A stretch of DNA of 64,000 bases from Ruminococcus sp. (lineage in GTDB: Bacteria; Bacillota; Clostridia; Oscillospirales; Ruminococcaceae), in the NCBI RefSeq assembly GCF_017464355.1, contig NZ_JAFUAG010000017.1, forward strand, positions 62,001 to 126,000, in the 5' to 3' direction. Under the pieces are notes generated by a model. It worked only from the letters and a program-made list of their open reading frames with translations, ran no database searches and was not told the origin of the DNA. The translations under genes and the position numbers were made by a program. Below are positions 1 through 64,000 of this stretch, one piece after another (the stretch's first letter is position 1; each line of letters begins with the position of its first letter).

Positions 1-263
1 GTATCGTCGTCAATGTGGCCGTAGTCGTTCATTATCCGTGTCCACACTGCCCCGACTATCCTGCCACCGACCTCAGCCCCTAAGGCATAGTCGCCCCTGC
101 GGGTGCCGAAATTTTCGGTGTACACCAAAAGCTCGGGGCGCTCAACTATATCCCGCGGGGGCTTTGCAACACCCTCGTGGATAAATATGGCTTCATAGAG
201 AAAATCCTCCAGCAGCGGGTATTCAGCTTCACGAAAAGGCCTCAGGGAAAATTTTTCTGTCAC
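1..263 (-). CDS. GNAT-family N-acetyltransferase, C-terminus cut off by window edge
   Basis: Only the first ~87 residues are present. They read as the N-terminal half of a GNAT fold: an opening beta strand followed by 'LRPFREAEYPLLEDFL', then 'YALGAEVGGRIVGAVW', the usual beta2-beta3 hairpin where the enzyme packs before the acetyl-CoA loop. The acetyl-CoA loop itself lies beyond the window. I chose the GTG start at 263 because it overlaps the stop of the nitroreductase gene by four bases (GTGA), so the two are translationally coupled. Last gene of a minus-strand operon of three. The acyl acceptor cannot be inferred from this fragment. Confidence 0.7.
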   Translation of the reverse strand, partial: MTEKFSLRPFREAEYPLLEDFLYEAIFIHEGVAKPPRDIVERPELLVYTENFGTRRGDYALGAEVGGRIVGAVWTRIMNDYGHIDDD

Positions 264-754
264 AGATAATGCACCCTGCTTTCCTCAAATCTGTCCTGCT
301 GAGATTTTTCCTCAGCGGGATAGCCCACAGGCACCACCGCAAAGGCACGGAGGTCTTCGCCTATGCCCAGCACGGCCTCGGCCTTTTCCATTCTGTCTTC
401 AAGGGGTGCTGCGCACAGCCATACTCCGCCCAGGCCGAGGGAGTCTATCTCCAGCAGAAGATTTTCCGTGGCGCAGGAAAGGTCGATAAGGGCAGTTTCG
501 CCCCAGCGCAGCCCCTTGGTGCGGTAGCAGGGCACTATAACGAGGGGCGCATTTTTTGCGCAGGCGGCATAGGGGCTTATCTCGGAAAGGCGGGCTATCT
601 TCTCCTTGTCCTTTACCACAAAAAACTCCCAGGGCTGCTGGTTGCCTGCTGAGGGTGCAGCCATGGCCGCACGCAGCAGCTGTGTTATCTTCTCGTCCTC
701 CACGGGCTTGTCCTGATATTTTCTTATGCTCACTCTTGTGAATATCTCGTTCAT
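260..754 (-). CDS. Nitroreductase-family FMN oxidoreductase
   Basis: 164 residues, the short form of the nitroreductase superfamily: flavin enzymes that use NAD(P)H to reduce nitro compounds, quinones or flavins. The N-terminal FMN-phosphate binding motif is clear ('RVSIRKYQDKPV', Arg-Ser-x-Arg type), followed by 'AAMAAPSAGNQQPWEF', which packs on the flavin, and a C-terminal 'VVPVGYPAEE' typical of the family. Start is supported by AAGGAGG eight bases upstream. The stop of the upstream small gene directly abuts this ATG, and the downstream acetyltransferase overlaps by four bases, so this is the middle gene of an operon. Substrate is unknown. Confidence 0.88.
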   Translation of the reverse strand: MNEIFTRVSIRKYQDKPVEDEKITQLLRAAMAAPSAGNQQPWEFFVVKDKEKIARLSEISPYAACAKNAPLVIVPCYRTKGLRWGETALIDLSCATENLLLEIDSLGLGGVWLCAAPLEDRMEKAEAVLGIGEDLRAFAVVPVGYPAEEKSQQDRFEESRVHYL

Positions 755-958
755 TTATTTATCCTCCTTGGAATACTCGTTTATTTCTTCATCGGTGATA
801 TGGCTGCCTATGTCCCAGCCCCTGCGGTAGGCCTCTCTGTCGGGGACTTTGATCTTTCTGCCGTCTTCTAGGGTCAGCGTGACCATAGGCTCCTCCCCCG
901 GGAGAAAGCCCTCGCAGCCGTTGTCGGGTTCGAGCAGGTCGGTTATAAGGTATCTCAT
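755..958 (-). CDS. Small conserved-looking protein, function unknown
   Basis: 67 residues, acidic, starting MRYLITDLL and containing the stretch 'VTLTLEDGRKIKVPDREAY'. I recognise no named family. I set the start at 958 rather than the in-frame ATG at 976 because an AAAGGAG ribosome binding site lies between them, seven bases before 958. A TTGCAA/TATAAT promoter sits just upstream at 991-1019, and the stop abuts the nitroreductase start, so it is the first gene of a three-gene operon. Its consistent coding signal and strong ribosome binding site argue that it is real. Confidence 0.7.
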   Translation of the reverse strand: MRYLITDLLEPDNGCEGFLPGEEPMVTLTLEDGRKIKVPDREAYRRGWDIGSHITDEEINEYSKEDK

Positions 959-990
959 GGGAAAAACTCCTTTCATTATGCCGTGCTTTG

Positions 991-1019
991 ATTATACACT
1001 ATTTCCGGAGAATTTGCAA
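991..1019 (-). promoter_or_regulatory. Promoter of the small protein-nitroreductase-GNAT operon
   Basis: On the minus strand TTGCAA (1014-1019) and TATAAT (991-996) are separated by 17 bases. It lies back to back with the Nudix promoter, giving a compact divergent control region. Confidence 0.7.
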
Positions 1020-1031
1020 GGGCTGCCTGCG

Positions 1032-1060
1032 TTGACGGCTCTGCGGAAATGTGGTATAAT
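1032..1060 (+). promoter_or_regulatory. Promoter of the Nudix-esterase-carbonic anhydrase run
   Basis: TTGACG (1032-1037) and TATAAT (1055-1060) with a 17-base spacer, about 40 bases before the Nudix start. Confidence 0.75.
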
Positions 1061-1099
1061 CATCTTGAGAAAATGCTTTGACGAACAGGAGATGTGTTT

Positions 1100-1654
1100 A
1101 TGGAACTTCTTGATATAGTAGATGAAAACGGCGAGCCCACGGGGCAGACGGTTGACCGTGCCGAAGCCCACGCAAAGGGTGTGCGCCACAGGACCTCGCA
1201 CCTATGGCTGCTGAGGGAGAAAGAGGGCGGGGTGCAGATACTTCTGCAAAAGCGTGCAGATGACAAGCCCTCGTATCCGGGCTGCTATGATATATCCAGC
1301 GCAGGCCACATACCTGCGGGAGATGACTTTGCCGTATCCGCCCTGCGGGAGCTGAGGGAGGAGCTGGGACTTTCTGCCAATGAGGAGGAGCTTATCCCCA
1401 TAGGCAAGCGCACTATCGTCAGCGATGAGGTCTTCTTCGGGAAAGAGTTCCACGACAGGCAGGTGTCGAAGGTGTTCGTTCTCTGGAAAGACACAGAAGA
1501 ATTCACCCTGCAGCGTGAGGAGGTCAGCGCCGTGGTCTGGAAGGACTTTGCGGCCTGCTTTGAAGATGTTGCCAATGACCGTATAAAGCACTGTATCGCC
1601 GTTGAGGAGCTGCAGATGATAAAGGACTACCTTGCCCGTGAGGGCAGGCTGTAG
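1100..1654 (+). CDS. Nudix hydrolase, IPP-isomerase-like/YfcD type
   Basis: 184 residues. Nudix enzymes cleave nucleoside diphosphates linked to another moiety, using metal ions held by the Nudix box. The box is seen at about residues 71-93, Gly-x5-Asp-x7-REL-x-EE-x-GL. The first acidic residue is Asp rather than Glu, as in the YfcD/isopentenyl-diphosphate isomerase-like subgroup. The N-terminus ('DENGEPTGQTVDRAEAH', then 'HRTSHLWLL') also fits that subgroup. Start is the ATG at 1100, eight bases after AGGAG; the GTG at 1094 is too close to that site. First gene of a plus-strand series; substrate unknown. Confidence 0.88.
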   Translation: MELLDIVDENGEPTGQTVDRAEAHAKGVRHRTSHLWLLREKEGGVQILLQKRADDKPSYPGCYDISSAGHIPAGDDFAVSALRELREELGLSANEEELIPIGKRTIVSDEVFFGKEFHDRQVSKVFVLWKDTEEFTLQREEVSAVVWKDFAACFEDVANDRIKHCIAVEELQMIKDYLAREGRL

Positions 1655-1669
1655 GTCGGGGGGCAGGAT

Positions 1670-2389
1670 ATGGAAAAGCTTGCCATTGCAGGACGTGCCT
1701 GCTTTTTTGAAAAGGGGGCTGACCCCGCATATCTGCTGATACAGCCCGTGGACGAACATGAAGTCCCCATGCTTGAAGCCGAGGTATCTCACATAAGGGC
1801 GCTGACAAAGCAGGACTTCGCTTATCTGGCCTTTATGGTGGGCGACTGGAACAGCGAGCTTTCGCCTTGGGCTGCCCCGCCTGTTTTCGGCAATGAGGCC
1901 TTCGGGGGCGGCGGTGAGAGTACCCTTGATTTGCTGACGGACAGCATACTTCCAAAAGCGGCGGAAGACCTTGGCATCAGCGGCCTGCCCCTTGTCATCG
2001 GGGGATATTCCCTGGCGGGGCTTTTTGCCCTGTGGGCTGTTTATCGGAGGGATATCTTCTCTGCCGCGGCCTGCGCCTCGCCCTCGGTGTGGTTCGGGGG
2101 CTGGAGGAAGTTTGCTGAGGTCCACAGGCCCCTTGCAGAGGCTGTGTACCTGAGTATCGGCAATAAAGAGGAAAAAGCCCGCAGCAGGACCCTTGCGGCT
2201 GTGGGGGACAATATCCGCAGACAGCATGAGCTGCTGAATGAGCAGGGCATAGCTGCGGTGCTGGAAATAAACGAGGGGAATCATTTCAAGGACGCTGACC
2301 TGAGAACGGCCAGAGCCTTTGCATGGTGCCTTGACAAGCTTTCGGAAAGGAGATACAATAATGAATGTGCAGGGCAGTTTATCCGCTAA
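1670..2389 (+). CDS. Alpha/beta-hydrolase-fold esterase
   Basis: 239 residues. The nucleophile elbow Gly-Tyr-Ser-Leu-Ala-Gly is followed by a helix, and a C-terminal 'GNHFKD' supplies the likely catalytic His, the arrangement of esterase-D/Fes-like serine esterases. The long central stretch 'ASPSVWFGGW' is characteristic of the IroE/Fes-type putative esterase group. No signal peptide, so cytoplasmic. It begins 15 bases after the Nudix gene, and its last 29 bases overlap the start of the carbonic anhydrase gene, so it is co-transcribed with both. Substrate is not predictable; a siderophore or acyl-ester hydrolase is possible. Confidence 0.8.
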   Translation: MEKLAIAGRACFFEKGADPAYLLIQPVDEHEVPMLEAEVSHIRALTKQDFAYLAFMVGDWNSELSPWAAPPVFGNEAFGGGGESTLDLLTDSILPKAAEDLGISGLPLVIGGYSLAGLFALWAVYRRDIFSAAACASPSVWFGGWRKFAEVHRPLAEAVYLSIGNKEEKARSRTLAAVGDNIRRQHELLNEQGIAAVLEINEGNHFKDADLRTARAFAWCLDKLSERRYNNECAGQFIR

Positions 2390-2933
2390 GGAAGCCCTTG
2401 AACGGCTCAAAGAGGGCAACAGGAAATATATGGGGCTGGCCACGGCGGCGGGAGATATCTCCCCTGAAAAGCGAAAGCAGACCCTGAAAAAAGGGCAGCA
2501 GCCCTACGCTATCATCATCTCCTGCTCCGATTCAAGGGTCATACCCGAGAGCGTATTCAGCGCAGGCATAGGCGACCTGTTCGTCATCAGGGTGGCAGGC
2601 AACGTCATAGATGACCACCAGCTGGGCTCTATAGAATATGCCGCAGAACACCTGGGCGCCAAGCTGATACTCGTTCTCGGCCACGACCATTGCGGCGCCG
2701 TGGACGCAGCTATCAACCACGACCCCGAGGGGTATATAAAATTCATCACCGATGAGATAAAGCTGGCCATCGGCGACGAGAAAGACGACTACAGAGCCTG
2801 CTGCCTGAACGTCCGCAGGAGCATTGATATGATAGAGAGCAGCTTTGAGATACACCGCGAGGAAGAACACGGCCTGAAGGTCATGGGGGCGCTGTATCAT
2901 CTGGCAGACGGCTCGGTGGAATTCGGGATATGA
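2361..2933 (+). CDS. Beta-class carbonic anhydrase
   Basis: 190 residues; interconverts CO2 and bicarbonate in the cytoplasm. Zinc ligands and the catalytic dyad of beta-class enzymes are present: Cys55 and the Asp57-Arg59 pair in 'SCSDSRV', then His108 and Cys111 in 'GHDHCGA'. Length matches bacterial beta-carbonic anhydrases. The start at 2361 follows AAAGGAG by eight bases and lies inside the end of the esterase gene; an in-frame start at 2319 has no comparable site. Bicarbonate supply is useful to an anaerobe that fixes CO2 in succinate formation, but that link is inference. Confidence 0.95.
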   Translation: MNVQGSLSAKEALERLKEGNRKYMGLATAAGDISPEKRKQTLKKGQQPYAIIISCSDSRVIPESVFSAGIGDLFVIRVAGNVIDDHQLGSIEYAAEHLGAKLILVLGHDHCGAVDAAINHDPEGYIKFITDEIKLAIGDEKDDYRACCLNVRRSIDMIESSFEIHREEEHGLKVMGALYHLADGSVEFGI

Positions 2934-2949
2934 CCGAAAGGAGAAAGCT

Positions 2950-3192
2950 ATGACTTACGAAGAAGCAATAAAGTCCATAAGCACGGGTAGATACCGCCAC
3001 TACAAGGGCAATAAATATGAGGTCATTGGCATAGCAAGGCATTCGGAAACGCTGGAGCCTATGGTGGTGTACAAAGCCCTCTACGGTGAGGGCGGCATAT
3101 GGGTGCGGCCCGCCGAGATGTGGGGGCAGACGGTAGATGACAAGGGTACCCTGCGCTTTGCGCCCCTCAGAGAACAGGAGGGCGAGGAATGA
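2950..3192 (+). CDS. DUF1653-family protein
   Basis: 80 residues, a single DUF1653 domain: 'GRYRHYKGNKYEVIGIARHSE', then 'MVVYKALYG' and a C-terminal 'WVRPAEMW'. The family is a small beta-rich domain of unknown role, widespread in bacteria. GAAAGGAG lies seven bases before the ATG. The next gene overlaps it by four bases (ATGA), indicating translational coupling. Confidence 0.88.
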   Translation: MTYEEAIKSISTGRYRHYKGNKYEVIGIARHSETLEPMVVYKALYGEGGIWVRPAEMWGQTVDDKGTLRFAPLREQEGEE

Positions 3193-3734
3193 AGCTGTGC
3201 GTATTTTTCCCCGGGATAGGCTACCACTGCGACAAGCCCCTGCTCTACTATGGGGGGAGGCTTGCAAAGTCCATGGGCTATGAGACCATAGCGCTTAAGT
3301 ACAGCGACTTCCCAAGAGGCGCCAAAGGCAATGATGACAAGATACATACCGCCGCCGACCATGCCCTCATGCAAAGCGAGCAGCAGCTGGCGGATATAGA
3401 CTTTTCTGCATATGAAAAGGTGGTGCTGGTAGGCAAAAGCATAGGCACCGCCGCCTGTACAGCGTTCAGGGAGAAGCATTCCGTAAAGGCCGAATGCGTG
3501 CTGCTGACACCCCTTGCTGTCACCTTTGAACATGATACCGTGGACAGCGTAGCTTTCCACGGCACCGCAGACCCCTGGGCAGATACTGCGGAGATAAGGC
3601 GGCTTTGCAAAGAAAGGGGCATACCGTTGTATGAGTATGAGAATGCTGACCATTCGCTGGAAACAGGGGACGTGACGAAAAATATCGAAACGGTGAAAGA
3701 TGTGACAGAAAAGCTCAGGCAGGTGCTGGAATAA
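3189..3734 (+). CDS. Small alpha/beta hydrolase
   Basis: 181 residues with a complete hydrolase-fold triad: nucleophile in Gly-Lys-Ser-Ile-Gly, Asp in 'HGTADPWAD' and His in 'NADHSLE'. The N-terminus 'CVFFPGIGYHCDKPLLYY' is the strand and oxyanion region of the fold. No signal peptide. It overlaps the DUF1653 gene by ATGA and is the last gene before a hairpin terminator. Similar short hydrolases are often annotated only as phosphoglycolate- or acyl-hydrolase-like; the substrate is unknown. Confidence 0.8.
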   Translation: MKLCVFFPGIGYHCDKPLLYYGGRLAKSMGYETIALKYSDFPRGAKGNDDKIHTAADHALMQSEQQLADIDFSAYEKVVLVGKSIGTAACTAFREKHSVKAECVLLTPLAVTFEHDTVDSVAFHGTADPWADTAEIRRLCKERGIPLYEYENADHSLETGDVTKNIETVKDVTEKLRQVLE

Positions 3735-3743
3735 AAACAAACG

Positions 3744-3769
3744 CCCGGGAGTACCGCAATACTCCCGGG
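3744..3769. terminator. Bidirectional hairpin terminator
   Basis: Perfect 10-bp stem CCCGGGAGTA/TACTCCCGGG with a six-base loop. On the minus strand it is followed by TTTGTTTTT, so it mainly ends the phosphoglucomutase transcript; on the plus strand it follows the hydrolase stop with only a weak T tail. Confidence 0.85.
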
Positions 3770-3793
3770 TGATATCATTTGTGTGATAATTTA

Positions 3794-5515
3794 TCAGAAA
3801 CCGAGTATCTTCTTGAAATCAGCCTTAAGGGCAGCCTCGGTAGCCTCGGCATCAGCTCTGGTGTCGCCGATAGCTGTGTAGTAAGCCTTGATCTTGGGCT
3901 CGGTACCCGAGGGTCTAATGATAACGCTGGCACCCTGTTCGAGGTTGAAAGCAAGTACATCGGACTTGGGCAGTGTCAGCACGGTCTTCTCGCCTGTTGC
4001 GCAGTCGGTCTGCTCGCTGGCAGCGTAGTCAGCAACAGATATGGTCTTAAGACCTGCGATCTCCTTGGGAGCATTTGCTCTCAAGCCCGCCATGATCTCC
4101 TTCATCTTCTCCATGCCGCTGGCACCCTCGCACTGGAAGGACTCCTGGCTGTGGAGATAGTTGCCGTACTGCTTGTACAGCTCTTCTCTTGCCTGCAGCA
4201 GGGTTATGCCCTTGGTGCGGTAGAAGGCTGCCATCTCGCAGATGAGCATGGAAGCTACTACAGCGTCCTTGTCACGGACATAGGAACCTGCCAGATAACC
4301 GTAGCTCTCCTCAAAACCGAAGATGTATCTGTCAGCCTCGTTGTCCTTCTCCAGGAAGCCTATCTGCTCACCGATGAACTTGAAGCCTGTCAGCACGTTC
4401 CTCAGCTCAACGCCGTATTCCTCTGCTATCTTGCAGCAGATATCGGTGGTAACTATGGTCTTAACTGCAACAGGTGCCTTGGGCATGGTGCCCAGCGCAG
4501 TTCTCTCCTGGCAGATGTATTTGAGCAGCATAGCGCCTACCTCGTTGCCCGAGAACAGCACATAGCTGCCGTCGGGGGCGGGAACAGCGATGCCCACACG
4601 GTCACAGTCGGGGTCGGTGGCCAGCAGAAGATCGGGCTTTACCTTGTCGCAAAGCTCCAGACCCTTAGCAAGCGCTTCTCTGATCTCAGGGTTCGGGAAA
4701 GGACAGGTGGGGAAGTTTCCGTCAGGGTTCTCCTGCTCGGGAACAACAGTTACTTCCTTTATGCCTATCTTCTTCAGTATAGCGCGGACGGGCTTGTTGC
4801 CTGTGCCGTTGAGGGGTGTGTAAACTACCTTGAGACCGCTGTCAGCCACCAGGTCGGTGTGTATGCCCTGCTCAGCCACCTTGTCAAGGTACTTGTCGAT
4901 AACTTCCTGACCGATGTACTCGATCATGCCGCTTCTGATACCCTCTTCAAAATCCATGACCTTGGCGCCGCCGAACATGGCAACGTCATTTATCTTGCCG
5001 ATAACGGTGTTTGCAGCGTCCAGTGTGATCTGGCAGCCGTCATCGCCGTATACCTTGTAGCCGTTGTACTTGGCGGGGTTGTGGGAAGCTGTTACCATAA
5101 CGCCTGCCTGACAGCCCAGCTCCCTTACAGCCCATGAAAGGCAGGGGGTAGGCATAAGCTCAGGGTAGATGTATGCCTTTATGCCGTTGGCAGCCATAAC
5201 TGCTGCGGTGGCTTTTGCAAATACATCAGACTTGATACGGGAGTCAAAAGAGATAGCTACCTTTGCGTTCTTGTAGGTCTCGTTCACATAGTCAGCCAGA
5301 CCCTGTGTAGCCCTCCTGATAGTATAGATATTCAGCCTGTAGGCACCTGCGCCGATAACACCGCGCAGACCGCCTGTGCCGAATTCAAGATCTCTGTAAA
5401 AACGATCGAGTATAGCCTCATCGTCACCTGCTATGGACTTGAGTTCAGCAGTCAGATCGGGATCCTCGGTAGCCTTTTCGCACCACAGCTGATAGAGTTC
5501 GGTTTCTTTGCTCAT
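3794..5515 (-). CDS. pgcA: Phosphoglucomutase/phosphomannomutase
   Basis: 573 residues, the length of Firmicute alpha-phosphoglucomutases, which interconvert glucose-1-phosphate and glucose-6-phosphate for glycogen, cell-wall and UDP-glucose synthesis. All four active-site loops are present: phosphoserine loop 'TASHNP' (Ser144), metal loop 'DPDCDRVG', sugar loop 'GFEESYGY' and phosphate-binding 'RPSGTEPK' near the C-terminus. Start at 5515 follows GAGGTG. A longer in-frame reading to 5584 has no ribosome binding site. Monocistronic, between its own promoter at 5611-5638 and the terminator at 3744-3769. Confidence 0.95.
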   Translation of the reverse strand: MSKETELYQLWCEKATEDPDLTAELKSIAGDDEAILDRFYRDLEFGTGGLRGVIGAGAYRLNIYTIRRATQGLADYVNETYKNAKVAISFDSRIKSDVFAKATAAVMAANGIKAYIYPELMPTPCLSWAVRELGCQAGVMVTASHNPAKYNGYKVYGDDGCQITLDAANTVIGKINDVAMFGGAKVMDFEEGIRSGMIEYIGQEVIDKYLDKVAEQGIHTDLVADSGLKVVYTPLNGTGNKPVRAILKKIGIKEVTVVPEQENPDGNFPTCPFPNPEIREALAKGLELCDKVKPDLLLATDPDCDRVGIAVPAPDGSYVLFSGNEVGAMLLKYICQERTALGTMPKAPVAVKTIVTTDICCKIAEEYGVELRNVLTGFKFIGEQIGFLEKDNEADRYIFGFEESYGYLAGSYVRDKDAVVASMLICEMAAFYRTKGITLLQAREELYKQYGNYLHSQESFQCEGASGMEKMKEIMAGLRANAPKEIAGLKTISVADYAASEQTDCATGEKTVLTLPKSDVLAFNLEQGASVIIRPSGTEPKIKAYYTAIGDTRADAEATEAALKADFKKILGF

Positions 5516-5610
5516 AAATATCACCTCATCAAAAAATTTTTTACGTAAAACGTAAGTTATCTTTTCTCTCAGAAATAGCGTCAATGCAGTTTGTATGCAC
5601 TTACACCTCT

Positions 5611-5638
5611 ATTATACCATAATTAAAAATTTTCGCAA
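5611..5638 (-). promoter_or_regulatory. Promoter of the phosphoglucomutase gene
   Basis: Minus-strand TTGCGA (5633-5638) and TATAAT (5611-5616), spacer 16. The ~95-base leader includes a small palindrome TTACGTTTTACGTAA. Confidence 0.6.
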
Positions 5639-5720
5639 GGGGGGTAATAGTTTTTTAACAATTATAAACGTTTACGGCTGCGATTTTTAGAAATTCAACA
5701 AAAATTATGGCGAAAGTTAC

Positions 5721-5749
5721 TTGATTATTATTGATGTTTGTGGTATAAT
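5721..5749 (+). promoter_or_regulatory. Promoter of the beta-propeller gene
   Basis: TTGATT (5721-5726) and TATAAT (5744-5749), spacer 17, within an AT-rich divergent region. Confidence 0.7.
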
Positions 5750-5806
5750 AAACAAAATAAGTGCCTGTGCAGAGTATTCGGGCACTGCTGAAAGCGGGTA
5801 AAACAA

Positions 5807-6682
5807 ATGAAGGTAAGAGAGATGAAAGCCTCGAATAACGGCAGGTTTTTCCTGGCGGCGGAGTTCAAGCACAAGCTGGCCGCCTTTGATGCCGTGACAG
5901 GCAGAAAGCTCGGTGAATACGATACAAAGTTTGAAAGCGGCGGCTCCCGTATGTGCATATCGGGGGACGGCAGATATTTTGCCGCAGCAGCCTACGGGCG
6001 GTTCGGCATAACGCTGTACGAAACGGAAACAGGCAAAGCACTGTGGAAGACCATAGCTGTCAAGCGGATACAGCGGCTTTATTTCAGCAATGATGACAAG
6101 CTGATATACGCTGTAAATGCCGAATGCGTAAGGTACACCCTGTCCGCAGAGGACGGCAGTATCATCGCAAAGGACAAGGGCTATGAGAAGTTTGTACCCG
6201 ATGATGAGATAGATGTTTCCATAGTGCGGGAATATCTATGCAGCGGCTGCAGGAGCAAAAAATTCCCCATGCCCCTGCTTGATCTGTGCATAGGTGAGGG
6301 GCGGGTCTTCTGCTCGGTCATGCGCGGGGGACTTGTATGCTGCACCCCCGACCCTGAAGAGCTGTGGTCGGCAGAGAACATCGAGGGCGAGCATTATGTA
6401 AGGCTGGCCTATGTGAAAAAATACGGCTATGTGGCGGCTCAGTGCTACAAGTTCATGGACGGGCGCACCGAGCCTTTCTGCTATGTCGATGTGTTCTCGG
6501 CTAAGACGGGGGAGAAGATATACTCCTTCGGGCTGGGTAAGGACTATGTGTTCGCCTTTGTGAACGGGGGAGAACAGCTTGTGAGCGGCAGCGGCATAGT
6601 CTATGACCTGGGCGAAAAGGGCAGTGCTGTCAGCGGGATGACTTACGATATAGCTGATAATGAAGAAGTTCAGGAAGAATGA
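5807..6682 (+). CDS. WD40-like beta-propeller protein, function unknown
   Basis: 291 residues with repeated short blades of the kind 'AAEFKHKLAAFDAVTGRKLGEY', 'ISGDGRYFAAAAYG..ITLYETETGKALW' and 'VDVFSAKTGEKIYSF'. Each blade ends in the hydrophobic-D-x-x-T-G-K-hydrophobic turn typical of PQQ/WD40-type propellers. No signal peptide or membrane helix. Two cysteine pairs (one near residue 145 and another around 180) are unusual for such a protein. The ribosome binding site is weak. It is followed at 24 bases by the frameshifted gene at 6707. Possibly a scaffold or sensor; no catalytic residues are recognisable. Confidence 0.6.
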   Translation: MKVREMKASNNGRFFLAAEFKHKLAAFDAVTGRKLGEYDTKFESGGSRMCISGDGRYFAAAAYGRFGITLYETETGKALWKTIAVKRIQRLYFSNDDKLIYAVNAECVRYTLSAEDGSIIAKDKGYEKFVPDDEIDVSIVREYLCSGCRSKKFPMPLLDLCIGEGRVFCSVMRGGLVCCTPDPEELWSAENIEGEHYVRLAYVKKYGYVAAQCYKFMDGRTEPFCYVDVFSAKTGEKIYSFGLGKDYVFAFVNGGEQLVSGSGIVYDLGEKGSAVSGMTYDIADNEEVQEE

Positions 6683-6706
6683 CAGCACCATGAGGAGGCA
6701 GATACC

Positions 6707-7157
6707 ATGTCACACAGCGGGAAGCCCGCAGGGATAAAGCGCTTTAAGACCGTCCTGCTGCTTGCAGCCCTTATCGTGATACCGAATGTTGTTTTCGGGC
6801 TGGCGGCAGCCCTGACGGATCTGGTGAGAACTTACAGGGACATAAGCGTGTTCCCCGGGGAAAAGCTTGAAAGGATAGAGATAAACGGCGAGATACCGCC
6901 CTGTTTTTCAAGGGAGGATATGGAACTTGCTGCTGACGCTGCTGTCGGTGGAGTATGCTTACGGGCTTGAACAACACCTTGAGAGCAGCTGTCCCGAAAG
7001 CGATGATAACTGCCGCATGGTACTGCGCTGCTGTGAATACAATTACGGCGACGATGCCGCAAATATCCCCGTACACAGCAGGCATTGCCCCTTTGCGGTA
7101 CTGGTGAGAGATGACGAAGCTTCTCCGTGGAGAGTTACAGAACACGGATATATTTAA
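6707..7157 (+). pseudogene. Frameshifted membrane-anchored protein with C-terminal 'WILVR..W..HGY'-type domain
   Basis: The first frame (6707-6970) encodes an N-terminal membrane anchor of about 20 hydrophobic residues, then 'SREDMELAADAAV', and stops. A second frame one base further on continues to 7157 with '..FAVLVRDDEASPWRVTEHGY'. From memory, clostridial proteins in which 'YSEEDIxxAxDxVxxxF' is followed about 100 residues later by '(W)ILVRxxxGxWxxxDxGY' form one domain, so the two pieces belong together. A single extra base around 6920-6950 would explain the break; removing it gives a 149-residue product. It could be a genuine null allele, a sequencing indel or, less likely, programmed +1 frameshifting. 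Confidence 0.6.
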
Positions 7158-7184
7158 ATACATATGACCGAGGAGGTAGACACC

Positions 7185-8201
7185 ATGTCAAACAGCGAAT
7201 ACATCACTGAAAAGAGATATTTCCCTTCCAGCGACAAGGGGAAGAAGATATACTACGAGATATACACAAAGCCCGACCTTGTGCCGAAAGCCATAGTACA
7301 GCTTTCTCACGGTATGTGCGAGTATGTGCGCCGCTATCGTCCCTTTGCAAGGTGGCTGAACGACCATGGATATCTGGTGGTAGGCAACGACCACCTCGGC
7401 CACGGCATGACGGCGGCTAAGCTGGCTGAGGAAAAGGACGGGGTCATCGACCCTGCTGAGAATGACGAGCTGGGATATTTTTCTGCCAGGGACGGCTGGC
7501 AGCACTGCGTGGCCGACCTGCACAGGCTCACCCGCATAATGAAGAAGGAATACCCCGACCTGCCTGTTTTCATGTTCGCCCACAGCATGGGCAGCCTGCT
7601 GGCGAGGGCATATGTTACCCAGTACCCCGATGAGCTGGCGGGCGTAGTATACAGCGGCACAGGCGCACAGCTCGGCACCGAGCCCCAGCTGCTGCTCTAT
7701 CTGCAGGGGCTGAAAGCCGTTAAGGGTGCCCGTTTCAGACCGCCCCTGACAGACAAGGCCATGTTCGGCGAATACGGCCTTTACAATACCAAGTCGGGCC
7801 GTGACGGCGGGGGCTGGCTCAACCGTGACCCGGAGGCGGTCATGAAGTACGCTCAGGATCCCTACTGCACTTTCAAGTTCACGGTGAACGGCTTTGAGAA
7901 CCTGGTGGAGGTGAACTATTTCGTCAACCGCAACAAGTGGTTCGAGGATTACCCCAAGGAACTGCCGACCTACATGATATCGGGCAGCAAGGACCCTGTG
8001 GGGGACTGCGGCAGGGGCGTGCTGAAGGTATACAACAAGCTGCGCCTTTATGACTGCGATGTGGAGATGAAGATATACAACGGCGCCAAGCACGAGGTCA
8101 TAAATGAGCTGAACAAGGAAGAAGTCTATGAGGACGTGCTGGGCTTTTTCGAGGGCGTGTCAGCAAACAGAGAGGATGAGGGCGAATGTACGCCAGAATA
8201 A
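7185..8201 (+). CDS. Alpha/beta hydrolase, lysophospholipase/monoacylglycerol lipase-like
   Basis: 338 residues. Family hallmarks: oxyanion segment 'QLSHGMCEY', 'GNDHLGHGMT', nucleophile elbow Ala-His-Ser-Met-Gly-Ser, acid in 'ISGSKDPVGD' and catalytic His in 'GAKHEVINE'. This is the serine hydrolase type that deacylates monoglycerides or lysophospholipids (PldB/MGL group). No signal peptide. Start at 7185 has GAGGAGGT seven bases upstream; an ATG at 7164 precedes that site and is disfavoured. Its last 16 bases overlap the start of the YifB gene in another frame. Confidence 0.85.
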   Translation: MSNSEYITEKRYFPSSDKGKKIYYEIYTKPDLVPKAIVQLSHGMCEYVRRYRPFARWLNDHGYLVVGNDHLGHGMTAAKLAEEKDGVIDPAENDELGYFSARDGWQHCVADLHRLTRIMKKEYPDLPVFMFAHSMGSLLARAYVTQYPDELAGVVYSGTGAQLGTEPQLLLYLQGLKAVKGARFRPPLTDKAMFGEYGLYNTKSGRDGGGWLNRDPEAVMKYAQDPYCTFKFTVNGFENLVEVNYFVNRNKWFEDYPKELPTYMISGSKDPVGDCGRGVLKVYNKLRLYDCDVEMKIYNGAKHEVINELNKEEVYEDVLGFFEGVSANREDEGECTPE

Positions 8202-9715
8202 ACAGCCTCGGGCTGCTGGGGCTGAATGCTTTCCCCGTGACCTGCGAGATAGAATGCTCCGATGGGCTGGAAGCTTTTGACATAGTGGGTCTGGCGGATA
8301 TCTCGGTGAAAGAGAGCCGCGAGAGGATACGCTCGGCTTTCCGCAGCAGCGGCATAAAATTTCCCGAAGCCAGGGTGCTTGTGAACCTGGCCCCCGCCGA
8401 TGTGAAAAAGACAGGGGCTGTACATGACCTTGCCATAGCCGTGGCGGTGCTGCGCACCATGGGGCTTTCCTCCAATGAGTATATGCAGCGCTCGGTGTTC
8501 ATAGGTGAGGTGGCGCTAAGCGGCGAGATAAGGGCGATACAGGGTGTTCTGCCCATGACCATACTGGCCAAGGAGAACGGCATGGAGAGGATATTCGTGC
8601 CCCTGGATAACCTGCGTGAAGCCTCGGTGGTGGAGGGCATAGACTGCCTGGGCGTGGGTTCGCTGGCGGAGCTGGTGTACCACCTTACGGGCAAGGCTGA
8701 GATAGTTCCCGCCCAGCCCTACAAGCCTGAGCAGGTATCGTATTTCGGTGAGCTGGATTTTGCCGATGTCCGCGGACAGGCGGTGGCAAAGGCCGCCCTT
8801 GAAGTGGCTGCCGCAGGGGGACATAATGTGCTTATGATAGGCCCTCCGGGGTCGGGCAAATCCATGCTGGCAAAGCGTATGCCCTCCATACTGCCTGCCA
8901 TGACCTTTGAGGAGTCCATAGAAACTACCAAGATACATTCGGTGGCAGGCCACATCGACAAGAATGCCCCGCTGATAACCGTAAGGCCTTTCCGTTCGCC
9001 CCACCACACTGTCAGCACGGCAGGTCTGGCGGGAGGGGGCAGTGTGCCTAAACCGGGGGAGATATCCCTGGCTCACAATGGGCTGCTGTTCCTTGATGAA
9101 ATGGCCGAGTTCAGCCGTGCCTCCCTGGAGGTGCTGCGCCAGCCGCTGGAAGACCAGCAGGTCACTATCTCCCGTGTTTTCGGGAGTATCAGCTATCCCA
9201 GCTCGTTCATGCTCATAGGCGCCATGAACCCCTGTCCCTGCGGATATTTCGGCCACCCTACCAGAAAATGCATATGCTCCCACAAGCAGGTGGTAAACTA
9301 TCTCAACAAGATAAGCGGCCCCCTGATGGACAGGTTCGATATACATATCTCGGCGGCGCCTGTGGAGTATTCTGACCTCTCCAAGACCCGCAAGGAGGAG
9401 CCCTCCTCGGAGATAAGGGCCAGAGTGCAGCGGGCGAGGGATATACAGACAAGGCGCTTTGAGGGCACGGGCATAACCTGCAACGCACGGATAACCCCCG
9501 ACAAGCTCCACGAATTCTGCCCCATGACCGAGGACGCCAACGAGGCGCTGGGAAAGGTCTTTGACAAGCTGGGACTTTCGGGCAGGGCTTACGACAAGAT
9601 AATGAAGGTGTCCCGCACGGTAGCCGATATGGATAACAGCGAGGTCATCACCAAGGCACACATCTTGCAAACAGTGCAGTACAGAAATTTGGATAGAAAA
9701 TACTGGACGGAATAA
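8186..9715 (+). CDS. yifB: YifB/ComM-family Mg-chelatase-like AAA+ ATPase
   Basis: 509 residues, full length for the family. Domain order is an N-terminal ChlI-like/Lon-protease-like segment (~20-170, 'DIVGLADISVKESRERIRSA', 'VNLAPADVKK'), an AAA+ module with Walker A 'GPPGSGKS' and Walker B 'LLFLDEM', and a C-terminal Mg-chelatase lid with a Cys cluster 'NPCPCGYFGHPTRKCIC'. In Proteobacteria the ComM member is a helicase that promotes branch migration during natural transformation; in Firmicutes the role is less clear. It starts inside the preceding hydrolase gene, so translation is coupled. Confidence 0.93.
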   Translation: MYARINSLGLLGLNAFPVTCEIECSDGLEAFDIVGLADISVKESRERIRSAFRSSGIKFPEARVLVNLAPADVKKTGAVHDLAIAVAVLRTMGLSSNEYMQRSVFIGEVALSGEIRAIQGVLPMTILAKENGMERIFVPLDNLREASVVEGIDCLGVGSLAELVYHLTGKAEIVPAQPYKPEQVSYFGELDFADVRGQAVAKAALEVAAAGGHNVLMIGPPGSGKSMLAKRMPSILPAMTFEESIETTKIHSVAGHIDKNAPLITVRPFRSPHHTVSTAGLAGGGSVPKPGEISLAHNGLLFLDEMAEFSRASLEVLRQPLEDQQVTISRVFGSISYPSSFMLIGAMNPCPCGYFGHPTRKCICSHKQVVNYLNKISGPLMDRFDIHISAAPVEYSDLSKTRKEEPSSEIRARVQRARDIQTRRFEGTGITCNARITPDKLHEFCPMTEDANEALGKVFDKLGLSGRAYDKIMKVSRTVADMDNSEVITKAHILQTVQYRNLDRKYWTE

Positions 9716-10061
9716 TGGTGCAAAATGCTTGCGTTCACGAAAAATTTACAGAAAATCGCATGAATGGTCATTGTAGAACTTTTCGGCCTGCTCGGAGCTG
9801 AATTTTGTTCAAAGCGGCGAAAATCAAAAATCGAATAGTTATGAGGGCGTAAAAGTCTTGACAAGGGTTGCAGTATGTGATATAATTTTATACTGTATCA
9901 TAATGGATTTTTACGCCTGTTTTTTTGCTCAAAAGGGGCGAAATCAGGGTAAAATACCGCTTTGTGAGGCCGCTTTTCCGACCCTGTCAAGGGGATATGG
10001 AAAGGGCATATCACAGAAAGTTCACAAAGATTTTAAAATAAATTAAGGAGTGATCGAGCCT
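9716..10061 (+). other. rpoB upstream region, 346 bases, no gene
   Basis: Contains the rpoB promoter and a ~170-base leader with an AAGGAG ribosome binding site at its end. I see no rplJ/rplL genes, no clear terminator for yifB, and no convincing structured element beyond AT-rich stretches. Confidence 0.6.
9858..9886 (+). promoter_or_regulatory. Strong rpoBC promoter
   Basis: Perfect consensus TTGACA (9858-9863) and TATAAT (9881-9886) with a 17-base spacer. Its presence suggests rpoBC is driven independently here rather than from rplKAJL. Confidence 0.85.
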
Positions 10062-13000
10062 ATGGTTAATGTCAAGGACGTGAGACTTGGTAAGAATACC
10101 AGAAAAAGCTTTGCCAAGATCAACGAAGTCCTGGAGATGCCTAACCTCATCGAGGTGCAGAAGAACTCGTACCAGTGGTTCCTGGACGAGGGCCTGAAGG
10201 AGGTCTTCAGAGACGTTTCGTCGATCACAGATTACAACGGTAATCTGGAGCTGACTTTCGTGGGATACCGCTTTGATGAGAACTCAAAGTACACGATAGC
10301 AGAGTGCAAGGCGAGAGATGCAACGTATGCCGTTCCGCTGAGAGTTACAGCGAGACTGAACAATCTCGAAACAGGAGAGATCAAGGAATCCGAGGTCTTC
10401 ATGGGTGAATTCCCCAAGATGACCGAAAGCGGTACCTTCGTCATCAACGGCGCTGAGCGTGTCATCGTATCTCAGCTGGTGCGTTCTCCCGGTGTCTACT
10501 ATGCTTTTGACAAGGATAAGACAGGTAAGGATCTGTTCAAGACCACTGTTATACCTAACAGAGGTGCATGGCTCGAGTACGAGATGGACTCCAACGATGT
10601 TGTGTATGTCCGTATAGATAAGAACAGAAAGATACCGATAACCACCTTTATCCGTGCGCTGGGTTTCGGCACCAACGAGGAGATAGAGGCTACCTTCGGT
10701 GTGGACGAGCGCCTGACCCAGACCATAATGCAGAAGGATCAGACCGCTAACCGCGAAGAGGCGCTGCTGCAGGTATACCAGAAGCTCCGCCCTGGTGAGC
10801 CCCCTACGGTAGAGTCCTCAGAAACACATCTGAACAACCTGTTCTTCGATGCAAAGAGATATGACCTGTCCAGATTCGGACGTTACAAGTACAACAAGAA
10901 GCTGGGCGTGGGTTCACGTCTGGTAGGCCACAAGCTGACAAGGGCTGTGGTAGCCCCCATGACAGGCGAGGTACTGGCAGAGGAAGGCGACCTCATCAGC
11001 TACGAGAAGGCTATGGAGATAGAGACCGCAGGTGTCAAGGAAGCTTTCGTTACCGTTGAGGTAAAGGAGTACGAAACTGCACCTACAGGCGAGACTATCA
11101 CCAGAATGGTGGACAAGGAAGTCAAGATCATAGGCAGCGGCATGGTAGATATGCAGGCTTATGTTGACTTTGACCCCGCTGAGTGCGGCATAAATGAGAA
11201 GGTAAGCTTCGCTGTACTGAAGGAGATACTGGAAAGCACCGACGATGAGGAGGAGCTGAAGGATACTATCAGGACAAGGGCTGATGAGCTGGTGCCCAAG
11301 CACATCGTTATAGATGATATCGTGGCTACAGTTTCCTACTTCCTCAACCTCTGCGACGGTGTAGGCACAGTGGACGATATCGACCACCTGGGCAACAGAC
11401 GTATCCGTTCCGTAGGCGAGCTGCTGCAGAACCAGTTCCGCATAGGCTTCACCAGAATGGAAAGAGTCATCCGTGAGAGAATGAATATACAGTCTCAGGA
11501 CAGCGAGGTAGTAACACCTACTGCTCTGATAAATATAAGACCCATCACTGCGGCTATAAGGGAGTTCTTCGGTTCTTCTCCTCTGTCACAGTTCATGGAT
11601 CAGAACAACCCCCTGGCAGAGCTTACTCATAAGAGAAGACTGTCAGCCCTGGGCCCCGGCGGTCTGTCCAGAGACAGAGCCGGATTTGAGGTCCGCGACG
11701 TTCACTACACACATTACGGCAGAATGTGCCCTATAGAGACCCCTGAAGGACCTAACATCGGTCTGATCTCCTATCTGGCATCATTCGCAAGGATAAACAA
11801 GTACGGCTTTATCGAGGCTCCTTACAGAAGAGTGGATAAGGAAACAGGCGTTGTTACCGACGAGGTCGTTTATATGACCGCTGACGTGGAGGATAACTTC
11901 ATGGTGGCACAGGCCAACGAGCCCCTGACCGAAGACCACAAGTTCGCAAGAGCTAAGGTAAACGGCAGATACAGAGATCAGATCCTTGAGATCGAGCGCG
12001 ATAAGATCGACTTCATGGACGTTTCGCCTAAGATGGTCGTTTCTGTGGCTACTGCCTGCATACCCTTCCTGGAGAACGATGACGCTAACCGTGCCCTCAT
12101 GGGCTCGAATATGCAGAGGCAGGCTGTGCCGCTGCTGAAGACTGAGTCGCCTATCGTTGGTACAGGTATGGAGTACAAGGCTTGTATCGACTCGGGCGTT
12201 GCTGTGGTATCCACCAAGGCAGGTGTTGTTGAGAGCGTTGACGCTGACAAGATAGTTGTCCGCGAAGACGACGGCAATATGCACACCTATGAACTGACCA
12301 AGTTCAAGAGATCCAATGCAGGCACCTGCACCAACCAGAGGCCTATCGTTGACAAGGGCGAGCGCATCGAGGCTCATCAGATAATCGGTGACGGCCCCGC
12401 AACTTCAAACGGCGAGCTGTCCCTGGGTAAGAACGCCCTCATCGGCTTCATGACCTGGGAAGGCTACAACTACGAGGACGCTGTTCTGCTGAACGAGAAC
12501 CTTGTTAAGCAGGATAAGTACACCTCCATACACATCGAGGATCTGGAAACAGAGGCAAGAGATACCAAGCTGGGACCTGAGGAGATCACAAGAGATATCC
12601 CCAATGTCGGCGAGGATGCCCTGAAGGATCTGGACGAGAACGGTATCATCAGGATAGGTGCTGAGGTAAGATCGGGCGATATCCTGGTAGGTAAGGTAAC
12701 ACCCAAGGGCGAGACCGAGCTGACCGCTGAGGAAAGACTGCTGAGAGCTATCTTCGGTGAGAAGGCAAGAGAAGTAAGGGATAACTCCCTTAAGGTGCCC
12801 CACGGTGAAGCAGGTACCATTATAGAAGTAAGAGTGTTCACCCGTGAGAACTGCGATGAGCTTTCTCCCGGAGTAAATATGCTGGTAAGATGCTATATCG
12901 CACAGAAGAGAAAGATCTCTGTGGGCGATAAGATGGCGGGTCGTCACGGTAATAAGGGTGTCGTTTCAAGGATACTCCCTCAGGAGGATATGCCTTTCCT

Positions 13001-13970
13001 GGAGGACGGTACTCCTCTGGATATATGCCTGAACCCCCTGGGCGTGCCTTCGCGTATGAATATCGGTCAGGTTCTGGAAGTTCATCTGGGTATGGCTGCA
13101 AAGGCACTTGGCTGGAAGATAATGACCCCCGTATTCGACGGCGCACACGAGGCAGATATCCGCGAGTGCTTCAAGATGGCACAGCAGAATTATCTGGAGC
13201 ATAAGGACGATGACTTTGAGATACACCCCATGGACGAGGTCATCAACCCCAATGCACTCAGCATGAGCGAAGACGGTAAGTTCACCGTTTACGACGGCAG
13301 GACAGGTGAGAAGTTCGATAACCGTGTTACTGTCGGTTATATGTACTACCTCAAGCTCCACCACCTGGTTGATGATAAGATACACGCACGTTCTGTTGGT
13401 CCTTACTCACTGGTAACACAGCAGCCTCTGGGCGGTAAGGCTCAGTTCGGCGGCCAGCGTTTCGGTGAGATGGAAGTCTGGGCGCTGGAGGCTTACGGCG
13501 CCGCATATACTCTGCAGGAGATCCTGACTGTTAAGTCGGACGACCTGAACGGACGTGTCAAGACCTACGAGGCTATCGTTAAGGGTCAGAACGTTCCTAA
13601 CCCCGGTGTGCCTGAGGCATTCAAGGTGCTGATAAAGGAACTGCAGTCCCTTTGCCTTGATATCAAGGTACTCAACATCAACAATGAGGAGATCGACCTC
13701 AAGCAGAAGTTCGATGATGATGACGATCTCATTCCTACACACTACGCTGATGACAACACCAAGATGTCCGCTGAGAGCGAAGACTTCGGCGACGGCTTCG
13801 GCGCAGAGGACGAGGACGGTACTTCCGAACTGGAAAGCGGCGATCTGGACGATTACGGCAGCAGCGGTACTGACGACTACGACTACGGCGACGGCAGCGG
13901 CGATGATGACGATTATCTCCACGACAGCTACACAGGCGACGCAGAGGAAGACGACGATCTGTTTGAATAA
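10062..13970 (+). CDS. rpoB: DNA-directed RNA polymerase subunit beta
   Basis: About 1302 residues; forms the catalytic core of RNA polymerase with beta'. The rifampicin pocket at ~502-532 ('[16 protein letters not shown]', '[14 protein letters not shown]') keeps the residues equivalent to Asp516, His526 and Ser531, predicting rifampicin sensitivity. The C-terminal clamp-anchor motifs ('[24 protein letters not shown]') are intact. Odd feature: after the normal end there is an 80-residue tail almost wholly Asp, Glu, Gly, Ser and Tyr (from about 1220). Start: ATG at 10062 with AAGGAG 11 bases upstream; a GTG at 10050 lies inside that site. Confidence 0.97.
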
Positions 13971-14119
13971 GCAAGCAGTAAGCTGCATATAAAGGCGGCG
14001 CGAAAACGTCACCGTTTGATAAGAAAAACGTATATCAGGGAAGAAGAGGCATACAGTGCCCCTGTGGGCGCTGTGCTTCTTACCTCTTGTAATAACTTCT
14101 AAAGGAAGGGGTATCGCTG
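13971..14119 (+). other. rpoB-rpoC spacer with imperfect hairpin
   Basis: 149 bases. An imperfect inverted repeat at about 14041-14088 pairs AAGAAGAGGCA..CAGTGCCC with GGGCGCTGTGCTTCTT. It lacks a T run, so it may be an RNA processing or attenuation structure rather than a terminator. The AAGGAAGGGG at its end serves rpoC. Confidence 0.4.
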
Positions 14120-17707
<3,588 letters not shown>

Positions 17708-17726
17708 TGACCTGATATAAAAAATC

Positions 17727-17773
17727 AAAGCCATAGTATCACGGACGTAAGTCTGAGATGCTATGGCTTTTTT
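17727..17773 (+). terminator. rpoBC terminator
   Basis: 14-bp stem AAAGCCATAGTATC/GATGCTATGGCTTT with one G-T/mismatch position and a 16-base loop, running into TTTTTT. Confidence 0.88.
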
Positions 17774-17855
17774 GCTGTGAGCAAGTATCAAAAGTGGCAA
17801 TTGTATGAATGTCAACAGAAAATGGCTTAGATCAGGTAAATTATTTGTGTACTTG

Positions 17856-17884
17856 TTGACATTCAAATGAATTCAGTATATAAT
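17856..17884 (+). promoter_or_regulatory. Promoter of the two-gene dockerin operon
   Basis: TTGACA (17856-17861) and TATAAT (17879-17884), spacer 17. It leaves a ~100-base leader before the AGGAGG ribosome binding site of the gene at 17995. Confidence 0.8.
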
Positions 17885-17994
17885 ATAAAGTGTTAAATAG
17901 TGTCTTGCTATAAACTTATTTCCGAAAAATGTATGCTCGGCTTACACAGAAAAACCGCATATGTTAAGTGAAAGATAAAACAGGAGGTATTACT

Positions 17995-19185
17995 ATGTAT
18001 AAGAAAATATTTGCGTTTGTGTGTGCGTTGGTGATGTCAGCAGGTATATGCAGCCCGATGGATACTGCTTTGGCGGTATATGCAGATAGCAATGAAGTCA
18101 CGGCCGTATCTGAGGACGAGCAGTATGCCGAGATACTGTATGATGAAGAATACGGAAGATATTATATTCTTGATAATGAGGGGAACAAGCTTCCGGTCAA
18201 TATGAGCTATGATACCGACAGAGAGTGTTTTGTTACATCTGATAACAAGCGGCTGAATTTAGTTCAGAATGCGAAAATCGAGGTGCCTGAGCATGAATAT
18301 CCTGATGATTCGATGTATGCTGAACTGCCCGATGGAAATGCGATGCTGTTTCGTAATATGCAGTATTACAATTCCATATACGAAGAGGCAGAGGGTCATA
18401 AGATCACTGCGATAGGCTATGGCTTTCTTACTCCGTGGATCCATGATGACAACTACAAGTATATCGATGATAATAAGCCCGAACTGGGTATCAAGCTGAC
18501 AGTACCTGATAATATTACATATTGCGGTCCGCGCAGTTTGCTGACATGGGGACTTGATGAGCTTTATCTCTCAAAAAATCTGCTATGTATCGAAGAGTCG
18601 GCATTTATGGTATACGACGGTACGTTGATGAACAACGACACCTTCAGCGATCTTGAACTTAATGATGGCCTAAAGTACATTGGCAGCAAGGCATTTTTTG
18701 GCTATAGTGCATTGAAGGAGGTTGAGATACCTGCCTCTGTTGAATATATAGGTGACTACTCTCTGGGCTATTATACAGATATAGAAAAGCTGGAAAAGGA
18801 TATTGAAAACAAAGAAGAAGGCGTGACCTATGATAGCAGAAGCTCTGAAAAGTATTACAAGAAAGTTGATAACTTCACCATATATGGCTACAGAGGAACA
18901 GAAGCTGAGAACTATGCCAAAAAGAATGACTTTAAATTTGTGGCATTGGATAAGGAAGAAGAACACATCACAGGCGATGTAAACGGGGATAACGATATCA
19001 ATGTGACAGATGTAAATCTCATAGCTGCCCATGTAAAGGGGATAAGAGCCCTCTCAGGGGAAAGCCAAAACTTCGGCGATGTCAACAGCGACGGCGATAT
19101 AAATGTAACGGATATATCACTCATAGCCGCCCACGTCAAGGGGATAAGGGCGCTGAGTGAAAGAAGAACGGAGGGCACTGTATGA
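17995..19185 (+). CDS. Secreted BspA-like (LRR_5) protein with dockerin
   Basis: 396 residues. Signal peptide at 1-~36 ('KKIFAFVCALVMSAGI' then small residues). The middle carries a few BspA-type leucine-rich repeats ('LELNDGLKYIGSKAFFG', 'EVEIPASVEYIGDYSLG'). The C-terminus (~327-390) is a type I dockerin with two Ca-binding loops, 'GDVNGDNDINVTDV' and 'GDVNSDGDINVTDI'. Dockerins plug enzymes and adhesion proteins into cohesins of a cellulosome scaffold. Start at 17995 has ACAGGAGGT upstream. Its stop overlaps the next gene's ATG by four bases, so both products are made together. Role beyond attachment or binding is not evident. Confidence 0.85.
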   Translation: MYKKIFAFVCALVMSAGICSPMDTALAVYADSNEVTAVSEDEQYAEILYDEEYGRYYILDNEGNKLPVNMSYDTDRECFVTSDNKRLNLVQNAKIEVPEHEYPDDSMYAELPDGNAMLFRNMQYYNSIYEEAEGHKITAIGYGFLTPWIHDDNYKYIDDNKPELGIKLTVPDNITYCGPRSLLTWGLDELYLSKNLLCIEESAFMVYDGTLMNNDTFSDLELNDGLKYIGSKAFFGYSALKEVEIPASVEYIGDYSLGYYTDIEKLEKDIENKEEGVTYDSRSSEKYYKKVDNFTIYGYRGTEAENYAKKNDFKFVALDKEEEHITGDVNGDNDINVTDVNLIAAHVKGIRALSGESQNFGDVNSDGDINVTDISLIAAHVKGIRALSERRTEGTV

Positions 19186-22076
19186 AACGTTTTATTTCGA
19201 TGATCACCTCCTGCGTGATGATATTTGCAATGCTTGCAGCCCTGCCTGAAAGTGTATTCAGCAAAGATATGGTCATAAAAGGCTTTGCTGATGAGATCGA
19301 GGGTAAAAAGGTAGTGCAGGTGGCGCTGGGCGTTAATCATAGTGCCTGCATTACGGAAGATGGGTGTTTGTATACTTGGGGATATAATCATGACGGTCGG
19401 CTTGGTGACGGTACATATGATCATTATGATGAAAATGATGTTTATGTAAACAATGACAAGTATACTCCTGCCAAGATAATGGATAATGTGGCACAAGTGA
19501 GCCTTGGTACACATCATTCGGCCTGCATAACCAAAGATGGCGATTTGTATACATGGGGTGACAATGCTTTTGGTGGGCTAGGTGACGGTACAAGAGAAGA
19601 CAAGTATACACCTGTAAAGATAATGGATAATGTTTCAAAGGTCAGCCTTGGTACACATCATTCAGCTTGCATAACCAAAGATGGTACGCTATATACTTGG
19701 GGACAATATTATTATGGCCAGCTTGGTGACGGTACAACAGAAGACAGGTATACCCCTGTTAAGATAATGGATAATGTGGCACAAGTGAGCCTTGGCGGTA
19801 GTCACTCAGCCTGCATAACTAAAGACGGCGCATTGTATACATGGGGTTCTAATGATGACGGTGAGCTTGGTGATGGTACAACTGAAAACAAGTATACCCC
19901 TGTTAAGATAATGGATAATGTGGCACAAGTGAGCCTTGGCGGTAGTCACTCAGCCTGCATAACTAAAGACGGTGTTTTGTATACTTGGGGATATAGTTTA
20001 GTTGGTCAGCTTGGTGATGGTACAACTGAAAACAAGTATACACCTGTTAAGATAATGGATAATGTGGCACAAGTGAGCCTTGGCTATGAACATTCAGCCT
20101 GCATAACCAAAGATGGCGCTTTGTATATGTGGGGTGGTAATGTGTACGGCGAGCTTGGTGACGGTACAACTGAAAACAAGCATACACCTGTTAAGATAAT
20201 GGATAATGTAGCACAGGTAAGCCTTGGTAGTGATTATTGTGCCTGCATAACTAAAGACGAAGAGTTATATACATGGGGCGCTAATTATACTGGTAAGCTT
20301 GGTGACGGCACAACAGAAGCCAAGCATACCCCCACCAAAATAGTTATCCCCGATGATGGATCCGACGACGGTGACACCACCGTGGATATCCCCGATGATG
20401 ATGTTGATGAACCAAATAAAAAAGAAGTTAACAATTTCAGGCTTGAGCGAGATAACAACAGTTATAAACACAGCAATGGCGAAGGTGGTGGATTTTATGG
20501 AAGATCGAACCATATTTTCAGTGATCCGTCTTATTATAATGAACTCCTGAAAAACAGCTCGGAGCTTGAAAAATTCGTAGTTCTACGTAACGCTGATTCT
20601 GACTGGCATGGTTCATGCTACGGAGTCACGCTCAGCATGGCTCTTGTATATGGCGGCTATGTTTCATTGAGTGATATTACAGATATCGATGCTGATTGTT
20701 ATTATGAATTGGACCCCGGACCTTATTATGATAAAAAATTCAGTAATATGATAGAGTATTACCATCTTAGTCAGTATATCATTAATGGCGGAACAAATGC
20801 TGTGATAGCTGAAGCACACAGAAGCAATATTTTTAGTTCTATCAGTTTACCTGCCACATTGGCAGCAATGGTTGACAAAGCAAGTAAGAATGAACCATAT
20901 CTTCTTAGTGTAGGGTACAGATCCATGCAGACAGATGATAAAGGCAATAAGTCCGAAGAACCTGTTGGCCACGCTGTATTGGTATTAGGCTGTAAAGAAA
21001 CCGAAGATGGTTTTGATCTGATCATATATAACTGTAATCATCGTGAAGATTTTGAATACCTCTCTGTAAGTAAAGATCTTAAGAGCTTTAAATACAATGG
21101 TTTCAAAGTTTCAGACGGGAATGAATTGACACAGGATAATTACAGGTATTTACAGGTAACAGACCTGGAAAAAATGAAGAACACGCCTGTCTTATCACCC
21201 AATATTAAAAATCTTGGCAAAAGTGAGAATAGTCCTAAGACGATCTCAAAAGTGCAGGGCGCAGAAATGAATGCTGATAACACAACAACAATTTCGTTCA
21301 ATATGGATTCTTCTTTTGTATTACATTCAAGATCAGGAAAAACACTAAGCTATGATGGCGAGTCTTTAGATGGTGATATTACAGTTCTTGATGTTAGTGT
21401 GACAGGAGATGAAAGACCATATTATACTGTCGTCATTGAAAATGATGAAGAATATGTCATTGAGAATAACGGTACCGTTATTGATCTGTTGATCTACTAT
21501 AATAATGAGTTTTATTCTGTTGGTTCAGAGGGAGCCTCCCAGCTGATCATAAACAAAAATGGTGTGACCGTAAGCGGTCAGGATTACGATTATGATGCTA
21601 AAGCCGGCGTTATCATTGATGGAGAACCAACATTAGTGTCCGTTATGGGAAATACATCTGATTCAATGACAATTTCGGCTAAAGATAATAAAACAACTGT
21701 TACAAGTGACAACGAACTCAATGACATCAAGGTGACATCTTTTTCACCAACTAAACAGTCGGAGAATAAATATGAAAGCGTTGATAATTCTTTTGAAATT
21801 AATGGTGAAGATGCTTCAATTGTGACAAATGGATCTGATAATGAGTTCGCTCCCGGAGATGTCAACGGCGACGGTGATATCAACGTTACCGACGTTGTTA
21901 TCACTGCTGCTCATGTAAAGAGCATAAGAGCGCTGGACGACAAGGGATTCAGGGCCGCTGATGTAAACGGCGACGATGATGTCAATGTTACCGACCTCTC
22001 CGCACTGGCGGCTCATGTAAAGAATATCAGACCTCTTGACGGCAAGGCCGCCGAAAAGCCCGAAGAAGAGCGGTAG
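19182..22076 (+). CDS. Secreted RCC1 propeller + papain-like cysteine peptidase + dockerin
   Basis: 964 residues. Signal peptide 1-~28. Residues ~45-390 hold seven RCC1 repeats of about 48 residues, each with 'LYTWG..GxLGDGT' and 'VAQVSLG..HSACITKDG', enough for one seven-bladed propeller. A Pro/Asp linker follows. The region ~430-660 looks like a papain-like peptidase: Cys479 in 'HGSCYGVTLSMAL', His597 in 'VGHAVLVLG' and Asn617/619 in 'IIYNCNH', in the papain order Cys-His-Asn. A beta-rich stretch leads to a dockerin (~892-953). Overlaps the previous dockerin gene by ATGA. Peptidase assignment rests on the motif pattern only; repeats 3-5 are nearly identical at DNA level, suggesting recent duplication. 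Confidence 0.82.
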   Translation: MKRFISMITSCVMIFAMLAALPESVFSKDMVIKGFADEIEGKKVVQVALGVNHSACITEDGCLYTWGYNHDGRLGDGTYDHYDENDVYVNNDKYTPAKIMDNVAQVSLGTHHSACITKDGDLYTWGDNAFGGLGDGTREDKYTPVKIMDNVSKVSLGTHHSACITKDGTLYTWGQYYYGQLGDGTTEDRYTPVKIMDNVAQVSLGGSHSACITKDGALYTWGSNDDGELGDGTTENKYTPVKIMDNVAQVSLGGSHSACITKDGVLYTWGYSLVGQLGDGTTENKYTPVKIMDNVAQVSLGYEHSACITKDGALYMWGGNVYGELGDGTTENKHTPVKIMDNVAQVSLGSDYCACITKDEELYTWGANYTGKLGDGTTEAKHTPTKIVIPDDGSDDGDTTVDIPDDDVDEPNKKEVNNFRLERDNNSYKHSNGEGGGFYGRSNHIFSDPSYYNELLKNSSELEKFVVLRNADSDWHGSCYGVTLSMALVYGGYVSLSDITDIDADCYYELDPGPYYDKKFSNMIEYYHLSQYIINGGTNAVIAEAHRSNIFSSISLPATLAAMVDKASKNEPYLLSVGYRSMQTDDKGNKSEEPVGHAVLVLGCKETEDGFDLIIYNCNHREDFEYLSVSKDLKSFKYNGFKVSDGNELTQDNYRYLQVTDLEKMKNTPVLSPNIKNLGKSENSPKTISKVQGAEMNADNTTTISFNMDSSFVLHSRSGKTLSYDGESLDGDITVLDVSVTGDERPYYTVVIENDEEYVIENNGTVIDLLIYYNNEFYSVGSEGASQLIINKNGVTVSGQDYDYDAKAGVIIDGEPTLVSVMGNTSDSMTISAKDNKTTVTSDNELNDIKVTSFSPTKQSENKYESVDNSFEINGEDASIVTNGSDNEFAPGDVNGDGDINVTDVVITAAHVKSIRALDDKGFRAADVNGDDDVNVTDLSALAAHVKNIRPLDGKAAEKPEEER
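19360..20330 (+). repeat. Tandem coding repeat, ~144-bp units (RCC1 blades)
   Basis: Seven in-frame units; the middle ones share long identical DNA stretches such as the segment encoding 'KIMDNVAQVSLGGSHSA'. They encode the propeller blades of the peptidase-dockerin protein. Confidence 0.85.
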
Positions 22077-22147
22077 CTGTCTTTGCCCTCACTGGCGGGG
22101 TCTGACAAAGTGCCTGTGACCGCAGCATGATCTTCGTAAAATGATAA

Positions 22148-22181
22148 CACCTCCGCATTATTTGTGCGGAGGTGCTTTTTA
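22148..22181 (+). terminator. Terminator of the dockerin operon
   Basis: Perfect 10-bp stem CACCTCCGCA/TGCGGAGGTG with a seven-base loop followed by CTTTTTAT. Confidence 0.88.
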
Positions 22182-22203
22182 TCCGTAAACTGCCAAAAGA
22201 AAG

Positions 22204-22229
22204 CCCCCGTACCTTTAAAGATACGGGGG
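22204..22229. terminator. Second hairpin terminator between convergent dockerin genes
   Basis: 8-bp stem CCCCCGTA/TACGGGGG. On the minus strand it is followed by CTTTCTTTT, so it probably ends the gene at 22357-25332. A third inverted repeat, GTCCGTCA/TGACGGAC, lies at 22251-22281. Confidence 0.7.
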
Positions 22230-22356
22230 TTCTGATATTTTTTGAAAAAAGTCCGTCACTCAGCAATAACATCTGACGGACAGTTGTCTTTGCCCAAGCC
22301 TGAGTCGGTTACTGTAAGTACAGCCCTTGTGCAGTTTGTCAGGATAGGTCATATCA

Positions 22357-25332
22357 TTATCTGAGCGCCCTTATCCCCTTGACATGAGCTGCGACCAGCA
22401 CCACATCAGTAACGTTCACATCGCCGTCAAGGTTGACATCAGCTGCTTTCAGTGAATCTTCGGAAATAGCCTTTATACTCTTGACATGGGCTGCCAGCTT
22501 GACAACATCGGTCACGTTTATATCACCGTCGCCGTTGACATCGCCGCGCATTATCTCGGGTGCGCTTATGTTAAGCTTAGTTTCTGCCGAACCGTCGGTG
22601 AACAGTACCTTGACCGTATGCTCACCCTCTGCCAGAGTTTCAAGGTACTCACGCTTGAAAGTAAGTCGCAGGCTTCCTGCCTCGGCGGTGTAGTTTTCGG
22701 GAGCAACTTCCTCACCGTCAACTTCAACACCTGTGAATTTTTCAAAGGTCGTGTCATCATCATCGCTTCGGTGTATCACCAGCGTAGGCTCGCTGTCACT
22801 GTCCGCAGACCATTCAGCCGCCTCATCAGAATAGGTGTAAAGCTCAGTGTTTGCAGGTCCGTCAGGCTCGGAAGAACTGTCATCGGGTCTGCTTGAAGAC
22901 GAGTCATCGTCAGGCTTTGATGAGCTGCTGTCATCGGGTCTGCTTGAAGATGAGTCATCAGCAGGCTTTGATGAGCTGCTGTCATCGGGTCTGCTTGAAG
23001 ACGAGTCATCGTCAGGCTTTGATGAGCTGCTGTCATCGGGTCTGCTTGAAGATGAGTCATCAGCAGGCTTTGATGAGCTGCTGTCATCGGGCTTGCTTGA
23101 AGATGAGTCATCATCAGGCTTGCTTGAAGATGAATCATCAGCAGGCTTTGAAGAACTGTCATCAGCAGGGTTGCCTGACGTATTGTTTTTTGATATTTCA
23201 AAGGTCGTAGAGGCATTGCCCACATAATTACCCTTACCTGACACCGCTATAATTGCAGTGCCGATCTCTGTGTTGTTTGTGTATTCAATGTCGTAATCTG
23301 TTTCCGGATCAAGTTCCTTACCATTAACAGTTACGCTTATTGCAGGCGTTTTAGCTTTGCCATCATACGATATCTCGTGATCATCTAAATTGATACTGGC
23401 GCTACTTATACTTATAGGCTCGATTTCAAATGATATTGTTTTGCTTCCATCGTAATCACCTATCCCATTAATGGTAACGTAGTAAGTTCCTACATCTTTA
23501 CCAGTGTCACAAGAGACAGTGTAGTCTATATCTTTATAGATCTTATACTTCCCGTCTCGGACAGTTATTTCAGGTGTTTTTTCTGTTCCGTCATAAGTAA
23601 ATTTAATAGGAGACAGTGAAACATCACAATCTGAAAGTGGCTGTTTTTTTGACGGCTCGTCTAATAATACATAATTTATCCTGTTGTTTAGGCAGAATTG
23701 TTCTGCCGTACTATCAGCATAACAATAAACTGTCGTTTTAAAGTAGTGATCTCTATACTTAATGTCACTTATTTGAGTCACAGTTCTTGGGATAGTTATT
23801 TTTGAACAATCAGCAAAAGCGTCAGTACCGATGCTAACGGTTCCTTTTGGAAGAGTGATTTCACTTACTGATATTGCAAAAGCGTTATCACCAATCGTTA
23901 GTTCATTTATTGTTTTATCAGGAAACTCTACACTGTCTATATGATCAGATGCAAAAGCTCTATCACCGATATATGAGATCGTAGAAGGGAACTTAACTGT
24001 TTTTAATCTATTGCTCATGTAGAAACAATCCTTTTCGATTATTTCTACACCTTCAGGAAATGTAACACTTGAAATTGCATTTTTTGAATAATCAAAAGCA
24101 TTACATCCAACAACTCTTACACCATCCGGAATTGTTACATCTCCTGAAACAGATGATCTTGAAGAATATAAAATATCATTCACGATATAATATTCCTCTG
24201 ATTTATCCTTATCAGTAGACCAATCTCTATAGTCTTTAGTTAACGTCAGAGCATGATCACCTATTCTTTTTACTGAACTGGGAATAGAAACATCAGAAAC
24301 GAAAGAACCACTTTTCATAATACCATCTTTATATTCAATTTTATAGGTATCGTCAAAGGCATAATCTCCAATTTCAACGACAGATGACGGAATAGTGATC
24401 ACACTATCTTCTCTGTATGGTGCTTTTATTAGTTTGGTCTTGTCATTGTTATAGAGAATGTTATCTTCTGCAGTGAAAAACGGATTACCTGCTTCAACTG
24501 TTATAGTCTTGAAATTATGATTTGTCTGATCTATTGTAACTGATTTTACTGTTTTAGGAATAAACAGATCCTCATGATTAATTGGACACATAAGCATATC
24601 GGTGACAGTCTTATCATATACTACACCATTTACAGATGTATAATAAGGATTGTCAGGAGCAATATTGATTTTTTTCAGCGAAGTTGCTTTTCCTATAAAA
24701 CGATTTACCTTAAAATCTTCTTCAAATGTTTTACCAATATTGATAACCTCAGTTTTACACGGATAATCAAAAATATTATTACCAACTTTGGCCAGAGAAT
24801 CTGGGAAAGTAACCTCTTTCGCCACACATCTTTGAAGAGCAAAGTTAGATATTGAAACTGTTCCTTCTCTTATATCCAATCTTTCAACAGTAGAATTTAA
24901 ATCGGAGGTTTTGTATGTGTATAATGCTTTTCCTAAATATATTGCACCATCAGGCTGCTCATCATACCACGGGGTAGAGTCCAGCCTGATATTGTTTCCA
25001 ACTTCAACGATAGAATCAGGGAAAGTGATATCAGTAAGGTTGTTACACCCCATGAAAACATTGTCATAAGTATTACCAACTCTAACGACCTTGTGTCCTT
25101 CAAATTCTTCAGGTACAGCGACAGCTGTTGCTTCTGTATCACATTTAGTAACAGTTAAGGTTCCGTTTGTTCCAAGAGAGTAAGTCAAAACACCATCGGT
25201 CAAAGTATTTGATGTATCCGCCGAAGCACTTATAACACAGGTATCAACGAATTGCTGTACAGCGTTCGGTACAGCTGTCGTTCCCGCCACCATAGCCAGC
25301 GCGCAGGCCATTGCAACGATCTTCTTATACAT
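22357..25332 (-). CDS. Large secreted BspA-like protein with dockerin
   Basis: 991 residues. Signal peptide 1-~36. Residues ~50-560 are BspA/LRR_5 repeats ('VTIPDGVRVVGCNAFDYS', 'ITLPKGTVSIGTDAFADC'), a fold used for surface adhesion. Two tandem Ig-like modules follow (~590-715), each 'YDG..TPxITVxxGxxxYxxxxDYxV..GxGxYxG'. Next is a Ser/Asp/Lys/Pro linker (~722-825), an X2-like Ig module (~826-915, 'FTGVEVDGEEVAPENYTAE') and a dockerin (~928-990). Start at 25332 follows AGGAGGG. AT-rich composition in the repeat region differs from the GC-richer neighbours. Probably a substrate- or cell-binding cellulosome component; no catalytic motif is seen. Confidence 0.85.
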   Translation of the reverse strand: MYKKIVAMACALAMVAGTTAVPNAVQQFVDTCVISASADTSNTLTDGVLTYSLGTNGTLTVTKCDTEATAVAVPEEFEGHKVVRVGNTYDNVFMGCNNLTDITFPDSIVEVGNNIRLDSTPWYDEQPDGAIYLGKALYTYKTSDLNSTVERLDIREGTVSISNFALQRCVAKEVTFPDSLAKVGNNIFDYPCKTEVINIGKTFEEDFKVNRFIGKATSLKKINIAPDNPYYTSVNGVVYDKTVTDMLMCPINHEDLFIPKTVKSVTIDQTNHNFKTITVEAGNPFFTAEDNILYNNDKTKLIKAPYREDSVITIPSSVVEIGDYAFDDTYKIEYKDGIMKSGSFVSDVSIPSSVKRIGDHALTLTKDYRDWSTDKDKSEEYYIVNDILYSSRSSVSGDVTIPDGVRVVGCNAFDYSKNAISSVTFPEGVEIIEKDCFYMSNRLKTVKFPSTISYIGDRAFASDHIDSVEFPDKTINELTIGDNAFAISVSEITLPKGTVSIGTDAFADCSKITIPRTVTQISDIKYRDHYFKTTVYCYADSTAEQFCLNNRINYVLLDEPSKKQPLSDCDVSLSPIKFTYDGTEKTPEITVRDGKYKIYKDIDYTVSCDTGKDVGTYYVTINGIGDYDGSKTISFEIEPISISSASINLDDHEISYDGKAKTPAISVTVNGKELDPETDYDIEYTNNTEIGTAIIAVSGKGNYVGNASTTFEISKNNTSGNPADDSSSKPADDSSSSKPDDDSSSSKPDDSSSSKPADDSSSSRPDDSSSSKPDDDSSSSRPDDSSSSKPADDSSSSRPDDSSSSKPDDDSSSSRPDDSSSEPDGPANTELYTYSDEAAEWSADSDSEPTLVIHRSDDDDTTFEKFTGVEVDGEEVAPENYTAEAGSLRLTFKREYLETLAEGEHTVKVLFTDGSAETKLNISAPEIMRGDVNGDGDINVTDVVKLAAHVKSIKAISEDSLKAADVNLDGDVNVTDVVLVAAHVKGIRALR
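22857..23165 (-). repeat. Tandem coding repeat of the SSSSKPDD linker
   Basis: About six 51-bp units, alternating two variants that encode 'DDDSSSSRP' and 'ADDSSSSRP'-type segments. Near identity between alternate units points to duplication by slippage or unequal crossing over. Confidence 0.85.
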
Positions 25333-25391
25333 ATCAGACCCTCCTAAATTCTGGTATTTGTATAACAAATACTCATAATATTCATAAATAC

Positions 25392-25420
25392 ATTTTAGCA
25401 TACTGCACTTAATTTGTCAA
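25392..25420 (-). promoter_or_regulatory. Promoter of the large BspA-like dockerin gene
   Basis: Minus-strand TTGACA (25415-25420) and TAAAAT (25392-25397), spacer 17. Confidence 0.75.
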
Positions 25421-25487
25421 TCGTTTGAATGCATTATTCAATATTTTAATCAAAACAAGGAAGGTCCGCTGTATAGAAAAGTGGCTG

Positions 25488-25546
25488 AAAAGCCGCAGGC
25501 CTCCCCCGACAGTTCAGCCGCATATATGGCCTGCTATGGCTTTTTT
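25488..25546. terminator. Hairpin downstream of the HEAT-repeat gene
   Basis: AAAAGCCGCAGGCC pairs with GGCCTGCTATGGCTTTTTT with a small bulge. T runs exist on both sides, so it can end transcription of the HEAT gene on the minus strand. Confidence 0.6.
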
Positions 25547-25558
25547 GTGTACCCGCAC

Positions 25559-26164
25559 CTAAGCCAGCCCCGCCGCTTTCAGCGCACCGAGGGAATGTAT
25601 CCTGACCACACGGTCGGGGTCTGCGAGGGAGAGTTCTCTCAGCTTGTTTTCGTAGGGGGTCACGAATTCGGGGCGGCGCTTGCCCAGCACACGGAAGATC
25701 TCCGGGGCTTCCATGCGGACTTTTGTGTCGGGGTCGTCAAGGAGAACTGCGAAGACTTCCATATGCTCCCTGTACAGGTCGGGGGAGTTGGTCGCAATGT
25801 TCTCCGAGGCCCAGATGAAGCTCAGCCTGACTTTCGGCTCCTCATCTTCGGCAAAGCGGAAAAGGTCTTCCCACCAGGGGAGTATGAGTTTGTCATCAGC
25901 CCTGCCTATCCTGCCCAGGGCATTCAGCGCCCGTTGACGCAGAAGAGGTTCTTCACTTTGGCGGAAGGCGGCTATGCTTTGGGCGTATGGTGCAATGGTC
26001 TCAGGGTAGTTAAGCCCCATTTCCCCCAGCAGCCAGAGGGCTTTAGCCCTGATCTTCACCGACTCATGCCCCAGCAGTGCCGCCACCGAGGGTATGCTGT
26101 CCTCCCACCTGTCTTTCTCTTTGGTGAGGGCGCCCAGTTCTTTGTAGAGTTCTTTTTCGTTCAT
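25559..26164 (-). CDS. HEAT-repeat protein
   Basis: 201 residues made of about five HEAT/PBS-lyase-like helical hairpins, recognisable by repeats such as 'LLGHESVKIRAKALWLLGEMG', 'LLRQRALNALGRIG' and 'PDTKVRMEAPEIFRVLGKR'. These form a curved helical scaffold for protein-protein contact. No signal peptide. AAGGAGAT lies seven bases before the ATG. Single gene with its own promoter (26197-26225) and hairpin terminator. Partner unknown. Confidence 0.82.
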   Translation of the reverse strand: MNEKELYKELGALTKEKDRWEDSIPSVAALLGHESVKIRAKALWLLGEMGLNYPETIAPYAQSIAAFRQSEEPLLRQRALNALGRIGRADDKLILPWWEDLFRFAEDEEPKVRLSFIWASENIATNSPDLYREHMEVFAVLLDDPDTKVRMEAPEIFRVLGKRRPEFVTPYENKLRELSLADPDRVVRIHSLGALKAAGLA

Positions 26165-26196
26165 TTTAACATCTCCTTTTTTGAGTGGTAACGACT

Positions 26197-26225
26197 ATCA
26201 TATCACAGAACGCCGTCCTTGTCAA
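26197..26225 (-). promoter_or_regulatory. Promoter of the HEAT-repeat gene
   Basis: Minus-strand TTGACA (26220-26225) and TATGAT (26197-26202), spacer 17. Confidence 0.75.
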
Positions 26226-26256
26226 CAGGCATGGCGAAAAAAATTTTTTCCCTATG

Positions 26257-26285
26257 TTGACTAATACTTTCATATCTGCTAAAAT
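26257..26285 (+). promoter_or_regulatory. Promoter of the ECF sigma operon
   Basis: TTGACT (26257-26262) and TAAAAT (26280-26285), spacer 17: a housekeeping-sigma type. I did not find a clear second, ECF-type promoter that would show autoregulation. Confidence 0.65.
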
Positions 26286-26376
26286 TTTTTTAAGAAGAAT
26301 GCAACACTTTCCGCAACCGCAGCGTTTTATTATTTAGAAGGGCGGAAGAACACATCACAGCAAAGGGGGGGCAGCC

Positions 26377-26841
26377 GTGGAGGACATTTCTGTTAAATAC
26401 AGAGAATATCTTGATGAACACAGCGACATGGTGACACGGCTGTGCCTTATACACACAGGCAGCCTGACCGATGCCGAGGACTGCTACCAGAACGTGTTCT
26501 TCAAGCTGTACAAGGCCATGAAAAAAGGTGAGATACCCAACCCCAAGGCATGGCTGATAAAGGTGACGCTGAACGAGTGCAGGAGCATTTTCAGGTATAA
26601 GCTGCGCCGCCCGACCCTGAGCCTTGATGATATCAGCGATCTGCCCGCAGCCCCTGCCGACAGCGAGCTTATGCAGCTGGTAATGGAGCTTCCGCCAAAG
26701 TACCGCGATGTCATATACCTTTATTATTATGAGGAGATGACCGCCGAGGAGATAGCGGAGGTATCGGGCACAAAGGCTGCCACGGTGCGCTCGCAGCTCA
26801 TGCGGGGCAGGGAAAAACTCAGGGGTATGCTGCAGGGCTGA
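26377..26841 (+). CDS. ECF-type RNA polymerase sigma factor
   Basis: 154 residues. Region 2 is at ~15-80 ('DMVTRLCLIHTGSLTDAEDCYQNVFFKLYK') and region 4 at ~95-150 ('LPPKYRDVIYLYYYEEMTAEEIAEVSGTKAATVRSQLMRGREKL', a clear helix-turn-helix). Such factors redirect polymerase to a small regulon in response to an extracytoplasmic signal. The start is GTG at 26377 after AAAGGGGGGG. The membrane protein encoded 23 bases downstream is the probable anti-sigma factor. Proximity to dockerin genes makes polysaccharide sensing an attractive but unproven role. Confidence 0.92.
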   Translation: MEDISVKYREYLDEHSDMVTRLCLIHTGSLTDAEDCYQNVFFKLYKAMKKGEIPNPKAWLIKVTLNECRSIFRYKLRRPTLSLDDISDLPAAPADSELMQLVMELPPKYRDVIYLYYYEEMTAEEIAEVSGTKAATVRSQLMRGREKLRGMLQG

Positions 26842-26864
26842 TAAAGCGGAAAGGAGAATATGCT

Positions 26865-28913
26865 ATGAAACAAATGGGTTTTCTTGATAATGTCACCACA
26901 CCACAGCGCTGGAAGCAGGACGCTCTTGAAAGGGCGGAGAGCCTTGAAAACAAGCCCAGGCTCAAGCGCTGGCAGAGCATAGGGGTGGTGGCCGCCACAG
27001 CTGCGGTAATGGTAAGTGTGGGCATAATGCCCGCTGTTTTCGGGAAGAAGGCTTCGGTGGGGGACAATGCTCCCGCCGTAAGCGCAGCCTATGATGAAAA
27101 TAATGCTGTCCGCCGTATAGCACCTGCGGCGGACAAGGATACAGTTGCCGCAAGGCTTGAAGAGATGAAAGCGCAGTACGACTATGTGGAAACGGTGACG
27201 GTCATAGACAGCAGCGAGATTTTCCATGACGGCAGAAAGATAACTCAGCTGGTGGCAGCAAGACAGATCTACAAAATGGGCAACCGCCTGTTCTGCATAA
27301 ACATACCGGAAGACAGCACAGACCATACGGAGGGCGGACAAAAGCAGATGCACTTCGGTGACAAGATAGCCCTGGGATTTATGTATACCGCTCCGGAAAA
27401 CATTCGCTCCGCAGATGTTACCATGAACATAAACGGCAGGGAGTATACAGCTAACGAAGCCATCGACAATACGGAAGCAAAGGGCTATGCACTGCTGGGC
27501 GGCACCGATGACGATTATTTTCTTGATGTACTGCGCTCGGCAGAAGCTGTCACAGGCTTGGCAGAGGGAGAATACAACGACGAATGCCAATACATCACAG
27601 CAAGCAATTACATCTGCAAAATGGCGATAAGCCCCGATCTCAGCTGCATGACCCTGGGAGATGACGGACGCTTTAAGACCGAAGCACTTTTGAATCTGTT
27701 CGATGACCGCTTAACGGGGATAGATATATCCCAGTATATCGTCATAAAGCTCACCGATACCAAAGAAGATGCGATCCCCGTGGGCAAGAACTGGTATATA
27801 AGCGATACGGGAGAAGTACACCTGGGCGAAATGACGGGAAGTCTGTTGGTGGAAAGCGACAGACCCGTTGAGATACTCGGGCAGAAGCTGGTGCCCTCTG
27901 CGGAGGACAAGAATACTGCTTATCTGGTAATAAATATGACTGATGCCGAGAACACGGGAAGTCTGCGGGGCAAGCTGAACATAACCATAAATATGGACGG
28001 CGGTGAAAAAGCAAGAAACGATGCGGCATACATCGGTATAGCTGCCGATAAGGCAGGACAAAGCGTAAAGAATACCGTGAGAGGGTCGAATTTCGTAGTT
28101 AAGCCCCATTCCGTAGTAAGAACGATACAGCGTGCAGACGGCATATGGCTGGCAGGCTACGACCTTGAACTGATAACCGATATAGCCGTGAAAGGCACTC
28201 CAGTGGCAGAACTCGACCGAAAGACAAACAGACTGACGGTATCGGGGCTCGGTAAAGACATATATATCACCACAGGCAAAGATCCGGAGCTGTTCCTGCC
28301 CGAAAGACCCGAGGACAGCATAGTTAAAACTAAGGACGGCGCAGTGCTTTCGGTATATGTGCAGTACGATGAAAAGCCCGATCTGACAGATCTTGTGGGC
28401 GGATTCATATTCAGCGAGAAGGGTTCTGCGGAAAGTAATGGCAAGGTGCTGTTCTGTCCGCCCGACAGAGCAGAAGAACTGTTCGCACCGAAGATCCCCG
28501 ACAAATTCGACTACACAGCCCTTCCCGAAAAGATAGTTTCCCACAGGCAGAATCAGACCAATAACAGCGAAAAGACCTGGGTGGTCTACAGGGTGAACTT
28601 CAGCCGCAGCAACGGAGAGGTAATAAATAAGGTAAAAGCGATACCCGACAGCACTCCCCCCAACAACGAGATCGCCGTTGCACTCGGCGAAGAGGAACTG
28701 CCCATGTATATACAGGCAGCAGCAAGCAGGGATTTTGACCGCTTTGATTGCTGCGGCATATATATGACCTCCGAAGGCTTTTCCCTCGATCTTGAGATAG
28801 AATATGATGGCAAATGCGACGGCACCGAGATCACTGCAATGTTCCTTTTCAGCTATGACAACAACAACTACAGCGACGATGCTTCGGCAGTATTCCTGCC
28901 CGTGCAGCAGTGA
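26865..28913 (+). CDS. Membrane-anchored anti-sigma-like protein with large extracellular part
   Basis: 682 residues. Short cytoplasmic N-terminus (1-~44, 'PQRWKQDALERAESLENKPRLKRW'), one membrane helix (~47-65), then ~610 residues outside. The extracellular part repeats a beta-rich unit, with 'YIVIKLTDTKEDAIPVGKNWYISDTGEV' as an example. The layout (sigma gene, then single-pass protein with a small inner domain) is that of ECF anti-sigma factors of the DUF4179/RsgI type, in which the outer domain senses the signal. AAAGGAG precedes the ATG. Ligand is unknown; I recognise no carbohydrate-binding module. Confidence 0.72.
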   Translation: MKQMGFLDNVTTPQRWKQDALERAESLENKPRLKRWQSIGVVAATAAVMVSVGIMPAVFGKKASVGDNAPAVSAAYDENNAVRRIAPAADKDTVAARLEEMKAQYDYVETVTVIDSSEIFHDGRKITQLVAARQIYKMGNRLFCINIPEDSTDHTEGGQKQMHFGDKIALGFMYTAPENIRSADVTMNINGREYTANEAIDNTEAKGYALLGGTDDDYFLDVLRSAEAVTGLAEGEYNDECQYITASNYICKMAISPDLSCMTLGDDGRFKTEALLNLFDDRLTGIDISQYIVIKLTDTKEDAIPVGKNWYISDTGEVHLGEMTGSLLVESDRPVEILGQKLVPSAEDKNTAYLVINMTDAENTGSLRGKLNITINMDGGEKARNDAAYIGIAADKAGQSVKNTVRGSNFVVKPHSVVRTIQRADGIWLAGYDLELITDIAVKGTPVAELDRKTNRLTVSGLGKDIYITTGKDPELFLPERPEDSIVKTKDGAVLSVYVQYDEKPDLTDLVGGFIFSEKGSAESNGKVLFCPPDRAEELFAPKIPDKFDYTALPEKIVSHRQNQTNNSEKTWVVYRVNFSRSNGEVINKVKAIPDSTPPNNEIAVALGEEELPMYIQAAASRDFDRFDCCGIYMTSEGFSLDLEIEYDGKCDGTEITAMFLFSYDNNNYSDDASAVFLPVQQ

Positions 28914-28935
28914 TCCGGCTAAGAACGGCCGGATC
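28912..28935 (+). terminator. Hairpin after the anti-sigma gene
   Basis: Perfect 8-bp stem GATCCGGC/GCCGGATC, loop eight bases, followed only by CCTTATT, so termination strength is uncertain. Confidence 0.5.
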
Positions 28936-28990
28936 CCTTATTGACAGCCCCGTGGCTGTTGTGGAATAATGTTCCTACCGATATGACTAA

Positions 28991-29155
28991 AGGGGCGGGG
29001 ACAGCGCTGATAATAATGCCTATAATGAGCTGATAATTCAGCTGACAACGGTGTATGACGAGCTTCCCGACCTTGAAGATATCACGGCGGGATTTGAACT
29101 GAGCCATGATGAGAACACAGCAGGAGAGCGCATAGTTTTCGGCGGAGAAAGCTGA
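28991..29155 (+). pseudogene. C-terminal gene remnant
   Basis: An open frame of 54 codons reads as ordinary protein ('QLTTVYDELPDLEDITAG', 'TAGERIVFGGES') and ends in TGA at 29153. It has no usable start codon or ribosome binding site; a TAA immediately precedes it. Composition and codon use match neighbouring genes. I read it as the tail of a lost gene in the 427-base gap between the anti-sigma gene and rpsL. The parent family is not recognised. Confidence 0.35.
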
Positions 29156-29255
29156 GAAAAGCAAACAGAAAAACTGTGAACAGGAGATAATGACCACCCC
29201 GGCAGGCAAACTGTCGGGGTGATTTGTGATAAGTGTAAAAAATATGTTAAACTGC

Positions 29256-29284
29256 TTGACAGCGGGGCATAATTGATGTATAAT
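29256..29284 (+). promoter_or_regulatory. str operon promoter
   Basis: Consensus TTGACA (29256-29261) and TATAAT (29279-29284), spacer 17, 57 bases before rpsL. Confidence 0.85.
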
Positions 29285-29340
29285 AGTCGAGTACGCTGAC
29301 AATAGGGTCAGTGTAACTATTTGACGAAAGGAGAGAAACC

Positions 29341-29766
29341 ATGCCAACCTTTAACCAGTTAGTAAGAAAGGGCAGAAACGTACTTGCCGACAAGTCCACA
29401 GCTCCTGCACTTCAGAAGGGCTTCAATGCCAAGAAGAAGAGAGTCATCGATCAGAGCTGTCCTCAGAAGAGAGGCGTATGCACCGTTGTAAGAACTGCTA
29501 CTCCCAAGAAGCCTAACTCCGCAATGAGAAAGGTAGCCAGAGTAAAGCTGACAAACGGCTACGAGGTAACTGCTTACATTCCCGGTATCGGCCACAACCT
29601 TCAGGAGCACTCTGTTGTTCTCATCAGAGGCGGAAGAGTTAAGGACCTCCCCGGTGTGAGATACCACATCATCCGCGGTACTCTCGATGCACAGGGCGTT
29701 GCCAAGAGAATGCAGGCAAGATCCAAGTACGGCGCCAAGAGACCTAAGGCAGGCGCTGCCAAGTAA
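29341..29766 (+). CDS. rpsL: 30S ribosomal protein S12
   Basis: 141 residues, the longer Gram-positive form with an insertion before '[21 protein letters not shown]'. S12 sits at the decoding centre of the 30S subunit and monitors codon-anticodon fit. Lys56, equivalent to the E. coli Lys42 streptomycin-resistance position, is wild type, as is the downstream '[17 protein letters not shown]' loop. Start has GAAAGGAG upstream. First gene of the str operon, behind its own strong promoter. Confidence 0.97.
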
Positions 29767-29977
29767 GCTCAAAAGCTTGCAGAAAATGCGGGACAAGCTC
29801 CCGAAAAGATTTAAGGAACAACTCATTGCCGCGTAAAGCGGAGACCACAGTTTTTGTGGAGTGATTAATATATATTTATTGGTAACTCTGCATGGAACTG
29901 ACGGGGCTGTGACGCTGTAAAAGGTGGTCACAGAGCGAGTACCTATGAATTCATTATTTGTGAAGGAGGGAATTAAA

Positions 29978-30448
29978 GTGCCAAGAAGAGGTAGAGTTAC
30001 TAAGAGAGATGTGCTCCAGGATCCTGTATACAACAGCAAGCTGGTAACACGTCTGGTAAACAACATCATGCTCGACGGTAAGAAGGGTGTTGCCCAGAAG
30101 ATCGTTTACGGAGCATTCGAGATCGTAGAGGAAAAGACAGGTCGTCCTGCACTCGAGGTCTTCGAGGAGGCTATGAACAATATCATGCCTGAGCTGGAGG
30201 TAAAGGCTCGCCGTGTCGGCGGTGCTACCTACCAGGTACCTATGGAGGTAAGACCTGACAGACGTCAGACTCTGGGCCTGAGATGGATCACTAAGTATTC
30301 TCGTGAGAGACACGAGGACACCATGAAGGAGAAACTCGCAGCTGAGATCCTCGACGCTCTGAACGGTGTTGGCGGTTCATGCAAGAAGCGTGACGACACA
30401 CACAAGATGGCTGAAGCTAACAAGGCTTTCGCTCATTACAGATGGTAA
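29978..30448 (+). CDS. rpsG: 30S ribosomal protein S7
   Basis: 156 residues, the usual length; S7 nucleates assembly of the 30S head and contacts the E-site tRNA. The N-terminus '[21 protein letters not shown]' and '[19 protein letters not shown]' are typical. The start codon is GTG at 29978, eight bases after GAAGGAGG. A longer reading from 29924 would put 18 atypical residues before the conserved PRRG and is rejected. A 211-base spacer separates it from rpsL. Confidence 0.96.
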
Positions 30449-30469
30449 GAGTATAGAGGAGGATAAATC

Positions 30470-32548
30470 ATGGCAAGAGAATGCAAACTGCAGGATTACC
30501 GTAATATCGGTATCATGGCACATATCGACGCCGGCAAGACAACGACTACCGAGCGTATCCTGTTCTATACCGGTGTAAACTATAAGCTCGGTGAGACTCA
30601 TGACGGTGCTTCCACCATGGACTGGATGGCACAGGAGAAGGAGAGAGGTATAACCATCACTTCCGCTGCTACCACCTGCTACTGGAAGGGCCACAGACTC
30701 AACATCATCGATACTCCCGGGCACGTTGACTTCACTGTTGAAGTTGAGAGATCTCTGAGAGTTCTCGACGGCTCCGTTACCGTTCTTTGCGCAAAGGGCG
30801 GCGTTGAGCCTCAGACTGAGACCGTTTGGCGTCAGGCTGATAACTATAAGGTGCCCAGAATGGTATACGTCAACAAGATGGATATCATGGGCGCTGATTT
30901 CTATAACGTACTGAATATGCTCCACGATAGACTTCAGTGCAATGCCGTTCCCGTACAGCTGCCTATCGGCGCTGAGGATGATTTCAAGGGCATCATCGAC
31001 CTGCTTGAAATGAAGGCATACATCTACTACGATGATCTGGGCAAGGACATCAGATGCGAGGATATCCCCGAGGATATGATGGATAAGGCAGAGCAGTACA
31101 GAGCTGACCTGATCGAGCACCTTGCTGAAGTTGATGATGATCTGGCTGAGAAGTTCTTCGCAGACGAAGAGATCACCATTGACGAAATGAAGAAGGTTAT
31201 AAGAAAGTCCACCATTGCTAACACAATGGTACCTGTTTGCTGCGGTACTTCCTACAGAAACAAGGGTGTTCAGAAGCTGCTGGACGCTATCGTTGACTAT
31301 ATGCCTTCTCCTATCGACGTTCCTCACATCAAGGGCGTTAACCCCGATACAGGTGAGGAGTGCGAAAGAATTTCAGGCGATGACCAGCCTTTCGCTGCTC
31401 TCGCATTCAAGATCGCTACTGACCCCTTCGTTGGTAAGCTGGCATACTTCAGAGTTTACTCAGGTGTGCTGACTGCCGGTTCTACCGTTTATAACTCCAC
31501 CAAGGACAAGGACGAGAGAATAGGCCGTATCGTTCAGATGCACTCCAACGACAGAAAGGACATCGACACCATCTACGCAGGTGATATCGGTGCTGCTATC
31601 GGTCTTAAGAATACTACAACAGGTGATACTCTCTGCGACGAGAAGAACCCTGTTATACTGGAATCCATGGAATTCCCTGAGCCTGTTATCCAGCTGGCTA
31701 TCGAGCCTAAGACTAAGGCAGGTCAGGAGAAGATGGGTATCGCGCTGGCAAAGCTGGCTGAAGAAGACCCCACCTTCAGAACTTATACTTCTGAAGAGAC
31801 AGGTCAGACCATTATCGCAGGTATGGGTGAGCTCCACCTGGAGATCATCGTTGACAGACTGCTGAGAGAGTTCAAGGTAGAGGCTAACGTAGGCGCTCCT
31901 CAGGTTTCTTATAAGGAGACCATCACTAAGGAAGCTAACGTTGACTACAAGTACGCTAAGCAGTCGGGTGGTAAGGGTCAGTACGGTCACGTTAAGATCA
32001 ATGTATTCCCCAACGAGAGCGGTGCAGGCTACGAGTTCGTAAACAAGGTAGTCGGCGGTTCTATCCCCAAGGAGTACATCCCTGCTGTTGACGCAGGTAT
32101 CAGGGGCGCTATGGAAAGCGGCGTTCTCGCAGGCTTCCAGGTAGTTGACTGCAAGGTAGAGCTGTATGACGGTTCTTACCACGAAGTTGACTCCTCTGAA
32201 ATGGCGTTCAAGATCGCAGGCTCTATGGCATTCAAGGAGGCTATGAAGAAGGCTGCTCCTATAATCCTTGAGCCTATCATGAAGGTATCCGTAATAGCTC
32301 CCGATGATTATCTGGGTACTGTTATCGGCGACCTGAACTCCAGACGTGGTCAGATCCTCGGTCAGGAGCAGAGAACAGGTGCTGTTCAGGTTGACGCACT
32401 GGTTCCTCTGTCTGAGATGTTCGGCTACTCCAACGACCTGAGATCCAAGACTCAGGGCCGCGGCCAGTACGCTATGGAGCCTCACAGCTATACTCAGGTT
32501 CCTAAGAGCATTTCTGAGAAGATCATGACTTCCAGAGCAAAGGATTGA
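30470..32548 (+). CDS. fusA: Elongation factor G
   Basis: 692 residues, full length. The GTPase drives tRNA-mRNA translocation after peptide bond formation. G motifs: '[16 protein letters not shown]' (G1), 'RGITITSAA' (G2), 'DTPGHVDFT' (G3) and '[11 protein letters not shown]' (G4). Domain IV and V motifs ('[12 protein letters not shown]', '[15 protein letters not shown]') are intact. AGAGGAGG precedes the ATG; 21 bases after rpsG. This is the authentic EF-G, distinct from the TetM-like paralogue at 34469. Confidence 0.97.
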
Positions 32549-32575
32549 TTTTTGCAAATTTTTTCTTGAAAACTA

Positions 32576-32604
32576 TTGCAAAATCATAAAAAATTTGGTA
32601 TAAT
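32576..32604 (+). promoter_or_regulatory. tuf promoter
   Basis: TTGCAA (32576-32581) and TATAAT (32599-32604), spacer 17, giving tuf an extra promoter inside the str operon. Confidence 0.75.
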
Positions 32605-32693
32605 AATACTACGGTATGTCAGACGAAGCGTTCAGTATACCTGAACGCCGGGTCTACACGAGATCAAAATTTATTTTAAGGAGGAAAATTCCT

Positions 32694-33893
32694 ATGGCAA
32701 AGGCACATTTTGAAAGAACCAAGCCCCACGTTAACATTGGTACCATCGGTCACGTTGACCACGGTAAGACTACCCTGACAGCTGCTATCACCAAGACACT
32801 GGCTATGAAGGGTCAGGCTAAGTTTGAGGCTTATGACATGATCGATAAGGCTCCCGAGGAGAGAGAGAGAGGTATTACTATCAATACCGCTCACGTTGAG
32901 TATGAGACTGATAAGAGACACTATGCTCACGTTGACTGCCCCGGCCATGCTGACTACGTTAAGAACATGATCACCGGTGCTGCTCAGATGGACGGCGCTA
33001 TCCTGGTTGTTGCTGCTTCTGACGGCCCTATGGCTCAGACAAGAGAGCACATCCTGCTGGCTCGTCAGGTTGGCGTTCCTGCGATCGTTGTATTCATGAA
33101 CAAGGCTGACCAGGTTGACGATCCTGAGCTGCTCGAGCTGGTTGAGATGGATATCAGAGATCTGCTGAGCTCTTATGATTTCCCTGGCGATGATACTCCT
33201 ATCATCACCGGTTCTGCACTGGCTGCTCTGAACGCTCCCGATGATCTGAGCGATCCTGCATACGCTCCTATCATTGAGCTGATGAACGCTGTTGACGACT
33301 ACATCCCTACTCCTGAGAGAGATGACGCTAAGCCTTTCCTGATGCCTGTTGAGGATACTATGACCATTTCCGGCCGTGGTACCGTTGTTACAGGTAGAGT
33401 TGAGAGAGGTGTCCTGAACACAGGTGAGACCGTTGAGATCGTTGGTCTGTCTGATGAGAAGCAGTCTACCGTTGTAACAGGTATCGAGATGTTCAGAAAG
33501 ACTCTGGATTCCGCTATGGCTGGTGACAACATCGGCGCTCTGCTCCGTGGTATCACCAGAGATCAGGTTGAAAGAGGTCAGGTTCTTTGCAAGCCCGGCT
33601 CCATTCACCCCCACACTAAGTTCAGCGGTCAGGTTTACGTTCTGAAGAAGGAAGAGGGCGGCCGTCATACTCCTTTCTTCAACAACTACAGACCTCAGTT
33701 CTATTTCAGAACAACTGACGTTACAGGTATCATCTCTCTGCCTGCTGACAAGGAGATGTGTATGCCCGGCGATAACGTAACTATGGATGTTGAGCTGATC
33801 ACTCCTATCGCTATCGAGGAAGGTCTGCGTTTCGCTATCCGTGAGGGCGGCAGAACCGTAGGTTCCGGCGTTGTTACTGCTATCAAAGAATAA
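32694..33893 (+). CDS. tuf: Elongation factor Tu
   Basis: 399 residues, standard length; delivers aminoacyl-tRNA to the ribosome as a GTP complex. G motifs 'GHVDHGKTT', 'RGITINTAH', '[12 protein letters not shown]' and 'NKADQVDD' are present, with the C-terminal '[12 protein letters not shown]'. Start at 32694 follows AAGGAGG; an upstream in-frame extension to 32616 covers the promoter and leader and is not coding. Ends the str operon before a strong terminator. Confidence 0.97.
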
Positions 33894-33917
33894 TTTTTAG
33901 CACACAAGCTTAATATA

Positions 33918-33948
33918 AAAGACCGAGTCCTGCACTCGGTCTTTTTTT
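33918..33948 (+). terminator. str operon terminator
   Basis: Stem AAGACCGAGT/ACTCGGTCTT with loop near CCTGC, followed by TTTTTTT. Confidence 0.9.
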
Positions 33949-33950
33949 GC

Positions 33951-33979
33951 TTGTAATAATGGGATAAATATGGTATAAT
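33951..33979 (+). promoter_or_regulatory. Promoter of the GNAT/GTPase-NYN operon
   Basis: TTGTAA (33951-33956) and TATAAT (33974-33979), spacer 17, immediately behind the str terminator. Confidence 0.65.
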
Positions 33980-33997
33980 GTCAGGGGAGGTGTGACC

Positions 33998-34453
33998 ATG
34001 GCAGAGATAGTATTTCTTGGCGGGAGAACAGAGCTTGTTCCACGGGCAGCCGAATGGTTTTCCAAAAACTGGGGCGTGCCTGTATCGGCTTACCTTGAAA
34101 GCATGGCTGTGATGTCCCCCGAAAGGGCGGTGCCGCGGTGGTATGCAGCAATGGAAAAAGGCCGTATCATCGGGGGGATAGGGGTCATCGAAAACGACTT
34201 TCATGACCGTACCGACCTTTCGCCCAATGTGTGCGCCGTGTTTGTGGAGGAAAGCTTCCGCCGACAGGGGATAGCAGGGCAAATGCTGGAAACTGTCTGC
34301 CGTGATATGCATGAAAACGGCATAGACACCCTCTACCTACTCACCGACCACGACGGCTTTTATGAGCGCAGCGGCTGGTCCCACCTGACCTATGCCAACG
34401 AAAACGGCGGCGGGCGGGCAAAGGTCTATATACATATATACGAAGAAAAGTAA
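33998..34453 (+). CDS. GNAT-family N-acetyltransferase
   Basis: 151 residues. The acetyl-CoA pyrophosphate loop is seen as 'VEESFRRQGIAGQMLETVCRDM' (Arg-Arg-Gln-Gly-Ile-Ala), with the following 'GIDTLYLLTDHDGFYERSGW' strand-helix of the GNAT fold. Start at 33998 has GGGGAGGT seven bases upstream. It ends 15 bases before the TetM-like GTPase gene and probably shares its transcript. The acceptor is unknown; a small-molecule or protein amine is equally possible. Confidence 0.85.
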   Translation: MAEIVFLGGRTELVPRAAEWFSKNWGVPVSAYLESMAVMSPERAVPRWYAAMEKGRIIGGIGVIENDFHDRTDLSPNVCAVFVEESFRRQGIAGQMLETVCRDMHENGIDTLYLLTDHDGFYERSGWSHLTYANENGGGRAKVYIHIYEEK

Positions 34454-34468
34454 GGCTGGTATAATAAT

Positions 34469-35572
34469 ATGAACAAAAAAGCAGTAATAGGCATACTCGC
34501 CCATGTTGACTCGGGCAAGACCACTCTTTCGGAGGCTATGCTCTATAAAAGCGGGGCTATACGCAAGCTGGGCAGGGTCGATCACAAGGACGCTTTCCTT
34601 GATAACAATGCCATTGAAAGGGACAGGGGTATAACAATATTCTCCAAGCAGGCTGTCTTCGACTACGGCGGGGTCAGCTTTACTCTGCTTGACACCCCGG
34701 GACACGTTGACTTCTCGGGGGAGACCGAGCGCACCCTGCAGGTCATCGACGCGGCCATTCTGGTGGTCAGCGGTACCGACGGCGTGCAGTCCCACACCAA
34801 GACCCTCGCCCGCCTGCTGGACAGGTACGATATCCCCACCTTTATTTTTGTGAACAAAATGGATATGGAGGGCGCCCGCAAGGACTTCGTCATGAATTCC
34901 ATCACCGCCGCCCTGGGTGACAGGTGCGTTTCTTTCGCCCAGCCTGCCGAGGATAAGGCGGAGGCTCTTTCGCTATGCACTGAGGAGATGATGGAGGAAT
35001 ATCTGGAAAAGGGCGAAATTTCGGACAGCAACATCATTTCCGCCATTGCCGAGCGCAGGCTGATACCCGTGTGCTTCGGCTCAGCCCTCAGGCTTGAGGG
35101 TATTGAAGCCATGCTGGACTGCATTTCAAGATATATCCCCCTGCCCGAGGAAAAGGCCGAGTTCGGGGCAAAGGTCTACAAGATATCCGAGGACGGCGGC
35201 GCCAGGCTCACCCACATGAAGATAACGGGGGGGACACTGTCTGTCCGTGACAGCCTGACCTATATCGACCGTTCGGGGGAGGAGGTCGCTGAAAAGGTGG
35301 GCAGGATAAGGGTCTACAGCGGCGAAAAAGCCCGCAATGCCGAAACTGTCACCCAAGGGGAGGTCTGCGCTGTGCCCGGGCTGACGGCCACCTTTGCAGG
35401 CCAGGGGCTGGGCTGTGAGACTACCGATACCGAGCAGCTGCTGGAGCCTGTGCTGACCTATCGGGTCATTGCGCCCCGGGGGGTGGACGACCATACTCTG
35501 CTGGGCAGGCTGCGTATCCTTGAAGACGAAGACCCCACCATGAAAAGTGAATTACAACGAGCTTCTCCATGA
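34469..35572 (+). CDS. TetM/EF-G-like translational GTPase, N-terminal part (frameshifted)
   Basis: Encodes the G domain and domain II of a ribosomal-protection-type GTPase: G1 'AHVDSGKT' (11-18), G2 'RGIT' (53-56), G3 'DTPGH' (75-79), G4 'NKMD' (129-132). The frame runs into a stop just after 'RILEDEDPTMK', the point where relatives continue into domain III. At 35543-35546 there is a run of four A; dropping one A restores a continuous 858-residue protein with the reading at 35547-37046. So this is the 5' half of one gene. The ribosome binding site before the start is weak. Cause may be mutation, sequencing error or a programmed +1 shift. Confidence 0.85.
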   Translation: MNKKAVIGILAHVDSGKTTLSEAMLYKSGAIRKLGRVDHKDAFLDNNAIERDRGITIFSKQAVFDYGGVSFTLLDTPGHVDFSGETERTLQVIDAAILVVSGTDGVQSHTKTLARLLDRYDIPTFIFVNKMDMEGARKDFVMNSITAALGDRCVSFAQPAEDKAEALSLCTEEMMEEYLEKGEISDSNIISAIAERRLIPVCFGSALRLEGIEAMLDCISRYIPLPEEKAEFGAKVYKISEDGGARLTHMKITGGTLSVRDSLTYIDRSGEEVAEKVGRIRVYSGEKARNAETVTQGEVCAVPGLTATFAGQGLGCETTDTEQLLEPVLTYRVIAPRGVDDHTLLGRLRILEDEDPTMKSELQRASP

Positions 35573-37046
35573 GGTAACAGTGGCGCTCATGGGCGAGGTG
35601 CAGGCTGAGGTGCTGCGCCGTATCGTCAGCGAAAGGTTCGGCATGGATATCGAACTGGGCGAGGGGCGCATATCCTACCGTGAGACCATTGCAGAGCCTG
35701 CGGAGGGTGCAGGCCACTTCGAGCCTTTGCGCCATTATGCGGAGGTACACCTGCGCCTTGAACCTCTGCCCAGGGGCAGCGGGCTGGAATTCTACAGCGA
35801 TTGCAGCGAGGATATCCTCGGCAGGAACTGGCAGCGGCTCATACTCACCCACCTGAAAGAACGCACCCACCGTGGTGTGCTGACCTGCTCGCCCATAACC
35901 GATATGCGCATTACCCTGACCGCAGGCCGTGCCCACATCAAGCATACTGAGGGCGGCGATTTCCGTCAGGCTACCTACCGTGCGGTAAGACAGGGTCTGC
36001 GCAAGGCGAAAAGCGTGCTGCTGGAGCCTTATTATGCTTTCAGGCTGGAGATACCCTCCCAGAACCTGGGACGTGCCCTGAACGACCTTGACCGCATGGG
36101 CGCCCGCACCGAGCCCCCCGACTCGGACGGTGAGAACGCTGTTATCACGGGTACTGCACCGGTTTCAAAGCTGCGGTTCTATCACACTGATGTGGCGGGC
36201 TACACCAAGGGTCTGGGGCGGCTGACCTGTCGGGCGGCGGGGTATGATATCTGCCATGAGGCCGAGGCTGCCATTGCTGAGATAGCCTACGACCCCGACA
36301 GCGACACCCGCAATTCGGCGGACTCTGTGTTCTGCTCCCACGGGGCAGGGCATATCATACCCTGGGACGAAGCTGATGAGTATATGCACGTCAGCCCCGA
36401 AACAGGCAGGCGGCAGTACCAGCAGGCGGAAGAGGTTCGCACACGTGCAGTGGACTTTGTCCGCCGTGCCGTGGCGGACGAGGAGCTTATGGCTATATTC
36501 GAGCGCACCTACGGTGCTATCGGCCGCAAAAAGCGCTATGCCATGCGCACCCCCAAGGAGGCGGAAAAGTCCAGGGCAAAGCCCCGCCCCGTGCCCACAG
36601 GGCCTGAGTACCTGCTGGTGGACGGCTACAATATTATCTTCGCCTGGGACGACCTGAAAAAGCTGGCGGACAAAAGCCTTGACCTGGCCCGCAGTCAGCT
36701 TGTCAACCGCCTGAGCAGCTTTCAGGGGTACAGGGGCTGTGAGCTTATCATCGTGTTTGACGCCTACCGTGTGAAGGAGCCTGAGCATATCGACACCGCA
36801 GGCAGCGTCAGCGTGGTGTACACCAAGGAGGCCGAAACAGCCGATACCTACATCGAGCGCACCGCCCATAAGCTGGCAAAGGAACACCGTGTAACAGTGG
36901 CCACCTCCGACGGGCTGGAGCAGGTGATAATCATGGGCAGCGGCGCCAGAAGAATGTCCGCCAGCGACCTGAGATACGAGGTGGAAGCCTCGGAAAGGGC
37001 AGTGCGGGAGTACATTGAAAAGCTCAACTCAAAGAAGCTTAGGTAG
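35547..37046 (+). CDS. TetM/EF-G-like GTPase domains III-V fused to NYN (YacP/Rae1-like) nuclease domain (frameshifted 3' part)
   Basis: Continues the gene at 34469. 'VNYNELLHEVTVALMGEVQAEVLRR' is the domain III motif of TetM-type proteins, followed by domains IV and V to roughly residue 640 of the joined protein. In domain IV the TetM loop that displaces tetracycline (YSPVSTP) is replaced by 'IKHTEGGDFR', so tetracycline protection is unlikely. After a linker, residues ~713-840 form an NYN domain: 'YLLVDGYNII', 'LIIVFDAY', 'ETADTYIER' and 'VTVATSDG' supply the four acidic residues of the PIN-like active site. B. subtilis YacP/Rae1, the same domain, cuts mRNA in the ribosomal A site. Confidence 0.85.
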   Translation: MNYNELLHEVTVALMGEVQAEVLRRIVSERFGMDIELGEGRISYRETIAEPAEGAGHFEPLRHYAEVHLRLEPLPRGSGLEFYSDCSEDILGRNWQRLILTHLKERTHRGVLTCSPITDMRITLTAGRAHIKHTEGGDFRQATYRAVRQGLRKAKSVLLEPYYAFRLEIPSQNLGRALNDLDRMGARTEPPDSDGENAVITGTAPVSKLRFYHTDVAGYTKGLGRLTCRAAGYDICHEAEAAIAEIAYDPDSDTRNSADSVFCSHGAGHIIPWDEADEYMHVSPETGRRQYQQAEEVRTRAVDFVRRAVADEELMAIFERTYGAIGRKKRYAMRTPKEAEKSRAKPRPVPTGPEYLLVDGYNIIFAWDDLKKLADKSLDLARSQLVNRLSSFQGYRGCELIIVFDAYRVKEPEHIDTAGSVSVVYTKEAETADTYIERTAHKLAKEHRVTVATSDGLEQVIIMGSGARRMSASDLRYEVEASERAVREYIEKLNSKKLR

Positions 37047-37232
37047 AACTGTAGTTAAATAATTCATTTGTTAACAGAATGTTTACAATCGTCTAGTCAC
37101 TTTGGGTGATGTGCATGGGGGAAAAACAGTGTATAATACATACATAAGGTAAAGAGAACAGAGCCAAGTTCCCGATACCGACTATTACTTATGATTTTTA
37201 CTACTTTTAACCCGACTTTATAAAAAAACAGG

Positions 37233-37280
37233 ATCGAGCTCAAAAGTCGATGTCGAGGACTTTTGAGCTCGATTTTGTTT
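37233..37280 (+). terminator. Strong terminator after the GTPase-NYN gene
   Basis: Perfect 16-bp stem ATCGAGCTCAAAAGTC/GACTTTTGAGCTCGAT with a nine-base loop, then TTTGTTTTG. It stands 187 bases after the stop; the spacer holds a lone TATAAT at 37132 without a good -35 and no open frame of note. Confidence 0.88.
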
Positions 37281-37310
37281 TGCCCCGACGGGCTTGCGGA
37301 TAGCATTATA

Positions 37311-37341
37311 AAAGACCGAAGGCTGCGTGCTTTCGGTCTTT
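37311..37341. terminator. Terminator of the beta-helix dockerin gene
   Basis: AAAGACCGAA/TTTCGGTCTTT stem with ten-base loop; T-rich on both strands, so it can work in both directions. Confidence 0.8.
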
Positions 37342-37345
37342 TTGT

Positions 37346-39979
37346 TTATGGTATGGGACGTATGCCTTTAAGGGCTGCGGCCATTGTCATAAGGTCCTGC
37401 ACATCTATGGCACCGTCACGGTTCAGGTCTGCACGAAGCTCATAGGTGGGGTCGGGAAAAGCTCTGATAGATTTAACGTGGGCGGCCAGCATGGTAAGGT
37501 CGCTGATATCCAGAGCGCCGCTGTGGTTGATATCCCCTTTTTCATACTCCTCTTCTTCATCGTCCTCACTGTAGGTCTGGTCGGTGACTATCTCTATCCT
37601 GCCCAGCTTGAAGTCGTTGAAGCTGTAGCTTTCGTTACCTGCGTTGGGGTCGGGGATAAGGCTGTAGCTGTCAAGCACTGTTACGGTATAAGGGCTTGTA
37701 CCCTCGCGGAGGATATTGCCCTCACTGTCAGCAATGACAGCATCGTTGCCCTCGGCATCACGGATATTTCCCGCACAGCGCAGGTCATCAAGGGTGCAGT
37801 CGCCTGTTATGACCCAGTTGGAATTTTCTTCGATGTTCATGGATATGCTGCCCCGTTCGCCGTAAAGTTCTCCTGCGGAGTAGCTTTCGGGGGCACCTGT
37901 GTAGGTGGAATAATCTGTCAGGTATATCTCCAGCTTGCTCAGGCTGTCGCAGCCAAGCCTGCCTGACAGAACCTGCCGCATGAGAGTCAGCCTGCATTCC
38001 GAGCCGCCGCTGCCCTCACGTCCCCAGCCCCAGCGGGTGGGGGAAGATGAACAGTTGACCAGATAGCCGTTGTTTTCGGTGTTTAGTTCTGTTCCGAACA
38101 GTATAACCTCGCTCTTGCAGTTGGTGGTGAAGATCACATCACCATTGGAATTTACGCTGCCGTCCTCCAGATAAAGCCTTGAAAGCTTGCCCACAGGCCC
38201 GAAATCGCTGCTGCCGCAAAGCACAGCGGCCGCATCAAGGCCGTCAGGTGCATCGGTAACATCGGTGGAAAGGGTGCAGTCATAAAGGTACATCATGCTG
38301 TTCTCGGCCACCCTGACGGCCTCGGAATTACCGCCGCTGAGGGTAGCGACCTTAACGGCTATGACAGCCTCGGATATGGCAGCAGGGGAGTCGTACCCTG
38401 CCGCAGAGAAGCTTCCGCCGCTGATGACCATATTTCCGCTGCCCCTTTCAGCATAAATGGGGCTTGAAGCCGAGCCGTCGGTGGAGATATCTATATCCCA
38501 CCCGAAGACCGAGCCGTTCTTTCCCGACCTTACGCCGCAGCAGCCGTCGGTATCATTGGTAAGCACCATATCCTGCAGGTCTATGCGGCCATTGACTACC
38601 GCAAAGCTGTCGTCCGCAGGGTCAAGGGCTTCGTTGTCGGCAAACAGGGTGTCGGAGGAATTCGTCACGCTGATAAGGTCGTGGTCGTCCTCGGCGGCAC
38701 CTGTGAAATGCAGGGTGTTACCCTTGACCTTTATGCCGTTAACATCGTCCATGGCAATGCAGGTGCCCGGGATATTCAGGGTGTTGTTCTCAATGCGCAC
38801 ACCCTCCACCTTGTAATCGTACTTTGTCAGGTCGCCCTGCTGTATCAGCTTGCCGAAAAGCTTTATGCCCACAGGCGAGGGGCGCTTTTCGGTGACGGCG
38901 GCTGTTATGGTGTTGCCTGTGATGAGGGTGTTAAGGTTGTTGTTCAGCCTTTTGAGGATATCTATGCTGTCGTCCACAGGGGCATAGTAGCCTGTGTTGT
39001 CCTCAAAGGGGGACATATTCCGCATTATTATGCCGCTGCCCACGTTATCCATGGTGTTGTTTTTTATGGTGAGATTTTTGTAGCTCTGGGTGAGTATGGT
39101 ACAATCCTCGATATTTGTGAAGGTGTTGTCCTCAATGAGAAAGTTTGTGAAATAGCTGCCCAGGGTGGCCGAATGGGAGCCTATGCCCCTCATTACCTCG
39201 TGGAAGCTGTTGTTCCGTATGATGACGTTCGTGCAGCTGGTGTCGTCAAAGGGCTCAAATCCCCCGAAGAGGTTCTCGCTGTTCATCATGTCGAACTGTA
39301 TGGCCTCTTTCAGCTTGGTGCCGCGGTAGTCCGAGAAATCGCAGCCCTCAACGGTAACGTTCCGTATGCCTCCCAGTTCAAGGTGATGTGCATTAAGGTT
39401 GCCCTTGAAAGCAACATTCTTCACCAGCAGGTTGGTCATGTGGCCAAATTTTGCATTGGAAAAATCAGCCATTTCGCTGTTGCCGTTGCCGTCTATGCAG
39501 CCCCCCTCGATGATGATGTTGCGGGCATCGTTAAAGCCGCCGACCCTGTCAGGCTGGGCATTTCTTATCATGCAGCCGCTGCGCACATAGTCCTTGCGGA
39601 GGGTGGCACCGTTCATGACAAGATGTGTGTTTGAGTAAACGTACAGCGTCTTGTTTATAGAATAGACCCCCGCAGGCAGCACGACTTTCACCTGCACTGT
39701 ATCGCTGGCATTGTAGCTTGCCACCGTCAGGGACTTCTGTATGGCAGCTGTAGCGTCGGTGGCGCCTGTGTTGTCGGCATTGTTGTCATCAACAGCGTTT
39801 ATCGTGATGACCTGCTTGTACTTTACAGGCAGGTAGCCCTTCACCCCCGCTGCACCCGTTATGCCGTCATAGTTGAAGGCAAGGGCACGTATCTCCCCCG
39901 AGAAAGTCTCTGCACCGCCCAGCGCCATAGCCAGTACCAATAATAATACCGGCAGGCGGCGAAAAATATTTTTATCCAT
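37346..39979 (-). CDS. Secreted right-handed beta-helix protein with dockerin
   Basis: 877 residues. Signal peptide 1-~34. Residues ~60-560 show the repeating short strands of a parallel beta-helix ('NVTVEGCDFSDYRG', 'NLTIKNNTMDNVGSGII', 'VRIENNTLNIPGT'), the fold of pectate lyases, polygalacturonases and related polysaccharide lyases. The N-terminal 'NADNTGATDATAAIQKSL' is the pectate-lyase-3-like opening. A dockerin with more divergent Ca loops ('GDINHSGALDISDL', 'ADLNRDGAIDVQDL') ends the protein (~811-876). Likely a cellulosome enzyme or binder acting on pectin-like polymers; I could not identify catalytic residues. Only a poorly placed GGAG precedes the ATG. Confidence 0.82.
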   Translation of the reverse strand: MDKNIFRRLPVLLLVLAMALGGAETFSGEIRALAFNYDGITGAAGVKGYLPVKYKQVITINAVDDNNADNTGATDATAAIQKSLTVASYNASDTVQVKVVLPAGVYSINKTLYVYSNTHLVMNGATLRKDYVRSGCMIRNAQPDRVGGFNDARNIIIEGGCIDGNGNSEMADFSNAKFGHMTNLLVKNVAFKGNLNAHHLELGGIRNVTVEGCDFSDYRGTKLKEAIQFDMMNSENLFGGFEPFDDTSCTNVIIRNNSFHEVMRGIGSHSATLGSYFTNFLIEDNTFTNIEDCTILTQSYKNLTIKNNTMDNVGSGIIMRNMSPFEDNTGYYAPVDDSIDILKRLNNNLNTLITGNTITAAVTEKRPSPVGIKLFGKLIQQGDLTKYDYKVEGVRIENNTLNIPGTCIAMDDVNGIKVKGNTLHFTGAAEDDHDLISVTNSSDTLFADNEALDPADDSFAVVNGRIDLQDMVLTNDTDGCCGVRSGKNGSVFGWDIDISTDGSASSPIYAERGSGNMVISGGSFSAAGYDSPAAISEAVIAVKVATLSGGNSEAVRVAENSMMYLYDCTLSTDVTDAPDGLDAAAVLCGSSDFGPVGKLSRLYLEDGSVNSNGDVIFTTNCKSEVILFGTELNTENNGYLVNCSSSPTRWGWGREGSGGSECRLTLMRQVLSGRLGCDSLSKLEIYLTDYSTYTGAPESYSAGELYGERGSISMNIEENSNWVITGDCTLDDLRCAGNIRDAEGNDAVIADSEGNILREGTSPYTVTVLDSYSLIPDPNAGNESYSFNDFKLGRIEIVTDQTYSEDDEEEEYEKGDINHSGALDISDLTMLAAHVKSIRAFPDPTYELRADLNRDGAIDVQDLMTMAAALKGIRPIP

Positions 39980-40074
39980 TGCTCCATTTTACCCCCGCAT
40001 ATATCAGATAATGGCGCCAAAATGCGCCGTACAGAACTATTATACCAAATTATGAACAGGATGTCAACTTGTGA

Positions 40075-40112
40075 CAAAAAGCCCCCCGAGCGCCTTGCAG
40101 CACCCGAGGGCA
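40075..40112 (-). terminator. Terminator of the aldolase gene
   Basis: On the minus strand GCCCTCG pairs with CGGGGGGC around an inner GGTGC/GCGCT region, then TTTTTGTC. Confidence 0.65.
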
Positions 40113-40123
40113 ACTTTCATATA

Positions 40124-41098
40124 TCAGTCCATGGTAACTATCTCTTTGTAGAACTCAGCGTAATCCTTTCTGCCGTCCTTGGTGAAAGCGATAGCAGTTC
40201 TGGGGTGCTGGTTGAGCAGACCTGTCATCAGGTACTGCAGGTCGTAGCCCCATACTACGCCCTGTTCACGCAGCTTGTTCATGTGCTGGTCGATGAACTT
40301 GATAACGGGGAAAACGTTGTACTTGGGGTTCTTCAGGAAGCCCAGCAGCAGTTCCATAGCGCAGTTGCCTGCACCTCTGCCCATGGAGGAGTAGGTAGCG
40401 TCCAGCCAGTCGACACCGTCGCCTACAGCCTCAATGGTGTTGGCGAAAGCCAGCTGCTGGTTGTTGTGTGCATGGATACCTATGCGCTTGCCGTACTTCT
40501 CGGCATACTCAACATACAGGGCAGCCAGTCTCTGAAGCTGCTCGGGGTACATGGCACCGAAGCTGTCAACGATGTAGATGACATCGACAGGGGACTGACC
40601 CAGTATCTCCAGTGCAGCCCTAAGATCACCCTCCTGGGCGGTGGAGATAGCCATGATGTTGCAGCTTACCTCGTAGCCCTTGCGTTTGGCATCTTCTATC
40701 ATGTCCACAGCGGTGGGTATCTGGTTGAGGTATGTGGCAACTCTGATAAGGTCTATGACGCTCTCGTCACGGTTGAGGATATCCTGCTTGTAGTTGCACC
40801 TGCCCACATCTGCCATTACAGCTATCTTAAGGTCAGTGTCGTTCTCGCCCACAACAGCTCTCAGGTCTTCCTCATCGCAGAACTTCCACTTGCCGAACTT
40901 CTCGCGGTCAAACATCTCCTTGTCTGCCTTGTAGCCGAACTCCATATAATCAACGCCTGCCTTTATGTTTGCCAGGTAAAGGTCATGCACAAATCTGTCA
41001 TCGAAGAAAAAGTCATTCACCAGACCGCCGTCACGCAGTGTTGCGTCTACTACCTTGACGCTGTCTCTGTAATTCATCAGGTTGGATATTTCTTTCAT
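40124..41098 (-). CDS. DRE-TIM (HMG-CoA lyase-like) aldolase family protein
   Basis: 324 residues. 'VVDATLRDGG' at the start of the TIM barrel is the Asp-Arg-Asp/Glu metal motif of the DRE-TIM metallolyase family (HMG-CoA lyase, 4-hydroxy-2-oxovalerate aldolase, isopropylmalate synthase). 'GKRIGIHAHNNQQLAFANT' supplies the metal-binding His-x-His-Asn. There is no acetyl-CoA-type extra domain, so an aldolase or lyase is likelier than a synthase. I chose ATG 41098, nine bases after CGGAG, over a TTG at 41107. Single gene; pathway cannot be told from context. Confidence 0.82.
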   Translation of the reverse strand: MKEISNLMNYRDSVKVVDATLRDGGLVNDFFFDDRFVHDLYLANIKAGVDYMEFGYKADKEMFDREKFGKWKFCDEEDLRAVVGENDTDLKIAVMADVGRCNYKQDILNRDESVIDLIRVATYLNQIPTAVDMIEDAKRKGYEVSCNIMAISTAQEGDLRAALEILGQSPVDVIYIVDSFGAMYPEQLQRLAALYVEYAEKYGKRIGIHAHNNQQLAFANTIEAVGDGVDWLDATYSSMGRGAGNCAMELLLGFLKNPKYNVFPVIKFIDQHMNKLREQGVVWGYDLQYLMTGLLNQHPRTAIAFTKDGRKDYAEFYKEIVTMD

Positions 41099-41300
41099 TT
41101 CATACAACTCCGTTCTTAAATCGCTTTAAATCATGTAAGCTTTAAATCACTAAAGCAAAGTATAGCACAATTGCTCCCGAATTGCAAGCCCCTTTCTGAG
41201 ATTTTAAGGTCTGTTCACATATTTTTGTTTATTCTGCGACTCCTGCACCCTTTCCAGCTAACCTGCTTTGTGAGTTATGTGCATTGCCAAAAACAGTTGA

Positions 41301-41327
41301 CCGCACTGCACAAAACGCACAGTGCGG
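41301..41327 (-). terminator. Hairpin downstream of the Leu-x-x-Gly repeat gene
   Basis: 8-bp stem CCGCACTG/CAGTGCGG, loop 11; on the minus strand followed by a T-rich stretch ending CTGTTTTTG. Confidence 0.6.
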
Positions 41328-41358
41328 CCTTTATAGGGGAGAATGTTATGAAAAATAC

Positions 41359-44300
41359 TTACTCGCTCTTCTTGTCTGCCGAAACAGGGGCAGCCTCGAA
41401 GATGAACTTTACCTCGCCCTTGGTGCCCTCGGCCTTGCCTGAGAAATTGTCGTAAGCAAGACTTGCCTCTTTCAGGGCGTCAAGCCTGTCAAGGAGAGGT
41501 GTTATGTCGTCGTTGTAGGCATTGATTATCTTGTCTATGCCCTCCCTGCGGAATTTCTTCATGCCGCTGTCAAGCTCCTTGGCGCCGTCTTCAAGCTTCT
41601 GGGTGCCGTCCTTAAGGGTAACGGTGCCCTCGCTGAGGGTGGTTATGCCTGCGTACAGCGTACCGCTGCCGTCGGAAAGCTGCGCTGCGCCCTCGTAAAG
41701 CTGCTCGCTGCCTGTGGAAACAGAGTAGGTGCCATCCTTAAGGGCGCTGCCCCCCTGCCACAGCTGCCCAAGACCGTCATCAAGGGACTTAGCTCCCGAG
41801 GACAGCTGTGTAAGACCCTCCTGCAGGCTGCCCATGCCGCTGTTAAGATCATTAGCCCCTGTGTGGGCGGAGGTTATGCCCTCCGAAAGGTCGTGAGCCC
41901 CTGTGGAAAGTGTGCCTGCGCCCTCTGCCAGCTGCTTGCTGCCGTCGGTGAGCTTGCCTGCACCGCTGACCATTTCCACAATGCTTGAAGCCAGGGTGCC
42001 TGTGCCGCCCTTAAGGCTCTCGCCGCCCTTTGCCAGTTCGGCCAGACCTCCATCAAGAGAAGTTGTGCCATCGGAAAGCTGTGTCAGGCCACCCTGAAGC
42101 TGGCCTGCGCCCTCATCAAGGTCTTGCGCACCTTTGGAAGCTGTATTTATGCCCTTGGCAAGATCATCGGCACCCCTGCTCAGATCCCCCGAGCCTGCGG
42201 CCAGTGCGTGTATGCCCTCAGAAAGGCTTACCGCACCTGTGTCAAGCTGAGTTATGCCGTTGAACAAAGTGTCCGAGCCGACTTTAAGCTGAGATGAACC
42301 CTCAGCCAGCTGACCCAGGCCTGCCGCCAGAGCCTGTGCGCCCTCGTCTGCCTCGGTAATGCCTGCCTGCAGAGCCCCTGCGCCCTCATCAACGTCCTTA
42401 GCTCCTGCGGAAGCTGTGGTCAGACCCTCAGCCAGCGAACCTGTGCCTGCGGAAAGCTGGTCAGCACCTGTTACAAGGTCATTGCTGCCTGTTTTGAGGT
42501 TTGCCGCCCCTGTGGACACTTGTGCTGCCCCTGCGGCCAGCGACTTCGAGCTTGTGTACAGCGAGCCTGCCCCTGCGGAAAGCGCCTTTCCGCCTTCGTC
42601 CAGTGCAGCCAGCCCCGTATCGAGAGCCTGCGCACCTGTTACCAGCTGTGAAGCACCTGTCTGTAAATTTTCAATGCCTGTTGTCAGGGCGGCGGTGTCC
42701 GCCGATACCTGTGCTGAACCGTTTGCCAGACCTGCGGCTATCTGCTCCTGCTGGGTGATAGTTGCCGTCAGGGTGTTTATCATGTTGGCTATGTCATCGC
42801 CGGGGTTTGCTGCGTATACCTGCTGCAGGCCTGCCAGCACCTGTCTGTTGTATTCTATGGTAGCGTAAAGTCCGTCGGAGGCTGTGGTCATGGACTGGGA
42901 AACTGTACCCAGCTTCTCGGGAAGTTCGGCTGCCCCTGCGGCCAGTTCATCAATGCCGCCCGAAAGCGCCTGGGCTCCTGCCAGCACCTGGGCTGAGCCC
43001 TCCTTGGAGGAGGTTATGCCCGCACTGAGTTCTCCTGCGGAGGTACTCAGCTGGCCTGCCCCTGCGGAAAGCTGTGTTGAGCCTGTGGCCACACCTGCGG
43101 CGCCGTTGTTCAGCTCTGCGGCACCTGCTGCCAGATTTTTCGAGCCTGCTGCCACTTTCTTTGCGCCGCTGTCCAGATCGGCCGCGCCCTTGTCAGCACC
43201 TGCTATGCCTGTTGAAAGCTGCTCGGTGCCTGCCTTAAGGCTGTCAGCACCCTCTTTGAGAGCCTTGGTGCCCTCGGCCAGCTTGTCAGCGCCCTCCTTG
43301 GCGGAATCAATGCCCTCGTCCAGTGACGCAGCTCCGTCTTTCAGGGACTTGCCGCCCTCTTTCAGCTTGTCTGCGCCGTCCTTAAGGTCATCGGCGCCCT
43401 TGGCGGCGGTATCAGCTCCCTCTTTGAGATCCTTTGCGCCCTCGCTGAGTTTGCCTGCGCCCTCGTCTGCGGAGGCAAGGCCTGCTGCCAGTGCGGCGGT
43501 GCCGTCCTTAAGGTCGGCAGCACCCTTGTTTACCTGAATGAAGCCCTCTGTCAGCTTGCCCGAGCCTGTCTTGGCGGCCTTTATGCCCTCCAGAAGCTTC
43601 TCTGCGCCCTCATCAAGGGTCTTGGTGCCTGCTTCAAGCTTGTCAGCACCCTCGGCCACCTGTCCTATGCCGTCATCAAGATCGCCTGCGCCCTTAGCCA
43701 GTGCAGCTGCGCCCTCGTCCAAAGCCTTTGCCCCCGTATCGGCGGCAGCAAGGCCGTCTGCCAGCTGGGTGGTACCTGTTTTCAGCTTGCCCGCACCGTC
43801 GTTCACCTGAACGAAGCCTGCTGTCAGGGCGTCGCCGCCGTCTTTTGCGGCCTTAATGCCATTTAACAGAGTGCCCGCACCCTCATCGAGAGTCTTTGTG
43901 CCGTCAGCCAGCTGAGAAGCACCATCTGTCAGGGACTTTGCACCGTCGTCCAGCTGTTTGCCGCCGTCTGCCAGTTTTGCCGCGCCGTCACTGAGGTCGC
44001 CTGCGCCCTTGTTCAGCTCCTTGGCACCGTCATAGAGTTTATCTGTGCCGTCAGAAAGCTTATCCACAGCGTCAGCCAGATCACCCAGCTTATCCTCCAG
44101 CTCATCAAGGCTGTCTATGCCGTCAAAGTCCACATCGTTGAAGAAGCTGTTGGTGCCTGCGGTGAATACCGTTTTCAGCTCAAAGTCGGTGACATCGGCG
44201 GAGAACTCGAAGTATTCGGGTATGTCGATATCCGTCTTGTCAGCCAGACCCAGAGACTCCTTCAGACCGGGGAGAGCGTAGCCTATGACCGCCTGTCTGT

Positions 44301-45003
44301 CTCCGTCAGAGATGACCTTGCCGTTAGTTACCGTAACGTTTCTGAACTTCTCGCTGTCAAGCAAAGCACCTGTAGCCATAAGGAAGGGTGTGTAGATATC
44401 TTCGTTCCTGCCGTTTATCTTGACGGTGGTCTTTGAGTTGTTTATATAGTCGTATCTCACAGTGACCTTGCCGCTTTTGCCTGCCAGCTCCTCGGGAGAA
44501 ACTGCGGCGCCGTTCAGGGTATAGCTGACCTTCATCTGCACAGGCAGGGCGGCATCGGTATAGCCCTTGTAGTAGATATCCCCGCCCTTAGCATTCCAGG
44601 ACATCTCATCGCCGCTGCCCGTATAGCCGTCATCGGTCTTGACATTTTCTATCTCGGTGAGTATGGAAGCGTCAAGCAGTGCCTGAGCCCCTGTGGGGTT
44701 CACAAGGTGGTCGCTGACGATGGTCTTTGTCGGGTTTCCGTTTGCGTCTGTAAGCACATAGACAGTTTCCTCCTTGCGGGGGGTGGTGCTGTCATCTTCA
44801 GCGGAAGTCTTCCCGCTTTTCTTTTCACGCTTGTTTATCCTGGCGGGAGTATAGTCATCGTCCTCGTCCTTTGTTTCAGCGGCCTTTGAAGAAGTGTCCT
44901 CCGCTTTGGTGTCTTCCTTGTTGGCCACAGCATACAGCCCTGTGGAGCCTGCCGAGATAAGTACTGCCAGTACACCTGCCATTAATCTGCCGTAATTTTT
45001 CAT
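41359..45003 (-). CDS. Giant Leu-x-x-Gly heptad-repeat surface protein (YhgE/Pip-associated type)
   Basis: 1214 residues. An N-terminal signal/anchor helix (~5-25) and an acidic linker precede a ~220-residue globular region. From ~320 to ~1150 nearly every seventh position fits x-x-x-Leu-x-x-Gly ('LSDGAAKLADGGKQLDDGAKSL'). Such repeats occur in YhgE/Pip phage-infection proteins and in partners of MMPL exporters, and are thought to form long helical or rod structures outside the membrane. Larger modules of ~98 residues recur, e.g. 'GIKAAKDGGDALTAGFVQVN' and 'GIKAAKTGSGKLTEGFIQVN'. Encoded 58 bases after the MMPL gene, so it is probably that exporter's extracellular partner. No C-terminal membrane helices, unlike YhgE. 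Confidence 0.8.
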   Translation of the reverse strand: MKNYGRLMAGVLAVLISAGSTGLYAVANKEDTKAEDTSSKAAETKDEDDDYTPARINKREKKSGKTSAEDDSTTPRKEETVYVLTDANGNPTKTIVSDHLVNPTGAQALLDASILTEIENVKTDDGYTGSGDEMSWNAKGGDIYYKGYTDAALPVQMKVSYTLNGAAVSPEELAGKSGKVTVRYDYINNSKTTVKINGRNEDIYTPFLMATGALLDSEKFRNVTVTNGKVISDGDRQAVIGYALPGLKESLGLADKTDIDIPEYFEFSADVTDFELKTVFTAGTNSFFNDVDFDGIDSLDELEDKLGDLADAVDKLSDGTDKLYDGAKELNKGAGDLSDGAAKLADGGKQLDDGAKSLTDGASQLADGTKTLDEGAGTLLNGIKAAKDGGDALTAGFVQVNDGAGKLKTGTTQLADGLAAADTGAKALDEGAAALAKGAGDLDDGIGQVAEGADKLEAGTKTLDEGAEKLLEGIKAAKTGSGKLTEGFIQVNKGAADLKDGTAALAAGLASADEGAGKLSEGAKDLKEGADTAAKGADDLKDGADKLKEGGKSLKDGAASLDEGIDSAKEGADKLAEGTKALKEGADSLKAGTEQLSTGIAGADKGAADLDSGAKKVAAGSKNLAAGAAELNNGAAGVATGSTQLSAGAGQLSTSAGELSAGITSSKEGSAQVLAGAQALSGGIDELAAGAAELPEKLGTVSQSMTTASDGLYATIEYNRQVLAGLQQVYAANPGDDIANMINTLTATITQQEQIAAGLANGSAQVSADTAALTTGIENLQTGASQLVTGAQALDTGLAALDEGGKALSAGAGSLYTSSKSLAAGAAQVSTGAANLKTGSNDLVTGADQLSAGTGSLAEGLTTASAGAKDVDEGAGALQAGITEADEGAQALAAGLGQLAEGSSQLKVGSDTLFNGITQLDTGAVSLSEGIHALAAGSGDLSRGADDLAKGINTASKGAQDLDEGAGQLQGGLTQLSDGTTSLDGGLAELAKGGESLKGGTGTLASSIVEMVSGAGKLTDGSKQLAEGAGTLSTGAHDLSEGITSAHTGANDLNSGMGSLQEGLTQLSSGAKSLDDGLGQLWQGGSALKDGTYSVSTGSEQLYEGAAQLSDGSGTLYAGITTLSEGTVTLKDGTQKLEDGAKELDSGMKKFRREGIDKIINAYNDDITPLLDRLDALKEASLAYDNFSGKAEGTKGEVKFIFEAAPVSADKKSE

Positions 45004-45061
45004 AAGATCATTCCCTTTTCTATATATAATTGGTCTTGCCTGAGTTTTGTCATGCTGCACA

Positions 45062-47173
45062 TCAGCTGTGCTGTACCGCAGCCTTGAAGCCCTTTTCCCT
45101 TTTGGCCACACTGCCCATGCCGAAGGTCGAGTGTATTATCACCTTATCGAACAGCAGCAGCATGGAGGGCAGCGCGCATATTACCGTTACCATGGATATC
45201 AGTGCGCCCCTTGACATCAGTGTACACAGCTGGGATATCATATCAATGCTGGAATATACCCCCACACCAAAGGTCGAGGCGAAAAATCCCAGGGCGCTTA
45301 CCATTATGGATTTCATGGAGGTTGACAGCGCTATGGTGACAGCCTCTGTCTTATCCCTGCCCTCAAGTCTTTCCTGCTTGTATCTGGTGGTCATGAGTAT
45401 GGCATAGTCAACCGTTGCGCCCAGCTGTATGGTGCCTATGACCACCGAGGCTATGAAAGGTATGGTGGTATGGGTAAAGCAGGGAACTGCCATGTTCACG
45501 GTGATAGCAAATTCTATAACTGCCACCAGTATGACGGGCAGCGAGAAGGACCTCAGGGCTACCATTATAATAATGAATATGGCCGCAATGGAAACTGTAT
45601 TTACCACCGCGAAGTCACGGTCGGTTATGCGTATGAGGTCCTTGGTGGCGGCGGCCTCGCCGATGACCATGCCCTTGTCATCGTAGGCTTTCAGTATGTC
45701 GATAAGCTCATCGACCTGGGCGTTTACCTCGGGGGAAGCCACTTTGTAGTCCGAGCCCACCAGCATCATCTGCCAGTCGCCGCTTTTAAGTATGCCGCTG
45801 ACCGACTCGGGTATTGCCTCCTCGGGTATGGAAGAACCTATGAGCGTATCAAAGGCCATGGTCATGGAAACGCCGTCAACCTCGTCCATTTCGTTCATCA
45901 TCCTGACCACGTCCTTGCGGGGCATATCAGACCTGCACATTACTATATGGGTGGAGGATATATTGAACTCCTCCTCCAGCTTGGCATTGGCTATAACGCT
46001 GTTGAGGTCTTCGGGCAGGGTGTCTGTCAGGTTGTAGTAGACATCTGTGTGGGTCTGCCCGTAAACTCCGGGTATCAGCAGGGCGATGAACAGTGCCACG
46101 AATGCCCAGTGGTGCTTCACGATGAAGCCTGAGGCCTTGTCAAGGCTGGGTATGAAGTCACGGTGTATGGTCTTCTCCAGCGCCTTGTCGAATACGAGTA
46201 TCATGGAGGGCAGAACTGTAACACAGCATATAACACCGATGACAACGCCCTTTGCCATAACTATGCCCATATCCAGGCCGAGGGTATAGCTCATAAAGCA
46301 CAGCGCCAGAAATCCTGCTACGGTAGTTACCGAGCTTGATACAACGGAAGAAATGGTCTTTGCGATAGCCTCAGCCATGGCCTCGCCGCGGTCGGAGAAA
46401 TTCTCCTTCTGCTCCTTGTAGCTGTGCCACAGGAAGATAGAGTAGTCAATGGTAACAGCCAGCTGTAGCACTGCTGTCAGCGCCTGGGTGATGAAGCTTA
46501 TCTCCCCCAGGAAGATATTGGTGCCCAGGTTGTAAAGTATAGCCAGCCCCACGCTTGCCATGAAGAAAACGGGTATCAGCAGTGAGTCCATAGTAACTGC
46601 CAGTATTATGCTGGTGAGTATGACCGCTATGCCGACATAGGCAGTGGTCTCTTTCATGGTCAGGTCTTTAATGTCCTCAACTATGGCGGTCATGCCGTTG
46701 ATGAAGCAATGCTCGCCCGCTATCTTTCTCATCTCAACGACAGCATCCAGTGCCTCATCGGAGGAGGTGGCCTTATCGAAGAATATAGCCATCATGGTAG
46801 CGTCGCCCTCATCGTTGTTGAAGAAGTCGTAGATGTCCTCGGGCAGGACTTCCTTGGGTATGGAGATATCTGCTATGCTGTTGTACCACAGCACCTCACT
46901 GACGGTATCTACCTTTTCAAACTCAGCTTTCAGCTGTGCCACCTGCTTGTCGTCCATGCCCTCGACCACTGCAAAGGCAAAGCCGCCCTTGCCGAATTCG
47001 TCAAGCATTATCTGCTGACCCTGCATGGTGTCGATATCATCGGGCAGGTACGAAAGTATATCGTAGTTTATCCTGGTCTTTATCATACCCATGGTCGCGG
47101 GAACTGCCAGCACCAGCGCCAGTATGAATATGAACACATGGAGCTTTACAACTCCCTTTCCGAAACGTTTCAT
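45062..47173 (-). CDS. MMPL/RND-family transporter
   Basis: 703 residues with the RND layout: TM1, a ~150-residue outer loop, five TM helices, then the same arrangement repeated from ~345. The MMPL signature is seen in both halves, 'LQLAVTIDYSIFLWHSYKEQ' and 'QLGATVDYAILMTTRYKQE', with Asp-Tyr in the proton-relay helix. Family members export lipids, peptides or drugs using the proton gradient. AAGGATAAC precedes the ATG. First gene of a two-gene operon with the Leu-x-x-Gly protein, divergent from a TetR gene, so substrate-induced expression is likely. Confidence 0.93.
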   Translation of the reverse strand: MKRFGKGVVKLHVFIFILALVLAVPATMGMIKTRINYDILSYLPDDIDTMQGQQIMLDEFGKGGFAFAVVEGMDDKQVAQLKAEFEKVDTVSEVLWYNSIADISIPKEVLPEDIYDFFNNDEGDATMMAIFFDKATSSDEALDAVVEMRKIAGEHCFINGMTAIVEDIKDLTMKETTAYVGIAVILTSIILAVTMDSLLIPVFFMASVGLAILYNLGTNIFLGEISFITQALTAVLQLAVTIDYSIFLWHSYKEQKENFSDRGEAMAEAIAKTISSVVSSSVTTVAGFLALCFMSYTLGLDMGIVMAKGVVIGVICCVTVLPSMILVFDKALEKTIHRDFIPSLDKASGFIVKHHWAFVALFIALLIPGVYGQTHTDVYYNLTDTLPEDLNSVIANAKLEEEFNISSTHIVMCRSDMPRKDVVRMMNEMDEVDGVSMTMAFDTLIGSSIPEEAIPESVSGILKSGDWQMMLVGSDYKVASPEVNAQVDELIDILKAYDDKGMVIGEAAATKDLIRITDRDFAVVNTVSIAAIFIIIMVALRSFSLPVILVAVIEFAITVNMAVPCFTHTTIPFIASVVIGTIQLGATVDYAILMTTRYKQERLEGRDKTEAVTIALSTSMKSIMVSALGFFASTFGVGVYSSIDMISQLCTLMSRGALISMVTVICALPSMLLLFDKVIIHSTFGMGSVAKREKGFKAAVQHS

Positions 47174-47250
47174 GTTATCCTTCCCCTCTTTATATTAATG
47201 ACTGTCAATTTTGATGTGTATTGCTGATGATACAAAATGGCTGTTCTTTC

Positions 47251-47285
47251 GTATTGTTCCCCCGCCTTCGGCGGGGGAACAATAC
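47251..47285. repeat. 16-bp perfect palindrome in the mmpL leader
   Basis: GTATTGTTCCCCCGCC and its exact complement are separated by three bases (TTC). It lies between the mmpL promoter and start, with no T run, so it would form a very stable hairpin in the mmpL mRNA leader. Confidence 0.8.
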
Positions 47286-47305
47286 ACAACCAAATTGGGA
47301 TATTA

Positions 47306-47425
47306 ATGACTTATGGTCATTTGCTTTACTATATGCAAGTATATCACAAAAATGACCAATGGTCAACAGCTAAAATGACTTTTGGTCAGAATTTCGTTAA
47401 TTTAAACAAAATGACCGTTGGTCAT
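47306..47425. promoter_or_regulatory. TetR operator array, four palindromes
   Basis: Four 15-base sites of consensus ATGACYNWTGGTCAT: 47306-47320, 47352-47366, 47375-47389 and 47411-47425. A weaker fifth copy, ATGACGTATTGACAA, lies at 47444-47458. They fill the divergent region between mmpL and tetR, the expected place for autoregulatory TetR operators. Confidence 0.85.
47338..47366 (-). promoter_or_regulatory. mmpL operon promoter
   Basis: Minus-strand TTGACC (47361-47366) and TATACT (47338-47343), spacer 17. Its -35 is part of operator site 2, so bound TetR would block polymerase. Confidence 0.78.
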
Positions 47426-47451
47426 TCAGCGTCGCTGTATAAAATGACGTA

Positions 47452-47480
47452 TTGACAAAAATTTATAAATAGAATATAAT
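47452..47480 (+). promoter_or_regulatory. tetR promoter
   Basis: TTGACA (47452-47457) and TATAAT (47475-47480), spacer 17. The -35 lies within the degenerate fifth operator copy. Confidence 0.82.
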
Positions 47481-47554
47481 TAAAGGTGGATAAAATAAGT
47501 TTACTCAGGTTAAAAGCGGACGGCCTGTCCGCACTGATATGTTCGGAGGTCAAA

Positions 47555-48166
47555 ATGGGAAAGCTGGATATAAACAAAAAAGCCAAGGAGGATTCACTTC
47601 TTGCAACTGCATACAGGCTGTTCACCACCAAGGGTGTGAGCAAGACCTCCGTATCGGATATAGCGGAAAGCGCGGGGGTAGCCAAGGGCACTTTCTACTT
47701 ATATTTCAAGGACAAGTACGACCTTAAAAACAGGCTGGTGGCTCACCAATCCTCAAAGCTTTTCAGGAATGCGCTGGAAGCACTGAATGCAGAAAAGCGG
47801 GAACTGAGTTTCAACGAGAAGATAATTTTCGTTATCGACAATATACTCACCCAGCTGGAGGGCAACCATGCCATGGTGGCCTTTATCGCCAAGAACCTGA
47901 GCTGGGGGGTTTTCAAGCACGCTATAACTTCGGCGCCCCACGGGGACGATGTGGATTTCCGTGAGATATACGACGGCATTCTTTCCGATGCCCCCAGCGG
48001 TATCGAGGAACCCGAGATAATGCTGTTCATGATAGTTGAGCTGGTAAGCTCCACCTGCCACTCGGCCATACTTTATTCCGAGCCCGTCAGCCTTGAAAAG
48101 CTGAAGCCCTACGTTTACCGCAGTGTCAACGACATCATCGACCGCCATACCCACGGCGGGGCATGA
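47555..48166 (+). CDS. TetR/AcrR-family transcriptional repressor
   Basis: 203 residues. The N-terminal helix-turn-helix is canonical: 'LLATAYRLFTTKGVSKTSVSDIAESAGVAKGTFYLYFKDKYDL'. The C-terminal ~140 residues are the variable helical ligand-binding domain. Start at 47555 has CGGAGG seven bases upstream; a longer reading to 47486 would cover the leader. Transcribed divergently from the MMPL/Leu-x-x-Gly operon, with repeated palindromes between, so it very probably represses both that operon and itself and is released by a ligand that the exporter handles. Confidence 0.93.
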   Translation: MGKLDINKKAKEDSLLATAYRLFTTKGVSKTSVSDIAESAGVAKGTFYLYFKDKYDLKNRLVAHQSSKLFRNALEALNAEKRELSFNEKIIFVIDNILTQLEGNHAMVAFIAKNLSWGVFKHAITSAPHGDDVDFREIYDGILSDAPSGIEEPEIMLFMIVELVSSTCHSAILYSEPVSLEKLKPYVYRSVNDIIDRHTHGGA

Positions 48167-48185
48167 TACCCGATAGGATATAATA

Positions 48186-48227
48186 AAAGGAAGATACCTC
48201 AGATGAAGTATCTTCCTTTGTGTTTTT
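48186..48227 (+). terminator. tetR terminator
   Basis: Perfect 12-bp stem AAAGGAAGATAC/GTATCTTCCTTT, ten-base loop, followed by GTGTTTTTA. Confidence 0.85.
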
Positions 48228-48251
48228 ATGGGAATTTCAAAGCGCACCCGT

Positions 48252-49226
48252 TCAGCTGAACAGGTCAGCGCACAGGCTGTTGCAGAGCAGTGCCAGATTG
48301 CAGTTTGCGTCTATGCGGCGGATATAGCTGTTTACCTTGTCATAAAGCTCGGCGGCGGCGGAAAGGGTCAGCCTGCTTGAAAGCGCCTTTGCGGCATTGG
48401 TATCACAGCCCACGGCTTCGCCCCCTGCCAGATGAACACCTGCGTCCCTGACTATCTCCGAGAAGAGATACAAAGCTTCCCTCAGCAGCGGCTTTTTGCC
48501 CTCCGCCCCTGCCAGGGCCTTGAGGAACCCGTACTCGCTGCCGCCTGCGTAGGCTGCGGCTATCTGCCGTGCCAGCCCCACGGAATTATAGAACTGCTCC
48601 TGCTCCATATAAGCCCTGCACCTGCCTATGTTGCCCTTGCCTGCCTCCAGCGCCTCACGGATATCCTCCATGGGACGGTCGGGGTAGTTCTCCTGCAAAA
48701 ACTCTCCGCTTTCCTGAAGGGTCACAGGGGTCATCGAAAGGCTGACACAGCGGGAGATTATGGTGGACAGGAAGGTCTCCCTGCTGCGGGCAGTAAGTAT
48801 GAGCGCCGTGTGGTCGGGGGGCTCTTCTATCAGCTTCAGCAGAATGTTCTGCACCTGCACCGAGGTCTGTATGGAAAGGTCGAAATCAGGTATTACATAT
48901 ACCTTTATGTCACCCTCGTTGGGCGCCACAGGTGCGTCCGCTATGATGTTGTCACGGATCTCCTCAACGATGTAGTTGCCCTTTTCGTTGGCCTGAGCAA
49001 ATATCAGGTCAGGGTGGGCGCCTTTCTCAATAAGCTGACAAGCCCTGCACCTGCCGCAGGGGATACCCGTGCGCTCCTCACACATGAGCTGGGCGGCCAG
49101 GTACTTCGCCATGGTCTTTTTGCCAAGGCCTTTCTCCCCGTGTATCATTATGGAGTGGGGCTCTCTCCCCGCCGAGACCATTCGGGCGGTCTGTCCCAGC
49201 AGCCTGCTGTTGCCGTAGATCTTCAT
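48252..49226 (-). CDS. holB: DNA polymerase III subunit delta'
   Basis: 324 residues; clamp-loader subunit that helps place the sliding clamp on DNA. P-loop-like 'HGEKGLGKKTMAKYLAAQLMC', a zinc-binding module of four Cys ('CEERTGIPCGRCRACQ'), 'LLKLIEEPPDHTALILTA' and the arginine-finger 'IISRC' motif are all present. Start follows GCAGGT; the stop of darA lies four bases upstream. The order yaaO-darA-holB on one strand matches the B. subtilis yaaO-tmk-yaaQ-yaaR-holB cluster, supporting the assignment. Confidence 0.92.
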   Translation of the reverse strand: MKIYGNSRLLGQTARMVSAGREPHSIMIHGEKGLGKKTMAKYLAAQLMCEERTGIPCGRCRACQLIEKGAHPDLIFAQANEKGNYIVEEIRDNIIADAPVAPNEGDIKVYVIPDFDLSIQTSVQVQNILLKLIEEPPDHTALILTARSRETFLSTIISRCVSLSMTPVTLQESGEFLQENYPDRPMEDIREALEAGKGNIGRCRAYMEQEQFYNSVGLARQIAAAYAGGSEYGFLKALAGAEGKKPLLREALYLFSEIVRDAGVHLAGGEAVGCDTNAAKALSSRLTLSAAAELYDKVNSYIRRIDANCNLALLCNSLCADLFS

Positions 49227-49229
49227 TTA

Positions 49230-49553
49230 CTATACCTGCTCAAATCTCTGTATGTCCGTAACAAATATGGTGGCGCCTCCTATGGCTACCTCCACAGGGA
49301 AGGACTGCCCGCCGTCAGGCCCAGTTACCGTCGAGGAGGGCACAAACTGCTTGCGCTTGCGTGAATGCTCCTTTATAACACCTATTACCTGATCCACCTG
49401 CTCGTCCTGACAGCAGATCATGAACGTGGTGTTGCCCGCCATGAGAAATCCACCCGTCGAGGACAGCTTCGTTGCCCTTATCCCCGCCTTCTGCAATCCC
49501 TTGTTTACAGTGTATGTGTCATCGTTGTTTACTATAGCATATACCAGCTTCAT
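49230..49553 (-). CDS. darA: Cyclic-di-AMP receptor DarA/PstA (YaaQ)
   Basis: 107 residues, PII-like fold. 'KLVYAIVNNDDTYTVNKGLQKAGIRATKLSSTGGFLMAGNTTF' is the family signature; the Asn-Asn-Asp and Thr-Gly-Gly-Phe loop segments form the c-di-AMP site, and the C-terminal 'PVEVAIGGATIFVTDIQRFEQV' is typical. Binds c-di-AMP and relays it to unknown partners. Start at 49553 with GGAGG seven bases upstream. Three bases before holB, so one transcript. Confidence 0.93.
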   Translation of the reverse strand: MKLVYAIVNNDDTYTVNKGLQKAGIRATKLSSTGGFLMAGNTTFMICCQDEQVDQVIGVIKEHSRKRKQFVPSSTVTGPDGGQSFPVEVAIGGATIFVTDIQRFEQV

Positions 49554-49603
49554 GTTCATTCCTCCAACAAAGTATTCCGCCGCGGCGGTCACTATACCTT
49601 ACA

Positions 49604-50944
49604 TTATAGCACACTTATTCTGAAAATACCATACCTTTTAAGAATTTTAATTATCTCGGGAGTTATTTCCTCGCCGCTGACCACTACGGGTACGGAGGGC
49701 TGGCAGCTTGTTACGGTCATGCCGCAAACGGCGCCCTCAGCTTCATCTACATCGACTTCACGGCAGGGGGCCAGGGCAGCCTGACGTATGGGCATGACCA
49801 CCTTAGCTTCGGGTATCTCGTCGAAGCGGGCGGGTGCGCCCTGCTTTGGCTTGACGGAGGCCATAGCATTTTCCAGTTTAAGGTAGTCCTCCTCGGTGTT
49901 GAAAGGTGTGGTCATCAGCACCACGAGATCGGGGTCGGTGTATTCGGGCTCAACGCTGTGGCTTCGCAGTATGTCACCCAGCTCATCGCCGCTGATACCG
50001 CCCCGGACGGCAGCAATGGTCAGCTTGCATTTCTCGTCGCCCACGGTCTTCCAGCCATATCCTGCCAGACGTTCTCTGCAAAGGGCGGTGCGGGACACAG
50101 TTTCGGCCAGCGCCTGTCTGTAATCTTTTTCCAGATAGTCACCGCAGAGGTCAAGGCTTTCCATAATAAGGTAAGAGGGGCTGGTGGAGGCGAACATGGA
50201 CATCATCAGCTTGGCGCAGGCGGCAAAGCCTTCGGGGGCAGAATGGGAGATATGCATGAGCGCACCCCCCGTGTAGCAGGGGAGGGTCTTGTGGGCGGAG
50301 TCACAGCACATATCCGCCCCCAGGGTGATGGGGTGCCTGTCCTCTTCAAGAAAGCGCAGGTAAGCCCCGTGGGCGTTGTCAACAATAAGGGGAATGCCCC
50401 TGCCCTTGCAGAAGCGGGATATCCCGCCAATATCCGCCATGAAGCCCAGATAATCGGGGGAGGTAACATAGACTCCGTCGGGTCGCCTGTCACATTCGCT
50501 GACAGCCTTTTCGGTATCCGCCGCCGTTACCCCCGAGGAACACAGGGAGGTGCTTTTCACAGCGGGGTAGACCCACTTTACCTCGATATCCAGCAGTATG
50601 CAGGCATTTATGAAAGCCTTGTGGACGTTGCGGGGGGCTATTATCAGGGGCGGACGGCTGTGGTCGGGGCGGCAGCGGCTGACCACTGCCAGCATGGTCT
50701 TTATGCACAGGCTTGAGCCCTCGGTGGAGTATAGGGTCTTTGCAGCCCCGAAAAGGGCGGCGGTGCGGGCTTCGCTCTCCGCAATGACACCCTCAGCCCC
50801 GAAGAGGTAGTCTGCTCCCCTTATCTCGGTCAGGTCGTATTTCTCCAGCCCGTGGAGCTTCCTGCCCTTGTGCCCCGGCATATGGAAACGGGCAGTGCCG
50901 CTTTCGGCATAGCGTTTTGCAAAATCGAAGATGGGTGTTGACAT
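49604..50944 (-). CDS. Orn/Lys/Arg decarboxylase family PLP enzyme (YaaO-like)
   Basis: 446 residues from ATG 50944. Fold-type I PLP enzyme: N-terminal 'RFHMPGHKGR', PLP Lys in 'DSAHKTLPCYTGGA', Asp in 'IPLIVDNAHGAY'. This is the short basic-amino-acid decarboxylase group (YaaO), possibly making cadaverine or agmatine for polyamines. The C-terminal domain ('VSGEEITPEIIKILKRYG') is complete. An ATG at 50950 sits too close to the AAAGGA site, so 50944 is preferred. Heads the yaaO-darA-holB operon. Substrate among Arg, Lys and Orn cannot be told. Confidence 0.88.
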   Translation of the reverse strand: MSTPIFDFAKRYAESGTARFHMPGHKGRKLHGLEKYDLTEIRGADYLFGAEGVIAESEARTAALFGAAKTLYSTEGSSLCIKTMLAVVSRCRPDHSRPPLIIAPRNVHKAFINACILLDIEVKWVYPAVKSTSLCSSGVTAADTEKAVSECDRRPDGVYVTSPDYLGFMADIGGISRFCKGRGIPLIVDNAHGAYLRFLEEDRHPITLGADMCCDSAHKTLPCYTGGALMHISHSAPEGFAACAKLMMSMFASTSPSYLIMESLDLCGDYLEKDYRQALAETVSRTALCRERLAGYGWKTVGDEKCKLTIAAVRGGISGDELGDILRSHSVEPEYTDPDLVVLMTTPFNTEEDYLKLENAMASVKPKQGAPARFDEIPEAKVVMPIRQAALAPCREVDVDEAEGAVCGMTVTSCQPSVPVVVSGEEITPEIIKILKRYGIFRISVL

Positions 50945-51182
50945 GGTCATCGTCCTTTCGGGTGAACTTGAAGTATATCCGCCTTTGGATAGTTTTGGTC
51001 GGGTACATAAAATATACCTTTATATAAAAGCAGTTCATTCTGTTGTACAGCCCGTCTGCCCGAAAAAAAGTACCGCCGAAGAAGGCTGGGTGCAAATTCG
51101 GTCAGGCTGAAAAAACGGTTGTCTTAAAAAAAGTACAGCCCTGCCTGCCTGCGGGAGAACCGCCCGAAAAAACAGACAGCTG

Positions 51183-51515
51183 CTACCGCTGCAGAAGTAC
51201 CCTTACCGCATGGCTGCTCAGACCCTTTGCCATGCGCTGTCTGCCGCGGTTTATGGTGCGGGATACGGTAGACTTGTCAACGCCGCATTTTTCGGCTATT
51301 TCCTTGACAGTCAGCCCCTCCCTGTAGTATAATATTATATAACATTTCTGCTTTTTAGTCAAATTGTCATCCAGCAGTGTGCGCAGAACTTTTGCAAGGT
51401 CATTTTTATCCTCGGGGGACTTGGCTGTCAGCCTGTCGGTGAGATCGTCCTCAAAACCGTCGGAGGTCTTCAGGTATTCTGCCCCGAGATCATATGAGAG
51501 TCTTTTTTTGGTCAA
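51183..51515 (-). CDS. Small sigma-70 region 4-like HTH regulator
   Basis: 110 residues from a TTG at 51515, 11 bases after AGGAGG; a TTG at 51551 in frame is possible but precedes that site. The C-terminal half is a sigma region 4 helix-turn-helix: 'LTKKQKCYIILYYREGLTVKEIAEKCGVDKSTVSRTINRGRQRM'. There is no region 2, so it is not a complete sigma factor; such proteins act as DNA-binding regulators or split sigma parts. Divergent from YnzC. Function unknown. Confidence 0.78.
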   Translation of the reverse strand: MTKKRLSYDLGAEYLKTSDGFEDDLTDRLTAKSPEDKNDLAKVLRTLLDDNLTKKQKCYIILYYREGLTVKEIAEKCGVDKSTVSRTINRGRQRMAKGLSSHAVRVLLQR

Positions 51516-51601
51516 GATGTCTGAAACCTCCTGTTTTTTCTTTGAAATCAAAATGTAACCAAATTGTAAATTTTATGATGAGAACATCTGTTCCTGTTTT
51601 T

Positions 51602-51630
51602 AGTATACCATATATTGTGGTCGAAGTCAA
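51602..51630 (-). promoter_or_regulatory. Promoter of the small HTH regulator
   Basis: Minus-strand TTGACT (51625-51630) and TATACT (51602-51607), spacer 17. Confidence 0.75.
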
Positions 51631-51701
51631 GGCCGAACGCAATTTTAAAAAAATTTGGTCAAATTGAGTGAAAAATATCGGACTGTTTGTGCAATTTGTG
51701 C

Positions 51702-51730
51702 TTGATTTTTGTCGAAAGGTATGCTATAAT
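51702..51730 (+). promoter_or_regulatory. Promoter of the YnzC-WYL operon
   Basis: TTGATT (51702-51707) and TATAAT (51725-51730), spacer 17. Confidence 0.75.
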
Positions 51731-51992
51731 AGGTCTTGCAACAGCGGTTCGGGGATTTTAAACGGACATTTGAAAGATAACAGAAAAATAAAAACAAGTA
51801 CATATGTCCGCAACAAAATTTTTGAAGCGCAGATCTTCGTGAGGGTCCTGTGTAAGCCCGAGCGAAAGACGGGGCTTGTGTAAACCCGTCAGCACCTTTA
51901 AGAAATGGGCGGCTTATACCAAGTTTGGTTACAGAAAAATTACAAAGGTTACAGACAAGGTAAAGGCAGCCGAAGGAGCAGTGTAAAAATTT
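51731..51992 (+). other. Long untranslated leader of the YnzC-WYL operon
   Basis: About 255 bases between promoter and ATG, without a convincing open frame. It contains AAGCCC/GGGCTT pairing around 51854-51879, CCCGAGCGAAAGACGGGG-like loops, and repeats of TTGGTTAC/GGTTACAG near 51918-51955. No terminator is evident. It could be a structured regulatory RNA; I do not recognise a known riboswitch. Confidence 0.4.
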
Positions 51993-52214
51993 ATGGAGAA
52001 AAAAAAGCTTAACAGATTATCTGAGCTGACAGCCATTTCCAGGGAGCGTGAGCTGACCGACGCTGAGAAGAGCGAGCGGGAGGCACTGAGAATGGAATAC
52101 AGGCGGAGTATCATAGCTAATTTCACAGATACTCTTGAGCATACCTCGATAGTCGAGCCTGACGGTTCGAAGATCAGGGTAAAGGATATGAAGCGTAGCG
52201 GGGAGGATAAATAA
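51993..52214 (+). CDS. DUF896/YnzC-family small protein
   Basis: 73 residues. 'KLNRLSELTAISRERELTDAEKSEREALRMEYRRSIIANFTDTL' is the two-helix DUF896 (YnzC) motif; some members are SOS- or stress-linked, but the molecular role is unknown. AAGGAG lies 14 bases before the ATG, somewhat far. The WYL regulator gene starts one base after its stop, so they are coupled. Confidence 0.9.
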   Translation: MEKKKLNRLSELTAISRERELTDAEKSEREALRMEYRRSIIANFTDTLEHTSIVEPDGSKIRVKDMKRSGEDK

Positions 52215-52215
52215 A

Positions 52216-53202
52216 GTGGCAGTAGAATCAAGACAGAAGCTGAAGCTTCTAACCATGAAGAAGCTGTTCGAGACAAGGACAGACGAGAACCATTCATTCA
52301 CAGGTGCCAAGCTGATCGAGATACTGGGAAGCATAGGCATCAAGGCGGAGAGAAAGACCATATACGATGATATCAAGACCCTCTGTGAGAGCGGCATGGA
52401 CATCGTTACCGTAAAGGACGGTCATTCAAACGCTTACTATCTGGGCGAGAGGACCTTCCAGCAGGAGGAGCTTTTCGTGCTGGCCGACGCCATAGCTTCC
52501 AGCAGATTTCTCACCAAGAAGAAGTCCCAGGAGCTTATCAGGAAGCTGCAGAGCCTTACCAGCGAATACAAGGGCAAGGAACTGCGCAGACAGATACACG
52601 TTGACAACCGCGCGAAGAACTTCAACGAGCAGATATACTATTCTGTAAACAAGATACAGGAAGGCATATTTGAGGAGAAGGAAGTCAAGTTCAGGTACAC
52701 CGAGTTCAACCCTGACAAGAAGCAGATACTCAAGCACGGCGGAGAATTCTACACAGTTTCACCCTATTCGCTGGTGTGGGAGAATGAGAACTACTATCTC
52801 ATATGCTACTGCAACAAGCACGAGAAGATATGCAGATACAGAGTTGACAGAATGATAAATGTAGATGTGACCCCCGCAGATGCCAGAAAACTCAGCGATG
52901 AGGAAAGGGCTGAGGTCACTAACCTGCAGTCTGTCTACGGAATGTTCGGCGGCAAGCTGGAAAGCGTTACCATGCAGTTCGACAATTCGCTGGCTAACGT
53001 GGTCATTGACAAGTTCGGCATGAACTGCCACCCTCACAGAAATTCCGACAGCACCTTCTGCCTGACCGCAGATGTGCAGATAGCGCCTACCTTCTGGGGC
53101 TGGCTGTTCCAGTTCGGTGACAAGGCGAAGATACTGGCACCCGATAACGTTATCGAGCAGGCTAAGGAATATCTGGAAGAAATAGCAGGCACATACAAGT
53201 AA
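52216..53202 (+). CDS. WYL-domain transcriptional regulator (DeoR/YafY type)
   Basis: 328 residues. N-terminal winged HTH (~8-85, 'FTGAKLIEILGSIGIKAERKTIYDDIKTLCESG'), then a WYL domain (~150-225) with 'YSLVWENENYYLICYCNKHEKICRYRVDRM' as its core, and a WCX-like C-terminal extension ('WGWLFQFGDKAKILAPDNV'). WYL domains bind nucleic acid or nucleotides and often tune DNA-damage or defence genes. The start is GTG at 52216 after GGGGAGG. No cas or defence genes lie nearby, so the regulon is open; autoregulation of the YnzC operon is plausible. Confidence 0.9.
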   Translation: MAVESRQKLKLLTMKKLFETRTDENHSFTGAKLIEILGSIGIKAERKTIYDDIKTLCESGMDIVTVKDGHSNAYYLGERTFQQEELFVLADAIASSRFLTKKKSQELIRKLQSLTSEYKGKELRRQIHVDNRAKNFNEQIYYSVNKIQEGIFEEKEVKFRYTEFNPDKKQILKHGGEFYTVSPYSLVWENENYYLICYCNKHEKICRYRVDRMINVDVTPADARKLSDEERAEVTNLQSVYGMFGGKLESVTMQFDNSLANVVIDKFGMNCHPHRNSDSTFCLTADVQIAPTFWGWLFQFGDKAKILAPDNVIEQAKEYLEEIAGTYK

Positions 53203-53312
53203 GGTCTGCCCGCAGGCGGCGCAAGTGGAGAGGCGCTGTACTGTTTTGGAGATAGCTTTTCCCAACGAGGGAAGAGATGGGAGAAACGAGAAAGAGATCA
53301 TATGATAAGCGA

Positions 53313-53352
53313 TCAGCCTTCCGGCGAAAGGTCAAGCCTTCCGGGAGGCTGA
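53313..53352 (+). terminator. Hairpin after the WYL gene
   Basis: TCAGCCT/AGGCTGA plus CCGG/CCGG with one mismatch and a 16-base loop, followed by ATTGTTAG. T run is poor, so termination may be partial. Confidence 0.45.
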
Positions 53353-53379
53353 ATTGTTAGCTGTGAAAGGAGGAACATC

Positions 53380-53796
53380 ATGATAACTGCGATAATAGGG
53401 CTGGCGCTGGTGCTGGTGGTGGGCTTTGCCCTGCTGTGGACGGTGGGTCTGGCGGCGGCTCTGATCGGCGGGCTGTTCATGGCCATATCGGTGGCGGTGA
53501 TAAAGCTGTTCATTCTGCCAAGATTTGAGGCCAGGGAGGTCTACCGCCTTCAGACCGACAACGTCACCCTGACCCCACAGAAGCTGGAGGTAAGGTACGA
53601 TAATTACAAGAACGGCTATGTGGTGGACTGCTACTACCATTCCCCCGAAACTGACAGGGAATTTGTGTTCACCACCGAGGCTTTCCCTACTGACCCCACG
53701 CCTTACCTTAACAGCGTGAGGCTGTCTATAGTCACAAACCGCATTGATTACTCAAACTATTATGTGGACAGCACTGACCTGAAAAGGCTTATGTAG
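53380..53796 (+). CDS. Small membrane protein, function unknown
   Basis: 138 residues. One long or two short hydrophobic helices at ~3-48 ('AIIGLALVLVVGFALLWTVGLAAALIGGLFM'), then a ~90-residue soluble beta-rich domain ('VTLTPQKLEVRYDNYKNGYVVDCYYH'). GAAAGGAGG precedes the ATG. I recognise no family. Follows the WYL gene by 177 bases with a weak hairpin between, so it may be partly cotranscribed. Confidence 0.7.
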   Translation: MITAIIGLALVLVVGFALLWTVGLAAALIGGLFMAISVAVIKLFILPRFEAREVYRLQTDNVTLTPQKLEVRYDNYKNGYVVDCYYHSPETDREFVFTTEAFPTDPTPYLNSVRLSIVTNRIDYSNYYVDSTDLKRLM

Positions 53797-53814
53797 GCGC
53801 TTTTGGGGACATTA

Positions 53815-53861
53815 TGTGCAATTCACGACCAAAAGTGTGCAATTCACGACAAAAATGTGCA
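53815..53861 (+). repeat. TGTGCAATTCACGAC direct repeats
   Basis: Two 20-base copies (53815-53834, 53836-53855) spaced by 21, plus a third partial TGTGCA at 53856 that coincides with the -35 position of a TATAAT at 53879-53884 (spacer 17). Looks like an iterated regulator site over a promoter. Confidence 0.65.
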
Positions 53862-53900
53862 TAAGCAGAAAATTGTGGTATAATGGGTACAACAAAAGAA

Positions 53901-54044
53901 ATGCGGAGAAAAATACAAAAAGACTATGCCGCAAAAGAAGAAGACACACTTCACCAAAATACCACAAAATGTACCGTAAGGGCCGCCTTTGCTGACAGCA
54001 GTAGGGGCGGCCTTTGCTGTGGGAGAGTTTTTTTCTCTCACTAG
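53901..54044 (+). CDS. Possible 47-residue ORF or small RNA transcript
   Basis: Starts 17 bases after a TATAAT box; GCGGAGA-type purines surround rather than precede the ATG, so translation is doubtful. The product is basic at the start ('MRRKIQKDYAAKEEDTL') with no known motif. The transcript would contain a hairpin GGGCCGCC/GGGCGGCC near 53979-54013 and a GAGAG-T7-CTCTC element at 54022-54039. A small RNA is at least as likely as a gene. Confidence 0.25.
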   Translation: MRRKIQKDYAAKEEDTLHQNTTKCTVRAAFADSSRGGLCCGRVFFSH

Positions 54045-54135
54045 TTAGTTATGGCTAATGTGTACAAAAAGAGTAGCTGAAGGGAAAAATTTTTGGCTTT
54101 GCAAACGAATTATTGTTAACTAAAAATGAAATCTC

Positions 54136-54164
54136 TTGACTTGAAGACAGGGGTGTGCTAATAT
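54136..54164 (+). promoter_or_regulatory. Promoter of the iron-uptake operon
   Basis: TTGACT (54136-54141) and TAATAT (54159-54164), spacer 17. Just downstream, TTAG-n6-CTAA (54173-54186) covers the likely start of transcription and resembles half-sites of DtxR-type iron repressors. Confidence 0.65.
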
Positions 54165-54200
54165 ATGTACGGTTAGTGAGAACTAAATAATCACAGGAAA

Positions 54201-54230
54201 AGTTGGCTTTATGCCGACTTTTTGTATTTT
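54201..54230 (+). terminator. Hairpin with T run in the FTR1 leader (attenuator-like)
   Basis: AGTTGGC/GCCGACT stem, five-base loop, then TTTTTGTATTTT. It lies ~30 bases after the promoter and ~125 bases before the FTR1 gene, so it would stop most transcripts early unless overridden. Confidence 0.7.
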
Positions 54231-54236
54231 ATAGCG

Positions 54237-54256
54237 AAGTTAGCTGAGGTTAACTT
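54237..54256 (+). promoter_or_regulatory. AAGTTA-n8-TAACTT palindrome upstream of FTR1
   Basis: Inverted repeat AAGTTAGCTGAGGTTAACTT. Its core CTGAGGTTAAC recurs exactly at 56856-56866 before the DUF2318 gene, suggesting a shared regulator site. Confidence 0.45.
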
Positions 54257-54354
54257 AGACCCCTCTTTGAAAAATGAAAGCAGGGGGCGGTACGGCAGAA
54301 GGTTTGCTTTGTCTGACTTTTTCCTGCGAAAACCTCAGGGGGAGGAAAGAATAA

Positions 54355-55989
54355 ATGTCATGCAAGAAGTTTGGGCTGACAGCAGTTGTCTCACTGCTGA
54401 CGGCGGTGATGCTTTCGCTGTTTGCCACGGTCATAACGGCTTCGGCTTCCGCGGAGTATGCACCTACCTGGGAAGAATACAAGGCGGCAGGCAACCCCGC
54501 TTCTACCTGGAACGATGTGGCTGATTCCATCGACAAGCTCATGGAAGCTTCCTATCAGCTGTATGCCGCAGGTGATACGGACGCAGCCTACACACCCATA
54601 CTCAACTCATACAATTTCTATTACGAGACCTCGGGCTTTGAGAGAAATGTAAACGGCTACTCAGGCTCGGAGGTCAGCAAGGCTGAACTGCAGTTCAAGA
54701 CGGCAAGAAAGTCCGTCAAGAAAGGCGCACCTATAGAGGAGGTCAAGGAGAACTTCAATGCTCTCAGCGAGATACTCCACACTCAGGCCAACCACCTGGA
54801 CGGCCTGGGAGATACAGGCGAGTCAAAGCTGACTTTTGGAGAGGGCGCAGCTGCCGAGGAAACAGTTGAAACTAATGAAAGCACCGAAAGCACTGCGGCA
54901 CAGACAGAAACTGCTCCCGCAGATACGGACAGCACACCTCTGGGCAGCGGCACTACAAATGTCTGGGTGACATTTGCTTCCTGCTTCGCCATCATTCTCA
55001 GAGAGGGTCTTGAAGCCATACTGGTAGTGGGCGCTATAATCGCCTACCTGGTAAAATCGGGCAACAAGAACAAGCTCAAACACGTTTATATAGGCTGTAT
55101 AGCCGCCATAGGCGCAAGCTTTCTCTGCGCATGGCTGCTCAGCCTGCTCAAGCTGGCAAACACCGCAAACCAGGAGATAATCGAGGGCGTCACCGCCCTG
55201 ACTGCTGTGCTGGTGCTGTTCTATGTTAGCAACTGGATGGTCTCCAAGGCGGAGGCTGACAGCTGGAACAAGTATATAGATGAACAGGTAAAGGCCTCTG
55301 CGGAAACAGGCAGCGTGTTCACGCTGGCATTCACAGCCTTCCTGGCAGTGTTCCGTGAGGGTGCCGAGGTCATACTCTTCTACCAGCCCCTGCTCAATGA
55401 CGCAAAGAGCATGAGCTACGTCTGGGGCGGCTTCGGAGTGGGCTGCGTGGTACTGGCAGTAGTCTTCCTGTGTATCAGGTTCCTGAGCGTAAAGCTCCCT
55501 GTCAGACCCTTCTTCCTGGGTACCAGCATACTCATGTTCATCATGTCCATATCCTTCCTGGGGGCAGGTATCAAGGAGCTTATCGAGGGCGACGTCATCG
55601 ACATGACCTCACCTGAGTGGCTGCAGAACATTATCCCCTTCAATGATGTGCTGAACGTGCTGGGCATCTACCCTGTGCTTGAAACACTGATACCTCAGCT
55701 GATACTCATATTCGTCACACTGATGATCTTCGTTATGCAGAAGTTCAAGGTGAAGAACAAGAACGAGGCAGGCATACTCGCCATACTGTTCGGCAGCCTG
55801 GGCGGACACAAGTTCTATCTCGGCAAGTACGGACAGGGACTTATCTGCGTGGCATTCTGCTGGTCGGGCATACCCGCACTGCTGGGTATCATACAGGGCG
55901 TTCACTACCTGACAGAAACACAGGAGCAGTTCGAGGAAGAGCTTGCCCCGAAAAAGAAAGCTCCCAAAATAAAGGCGGGCAAAAAGTAA
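54355..55989 (+). CDS. FTR1-family iron permease with C-terminal TM2 domain
   Basis: 544 residues. Signal peptide 1-~33, an extracytoplasmic helical region (~35-165), an acidic Thr/Glu linker, then ~7 TM helices. The two iron-binding Arg-Glu-x-x-Glu motifs are intact: 'ILREGLEAILVVG' and 'VFREGAEVILFY'. FTR1/EfeU proteins move ferric iron across the membrane. After the last FTR1 helix there is a cytosolic linker and a TM2 domain ('AGILAILFGSLGGHKFYLGKYGQGLI'), two short helices with a Gly-Gly-His-Lys-Phe-Tyr-Leu-Gly turn, unusual in this family. First gene of the P19-type iron locus. Confidence 0.93.
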   Translation: MSCKKFGLTAVVSLLTAVMLSLFATVITASASAEYAPTWEEYKAAGNPASTWNDVADSIDKLMEASYQLYAAGDTDAAYTPILNSYNFYYETSGFERNVNGYSGSEVSKAELQFKTARKSVKKGAPIEEVKENFNALSEILHTQANHLDGLGDTGESKLTFGEGAAAEETVETNESTESTAAQTETAPADTDSTPLGSGTTNVWVTFASCFAIILREGLEAILVVGAIIAYLVKSGNKNKLKHVYIGCIAAIGASFLCAWLLSLLKLANTANQEIIEGVTALTAVLVLFYVSNWMVSKAEADSWNKYIDEQVKASAETGSVFTLAFTAFLAVFREGAEVILFYQPLLNDAKSMSYVWGGFGVGCVVLAVVFLCIRFLSVKLPVRPFFLGTSILMFIMSISFLGAGIKELIEGDVIDMTSPEWLQNIIPFNDVLNVLGIYPVLETLIPQLILIFVTLMIFVMQKFKVKNKNEAGILAILFGSLGGHKFYLGKYGQGLICVAFCWSGIPALLGIIQGVHYLTETQEQFEEELAPKKKAPKIKAGKK

Positions 55990-56063
55990 GTCTACTATAT
56001 CCCATAAAAACAAGGGTAAATATAATAGAACAAACAAGTCATAGTTTTAAGGAGGAATTTTTC

Positions 56064-56741
56064 ATGACTAAGAAAAAGCTGGTCGGCATAGCACTGGCAG
56101 CCATGATGGCAATGAGCATGGCAGCTTGCGGCGATACCGAAACAAGCAGCAATGAAAGCAGCAAGGCTGCTGACAACGCTGAGACCACCACCACCGCTGC
56201 TGATGAAAAGAGCGAGGGCACCGATGCAGTAGTAGAGGACACCCCTGCTGCTGATGACGGCGCTGCAGGCTTCACCGAGTATCCTATCTTCGAGGACGAG
56301 GAAGTTGGCTTCCTGAACGTATCAGCAGTATACTTCCAGCCTGTACCTATGTCAGGCGGCAACGAGAAGGTAGACGGCTTCAACATTCACCTGGAGGCTG
56401 ACGTATCTGCTCTGGAGAACGACCTGGGCTTCGGCGTAGGCGACTGGGTACCCTACATGACCGTTGACTACAAGATCACAGGTTCTGACGGAAACGTTGC
56501 AGCTGATGGTACATTCATGGTAATGTCCGCTTCTGACGGCCCCCACTACGGTGCAAACGTAGCTCTGCCTGATGCAGATACCTACAGCATCGAGTTCCAG
56601 TTCCACAACCCCGAAGAGAACGGCTACCTGCTGCACACCGATGCAGAAACAGGCCCCGGTGGTGCTTTTGATGAGTACTTCGCTGACGGCAACCTGAAGG
56701 TAACATTCGACGGCTGGGACTATGTTCCTCAGGAGTGGTAA
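56064..56741 (+). CDS. P19/Tp34-family iron-binding lipoprotein
   Basis: 225 residues. Lipoprotein signal with lipobox 'MAACG', a ~50-residue Ser/Thr/Glu linker, then a P19-like beta sandwich: 'FNIHLEADVSALENDLGFG', 'PYMTVDYKI', 'MVMSASDGPHYGANV'. The Glu, Met and His residues correspond to the metal-binding set of Campylobacter P19 and Treponema Tp34. It should hold iron (with copper assisting in some relatives) outside the membrane and pass it to FTR1. AAGGAGG precedes the ATG; 74 bases after FTR1. Confidence 0.92.
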   Translation: MTKKKLVGIALAAMMAMSMAACGDTETSSNESSKAADNAETTTTAADEKSEGTDAVVEDTPAADDGAAGFTEYPIFEDEEVGFLNVSAVYFQPVPMSGGNEKVDGFNIHLEADVSALENDLGFGVGDWVPYMTVDYKITGSDGNVAADGTFMVMSASDGPHYGANVALPDADTYSIEFQFHNPEENGYLLHTDAETGPGGAFDEYFADGNLKVTFDGWDYVPQEW

Positions 56742-56791
56742 TTTAACTGCCATCTAATTCGGTAAATTTCCTGACCTAAACAATAAAGCAT

Positions 56792-56837
56792 TATGCGCTG
56801 CGGGCTTATATTTCCACAGCGCATATTGTGCGTTTTT
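56792..56837 (+). terminator. Hairpin between P19 and DUF2318 genes
   Basis: Perfect 9-bp stem TATGCGCTG/CAGCGCATA with a 16-base loop, then TTGTGCGTTTTT. Placed inside the operon, so it probably lowers expression of the downstream membrane genes. Confidence 0.65.
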
Positions 56838-56905
56838 GAAAGTAATTTGAGTAAACTGAGGTTAACAAAGGCTCATTTTAACTTCATAAACGGAAAGGAG
56901 AACAG

Positions 56906-58180
56906 ATGTTTAAATACTTTGTAATGACCGTTGAAGCACTGGTGACAGCGGCGGTGATGACGGGTGTGCTGCGGGGCTTTCTCAGGCTCATCAGCGAGCG
57001 CTTCGGCAAAAGCTGCGGCAGCGTCGGGGCACTTGCGGGCATAGCCGCAGCGGCGGTAATGTCTTACATGAAAAATGCCACCACCCTCATCGACACCTCC
57101 CTGTGGAACCTGAGGATATTCACGGTTACTATCATACTCTCATTGCTGCTGGTAATATTTTCAATATTCCGCAGTAAAAAGGTCATGGGCGGCATAAGCT
57201 GTGTCATGGGGGCACTTATCATCGCCCTCATCATCTTCTATGCCCTGCCCGATGTGCTGGCTTATCCCTACCTCATACTGCTCACGGAAAAAAGCGTACT
57301 TTCCACAGGCTTCCTGCTCAAGTGCATAGGCATACTGCTGGGTCTGCTGACCATGATAGTGGCACAGATGGCCATACACAACGGCACCCTCAGGCTGGGT
57401 CCCTGGCAGGCCTGGGGCGTCACAGCGGCAGTGCTTGTGATAAATGCGGCAAGACAGTTCTGCGCAAGCCTGGGCATAATGCTCAACAAGCGTATGCTTG
57501 AAAACTTCGATGCGGATACCAAGCACAATGTTTTCGAGCTGGTGAAATTTTCCTCCAACAACAGTAATATATTCATATACGGGGCTATCATCGTCATGCT
57601 GGTAATGCCTGTCATACTCTGGATAAAGAGCCTGCGTGCTGATGAGCCCTACGACAACCCCGCCCAGAAGCGCAAGATACGCAAGAAGTGGCGGGTAACA
57701 CGGATATGGGCTACCCTGGGGGCTATATGCCTTATCTTTGGCATGGTAACATTTACCACACTCCACGAGATAGCCAACCGTGAGATACCTCTTTCTCCCG
57801 TTGAGGACGCAAAGATAGAGGACGGCTATGTCATAGTTCCCTTTGAGCAGGTGGACGACGGCCATCTCCACCGCTTTGCCTACGTTACCGAAAACGACAT
57901 ACAAATACGCTTCATAGTTATCAAGAAGCCCGATTCCTCGGCCTACGGCATAGGCCTTGACGCCTGCGATGTCTGCGGCGAGACAGGCTACTTTGAAAAG
58001 GACGGCCAGGTGGTATGCAAGCTGTGCGACGTTGTCATGAACATACAGACCATCGGCTTCAAGGGCGGCTGCAACCCTGTGGTCATACCCTACGAGATAA
58101 AGGATGGCAGGATAATGGTGCCCCTGGAGGGTCTGCTTGAGAACGAGAAGCGGTTCAAGAACAACCGTATGAGAAGTTAA
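56906..58180 (+). CDS. DUF2318 Fe-S-type membrane protein
   Basis: 424 residues. About seven TM helices (~5-275), a further one at ~275, then an extracytoplasmic DUF2318 domain with 'GLDACDVCGETGYFEKDGQVVCKLCDVVMNIQTIGFKGGCNPV'. The Cys-x-x-Cys and following Cys-x-x-Cys/Cys set is the family's metal or Fe-S site. In the C. jejuni p19 locus and E. coli fetMP-fls locus the same protein accompanies P19 and FTR1 and is thought to take part in redox handling of iron. GAAAGGAGAAC precedes the ATG. Confidence 0.92.
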   Translation: MFKYFVMTVEALVTAAVMTGVLRGFLRLISERFGKSCGSVGALAGIAAAAVMSYMKNATTLIDTSLWNLRIFTVTIILSLLLVIFSIFRSKKVMGGISCVMGALIIALIIFYALPDVLAYPYLILLTEKSVLSTGFLLKCIGILLGLLTMIVAQMAIHNGTLRLGPWQAWGVTAAVLVINAARQFCASLGIMLNKRMLENFDADTKHNVFELVKFSSNNSNIFIYGAIIVMLVMPVILWIKSLRADEPYDNPAQKRKIRKKWRVTRIWATLGAICLIFGMVTFTTLHEIANREIPLSPVEDAKIEDGYVIVPFEQVDDGHLHRFAYVTENDIQIRFIVIKKPDSSAYGIGLDACDVCGETGYFEKDGQVVCKLCDVVMNIQTIGFKGGCNPVVIPYEIKDGRIMVPLEGLLENEKRFKNNRMRS

Positions 58181-58190
58181 GGAGGGTGCT

Positions 58191-59483
58191 ATGTTTCTTA
58201 GAATGATAAGGGGAACACTGTTCCGCCAATGGAAAAAAATGCTCATGATAGCCTTTACCATAGCCCTCGGTGCTTCGCTGGCCTCGGCCATGCTCAGTGT
58301 TATGCTGGACGTGGGCGACAAGGTCAATCAGGAGCTTAAGACCTACGGCGCCAACATAACCGTGGTGCCCAAGGAGAACTCGGTGCTTTCCGAGCTGTAC
58401 GAGGTCGAGGACGGCAGCGTGCAGGGGGCTTACCTGAATGAGGAGGAGCTTGGCAAGATAAAGACGATCTTCTGGGCTTTCAACATAGTTGACTTCGCAC
58501 CCTTCGTGAATGTTACCGCCAGCCTTGATGACGGCACCGAGGTGCAGTGCGTGGGCAGCTGGTTCGACCACCATATGGATCTCCCCACAGGTGAGACCCT
58601 TGATACGGGCATCGCAAGTATGCGCAGCTGGTGGGAACTGAAAGAGGGCAGCTGGCTGGACGAACAGCTGCTGGCCGACACCGCCGATGCTGCCATGATA
58701 GGCAAGGACTTGGCAGAAAAGCTGGGGCTGTCCGCGGGGGATAAGATACATCTCACAGGCAGTGCTTCCGACAGGGAGCTGCGCATAGCAGGTGTATACG
58801 ATGCAGGCGGCACTGAGGATATGCAGATATTCCTCCAGCTTGATACCGCCCAGGCACTGGCTGACCTGGATGGCTGCGTTGACAAGATAGAGGTCAGCGC
58901 CCTGACCACCCCCGAGAACGAGCTTTCCGAGAGGGCTGCAAAGGACCCCTCATCGCTGACAGTGGCACAGATGGAGACCTGGACCTGCACGGCCTACGCA
59001 AGCTCTATCTGCTACGAGATACAGCAGGTCATCACAGGTTCGGTGGCCGCCCCCGTAAGGCAGGTGGCTGACTCGGAGGGTGCCATACTCGGCAAGACCC
59101 AGCTGCTGATGATACTTATAACCATACTCAGCCTTATAGGCGCAGCCCTGGGCATATGCAACCTGGTAACGGCCAGCGTTATGGAGCGCAGCCAGGAGAT
59201 AGGCCTGATGAAAGCCATAGGCGCACAAAATCTTTCAGTGGCGCTGCTGGTGCTTTGCGAGATATTCCTGACAGCCATAGTGGGCGGGATAGCAGGCTTC
59301 TTTGCGGGCTTCGGCTTTGCCCAGCTCATAGGACACACAGTCTTCGGGGCGGCAGTTGAGCTAAAACCCATGGTGGTGCCCATAGTAGCGGTGCTGGTGG
59401 TGCTGGTAACGCTCATAGGTTCCATACCTGCCATAAGGATGCTGCTGGGGCTGAGGCCTACGGAAGTTCTCCATGGCAGATAA
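58191..59483 (+). CDS. FtsX/MacB-like ABC transporter permease
   Basis: 430 residues. TM1 (~20-45), a ~250-residue extracytoplasmic domain of the MacB type ('YGANITVVPKENSVLSELYE', 'MIGKDLAEKLGLSAGDKIHLTG'), and three C-terminal TM helices with 'MERSQEIGLMKAIGAQNLSV', the coupling helix typical of FtsX-like permeases. These mechanotransmitting permeases pair with a LolD-type ATPase and work on outside substrates rather than moving them through. Ten bases after the DUF2318 gene; AAGGAGGG upstream. Confidence 0.9.
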   Translation: MFLRMIRGTLFRQWKKMLMIAFTIALGASLASAMLSVMLDVGDKVNQELKTYGANITVVPKENSVLSELYEVEDGSVQGAYLNEEELGKIKTIFWAFNIVDFAPFVNVTASLDDGTEVQCVGSWFDHHMDLPTGETLDTGIASMRSWWELKEGSWLDEQLLADTADAAMIGKDLAEKLGLSAGDKIHLTGSASDRELRIAGVYDAGGTEDMQIFLQLDTAQALADLDGCVDKIEVSALTTPENELSERAAKDPSSLTVAQMETWTCTAYASSICYEIQQVITGSVAAPVRQVADSEGAILGKTQLLMILITILSLIGAALGICNLVTASVMERSQEIGLMKAIGAQNLSVALLVLCEIFLTAIVGGIAGFFAGFGFAQLIGHTVFGAAVELKPMVVPIVAVLVVLVTLIGSIPAIRMLLGLRPTEVLHGR

Positions 59484-59501
59484 AAAGCGGAGGCAGGTAA
59501 A

Positions 59502-60668
59502 ATGAAAAAAAGAAAAATGTTTATACGCATGATAACCGCTTCACTGATGAGGCGGCGGTCACGCATGATAGTAGCGCTGCTTTCCATAGCCATAGGCGCT
59601 ACCATACTTTCGGGACTGGTGAGCATATACTATGATGTGCCCAGGCAGATGGGGGCTGAGTTCCGCAACTACGGCGCAAACGTCATACTCACTGCAGGGG
59701 AGGGGGACTTCACCCTTGCGGCCGCCCGTCAGGGTCAGGCTAAGATACCCGAGGACAAGCTGGTGGGGGCAGCACCCTACCGCTACGAGAACGTCCGCAT
59801 AAACGATATACCCGTGGTGGCCGCAGGCACCGACCCCGAGGGGGCTGAAAAGACCAGCCCCTACTGGCGGGTCGAGGGCGAATGGTTCTCAGGCAGCGGC
59901 GAGCTGCTGGTGGGCGCCTCGGTGGCAGAGGCTTTCAGGCTGAAGGAGGGGGACGTCATCGAAGTTTCCTATACCCCCATGGCCGAGGACGAGACTACCT
60001 CTGACGGGGAGGAAGAGTTCATACCCGATACCTACAAGACCTTCACCGTCATGGGCGTACTGCAGACAGGCGGCTCGGAGGAGAACTACATCTACATGAC
60101 CCTTGATGACCTCACCGAATTGACAGGTGCCGAGGGCACCCTTGATGTGGCAGAGCTGAGCGTTTCCGCCAGCGCAGGGGAGCTTGACGACCTCATAGCA
60201 GGCATTAACGCAGGTGTAAAGGGAGTCCATGCAAGCCCCGTAAAGCGTGTTACAGCCTCGGAGGCCACAGTGTTGAACAAGCTGCAGGCGCTGGTGCTGC
60301 TGGTGACTATAGTCGTGCTGGCGCTGACCATGATATGCGTGGCCACCACCATGACCGCCGTTGTGGCCGAGCGCCGCAAGGAGATAGGTCTGCGCAAGGC
60401 CATAGGTGCTTCGGATAAGAGCATTATCCAGGAGTTCATGGGCGAGAGTATGCTGCTGGGTCTTCTCGGGGGACTGCTGGGCTCGGTGCTGGGCTTTGTC
60501 TTCGCCCGCCAGGTGAGCATAAGCGTATTCAGCAGCAGTATATCCTACAGACCAATGCTGCTGCCCGTAACGGTGCTGGCTTCCATAGCGGTGACGGGTA
60601 TCTCCAGCCTTATGCCCATAAGAAGTGCCACCGATGTAGACCCCGCACTGGTGCTTAAGGGCGAGTAA
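59502..60668 (+). CDS. Second FtsX/MacB-like ABC transporter permease
   Basis: 388 residues, homologous in layout to its neighbour: TM1 (~22-45, 'IVALLSIAIGATILSGLVSIY'), MacB-like outer domain ('YGANVILTAGEGDFTLA', 'LLVGASVAEAFRLKEGDVIEV') and three TM helices after 'AERRKEIGLRKAIGASDKSI'. Together the two should form a heterodimer driven by the ATPase at 61180. GCGGAGG precedes the ATG. Corresponds to flsD1/flsD2-type genes in proteobacterial loci. Confidence 0.9.
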   Translation: MKKRKMFIRMITASLMRRRSRMIVALLSIAIGATILSGLVSIYYDVPRQMGAEFRNYGANVILTAGEGDFTLAAARQGQAKIPEDKLVGAAPYRYENVRINDIPVVAAGTDPEGAEKTSPYWRVEGEWFSGSGELLVGASVAEAFRLKEGDVIEVSYTPMAEDETTSDGEEEFIPDTYKTFTVMGVLQTGGSEENYIYMTLDDLTELTGAEGTLDVAELSVSASAGELDDLIAGINAGVKGVHASPVKRVTASEATVLNKLQALVLLVTIVVLALTMICVATTMTAVVAERRKEIGLRKAIGASDKSIIQEFMGESMLLGLLGGLLGSVLGFVFARQVSISVFSSSISYRPMLLPVTVLASIAVTGISSLMPIRSATDVDPALVLKGE

Positions 60669-60670
60669 AG

Positions 60671-61062
60671 TCGGGAAATTTACATAATATGGCAATTATA
60701 CACACATGGCCACACACATAAAAATACGCATAAAAGCCCGTAATATAGGGCTATACACATATACACACTTATTTTTATATTAATGTATATATATTATATA
60801 TATAAGAATAGAAACATCTGTTTAAGCGTGTAAGTGTGTATGTGCCTGACAGGCAAACAAAATCGGGAAATTTACATAATATGGCAATTATACACACATG
60901 GCCACACACATAAAAATACGCATAAAAGCCCGTAATATAGGGCTATACACATATACACACTTATTTTTATATTAATGTATATATATTATATATATATAAG
61001 AATAGAAACATCTGCATAAGTGTGTAAGTGTGTGAGTGTGTATGTGCCTGACAGGCAAACAA
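60671..61062. repeat. Tandem duplication of a ~192-bp ACAC/TATA-rich unit
   Basis: Copy 1 is 60671-60862, copy 2 is 60863-61062 (eight bases longer through extra TA and GTGTGA steps). The copies are otherwise almost identical. Each carries a GCCC-n8-GGGC hairpin, an AT tract of ~50 bases (TATATATTATATATATA), GTGTAAGTGTGT stretches and ends in GCCTGACAGGC. No open frame. It accounts for the 511-base gap that splits the ABC genes. Confidence 0.92.
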
Positions 61063-61069
61063 AAAATGA

Positions 61070-61098
61070 TTGACAGGGAAAGTTAGTTATGGTAAAAT
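61070..61098 (+). promoter_or_regulatory. Promoter of the ATPase-flavin module
   Basis: TTGACA (61070-61075) and TAAAAT (61093-61098), spacer 17, directly after the tandem repeat. It should give the second half of the locus its own transcript. Confidence 0.75.
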
Positions 61099-61179
61099 AA
61101 CAGTGAGCCGTGGACGGCTGCTGTATGACTTTACCTGCTTGGACGGGGCACTGCCCCCCAAAGGATAGGAGTTGTATAC

Positions 61180-61869
61180 ATGAGTCTACTGGAACTTAAA
61201 AACGTTTATAAGATCTACGGCGACCTTCATGCGCTGGATAACGTGAGCCTCAAGGTCGAAAAGGGCGAGTGGGTTTCCATCATGGGGCCTTCGGGTTCGG
61301 GAAAATCCACCATGATGAACATCATCGGCTGTATGGATAAGCCCAGCAAGGGCGAGGTGCTGCTGGACGGAGTGGATATCGCAAAGGAACCAAAGAAGAA
61401 CCTTACCAATATCAGGCGGGACAAGATAGGGCTGATATTCCAGCAGTTCCACCTGGTAAACTACCTGACCGCCGTGGAGAACGTTATGCTGGCGCAGTAT
61501 TACCACAGCATACCCGATGAGAAGGAAGCCCTTGAAGCGTTGGACAGAGTTGGTCTGGCGGACAGGGCGAAGCACCTGCCAAGCCAGCTTTCGGGCGGCG
61601 AGCAGCAGCGTGTGTGCGTGGCGAGGGCGCTGATAAATTACCCTGAGATAATACTTGCCGATGAGCCTACGGGAAACCTGGACGAGGCCAATGAAGAGGT
61701 GGTCGTAGACCTCTTCCATAAGCTGCACAACGAGGGCACTACCCTGATAGTTGTCACCCATGACCCCGAGGTAGCCGAGGTCGCCCAGAGGACGCTGGTG
61801 CTGAGAAGCGGAAAGCTCAGCAAGGAAGTCGTCAATGAACACTTCACAGGCAAGATACACTTTGATTGA
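61180..61869 (+). CDS. ABC transporter ATPase (LolD/MacB type)
   Basis: 229 residues. Walker A 'GPSGSGKSTM', Q-loop region 'IGLIFQQFHLVNYL', signature 'LSGGEQQRVCVARAL', Walker B 'IILADEPTGNLD' and H-loop 'VVTHD' are complete. 'FQQFHL' and 'PTGNLD' mark the LolD/MacB/SalX group that partners FtsX-like permeases, i.e. the two genes upstream. Start follows AGGAG by eight bases. The tandem repeat and a promoter separate it from its permeases. Confidence 0.95.
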   Translation: MSLLELKNVYKIYGDLHALDNVSLKVEKGEWVSIMGPSGSGKSTMMNIIGCMDKPSKGEVLLDGVDIAKEPKKNLTNIRRDKIGLIFQQFHLVNYLTAVENVMLAQYYHSIPDEKEALEALDRVGLADRAKHLPSQLSGGEQQRVCVARALINYPEIILADEPTGNLDEANEEVVVDLFHKLHNEGTTLIVVTHDPEVAEVAQRTLVLRSGKLSKEVVNEHFTGKIHFD

Positions 61870-61883
61870 GGGGGGGAAAGGTC

Positions 61884-62321
61884 ATGAGAAAGACAGTTGT
61901 ATTTGCGGCAGTGCTGGCGGCGGTATGCGCCATGACCTCCTGCGGGAGCAAGACCTATAAGGACGGCACCTATACTGCCAGGAGCGCTGAGTATGTCAGT
62001 GAGGACGGCAGCGAGAACGGAAACGGCTACGGCGAGGTGGAGATAACCATCTCGAGGGGAAAGATAAGCGATGTGAAATTTCTGACCTACGAGCTGGACG
62101 GCACCCTTAAGGACGAGGACTACGGCAAGGAAGACGGCGAGATAAAGAACAAGGATTTCTATAACAAAGCCCAGCGGGCAAGGTCGGCCTGCGAGAACTA
62201 CGCGGCTCAGCTGAAGAGCAAGGGCAGCCTTGATGAGGTAGACGGTGTCAGCGGGGCAACGGTGAATTACAACGAGTTCAAGGAGGCGGTGACGGCCGCC
62301 CTGAAACAAGCAGAGGAGTAA
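61884..62321 (+). CDS. FMN-binding-domain lipoprotein
   Basis: 145 residues. Signal with lipobox-like 'MTSCG' (Cys20), then an FMN-binding domain: 'YKDGTYTARS', 'GEVEITISRGKISDVKFL' and 'VDGVSGATVNYNEF'. The Ser-Gly-Ala-Thr motif (123-126) is where ApbE attaches FMN covalently through the Thr in NqrC/RnfG-like proteins. So this is likely a covalently flavinylated extracytoplasmic electron carrier. Start at 61884 after GGGGGGGAAAGG; begins 14 bases after the ATPase gene. ApbE itself is not in the window. Confidence 0.88.
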   Translation: MRKTVVFAAVLAAVCAMTSCGSKTYKDGTYTARSAEYVSEDGSENGNGYGEVEITISRGKISDVKFLTYELDGTLKDEDYGKEDGEIKNKDFYNKAQRARSACENYAAQLKSKGSLDEVDGVSGATVNYNEFKEAVTAALKQAEE

Positions 62322-62322
62322 T

Positions 62323-62841
62323 ATGCATATTGTCAGACATATCACGGTGACGGCGGCAGCCCTGCTGCTGCTCATTGGAGTGCCCTTTGTGAATACGGAC
62401 TATTTCGCCCGTATGCGTTCGGGAGAAGACGCGGTGACGGCGGCTACTGCCGCTGTTGACAAGCCCTCGGGGGAGTATGTGGTGTTCATAAACCGCAGCC
62501 TGCATACGAATGCAGATAACCTGGCGGCCTGGGAGGCTTTCTTTGCCGACGGCGAGGACGAGGGGCTGTACAATGTCTTTGAAGACCTGAGCTGTACCGT
62601 GGCGGACACGGACATAGCAGGACAGGAGCTGGCGAGAAGCTACCAGTCCATGCTGCCCGAGAACCAGATGAGGGTGCGGCGGGAGAACGTCATGCTCATG
62701 CTCTCAAAGGCGGAGAACGGGCGGTTCGACGTGATAGTCATGTCAAAGGAAACAGCGGATATGTTTGAGGCACAGCGCATAGCCCGCATGACCGACGCTG
62801 ATATGCTGACAGTAAAACAGGCAGAGGAGGCGCAGCAGTGA
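62323..62841 (+). CDS. Membrane-anchored extracytoplasmic protein, function unknown
   Basis: 172 residues. N-terminal hydrophobic helix (~8-24) then a ~145-residue outer domain, with 'KPSGEYVVFINRSLHTNADNLAAWEAFF' and 'RFDVIVMSKETADMFEAQRIA'. No Cys, no obvious cofactor motif. I recognise no family. GAGGAG lies inside the preceding gene, one base gap, and its stop overlaps the next start by four bases, so it belongs to the flavin/cytochrome module. Confidence 0.75.
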   Translation: MHIVRHITVTAAALLLLIGVPFVNTDYFARMRSGEDAVTAATAAVDKPSGEYVVFINRSLHTNADNLAAWEAFFADGEDEGLYNVFEDLSCTVADTDIAGQELARSYQSMLPENQMRVRRENVMLMLSKAENGRFDVIVMSKETADMFEAQRIARMTDADMLTVKQAEEAQQ

Positions 62842-63386
62842 GAAGAGCAAATGCGGTCATAAGCATGGCGGTGCTGGCGCTTTTTCTGCTCCATGCCGTA
62901 ATGGGGGGCTTCGTCACAGCAGGCTTTATGGACGGGGGCTCGGTGTTCATGAAGGGCATGGCATGGCTCATGGTGACGCTGATAATAGCCCATGTGGCCA
63001 TAGCTGTAAAGCTTACGGCTGATACCCTCATCGCCCTGAAAAGGTCGGGGACGAGCTACTTCAAAGAGAACAAGCTCTTCTGGATAAGGCGCATAAGCGG
63101 TGTGGCTGTGATGATATTCATTCTCTTCCATATAATGATATTTCTGGGAAATAATGACGGCACCTACCGCCTGAACTTCTTCGGGGGGGCACAGCTGGCT
63201 TCGCAGATACTCATGGTGCTTTCACTGGGGATACATATAGTTACCAATGCCAAGCCCATGCTGCTGGGCTTCGGTACTAAAAGCTGGAAGGAACTTGGCA
63301 CAGACCTGGCGCTGATACTGACGGGCATACTGCTTTTTGCAGGCATATGCTTTGTGGTGTATTACCTGCGCTGGAGAATGATATGA
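62838..63386 (+). CDS. Cytochrome b-like membrane protein with four helix histidines
   Basis: 182 residues, five TM helices. Single His residues lie inside each of the first four helices: His19 ('FLLHAVMG'), His52 ('IIAHVAIAV'), His98 ('ILFHIMIF') and His133 ('LGIHIVTN'). This one-per-helix pattern matches two b-type hemes, as in SdhC/FrdC of succinate dehydrogenase and fumarate reductase. Start is GTG at 62838, overlapping the previous stop; the flavoprotein subunit follows within ten bases. Heme binding is inferred from this pattern. Confidence 0.78.
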   Translation: MRRANAVISMAVLALFLLHAVMGGFVTAGFMDGGSVFMKGMAWLMVTLIIAHVAIAVKLTADTLIALKRSGTSYFKENKLFWIRRISGVAVMIFILFHIMIFLGNNDGTYRLNFFGGAQLASQILMVLSLGIHIVTNAKPMLLGFGTKSWKELGTDLALILTGILLFAGICFVVYYLRWRMI

Positions 63387-63394
63387 GGTCAGCT

Positions 63395-64000
63395 ATGGAA
63401 AAGATAAACATTATCGGGGCGGGGCTGGCAGGGCTTTCCGCCGCTGTTACACTGGCAAAGGGCGGCAGGCATTGCAGGCTCATATCATTGCAGCCCTCCG
63501 AGAGGGCGCAGTCGGTGCTGGCCGAGGGGGGCATAAATGCAGCCCTGGACGTTATGGGCGAGGGCGACAAGCCTGAGTACCACTTTGAAGATACCATGCG
63601 GGGCGGGGTATACCTGGCTGATGAAGAAGCTGTCCGCAGGCTGACCGCGGGCGCGCCCGATACAGTGCGGTGGCTGGCGGAGCTGGGCGTGCCTTTCAAT
63701 ATGAAGGAGGGCAGGCTGATACAGCGCAATTTCGGCGGCCAGAAGAAAAAGCGCACCGCCTACGCAAAAAGCTCCACGGGGAAGATGATAATGTCTGCCC
63801 TTATAGATGAGGCCAGAAAGTACGAGGTCAGGGGGCTTATCGAGAGGTTTGCCCATCACAGCTTCCTGGGCTGTGATATAGCTGAGGGCGTGTGCAGAGG
63901 GGCAGTGGTCTGCGACAGGTATACAGGCGAACAGACCGCCTTTGCAGGACGGGTCATAATGTGCTGCGGCGGCCTTGCAGGGCTTTTCCCGCGAATGACC
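63395..64000 (+). CDS. FAD flavoprotein, fumarate reductase/succinate dehydrogenase-like, cut off by window edge
   Basis: 202 residues seen, C-terminus beyond the window. The FAD-binding Rossmann motif is 'INIIGAGLAGLSAAVTLAKGG'. 'AQSVLAEGGINAAL' and 'HFEDTMRGGVYLADEEAVRRL' match FrdA/SdhA, where the second holds FAD near the dicarboxylate site. 'ESP'-type active-site residues cannot yet be seen. Start: ATG 63395 after GAGGT; an ATG at 63383 overlapping the previous stop is possible. Cytoplasmic; with the cytochrome b-like neighbour it would form a quinol- or flavin-linked membrane oxidoreductase. Confidence 0.88.
   Translation, partial: MEKINIIGAGLAGLSAAVTLAKGGRHCRLISLQPSERAQSVLAEGGINAALDVMGEGDKPEYHFEDTMRGGVYLADEEAVRRLTAGAPDTVRWLAELGVPFNMKEGRLIQRNFGGQKKKRTAYAKSSTGKMIMSALIDEARKYEVRGLIERFAHHSFLGCDIAEGVCRGAVVCDRYTGEQTAFAGRVIMCCGGLAGLFPRMT

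What the first reader, a model, noticed from the sequence alone, without database searches (positions are those of the whole stretch)
34469..37046. Translational GTPase fused to an A-site-nuclease-like NYN domain
A TetM/EF-G-like GTPase (complete G1-G4 motifs, domains II-V) carries a C-terminal NYN domain with four Asp residues in PIN-like positions (residues ~713-840 of the joined protein). The same domain stands alone as YacP/Rae1 in B. subtilis, an endonuclease that cuts mRNA inside the ribosomal A site. EF-G-like proteins enter that same site. The fusion suggests a factor that docks on stalled ribosomes by GTPase action and cuts the mRNA. The TetM tetracycline-displacing loop is replaced, arguing against a resistance role. 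I recall similar long 'translation factor GTPase' entries in Clostridia, but know of no described function.
Basis: partly seen in the sequence, partly recalled or inferred. Interest (0 to 1): 0.82.

Follow-up and report, generated by a model that had tools for sequence, protein, structure and literature searches.

The report
Translation GTPase fused to mRNA-cutting domain
A protein of gut and rumen bacteria joins an EF-G-like translation GTPase to an RNA-cutting domain closely related to B. subtilis Rae1, which is reported to cut mRNA inside the ribosome; it is probably a ribosome-targeted mRNA-cutting factor rather than the tetracycline-resistance protein its kin are often labelled as.

Summary
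The fusion is real. A TetM/EF-G-type GTPase (34469-35572) and a domain III-V plus NYN_YacP segment (35547-37046) lie in two overlapping frames; 15 of 16 related loci read both in one ORF, the sixteenth starts at a contig end. The architecture is already in print: Atkinson 2015 (PMC4342817, passages read) reported it in ten clostridial species and guessed at antibiotic resistance or rRNA cleavage.

Added here: (1) fused proteins form one clade (100/100) nested in unfused GTPases with the same domain-IV tip and tail, so one fusion event. (2) Fused protein and stand-alone Rae1 exclude each other: 1 of 135 fused genomes also has an intact stand-alone copy, against 112 of 255 others. (3) Catalytic Asp columns are kept, 108-109 of 109. 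(4) It scores far below NCBI's tetracycline-protection and EF-G cut-offs and lacks TetM's tip loop.

Best reading: a GTPase-delivered Rae1 that cuts mRNA on stalled or paused ribosomes. Docking order and trigger are inferred; structure prediction leaves the NYN domain on a floppy tether.

The parts
34469..35572 (+). First frame: translational GTPase domain (residues about 1-225; P-loop, DTPGH and NKMD motifs) and domain II
   Evidence: GTP_EFTU E 2.4e-50; NF012153 264.7 bits; motifs seen in the alignment
35547..37046 (+). Second frame: domains III-V, tail, linker and NYN_YacP nuclease domain
   Evidence: EFG_IV, EFG_C, NYN_YacP; overlaps the first frame at 35547-35572, where relatives are continuous
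35934..35966 (+). Domain-IV tip loop, HxKHTxGGDFR
   Evidence: read; conservation; aligned to EF-G His573 and to TetM YYSPVS
36270..36392 (+). Tail behind domain V (SVFCSHGAG..W..MH), where unfused relatives end
36393..36605 (+). Poorly conserved linker between tail and nuclease
   Evidence: mean top-residue share 0.25 in 62 fused rows; low pLDDT in the homologue L095
36612..37034 (+). NYN_YacP (Rae1-like) nuclease domain; Asp codons start at 36621, 36759, 36843, 36909
   Evidence: PF05991 E 2.4e-47, model positions 1-144 of 166; 5mq8/5mq9 E about 4.5e-29
33992..34453 (+). GNAT acetyltransferase gene directly upstream, same strand (neighbour, not part of the factor)
   Evidence: Acetyltransf_7 E 2.7e-10; no conserved neighbour across loci

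Best explanation
The protein is a translational GTPase of a distinct subfamily, neither EF-G nor a recognised tetracycline ribosome-protection protein, to which a Rae1-type endonuclease was fused once. Proposed mechanism: the GTP form docks at the factor-binding site of ribosomes whose A site stays empty too long. Domain IV, with its KHTxGGDxR tip, probes or clears the 30S A site. After GTP hydrolysis domain IV withdraws, and the tethered NYN domain reaches the vacated A site and cuts the mRNA, starting mRNA decay and opening the ribosome for rescue (for example by tmRNA). Shown here: domain make-up, intact motifs, one fusion event, and near-complete mutual exclusion with stand-alone Rae1. Inferred: ribosome binding mode, order of steps, substrate and physiological trigger.
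For: NYN matches Rae1 (5mq8) at E about 4.5e-29. Asp columns: three at 109 of 109 and one at 108 of 109 in fused rows, 33 of 33 each in stand-alone rows (the first Asp column was part of the pattern that picked the fused rows, so it is not independent). G-domain motifs incl. the DTPGH His are invariant in 72 fused rows. Fused and stand-alone forms exclude each other: 1 of 135 against 112 of 255, Fisher p about 2e-24, uncorrected for kinship; families f36, f37, f41, f42 and f61 each hold fused genomes and stand-alone-only genomes, none with both over the cut-off. One fused clade, 100/100. Purifying selection on the window's NYN part as strong as on its GTPase part. Rae1 is described as an A-site endonuclease in passages of PMC12320835, PMC10100781 and PMC6613710.
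Against: No experiment. NYN position relative to the ribosome is undetermined; linker 685-704 is disordered in the model. Domain IV and NYN could not sit in the same A site together (inference). The GTPase occurs without NYN in 28 of 393 genomes, 7 of these with no NYN_YacP match; 143 of 393 genomes have no NYN_YacP match at all. The link between unfused GTPase and stand-alone NYN (21 of 115 against 7 of 143, p 0.001) rests mostly on one family: 14 of the 21 are f52. This copy's NYN match stops at model position 144 of 166, whereas listed stand-alone matches run nearly to the end. The window copy is frame-broken as sequenced.
Confidence: 0.5

Rival explanations
1. Passenger model: the GTPase part does its own ribosome job and merely anchors a Rae1 domain near ribosomes; the nuclease acts as free Rae1 does, without GTP gating.
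For: Both halves exist alone (28 genomes with unfused GTPase, 113 read as stand-alone NYN). The linker is disordered and poorly conserved.
Against: One fusion kept throughout the sampled fused clade, with no unfused row inside it among 25, suggests that coupling is useful.
Confidence: 0.22
2. Tetracycline (or other A-site drug) protection protein with an added RNase step, as Atkinson 2015 suggested.
For: NCBI tet_protect is the best-scoring curated model, though below its cut-off. Kin are labelled as TetM-type in public records. The EF-G insert of about 45 residues is missing, as in TetM/TetO.
Against: Four fused homologues score 389-438 bits against a cut-off of 775; a Tet-like outgroup row (L193) also misses it at 606, so the cut-off alone does not exclude resistance. 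TetM's YYSPVS tip is replaced by HIKHT. No conserved neighbours or mobile context.
Confidence: 0.1
3. The NYN domain cuts rRNA or tRNA rather than mRNA.
For: [quoted passage not shown]
Against: The closest characterised relative, Rae1, is reported to cut mRNA in the A site, and the fused form stands in for that protein in genomes.
Confidence: 0.1

Closest known systems
Rae1/YacP of Bacillus subtilis (PDB 5mq8, 5mq9)
   Same: NYN_YacP domain, E about 4.5e-29; same acidic columns
   Different: Rae1 is a stand-alone protein (181-residue chain) without a GTPase; the window's NYN lacks the last 22 model positions
Tetracycline ribosome-protection proteins TetM/TetO
   Same: EF-G-like domains without the EF-G insert; domain IV-V of the window matches TetM at E 1.6e-25
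   Different: Different tip loop, own tail, NYN domain, scores far below the curated cut-offs
EF-G
   Same: Best Foldseek matches are EF-G structures; the tip His aligns with T. thermophilus His573
   Different: No EF-G insert (about 45 residues), own tip loop; four fused homologues score 271-314 bits against the EF-G cut-off of 659
Clostridial Tet-NYN proteins of Atkinson 2015 (PMC4342817)
   Same: Same architecture in Clostridiales (passages)
   Different: That paper files them as Tet proteins and suggests resistance or rRNA cleavage; their sequence list was not seen
Unfused sister GTPases (about 618-730 aa frames)
   Same: Same domain-IV tip and tail; same clade against Tet-like rows (100/100)
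   Different: No linker or NYN domain

Membership tests
NYN_YacP (PF05991) | Score over the curated cut-off of 24.6 bits | tested here: met
   161.5 bits on the second frame, 165.7 in the genome search
Rae1 | Conserved acidic active-site residues | tested here: met
   All four Asp present; columns 108-109 of 109 fused, 33 of 33 stand-alone
Rae1 | Stand-alone protein of about 170-180 residues | tested here: not met
   Fused behind an EF-G-like GTPase
Rae1 | Translation-dependent mRNA cleavage in the A site | not testable with these tools
   Needs an experiment
Tetracycline ribosome-protection proteins | NCBIfam NF012153 (775 bits) or NF033148 (1100 bits) | tested here: not met
   Window pieces 264.7 and 143.4; four fused homologues 389-438 for NF012153 and 261-269 for NF033148. 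Control: Tet-like row L193 also misses NF012153 at 606
Tetracycline ribosome-protection proteins | TetM-type domain-IV tip (YYSPVS) | tested here: not met
   Replaced by HIKHT in the alignment
Tetracycline ribosome-protection proteins | Raises tetracycline resistance | not testable with these tools
   Needs an MIC test
EF-G | TIGR00484 cut-off of 659.4 bits | tested here: not met
   271-314 bits in four fused homologues; window pieces 199 and 89.5
Clostridial Tet-NYN (Atkinson 2015) | Tet-like GTPase carrying a YacP-like NYN domain in Clostridiales | tested here: met
   identity with their listed sequences not tested (supplement not seen)

The most novel reading that the evidence does not exclude
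A GTPase-gated ribosome endonuclease in which GTP hydrolysis licenses mRNA cutting. Because its own domain IV fills the 30S A site, the tethered nuclease cuts either after a timed hand-over in the same ribosome or in the A site of a neighbouring, collided ribosome, making it a collision-linked mRNA quality-control factor unlike RelE toxins, SmrB, MutS2 or stand-alone Rae1.
Probability: 0.3. Interest if true: 0.85.

Novelty: new variant of a known kind. Interest (0 to 1): 0.6.

Why it matters
If right, it would be an mRNA-cutting factor carried to the ribosome by its own translational GTPase (I know of no other, from recall), and it would be common: 135 of 393 sampled genomes of the class carry the fusion. 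It also matters for annotation: kin with no resistance role tested here are named TetM/TetW/TetO/TetS-family resistance proteins in public records, which can inflate resistome counts. The unfused sister GTPase is a further factor for which I found no description. The Rae1-or-fusion swap offers a direct genetic test.

Tried and rejected
Programmed frameshifting at the frame break: rejected; the relatives' copies read through in one frame. Pseudogene of long standing: unlikely, selection signatures are intact on both sides.

Mobile or resistance context: clustering of neighbours within 4 kb at 129 loci found no conserved partner (largest cluster 10 loci, ABC-transporter-like by eye). Two 'phage' records with the fusion are unverified metagenome scaffolds; of ten ORFs sampled from them seven matched Pfam families, among them AddB, FeoB and a tRNA synthetase, and none a phage structural family, so they are no evidence of phage carriage. 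No Rfam match in 29000-40000.

Rosetta-stone support (unfused GTPase together with stand-alone NYN) was tested and is weak: 21 of 115 against 7 of 143, 14 of the 21 in family f52. AlphaFold2 was tried for placing the nuclease; the linker is disordered, so no placement is claimed. Foldseek returned EF-G; no superposition on a ribosome was done.

Errors corrected: the first NYN conservation count and tree held mis-framed stand-alone rows, and the second try found only 11 stand-alone rows; one search replaces them. In the GTPase tree two rows were mislabelled by a motif pattern (L026 as outgroup, L103 as unfused although it is fused and frame-broken inside NYN); both were relabelled fused. One search used 34 of 62 fused rows and left out eight EF-G-like outgroup rows. 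Rows were told from outgroups by the tip motif, so the tip counts are partly selected; see the report for rows fetched by NYN alone. Of the 115 genomes first called stand-alone, G194 proved a fused copy cut by a contig end, G299 is a 27-aa fragment and G324 is truly stand-alone; the Fisher test leaves all three out.

Literature: nine searches listed no paper on the function of this fusion; Leroy 2017 and Condon 2018 on Rae1 are not held, so whether they discuss it is unknown.

Full report
What is there. At 34469-37046 on the + strand lie two overlapping frames. The first (34469-35572, 367 aa) holds the GTPase domain and domain II; the second (35547-37046, 499 aa) holds domains III-V, a tail, a linker and a NYN_YacP domain. 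The NYN part matches solved B. subtilis YacP/Rae1 at E about 4.5e-29; the domain IV-V part matches TetM at E 1.6e-25 and EF-G at 2e-23. In 15 of 16 related loci both parts are in one ORF (836-1153 aa as called, the longest with extra residues upstream of the GTPase); L024 starts at a contig edge. The window's frame break does not recur at that place in those relatives. Other split or broken fused copies turned up elsewhere (G083, G273, L100, L103). Selection is purifying on both sides of the window's break.

How common it is. In 393 genomes of the window's class, 250 have an NYN_YacP match. A profile of domains IV-V plus tail (A2) matched 167 of 393 at E <= 1e-40; four of these are Tet-like or divergent by score (G414, G168, G141, G419), leaving 163, of which 135 are fused and 28 unfused (G241 among the unfused is a short frame). 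Fused status was read from open-frame length and NYN presence, not by reading each protein. A phylum draw gave the GTPase in 18 of 249 genomes: 15 with frames of 857-909 aa, the window's own split copy, and two of 651 and 657 aa; NYN was not searched there.

Exclusion of Rae1. Of 135 fused genomes only G322 also has an intact stand-alone NYN_YacP (174 aa); G408 has two fragments, and G158, G212 and G246 have partial hits below the cut-off. Of 255 other genomes counted, 112 have a stand-alone copy (G194, G299 and G324 left out). Fisher p is about 2e-24, uncorrected for kinship. In families f36, f37, f41, f42 and f61 some genomes carry the fusion and others only stand-alone Rae1, which suggests repeated replacement. 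This is the strongest evidence that the fused NYN does Rae1's job.

One fusion. With corrected labels, 34 fused rows form one clade (100/100) nested in a grade of 25 unfused GTPases, and four Tet-like rows fall outside (100/100). Unfused proteins end right after the tail, so the NYN was added behind a complete GTPase through a poorly conserved linker. The NYN tree puts 32 of 33 stand-alone rows apart from 55 fused rows, with a weakly supported split (59/92); the exception, from G247, sits inside the fused group and looks like a later fission or transfer.

What the GTPase is not. Four fused homologues score 389-438 bits on NCBI's tetracycline-protection model (cut-off 775) and 271-314 on EF-G (cut-off 659); three unfused relatives score 381-456 and 259-300. 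As a control against over-reading, a Tet-like outgroup row also missed the first cut-off (606). TetM's tip is replaced. Domain IV is the best conserved region (mean top-residue share 0.81 against 0.62-0.68 for the other domains). In 62 fused and 25 unfused rows K491, H492, T493, G495, G496, D497 and R499 do not vary, His489 is 61 of 62 and 25 of 25, Phe498 62 of 62 and 24 of 25. Those rows were partly sorted by this motif and the loci were found with it; the 35 full-length rows fetched by their NYN domain alone (L018-L033 less L024, and L064-L083) also all carry KHT at this place, one (L026) with Ser for the leading His. The leading His aligns with EF-G His573, the residue changed in PDB 1fnm (title). 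Public records call such proteins TetM/TetW/TetO/TetS-family or 'translation factor GTPase family protein'.

Structure. AlphaFold2 on an intact homologue (L095, 72-row alignment) gives mean pLDDT 88 and pTM 0.70: an EF-G-like body, strands in the tail at 619-630, a low-confidence helix at 644-681, a stretch 685-704 below pLDDT 50, then a mostly confident NYN fold. The 50 best Foldseek matches shown are EF-G or EF-2 type structures. The position of NYN relative to the GTPase is not determined. By rough arithmetic a linker of about 70 residues could reach from domain V to the decoding centre (inference).

Mechanism. Rae1 is described as cutting mRNA in the ribosomal A site (passages in PMC12320835, PMC10100781, PMC6613710). 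An EF-G-like factor enters that site with domain IV (established knowledge of EF-G and TetM, recalled). Both cannot occupy it at once, so I propose a hand-over after GTP hydrolysis; cutting in a neighbouring ribosome is the bolder alternative. That both halves exist alone shows that neither strictly needs the other; fusion would add targeting or timing.

Known versus new. The architecture was reported by Atkinson 2015 (PMC4342817; passages read), with a suggested antibiotic-resistance or rRNA-RNase role. As far as my nine literature searches show, new here are the clade with unfused sisters, the exclusion of Rae1, the failed family cut-offs and the resulting mechanism. The Rae1 papers of 2017 and 2018 could not be read and may mention the fusion.

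Noticed in passing
L235 3957-5876 (Ligilactobacillus salivarius megaplasmid NZ_CP114513): An unfused relative annotated as TetM-family resistance protein lies near a plasmid copy of rpsN (ribosomal protein S14) and a 'putative metal homeostasis protein'.
   Followed up: no
L236, L237 (MT835563, MT835514): Two unverified 'Bacteriophage sp.' metagenome scaffolds carry the fusion but sampled ORFs match bacterial housekeeping families (AddB, FeoB, tRNA synthetase); they look like misfiled bacterial DNA.
   Followed up: partly
L242 and L231 (genome G247): A stand-alone NYN_YacP that falls inside the fused NYN group, in a genome whose GTPase is unfused and branches among other unfused ones: a possible fission or transfer.
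   Followed up: partly
L238, L240 (genomes G324, G384): Stand-alone NYN_YacP frames directly after an RlmB/YacO-like methyltransferase frame (by eye), the order described for yacO-rae1 in B. subtilis.
   Followed up: no
L090, L094 (genome G408): Fragments of a second NYN_YacP gene in a genome with the fusion, as if a stand-alone Rae1 were decaying.
   Followed up: no
window 41359-45111 (-): A 1250-aa ORF made largely of short repeats of the type 'LxxGAxxLxxG', over most of its length.
   Followed up: no
window 37346-39979 (-): An 877-aa ORF that by eye looks like a beta-helix repeat protein with a dockerin-like C-terminus.
   Followed up: no
window 29341-33893 (+): The fusion lies downstream of an rpsL-rpsG-fusA-tuf type cluster; this neighbourhood is shared only with a few close relatives (3-4 loci per gene).
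   Followed up: partly
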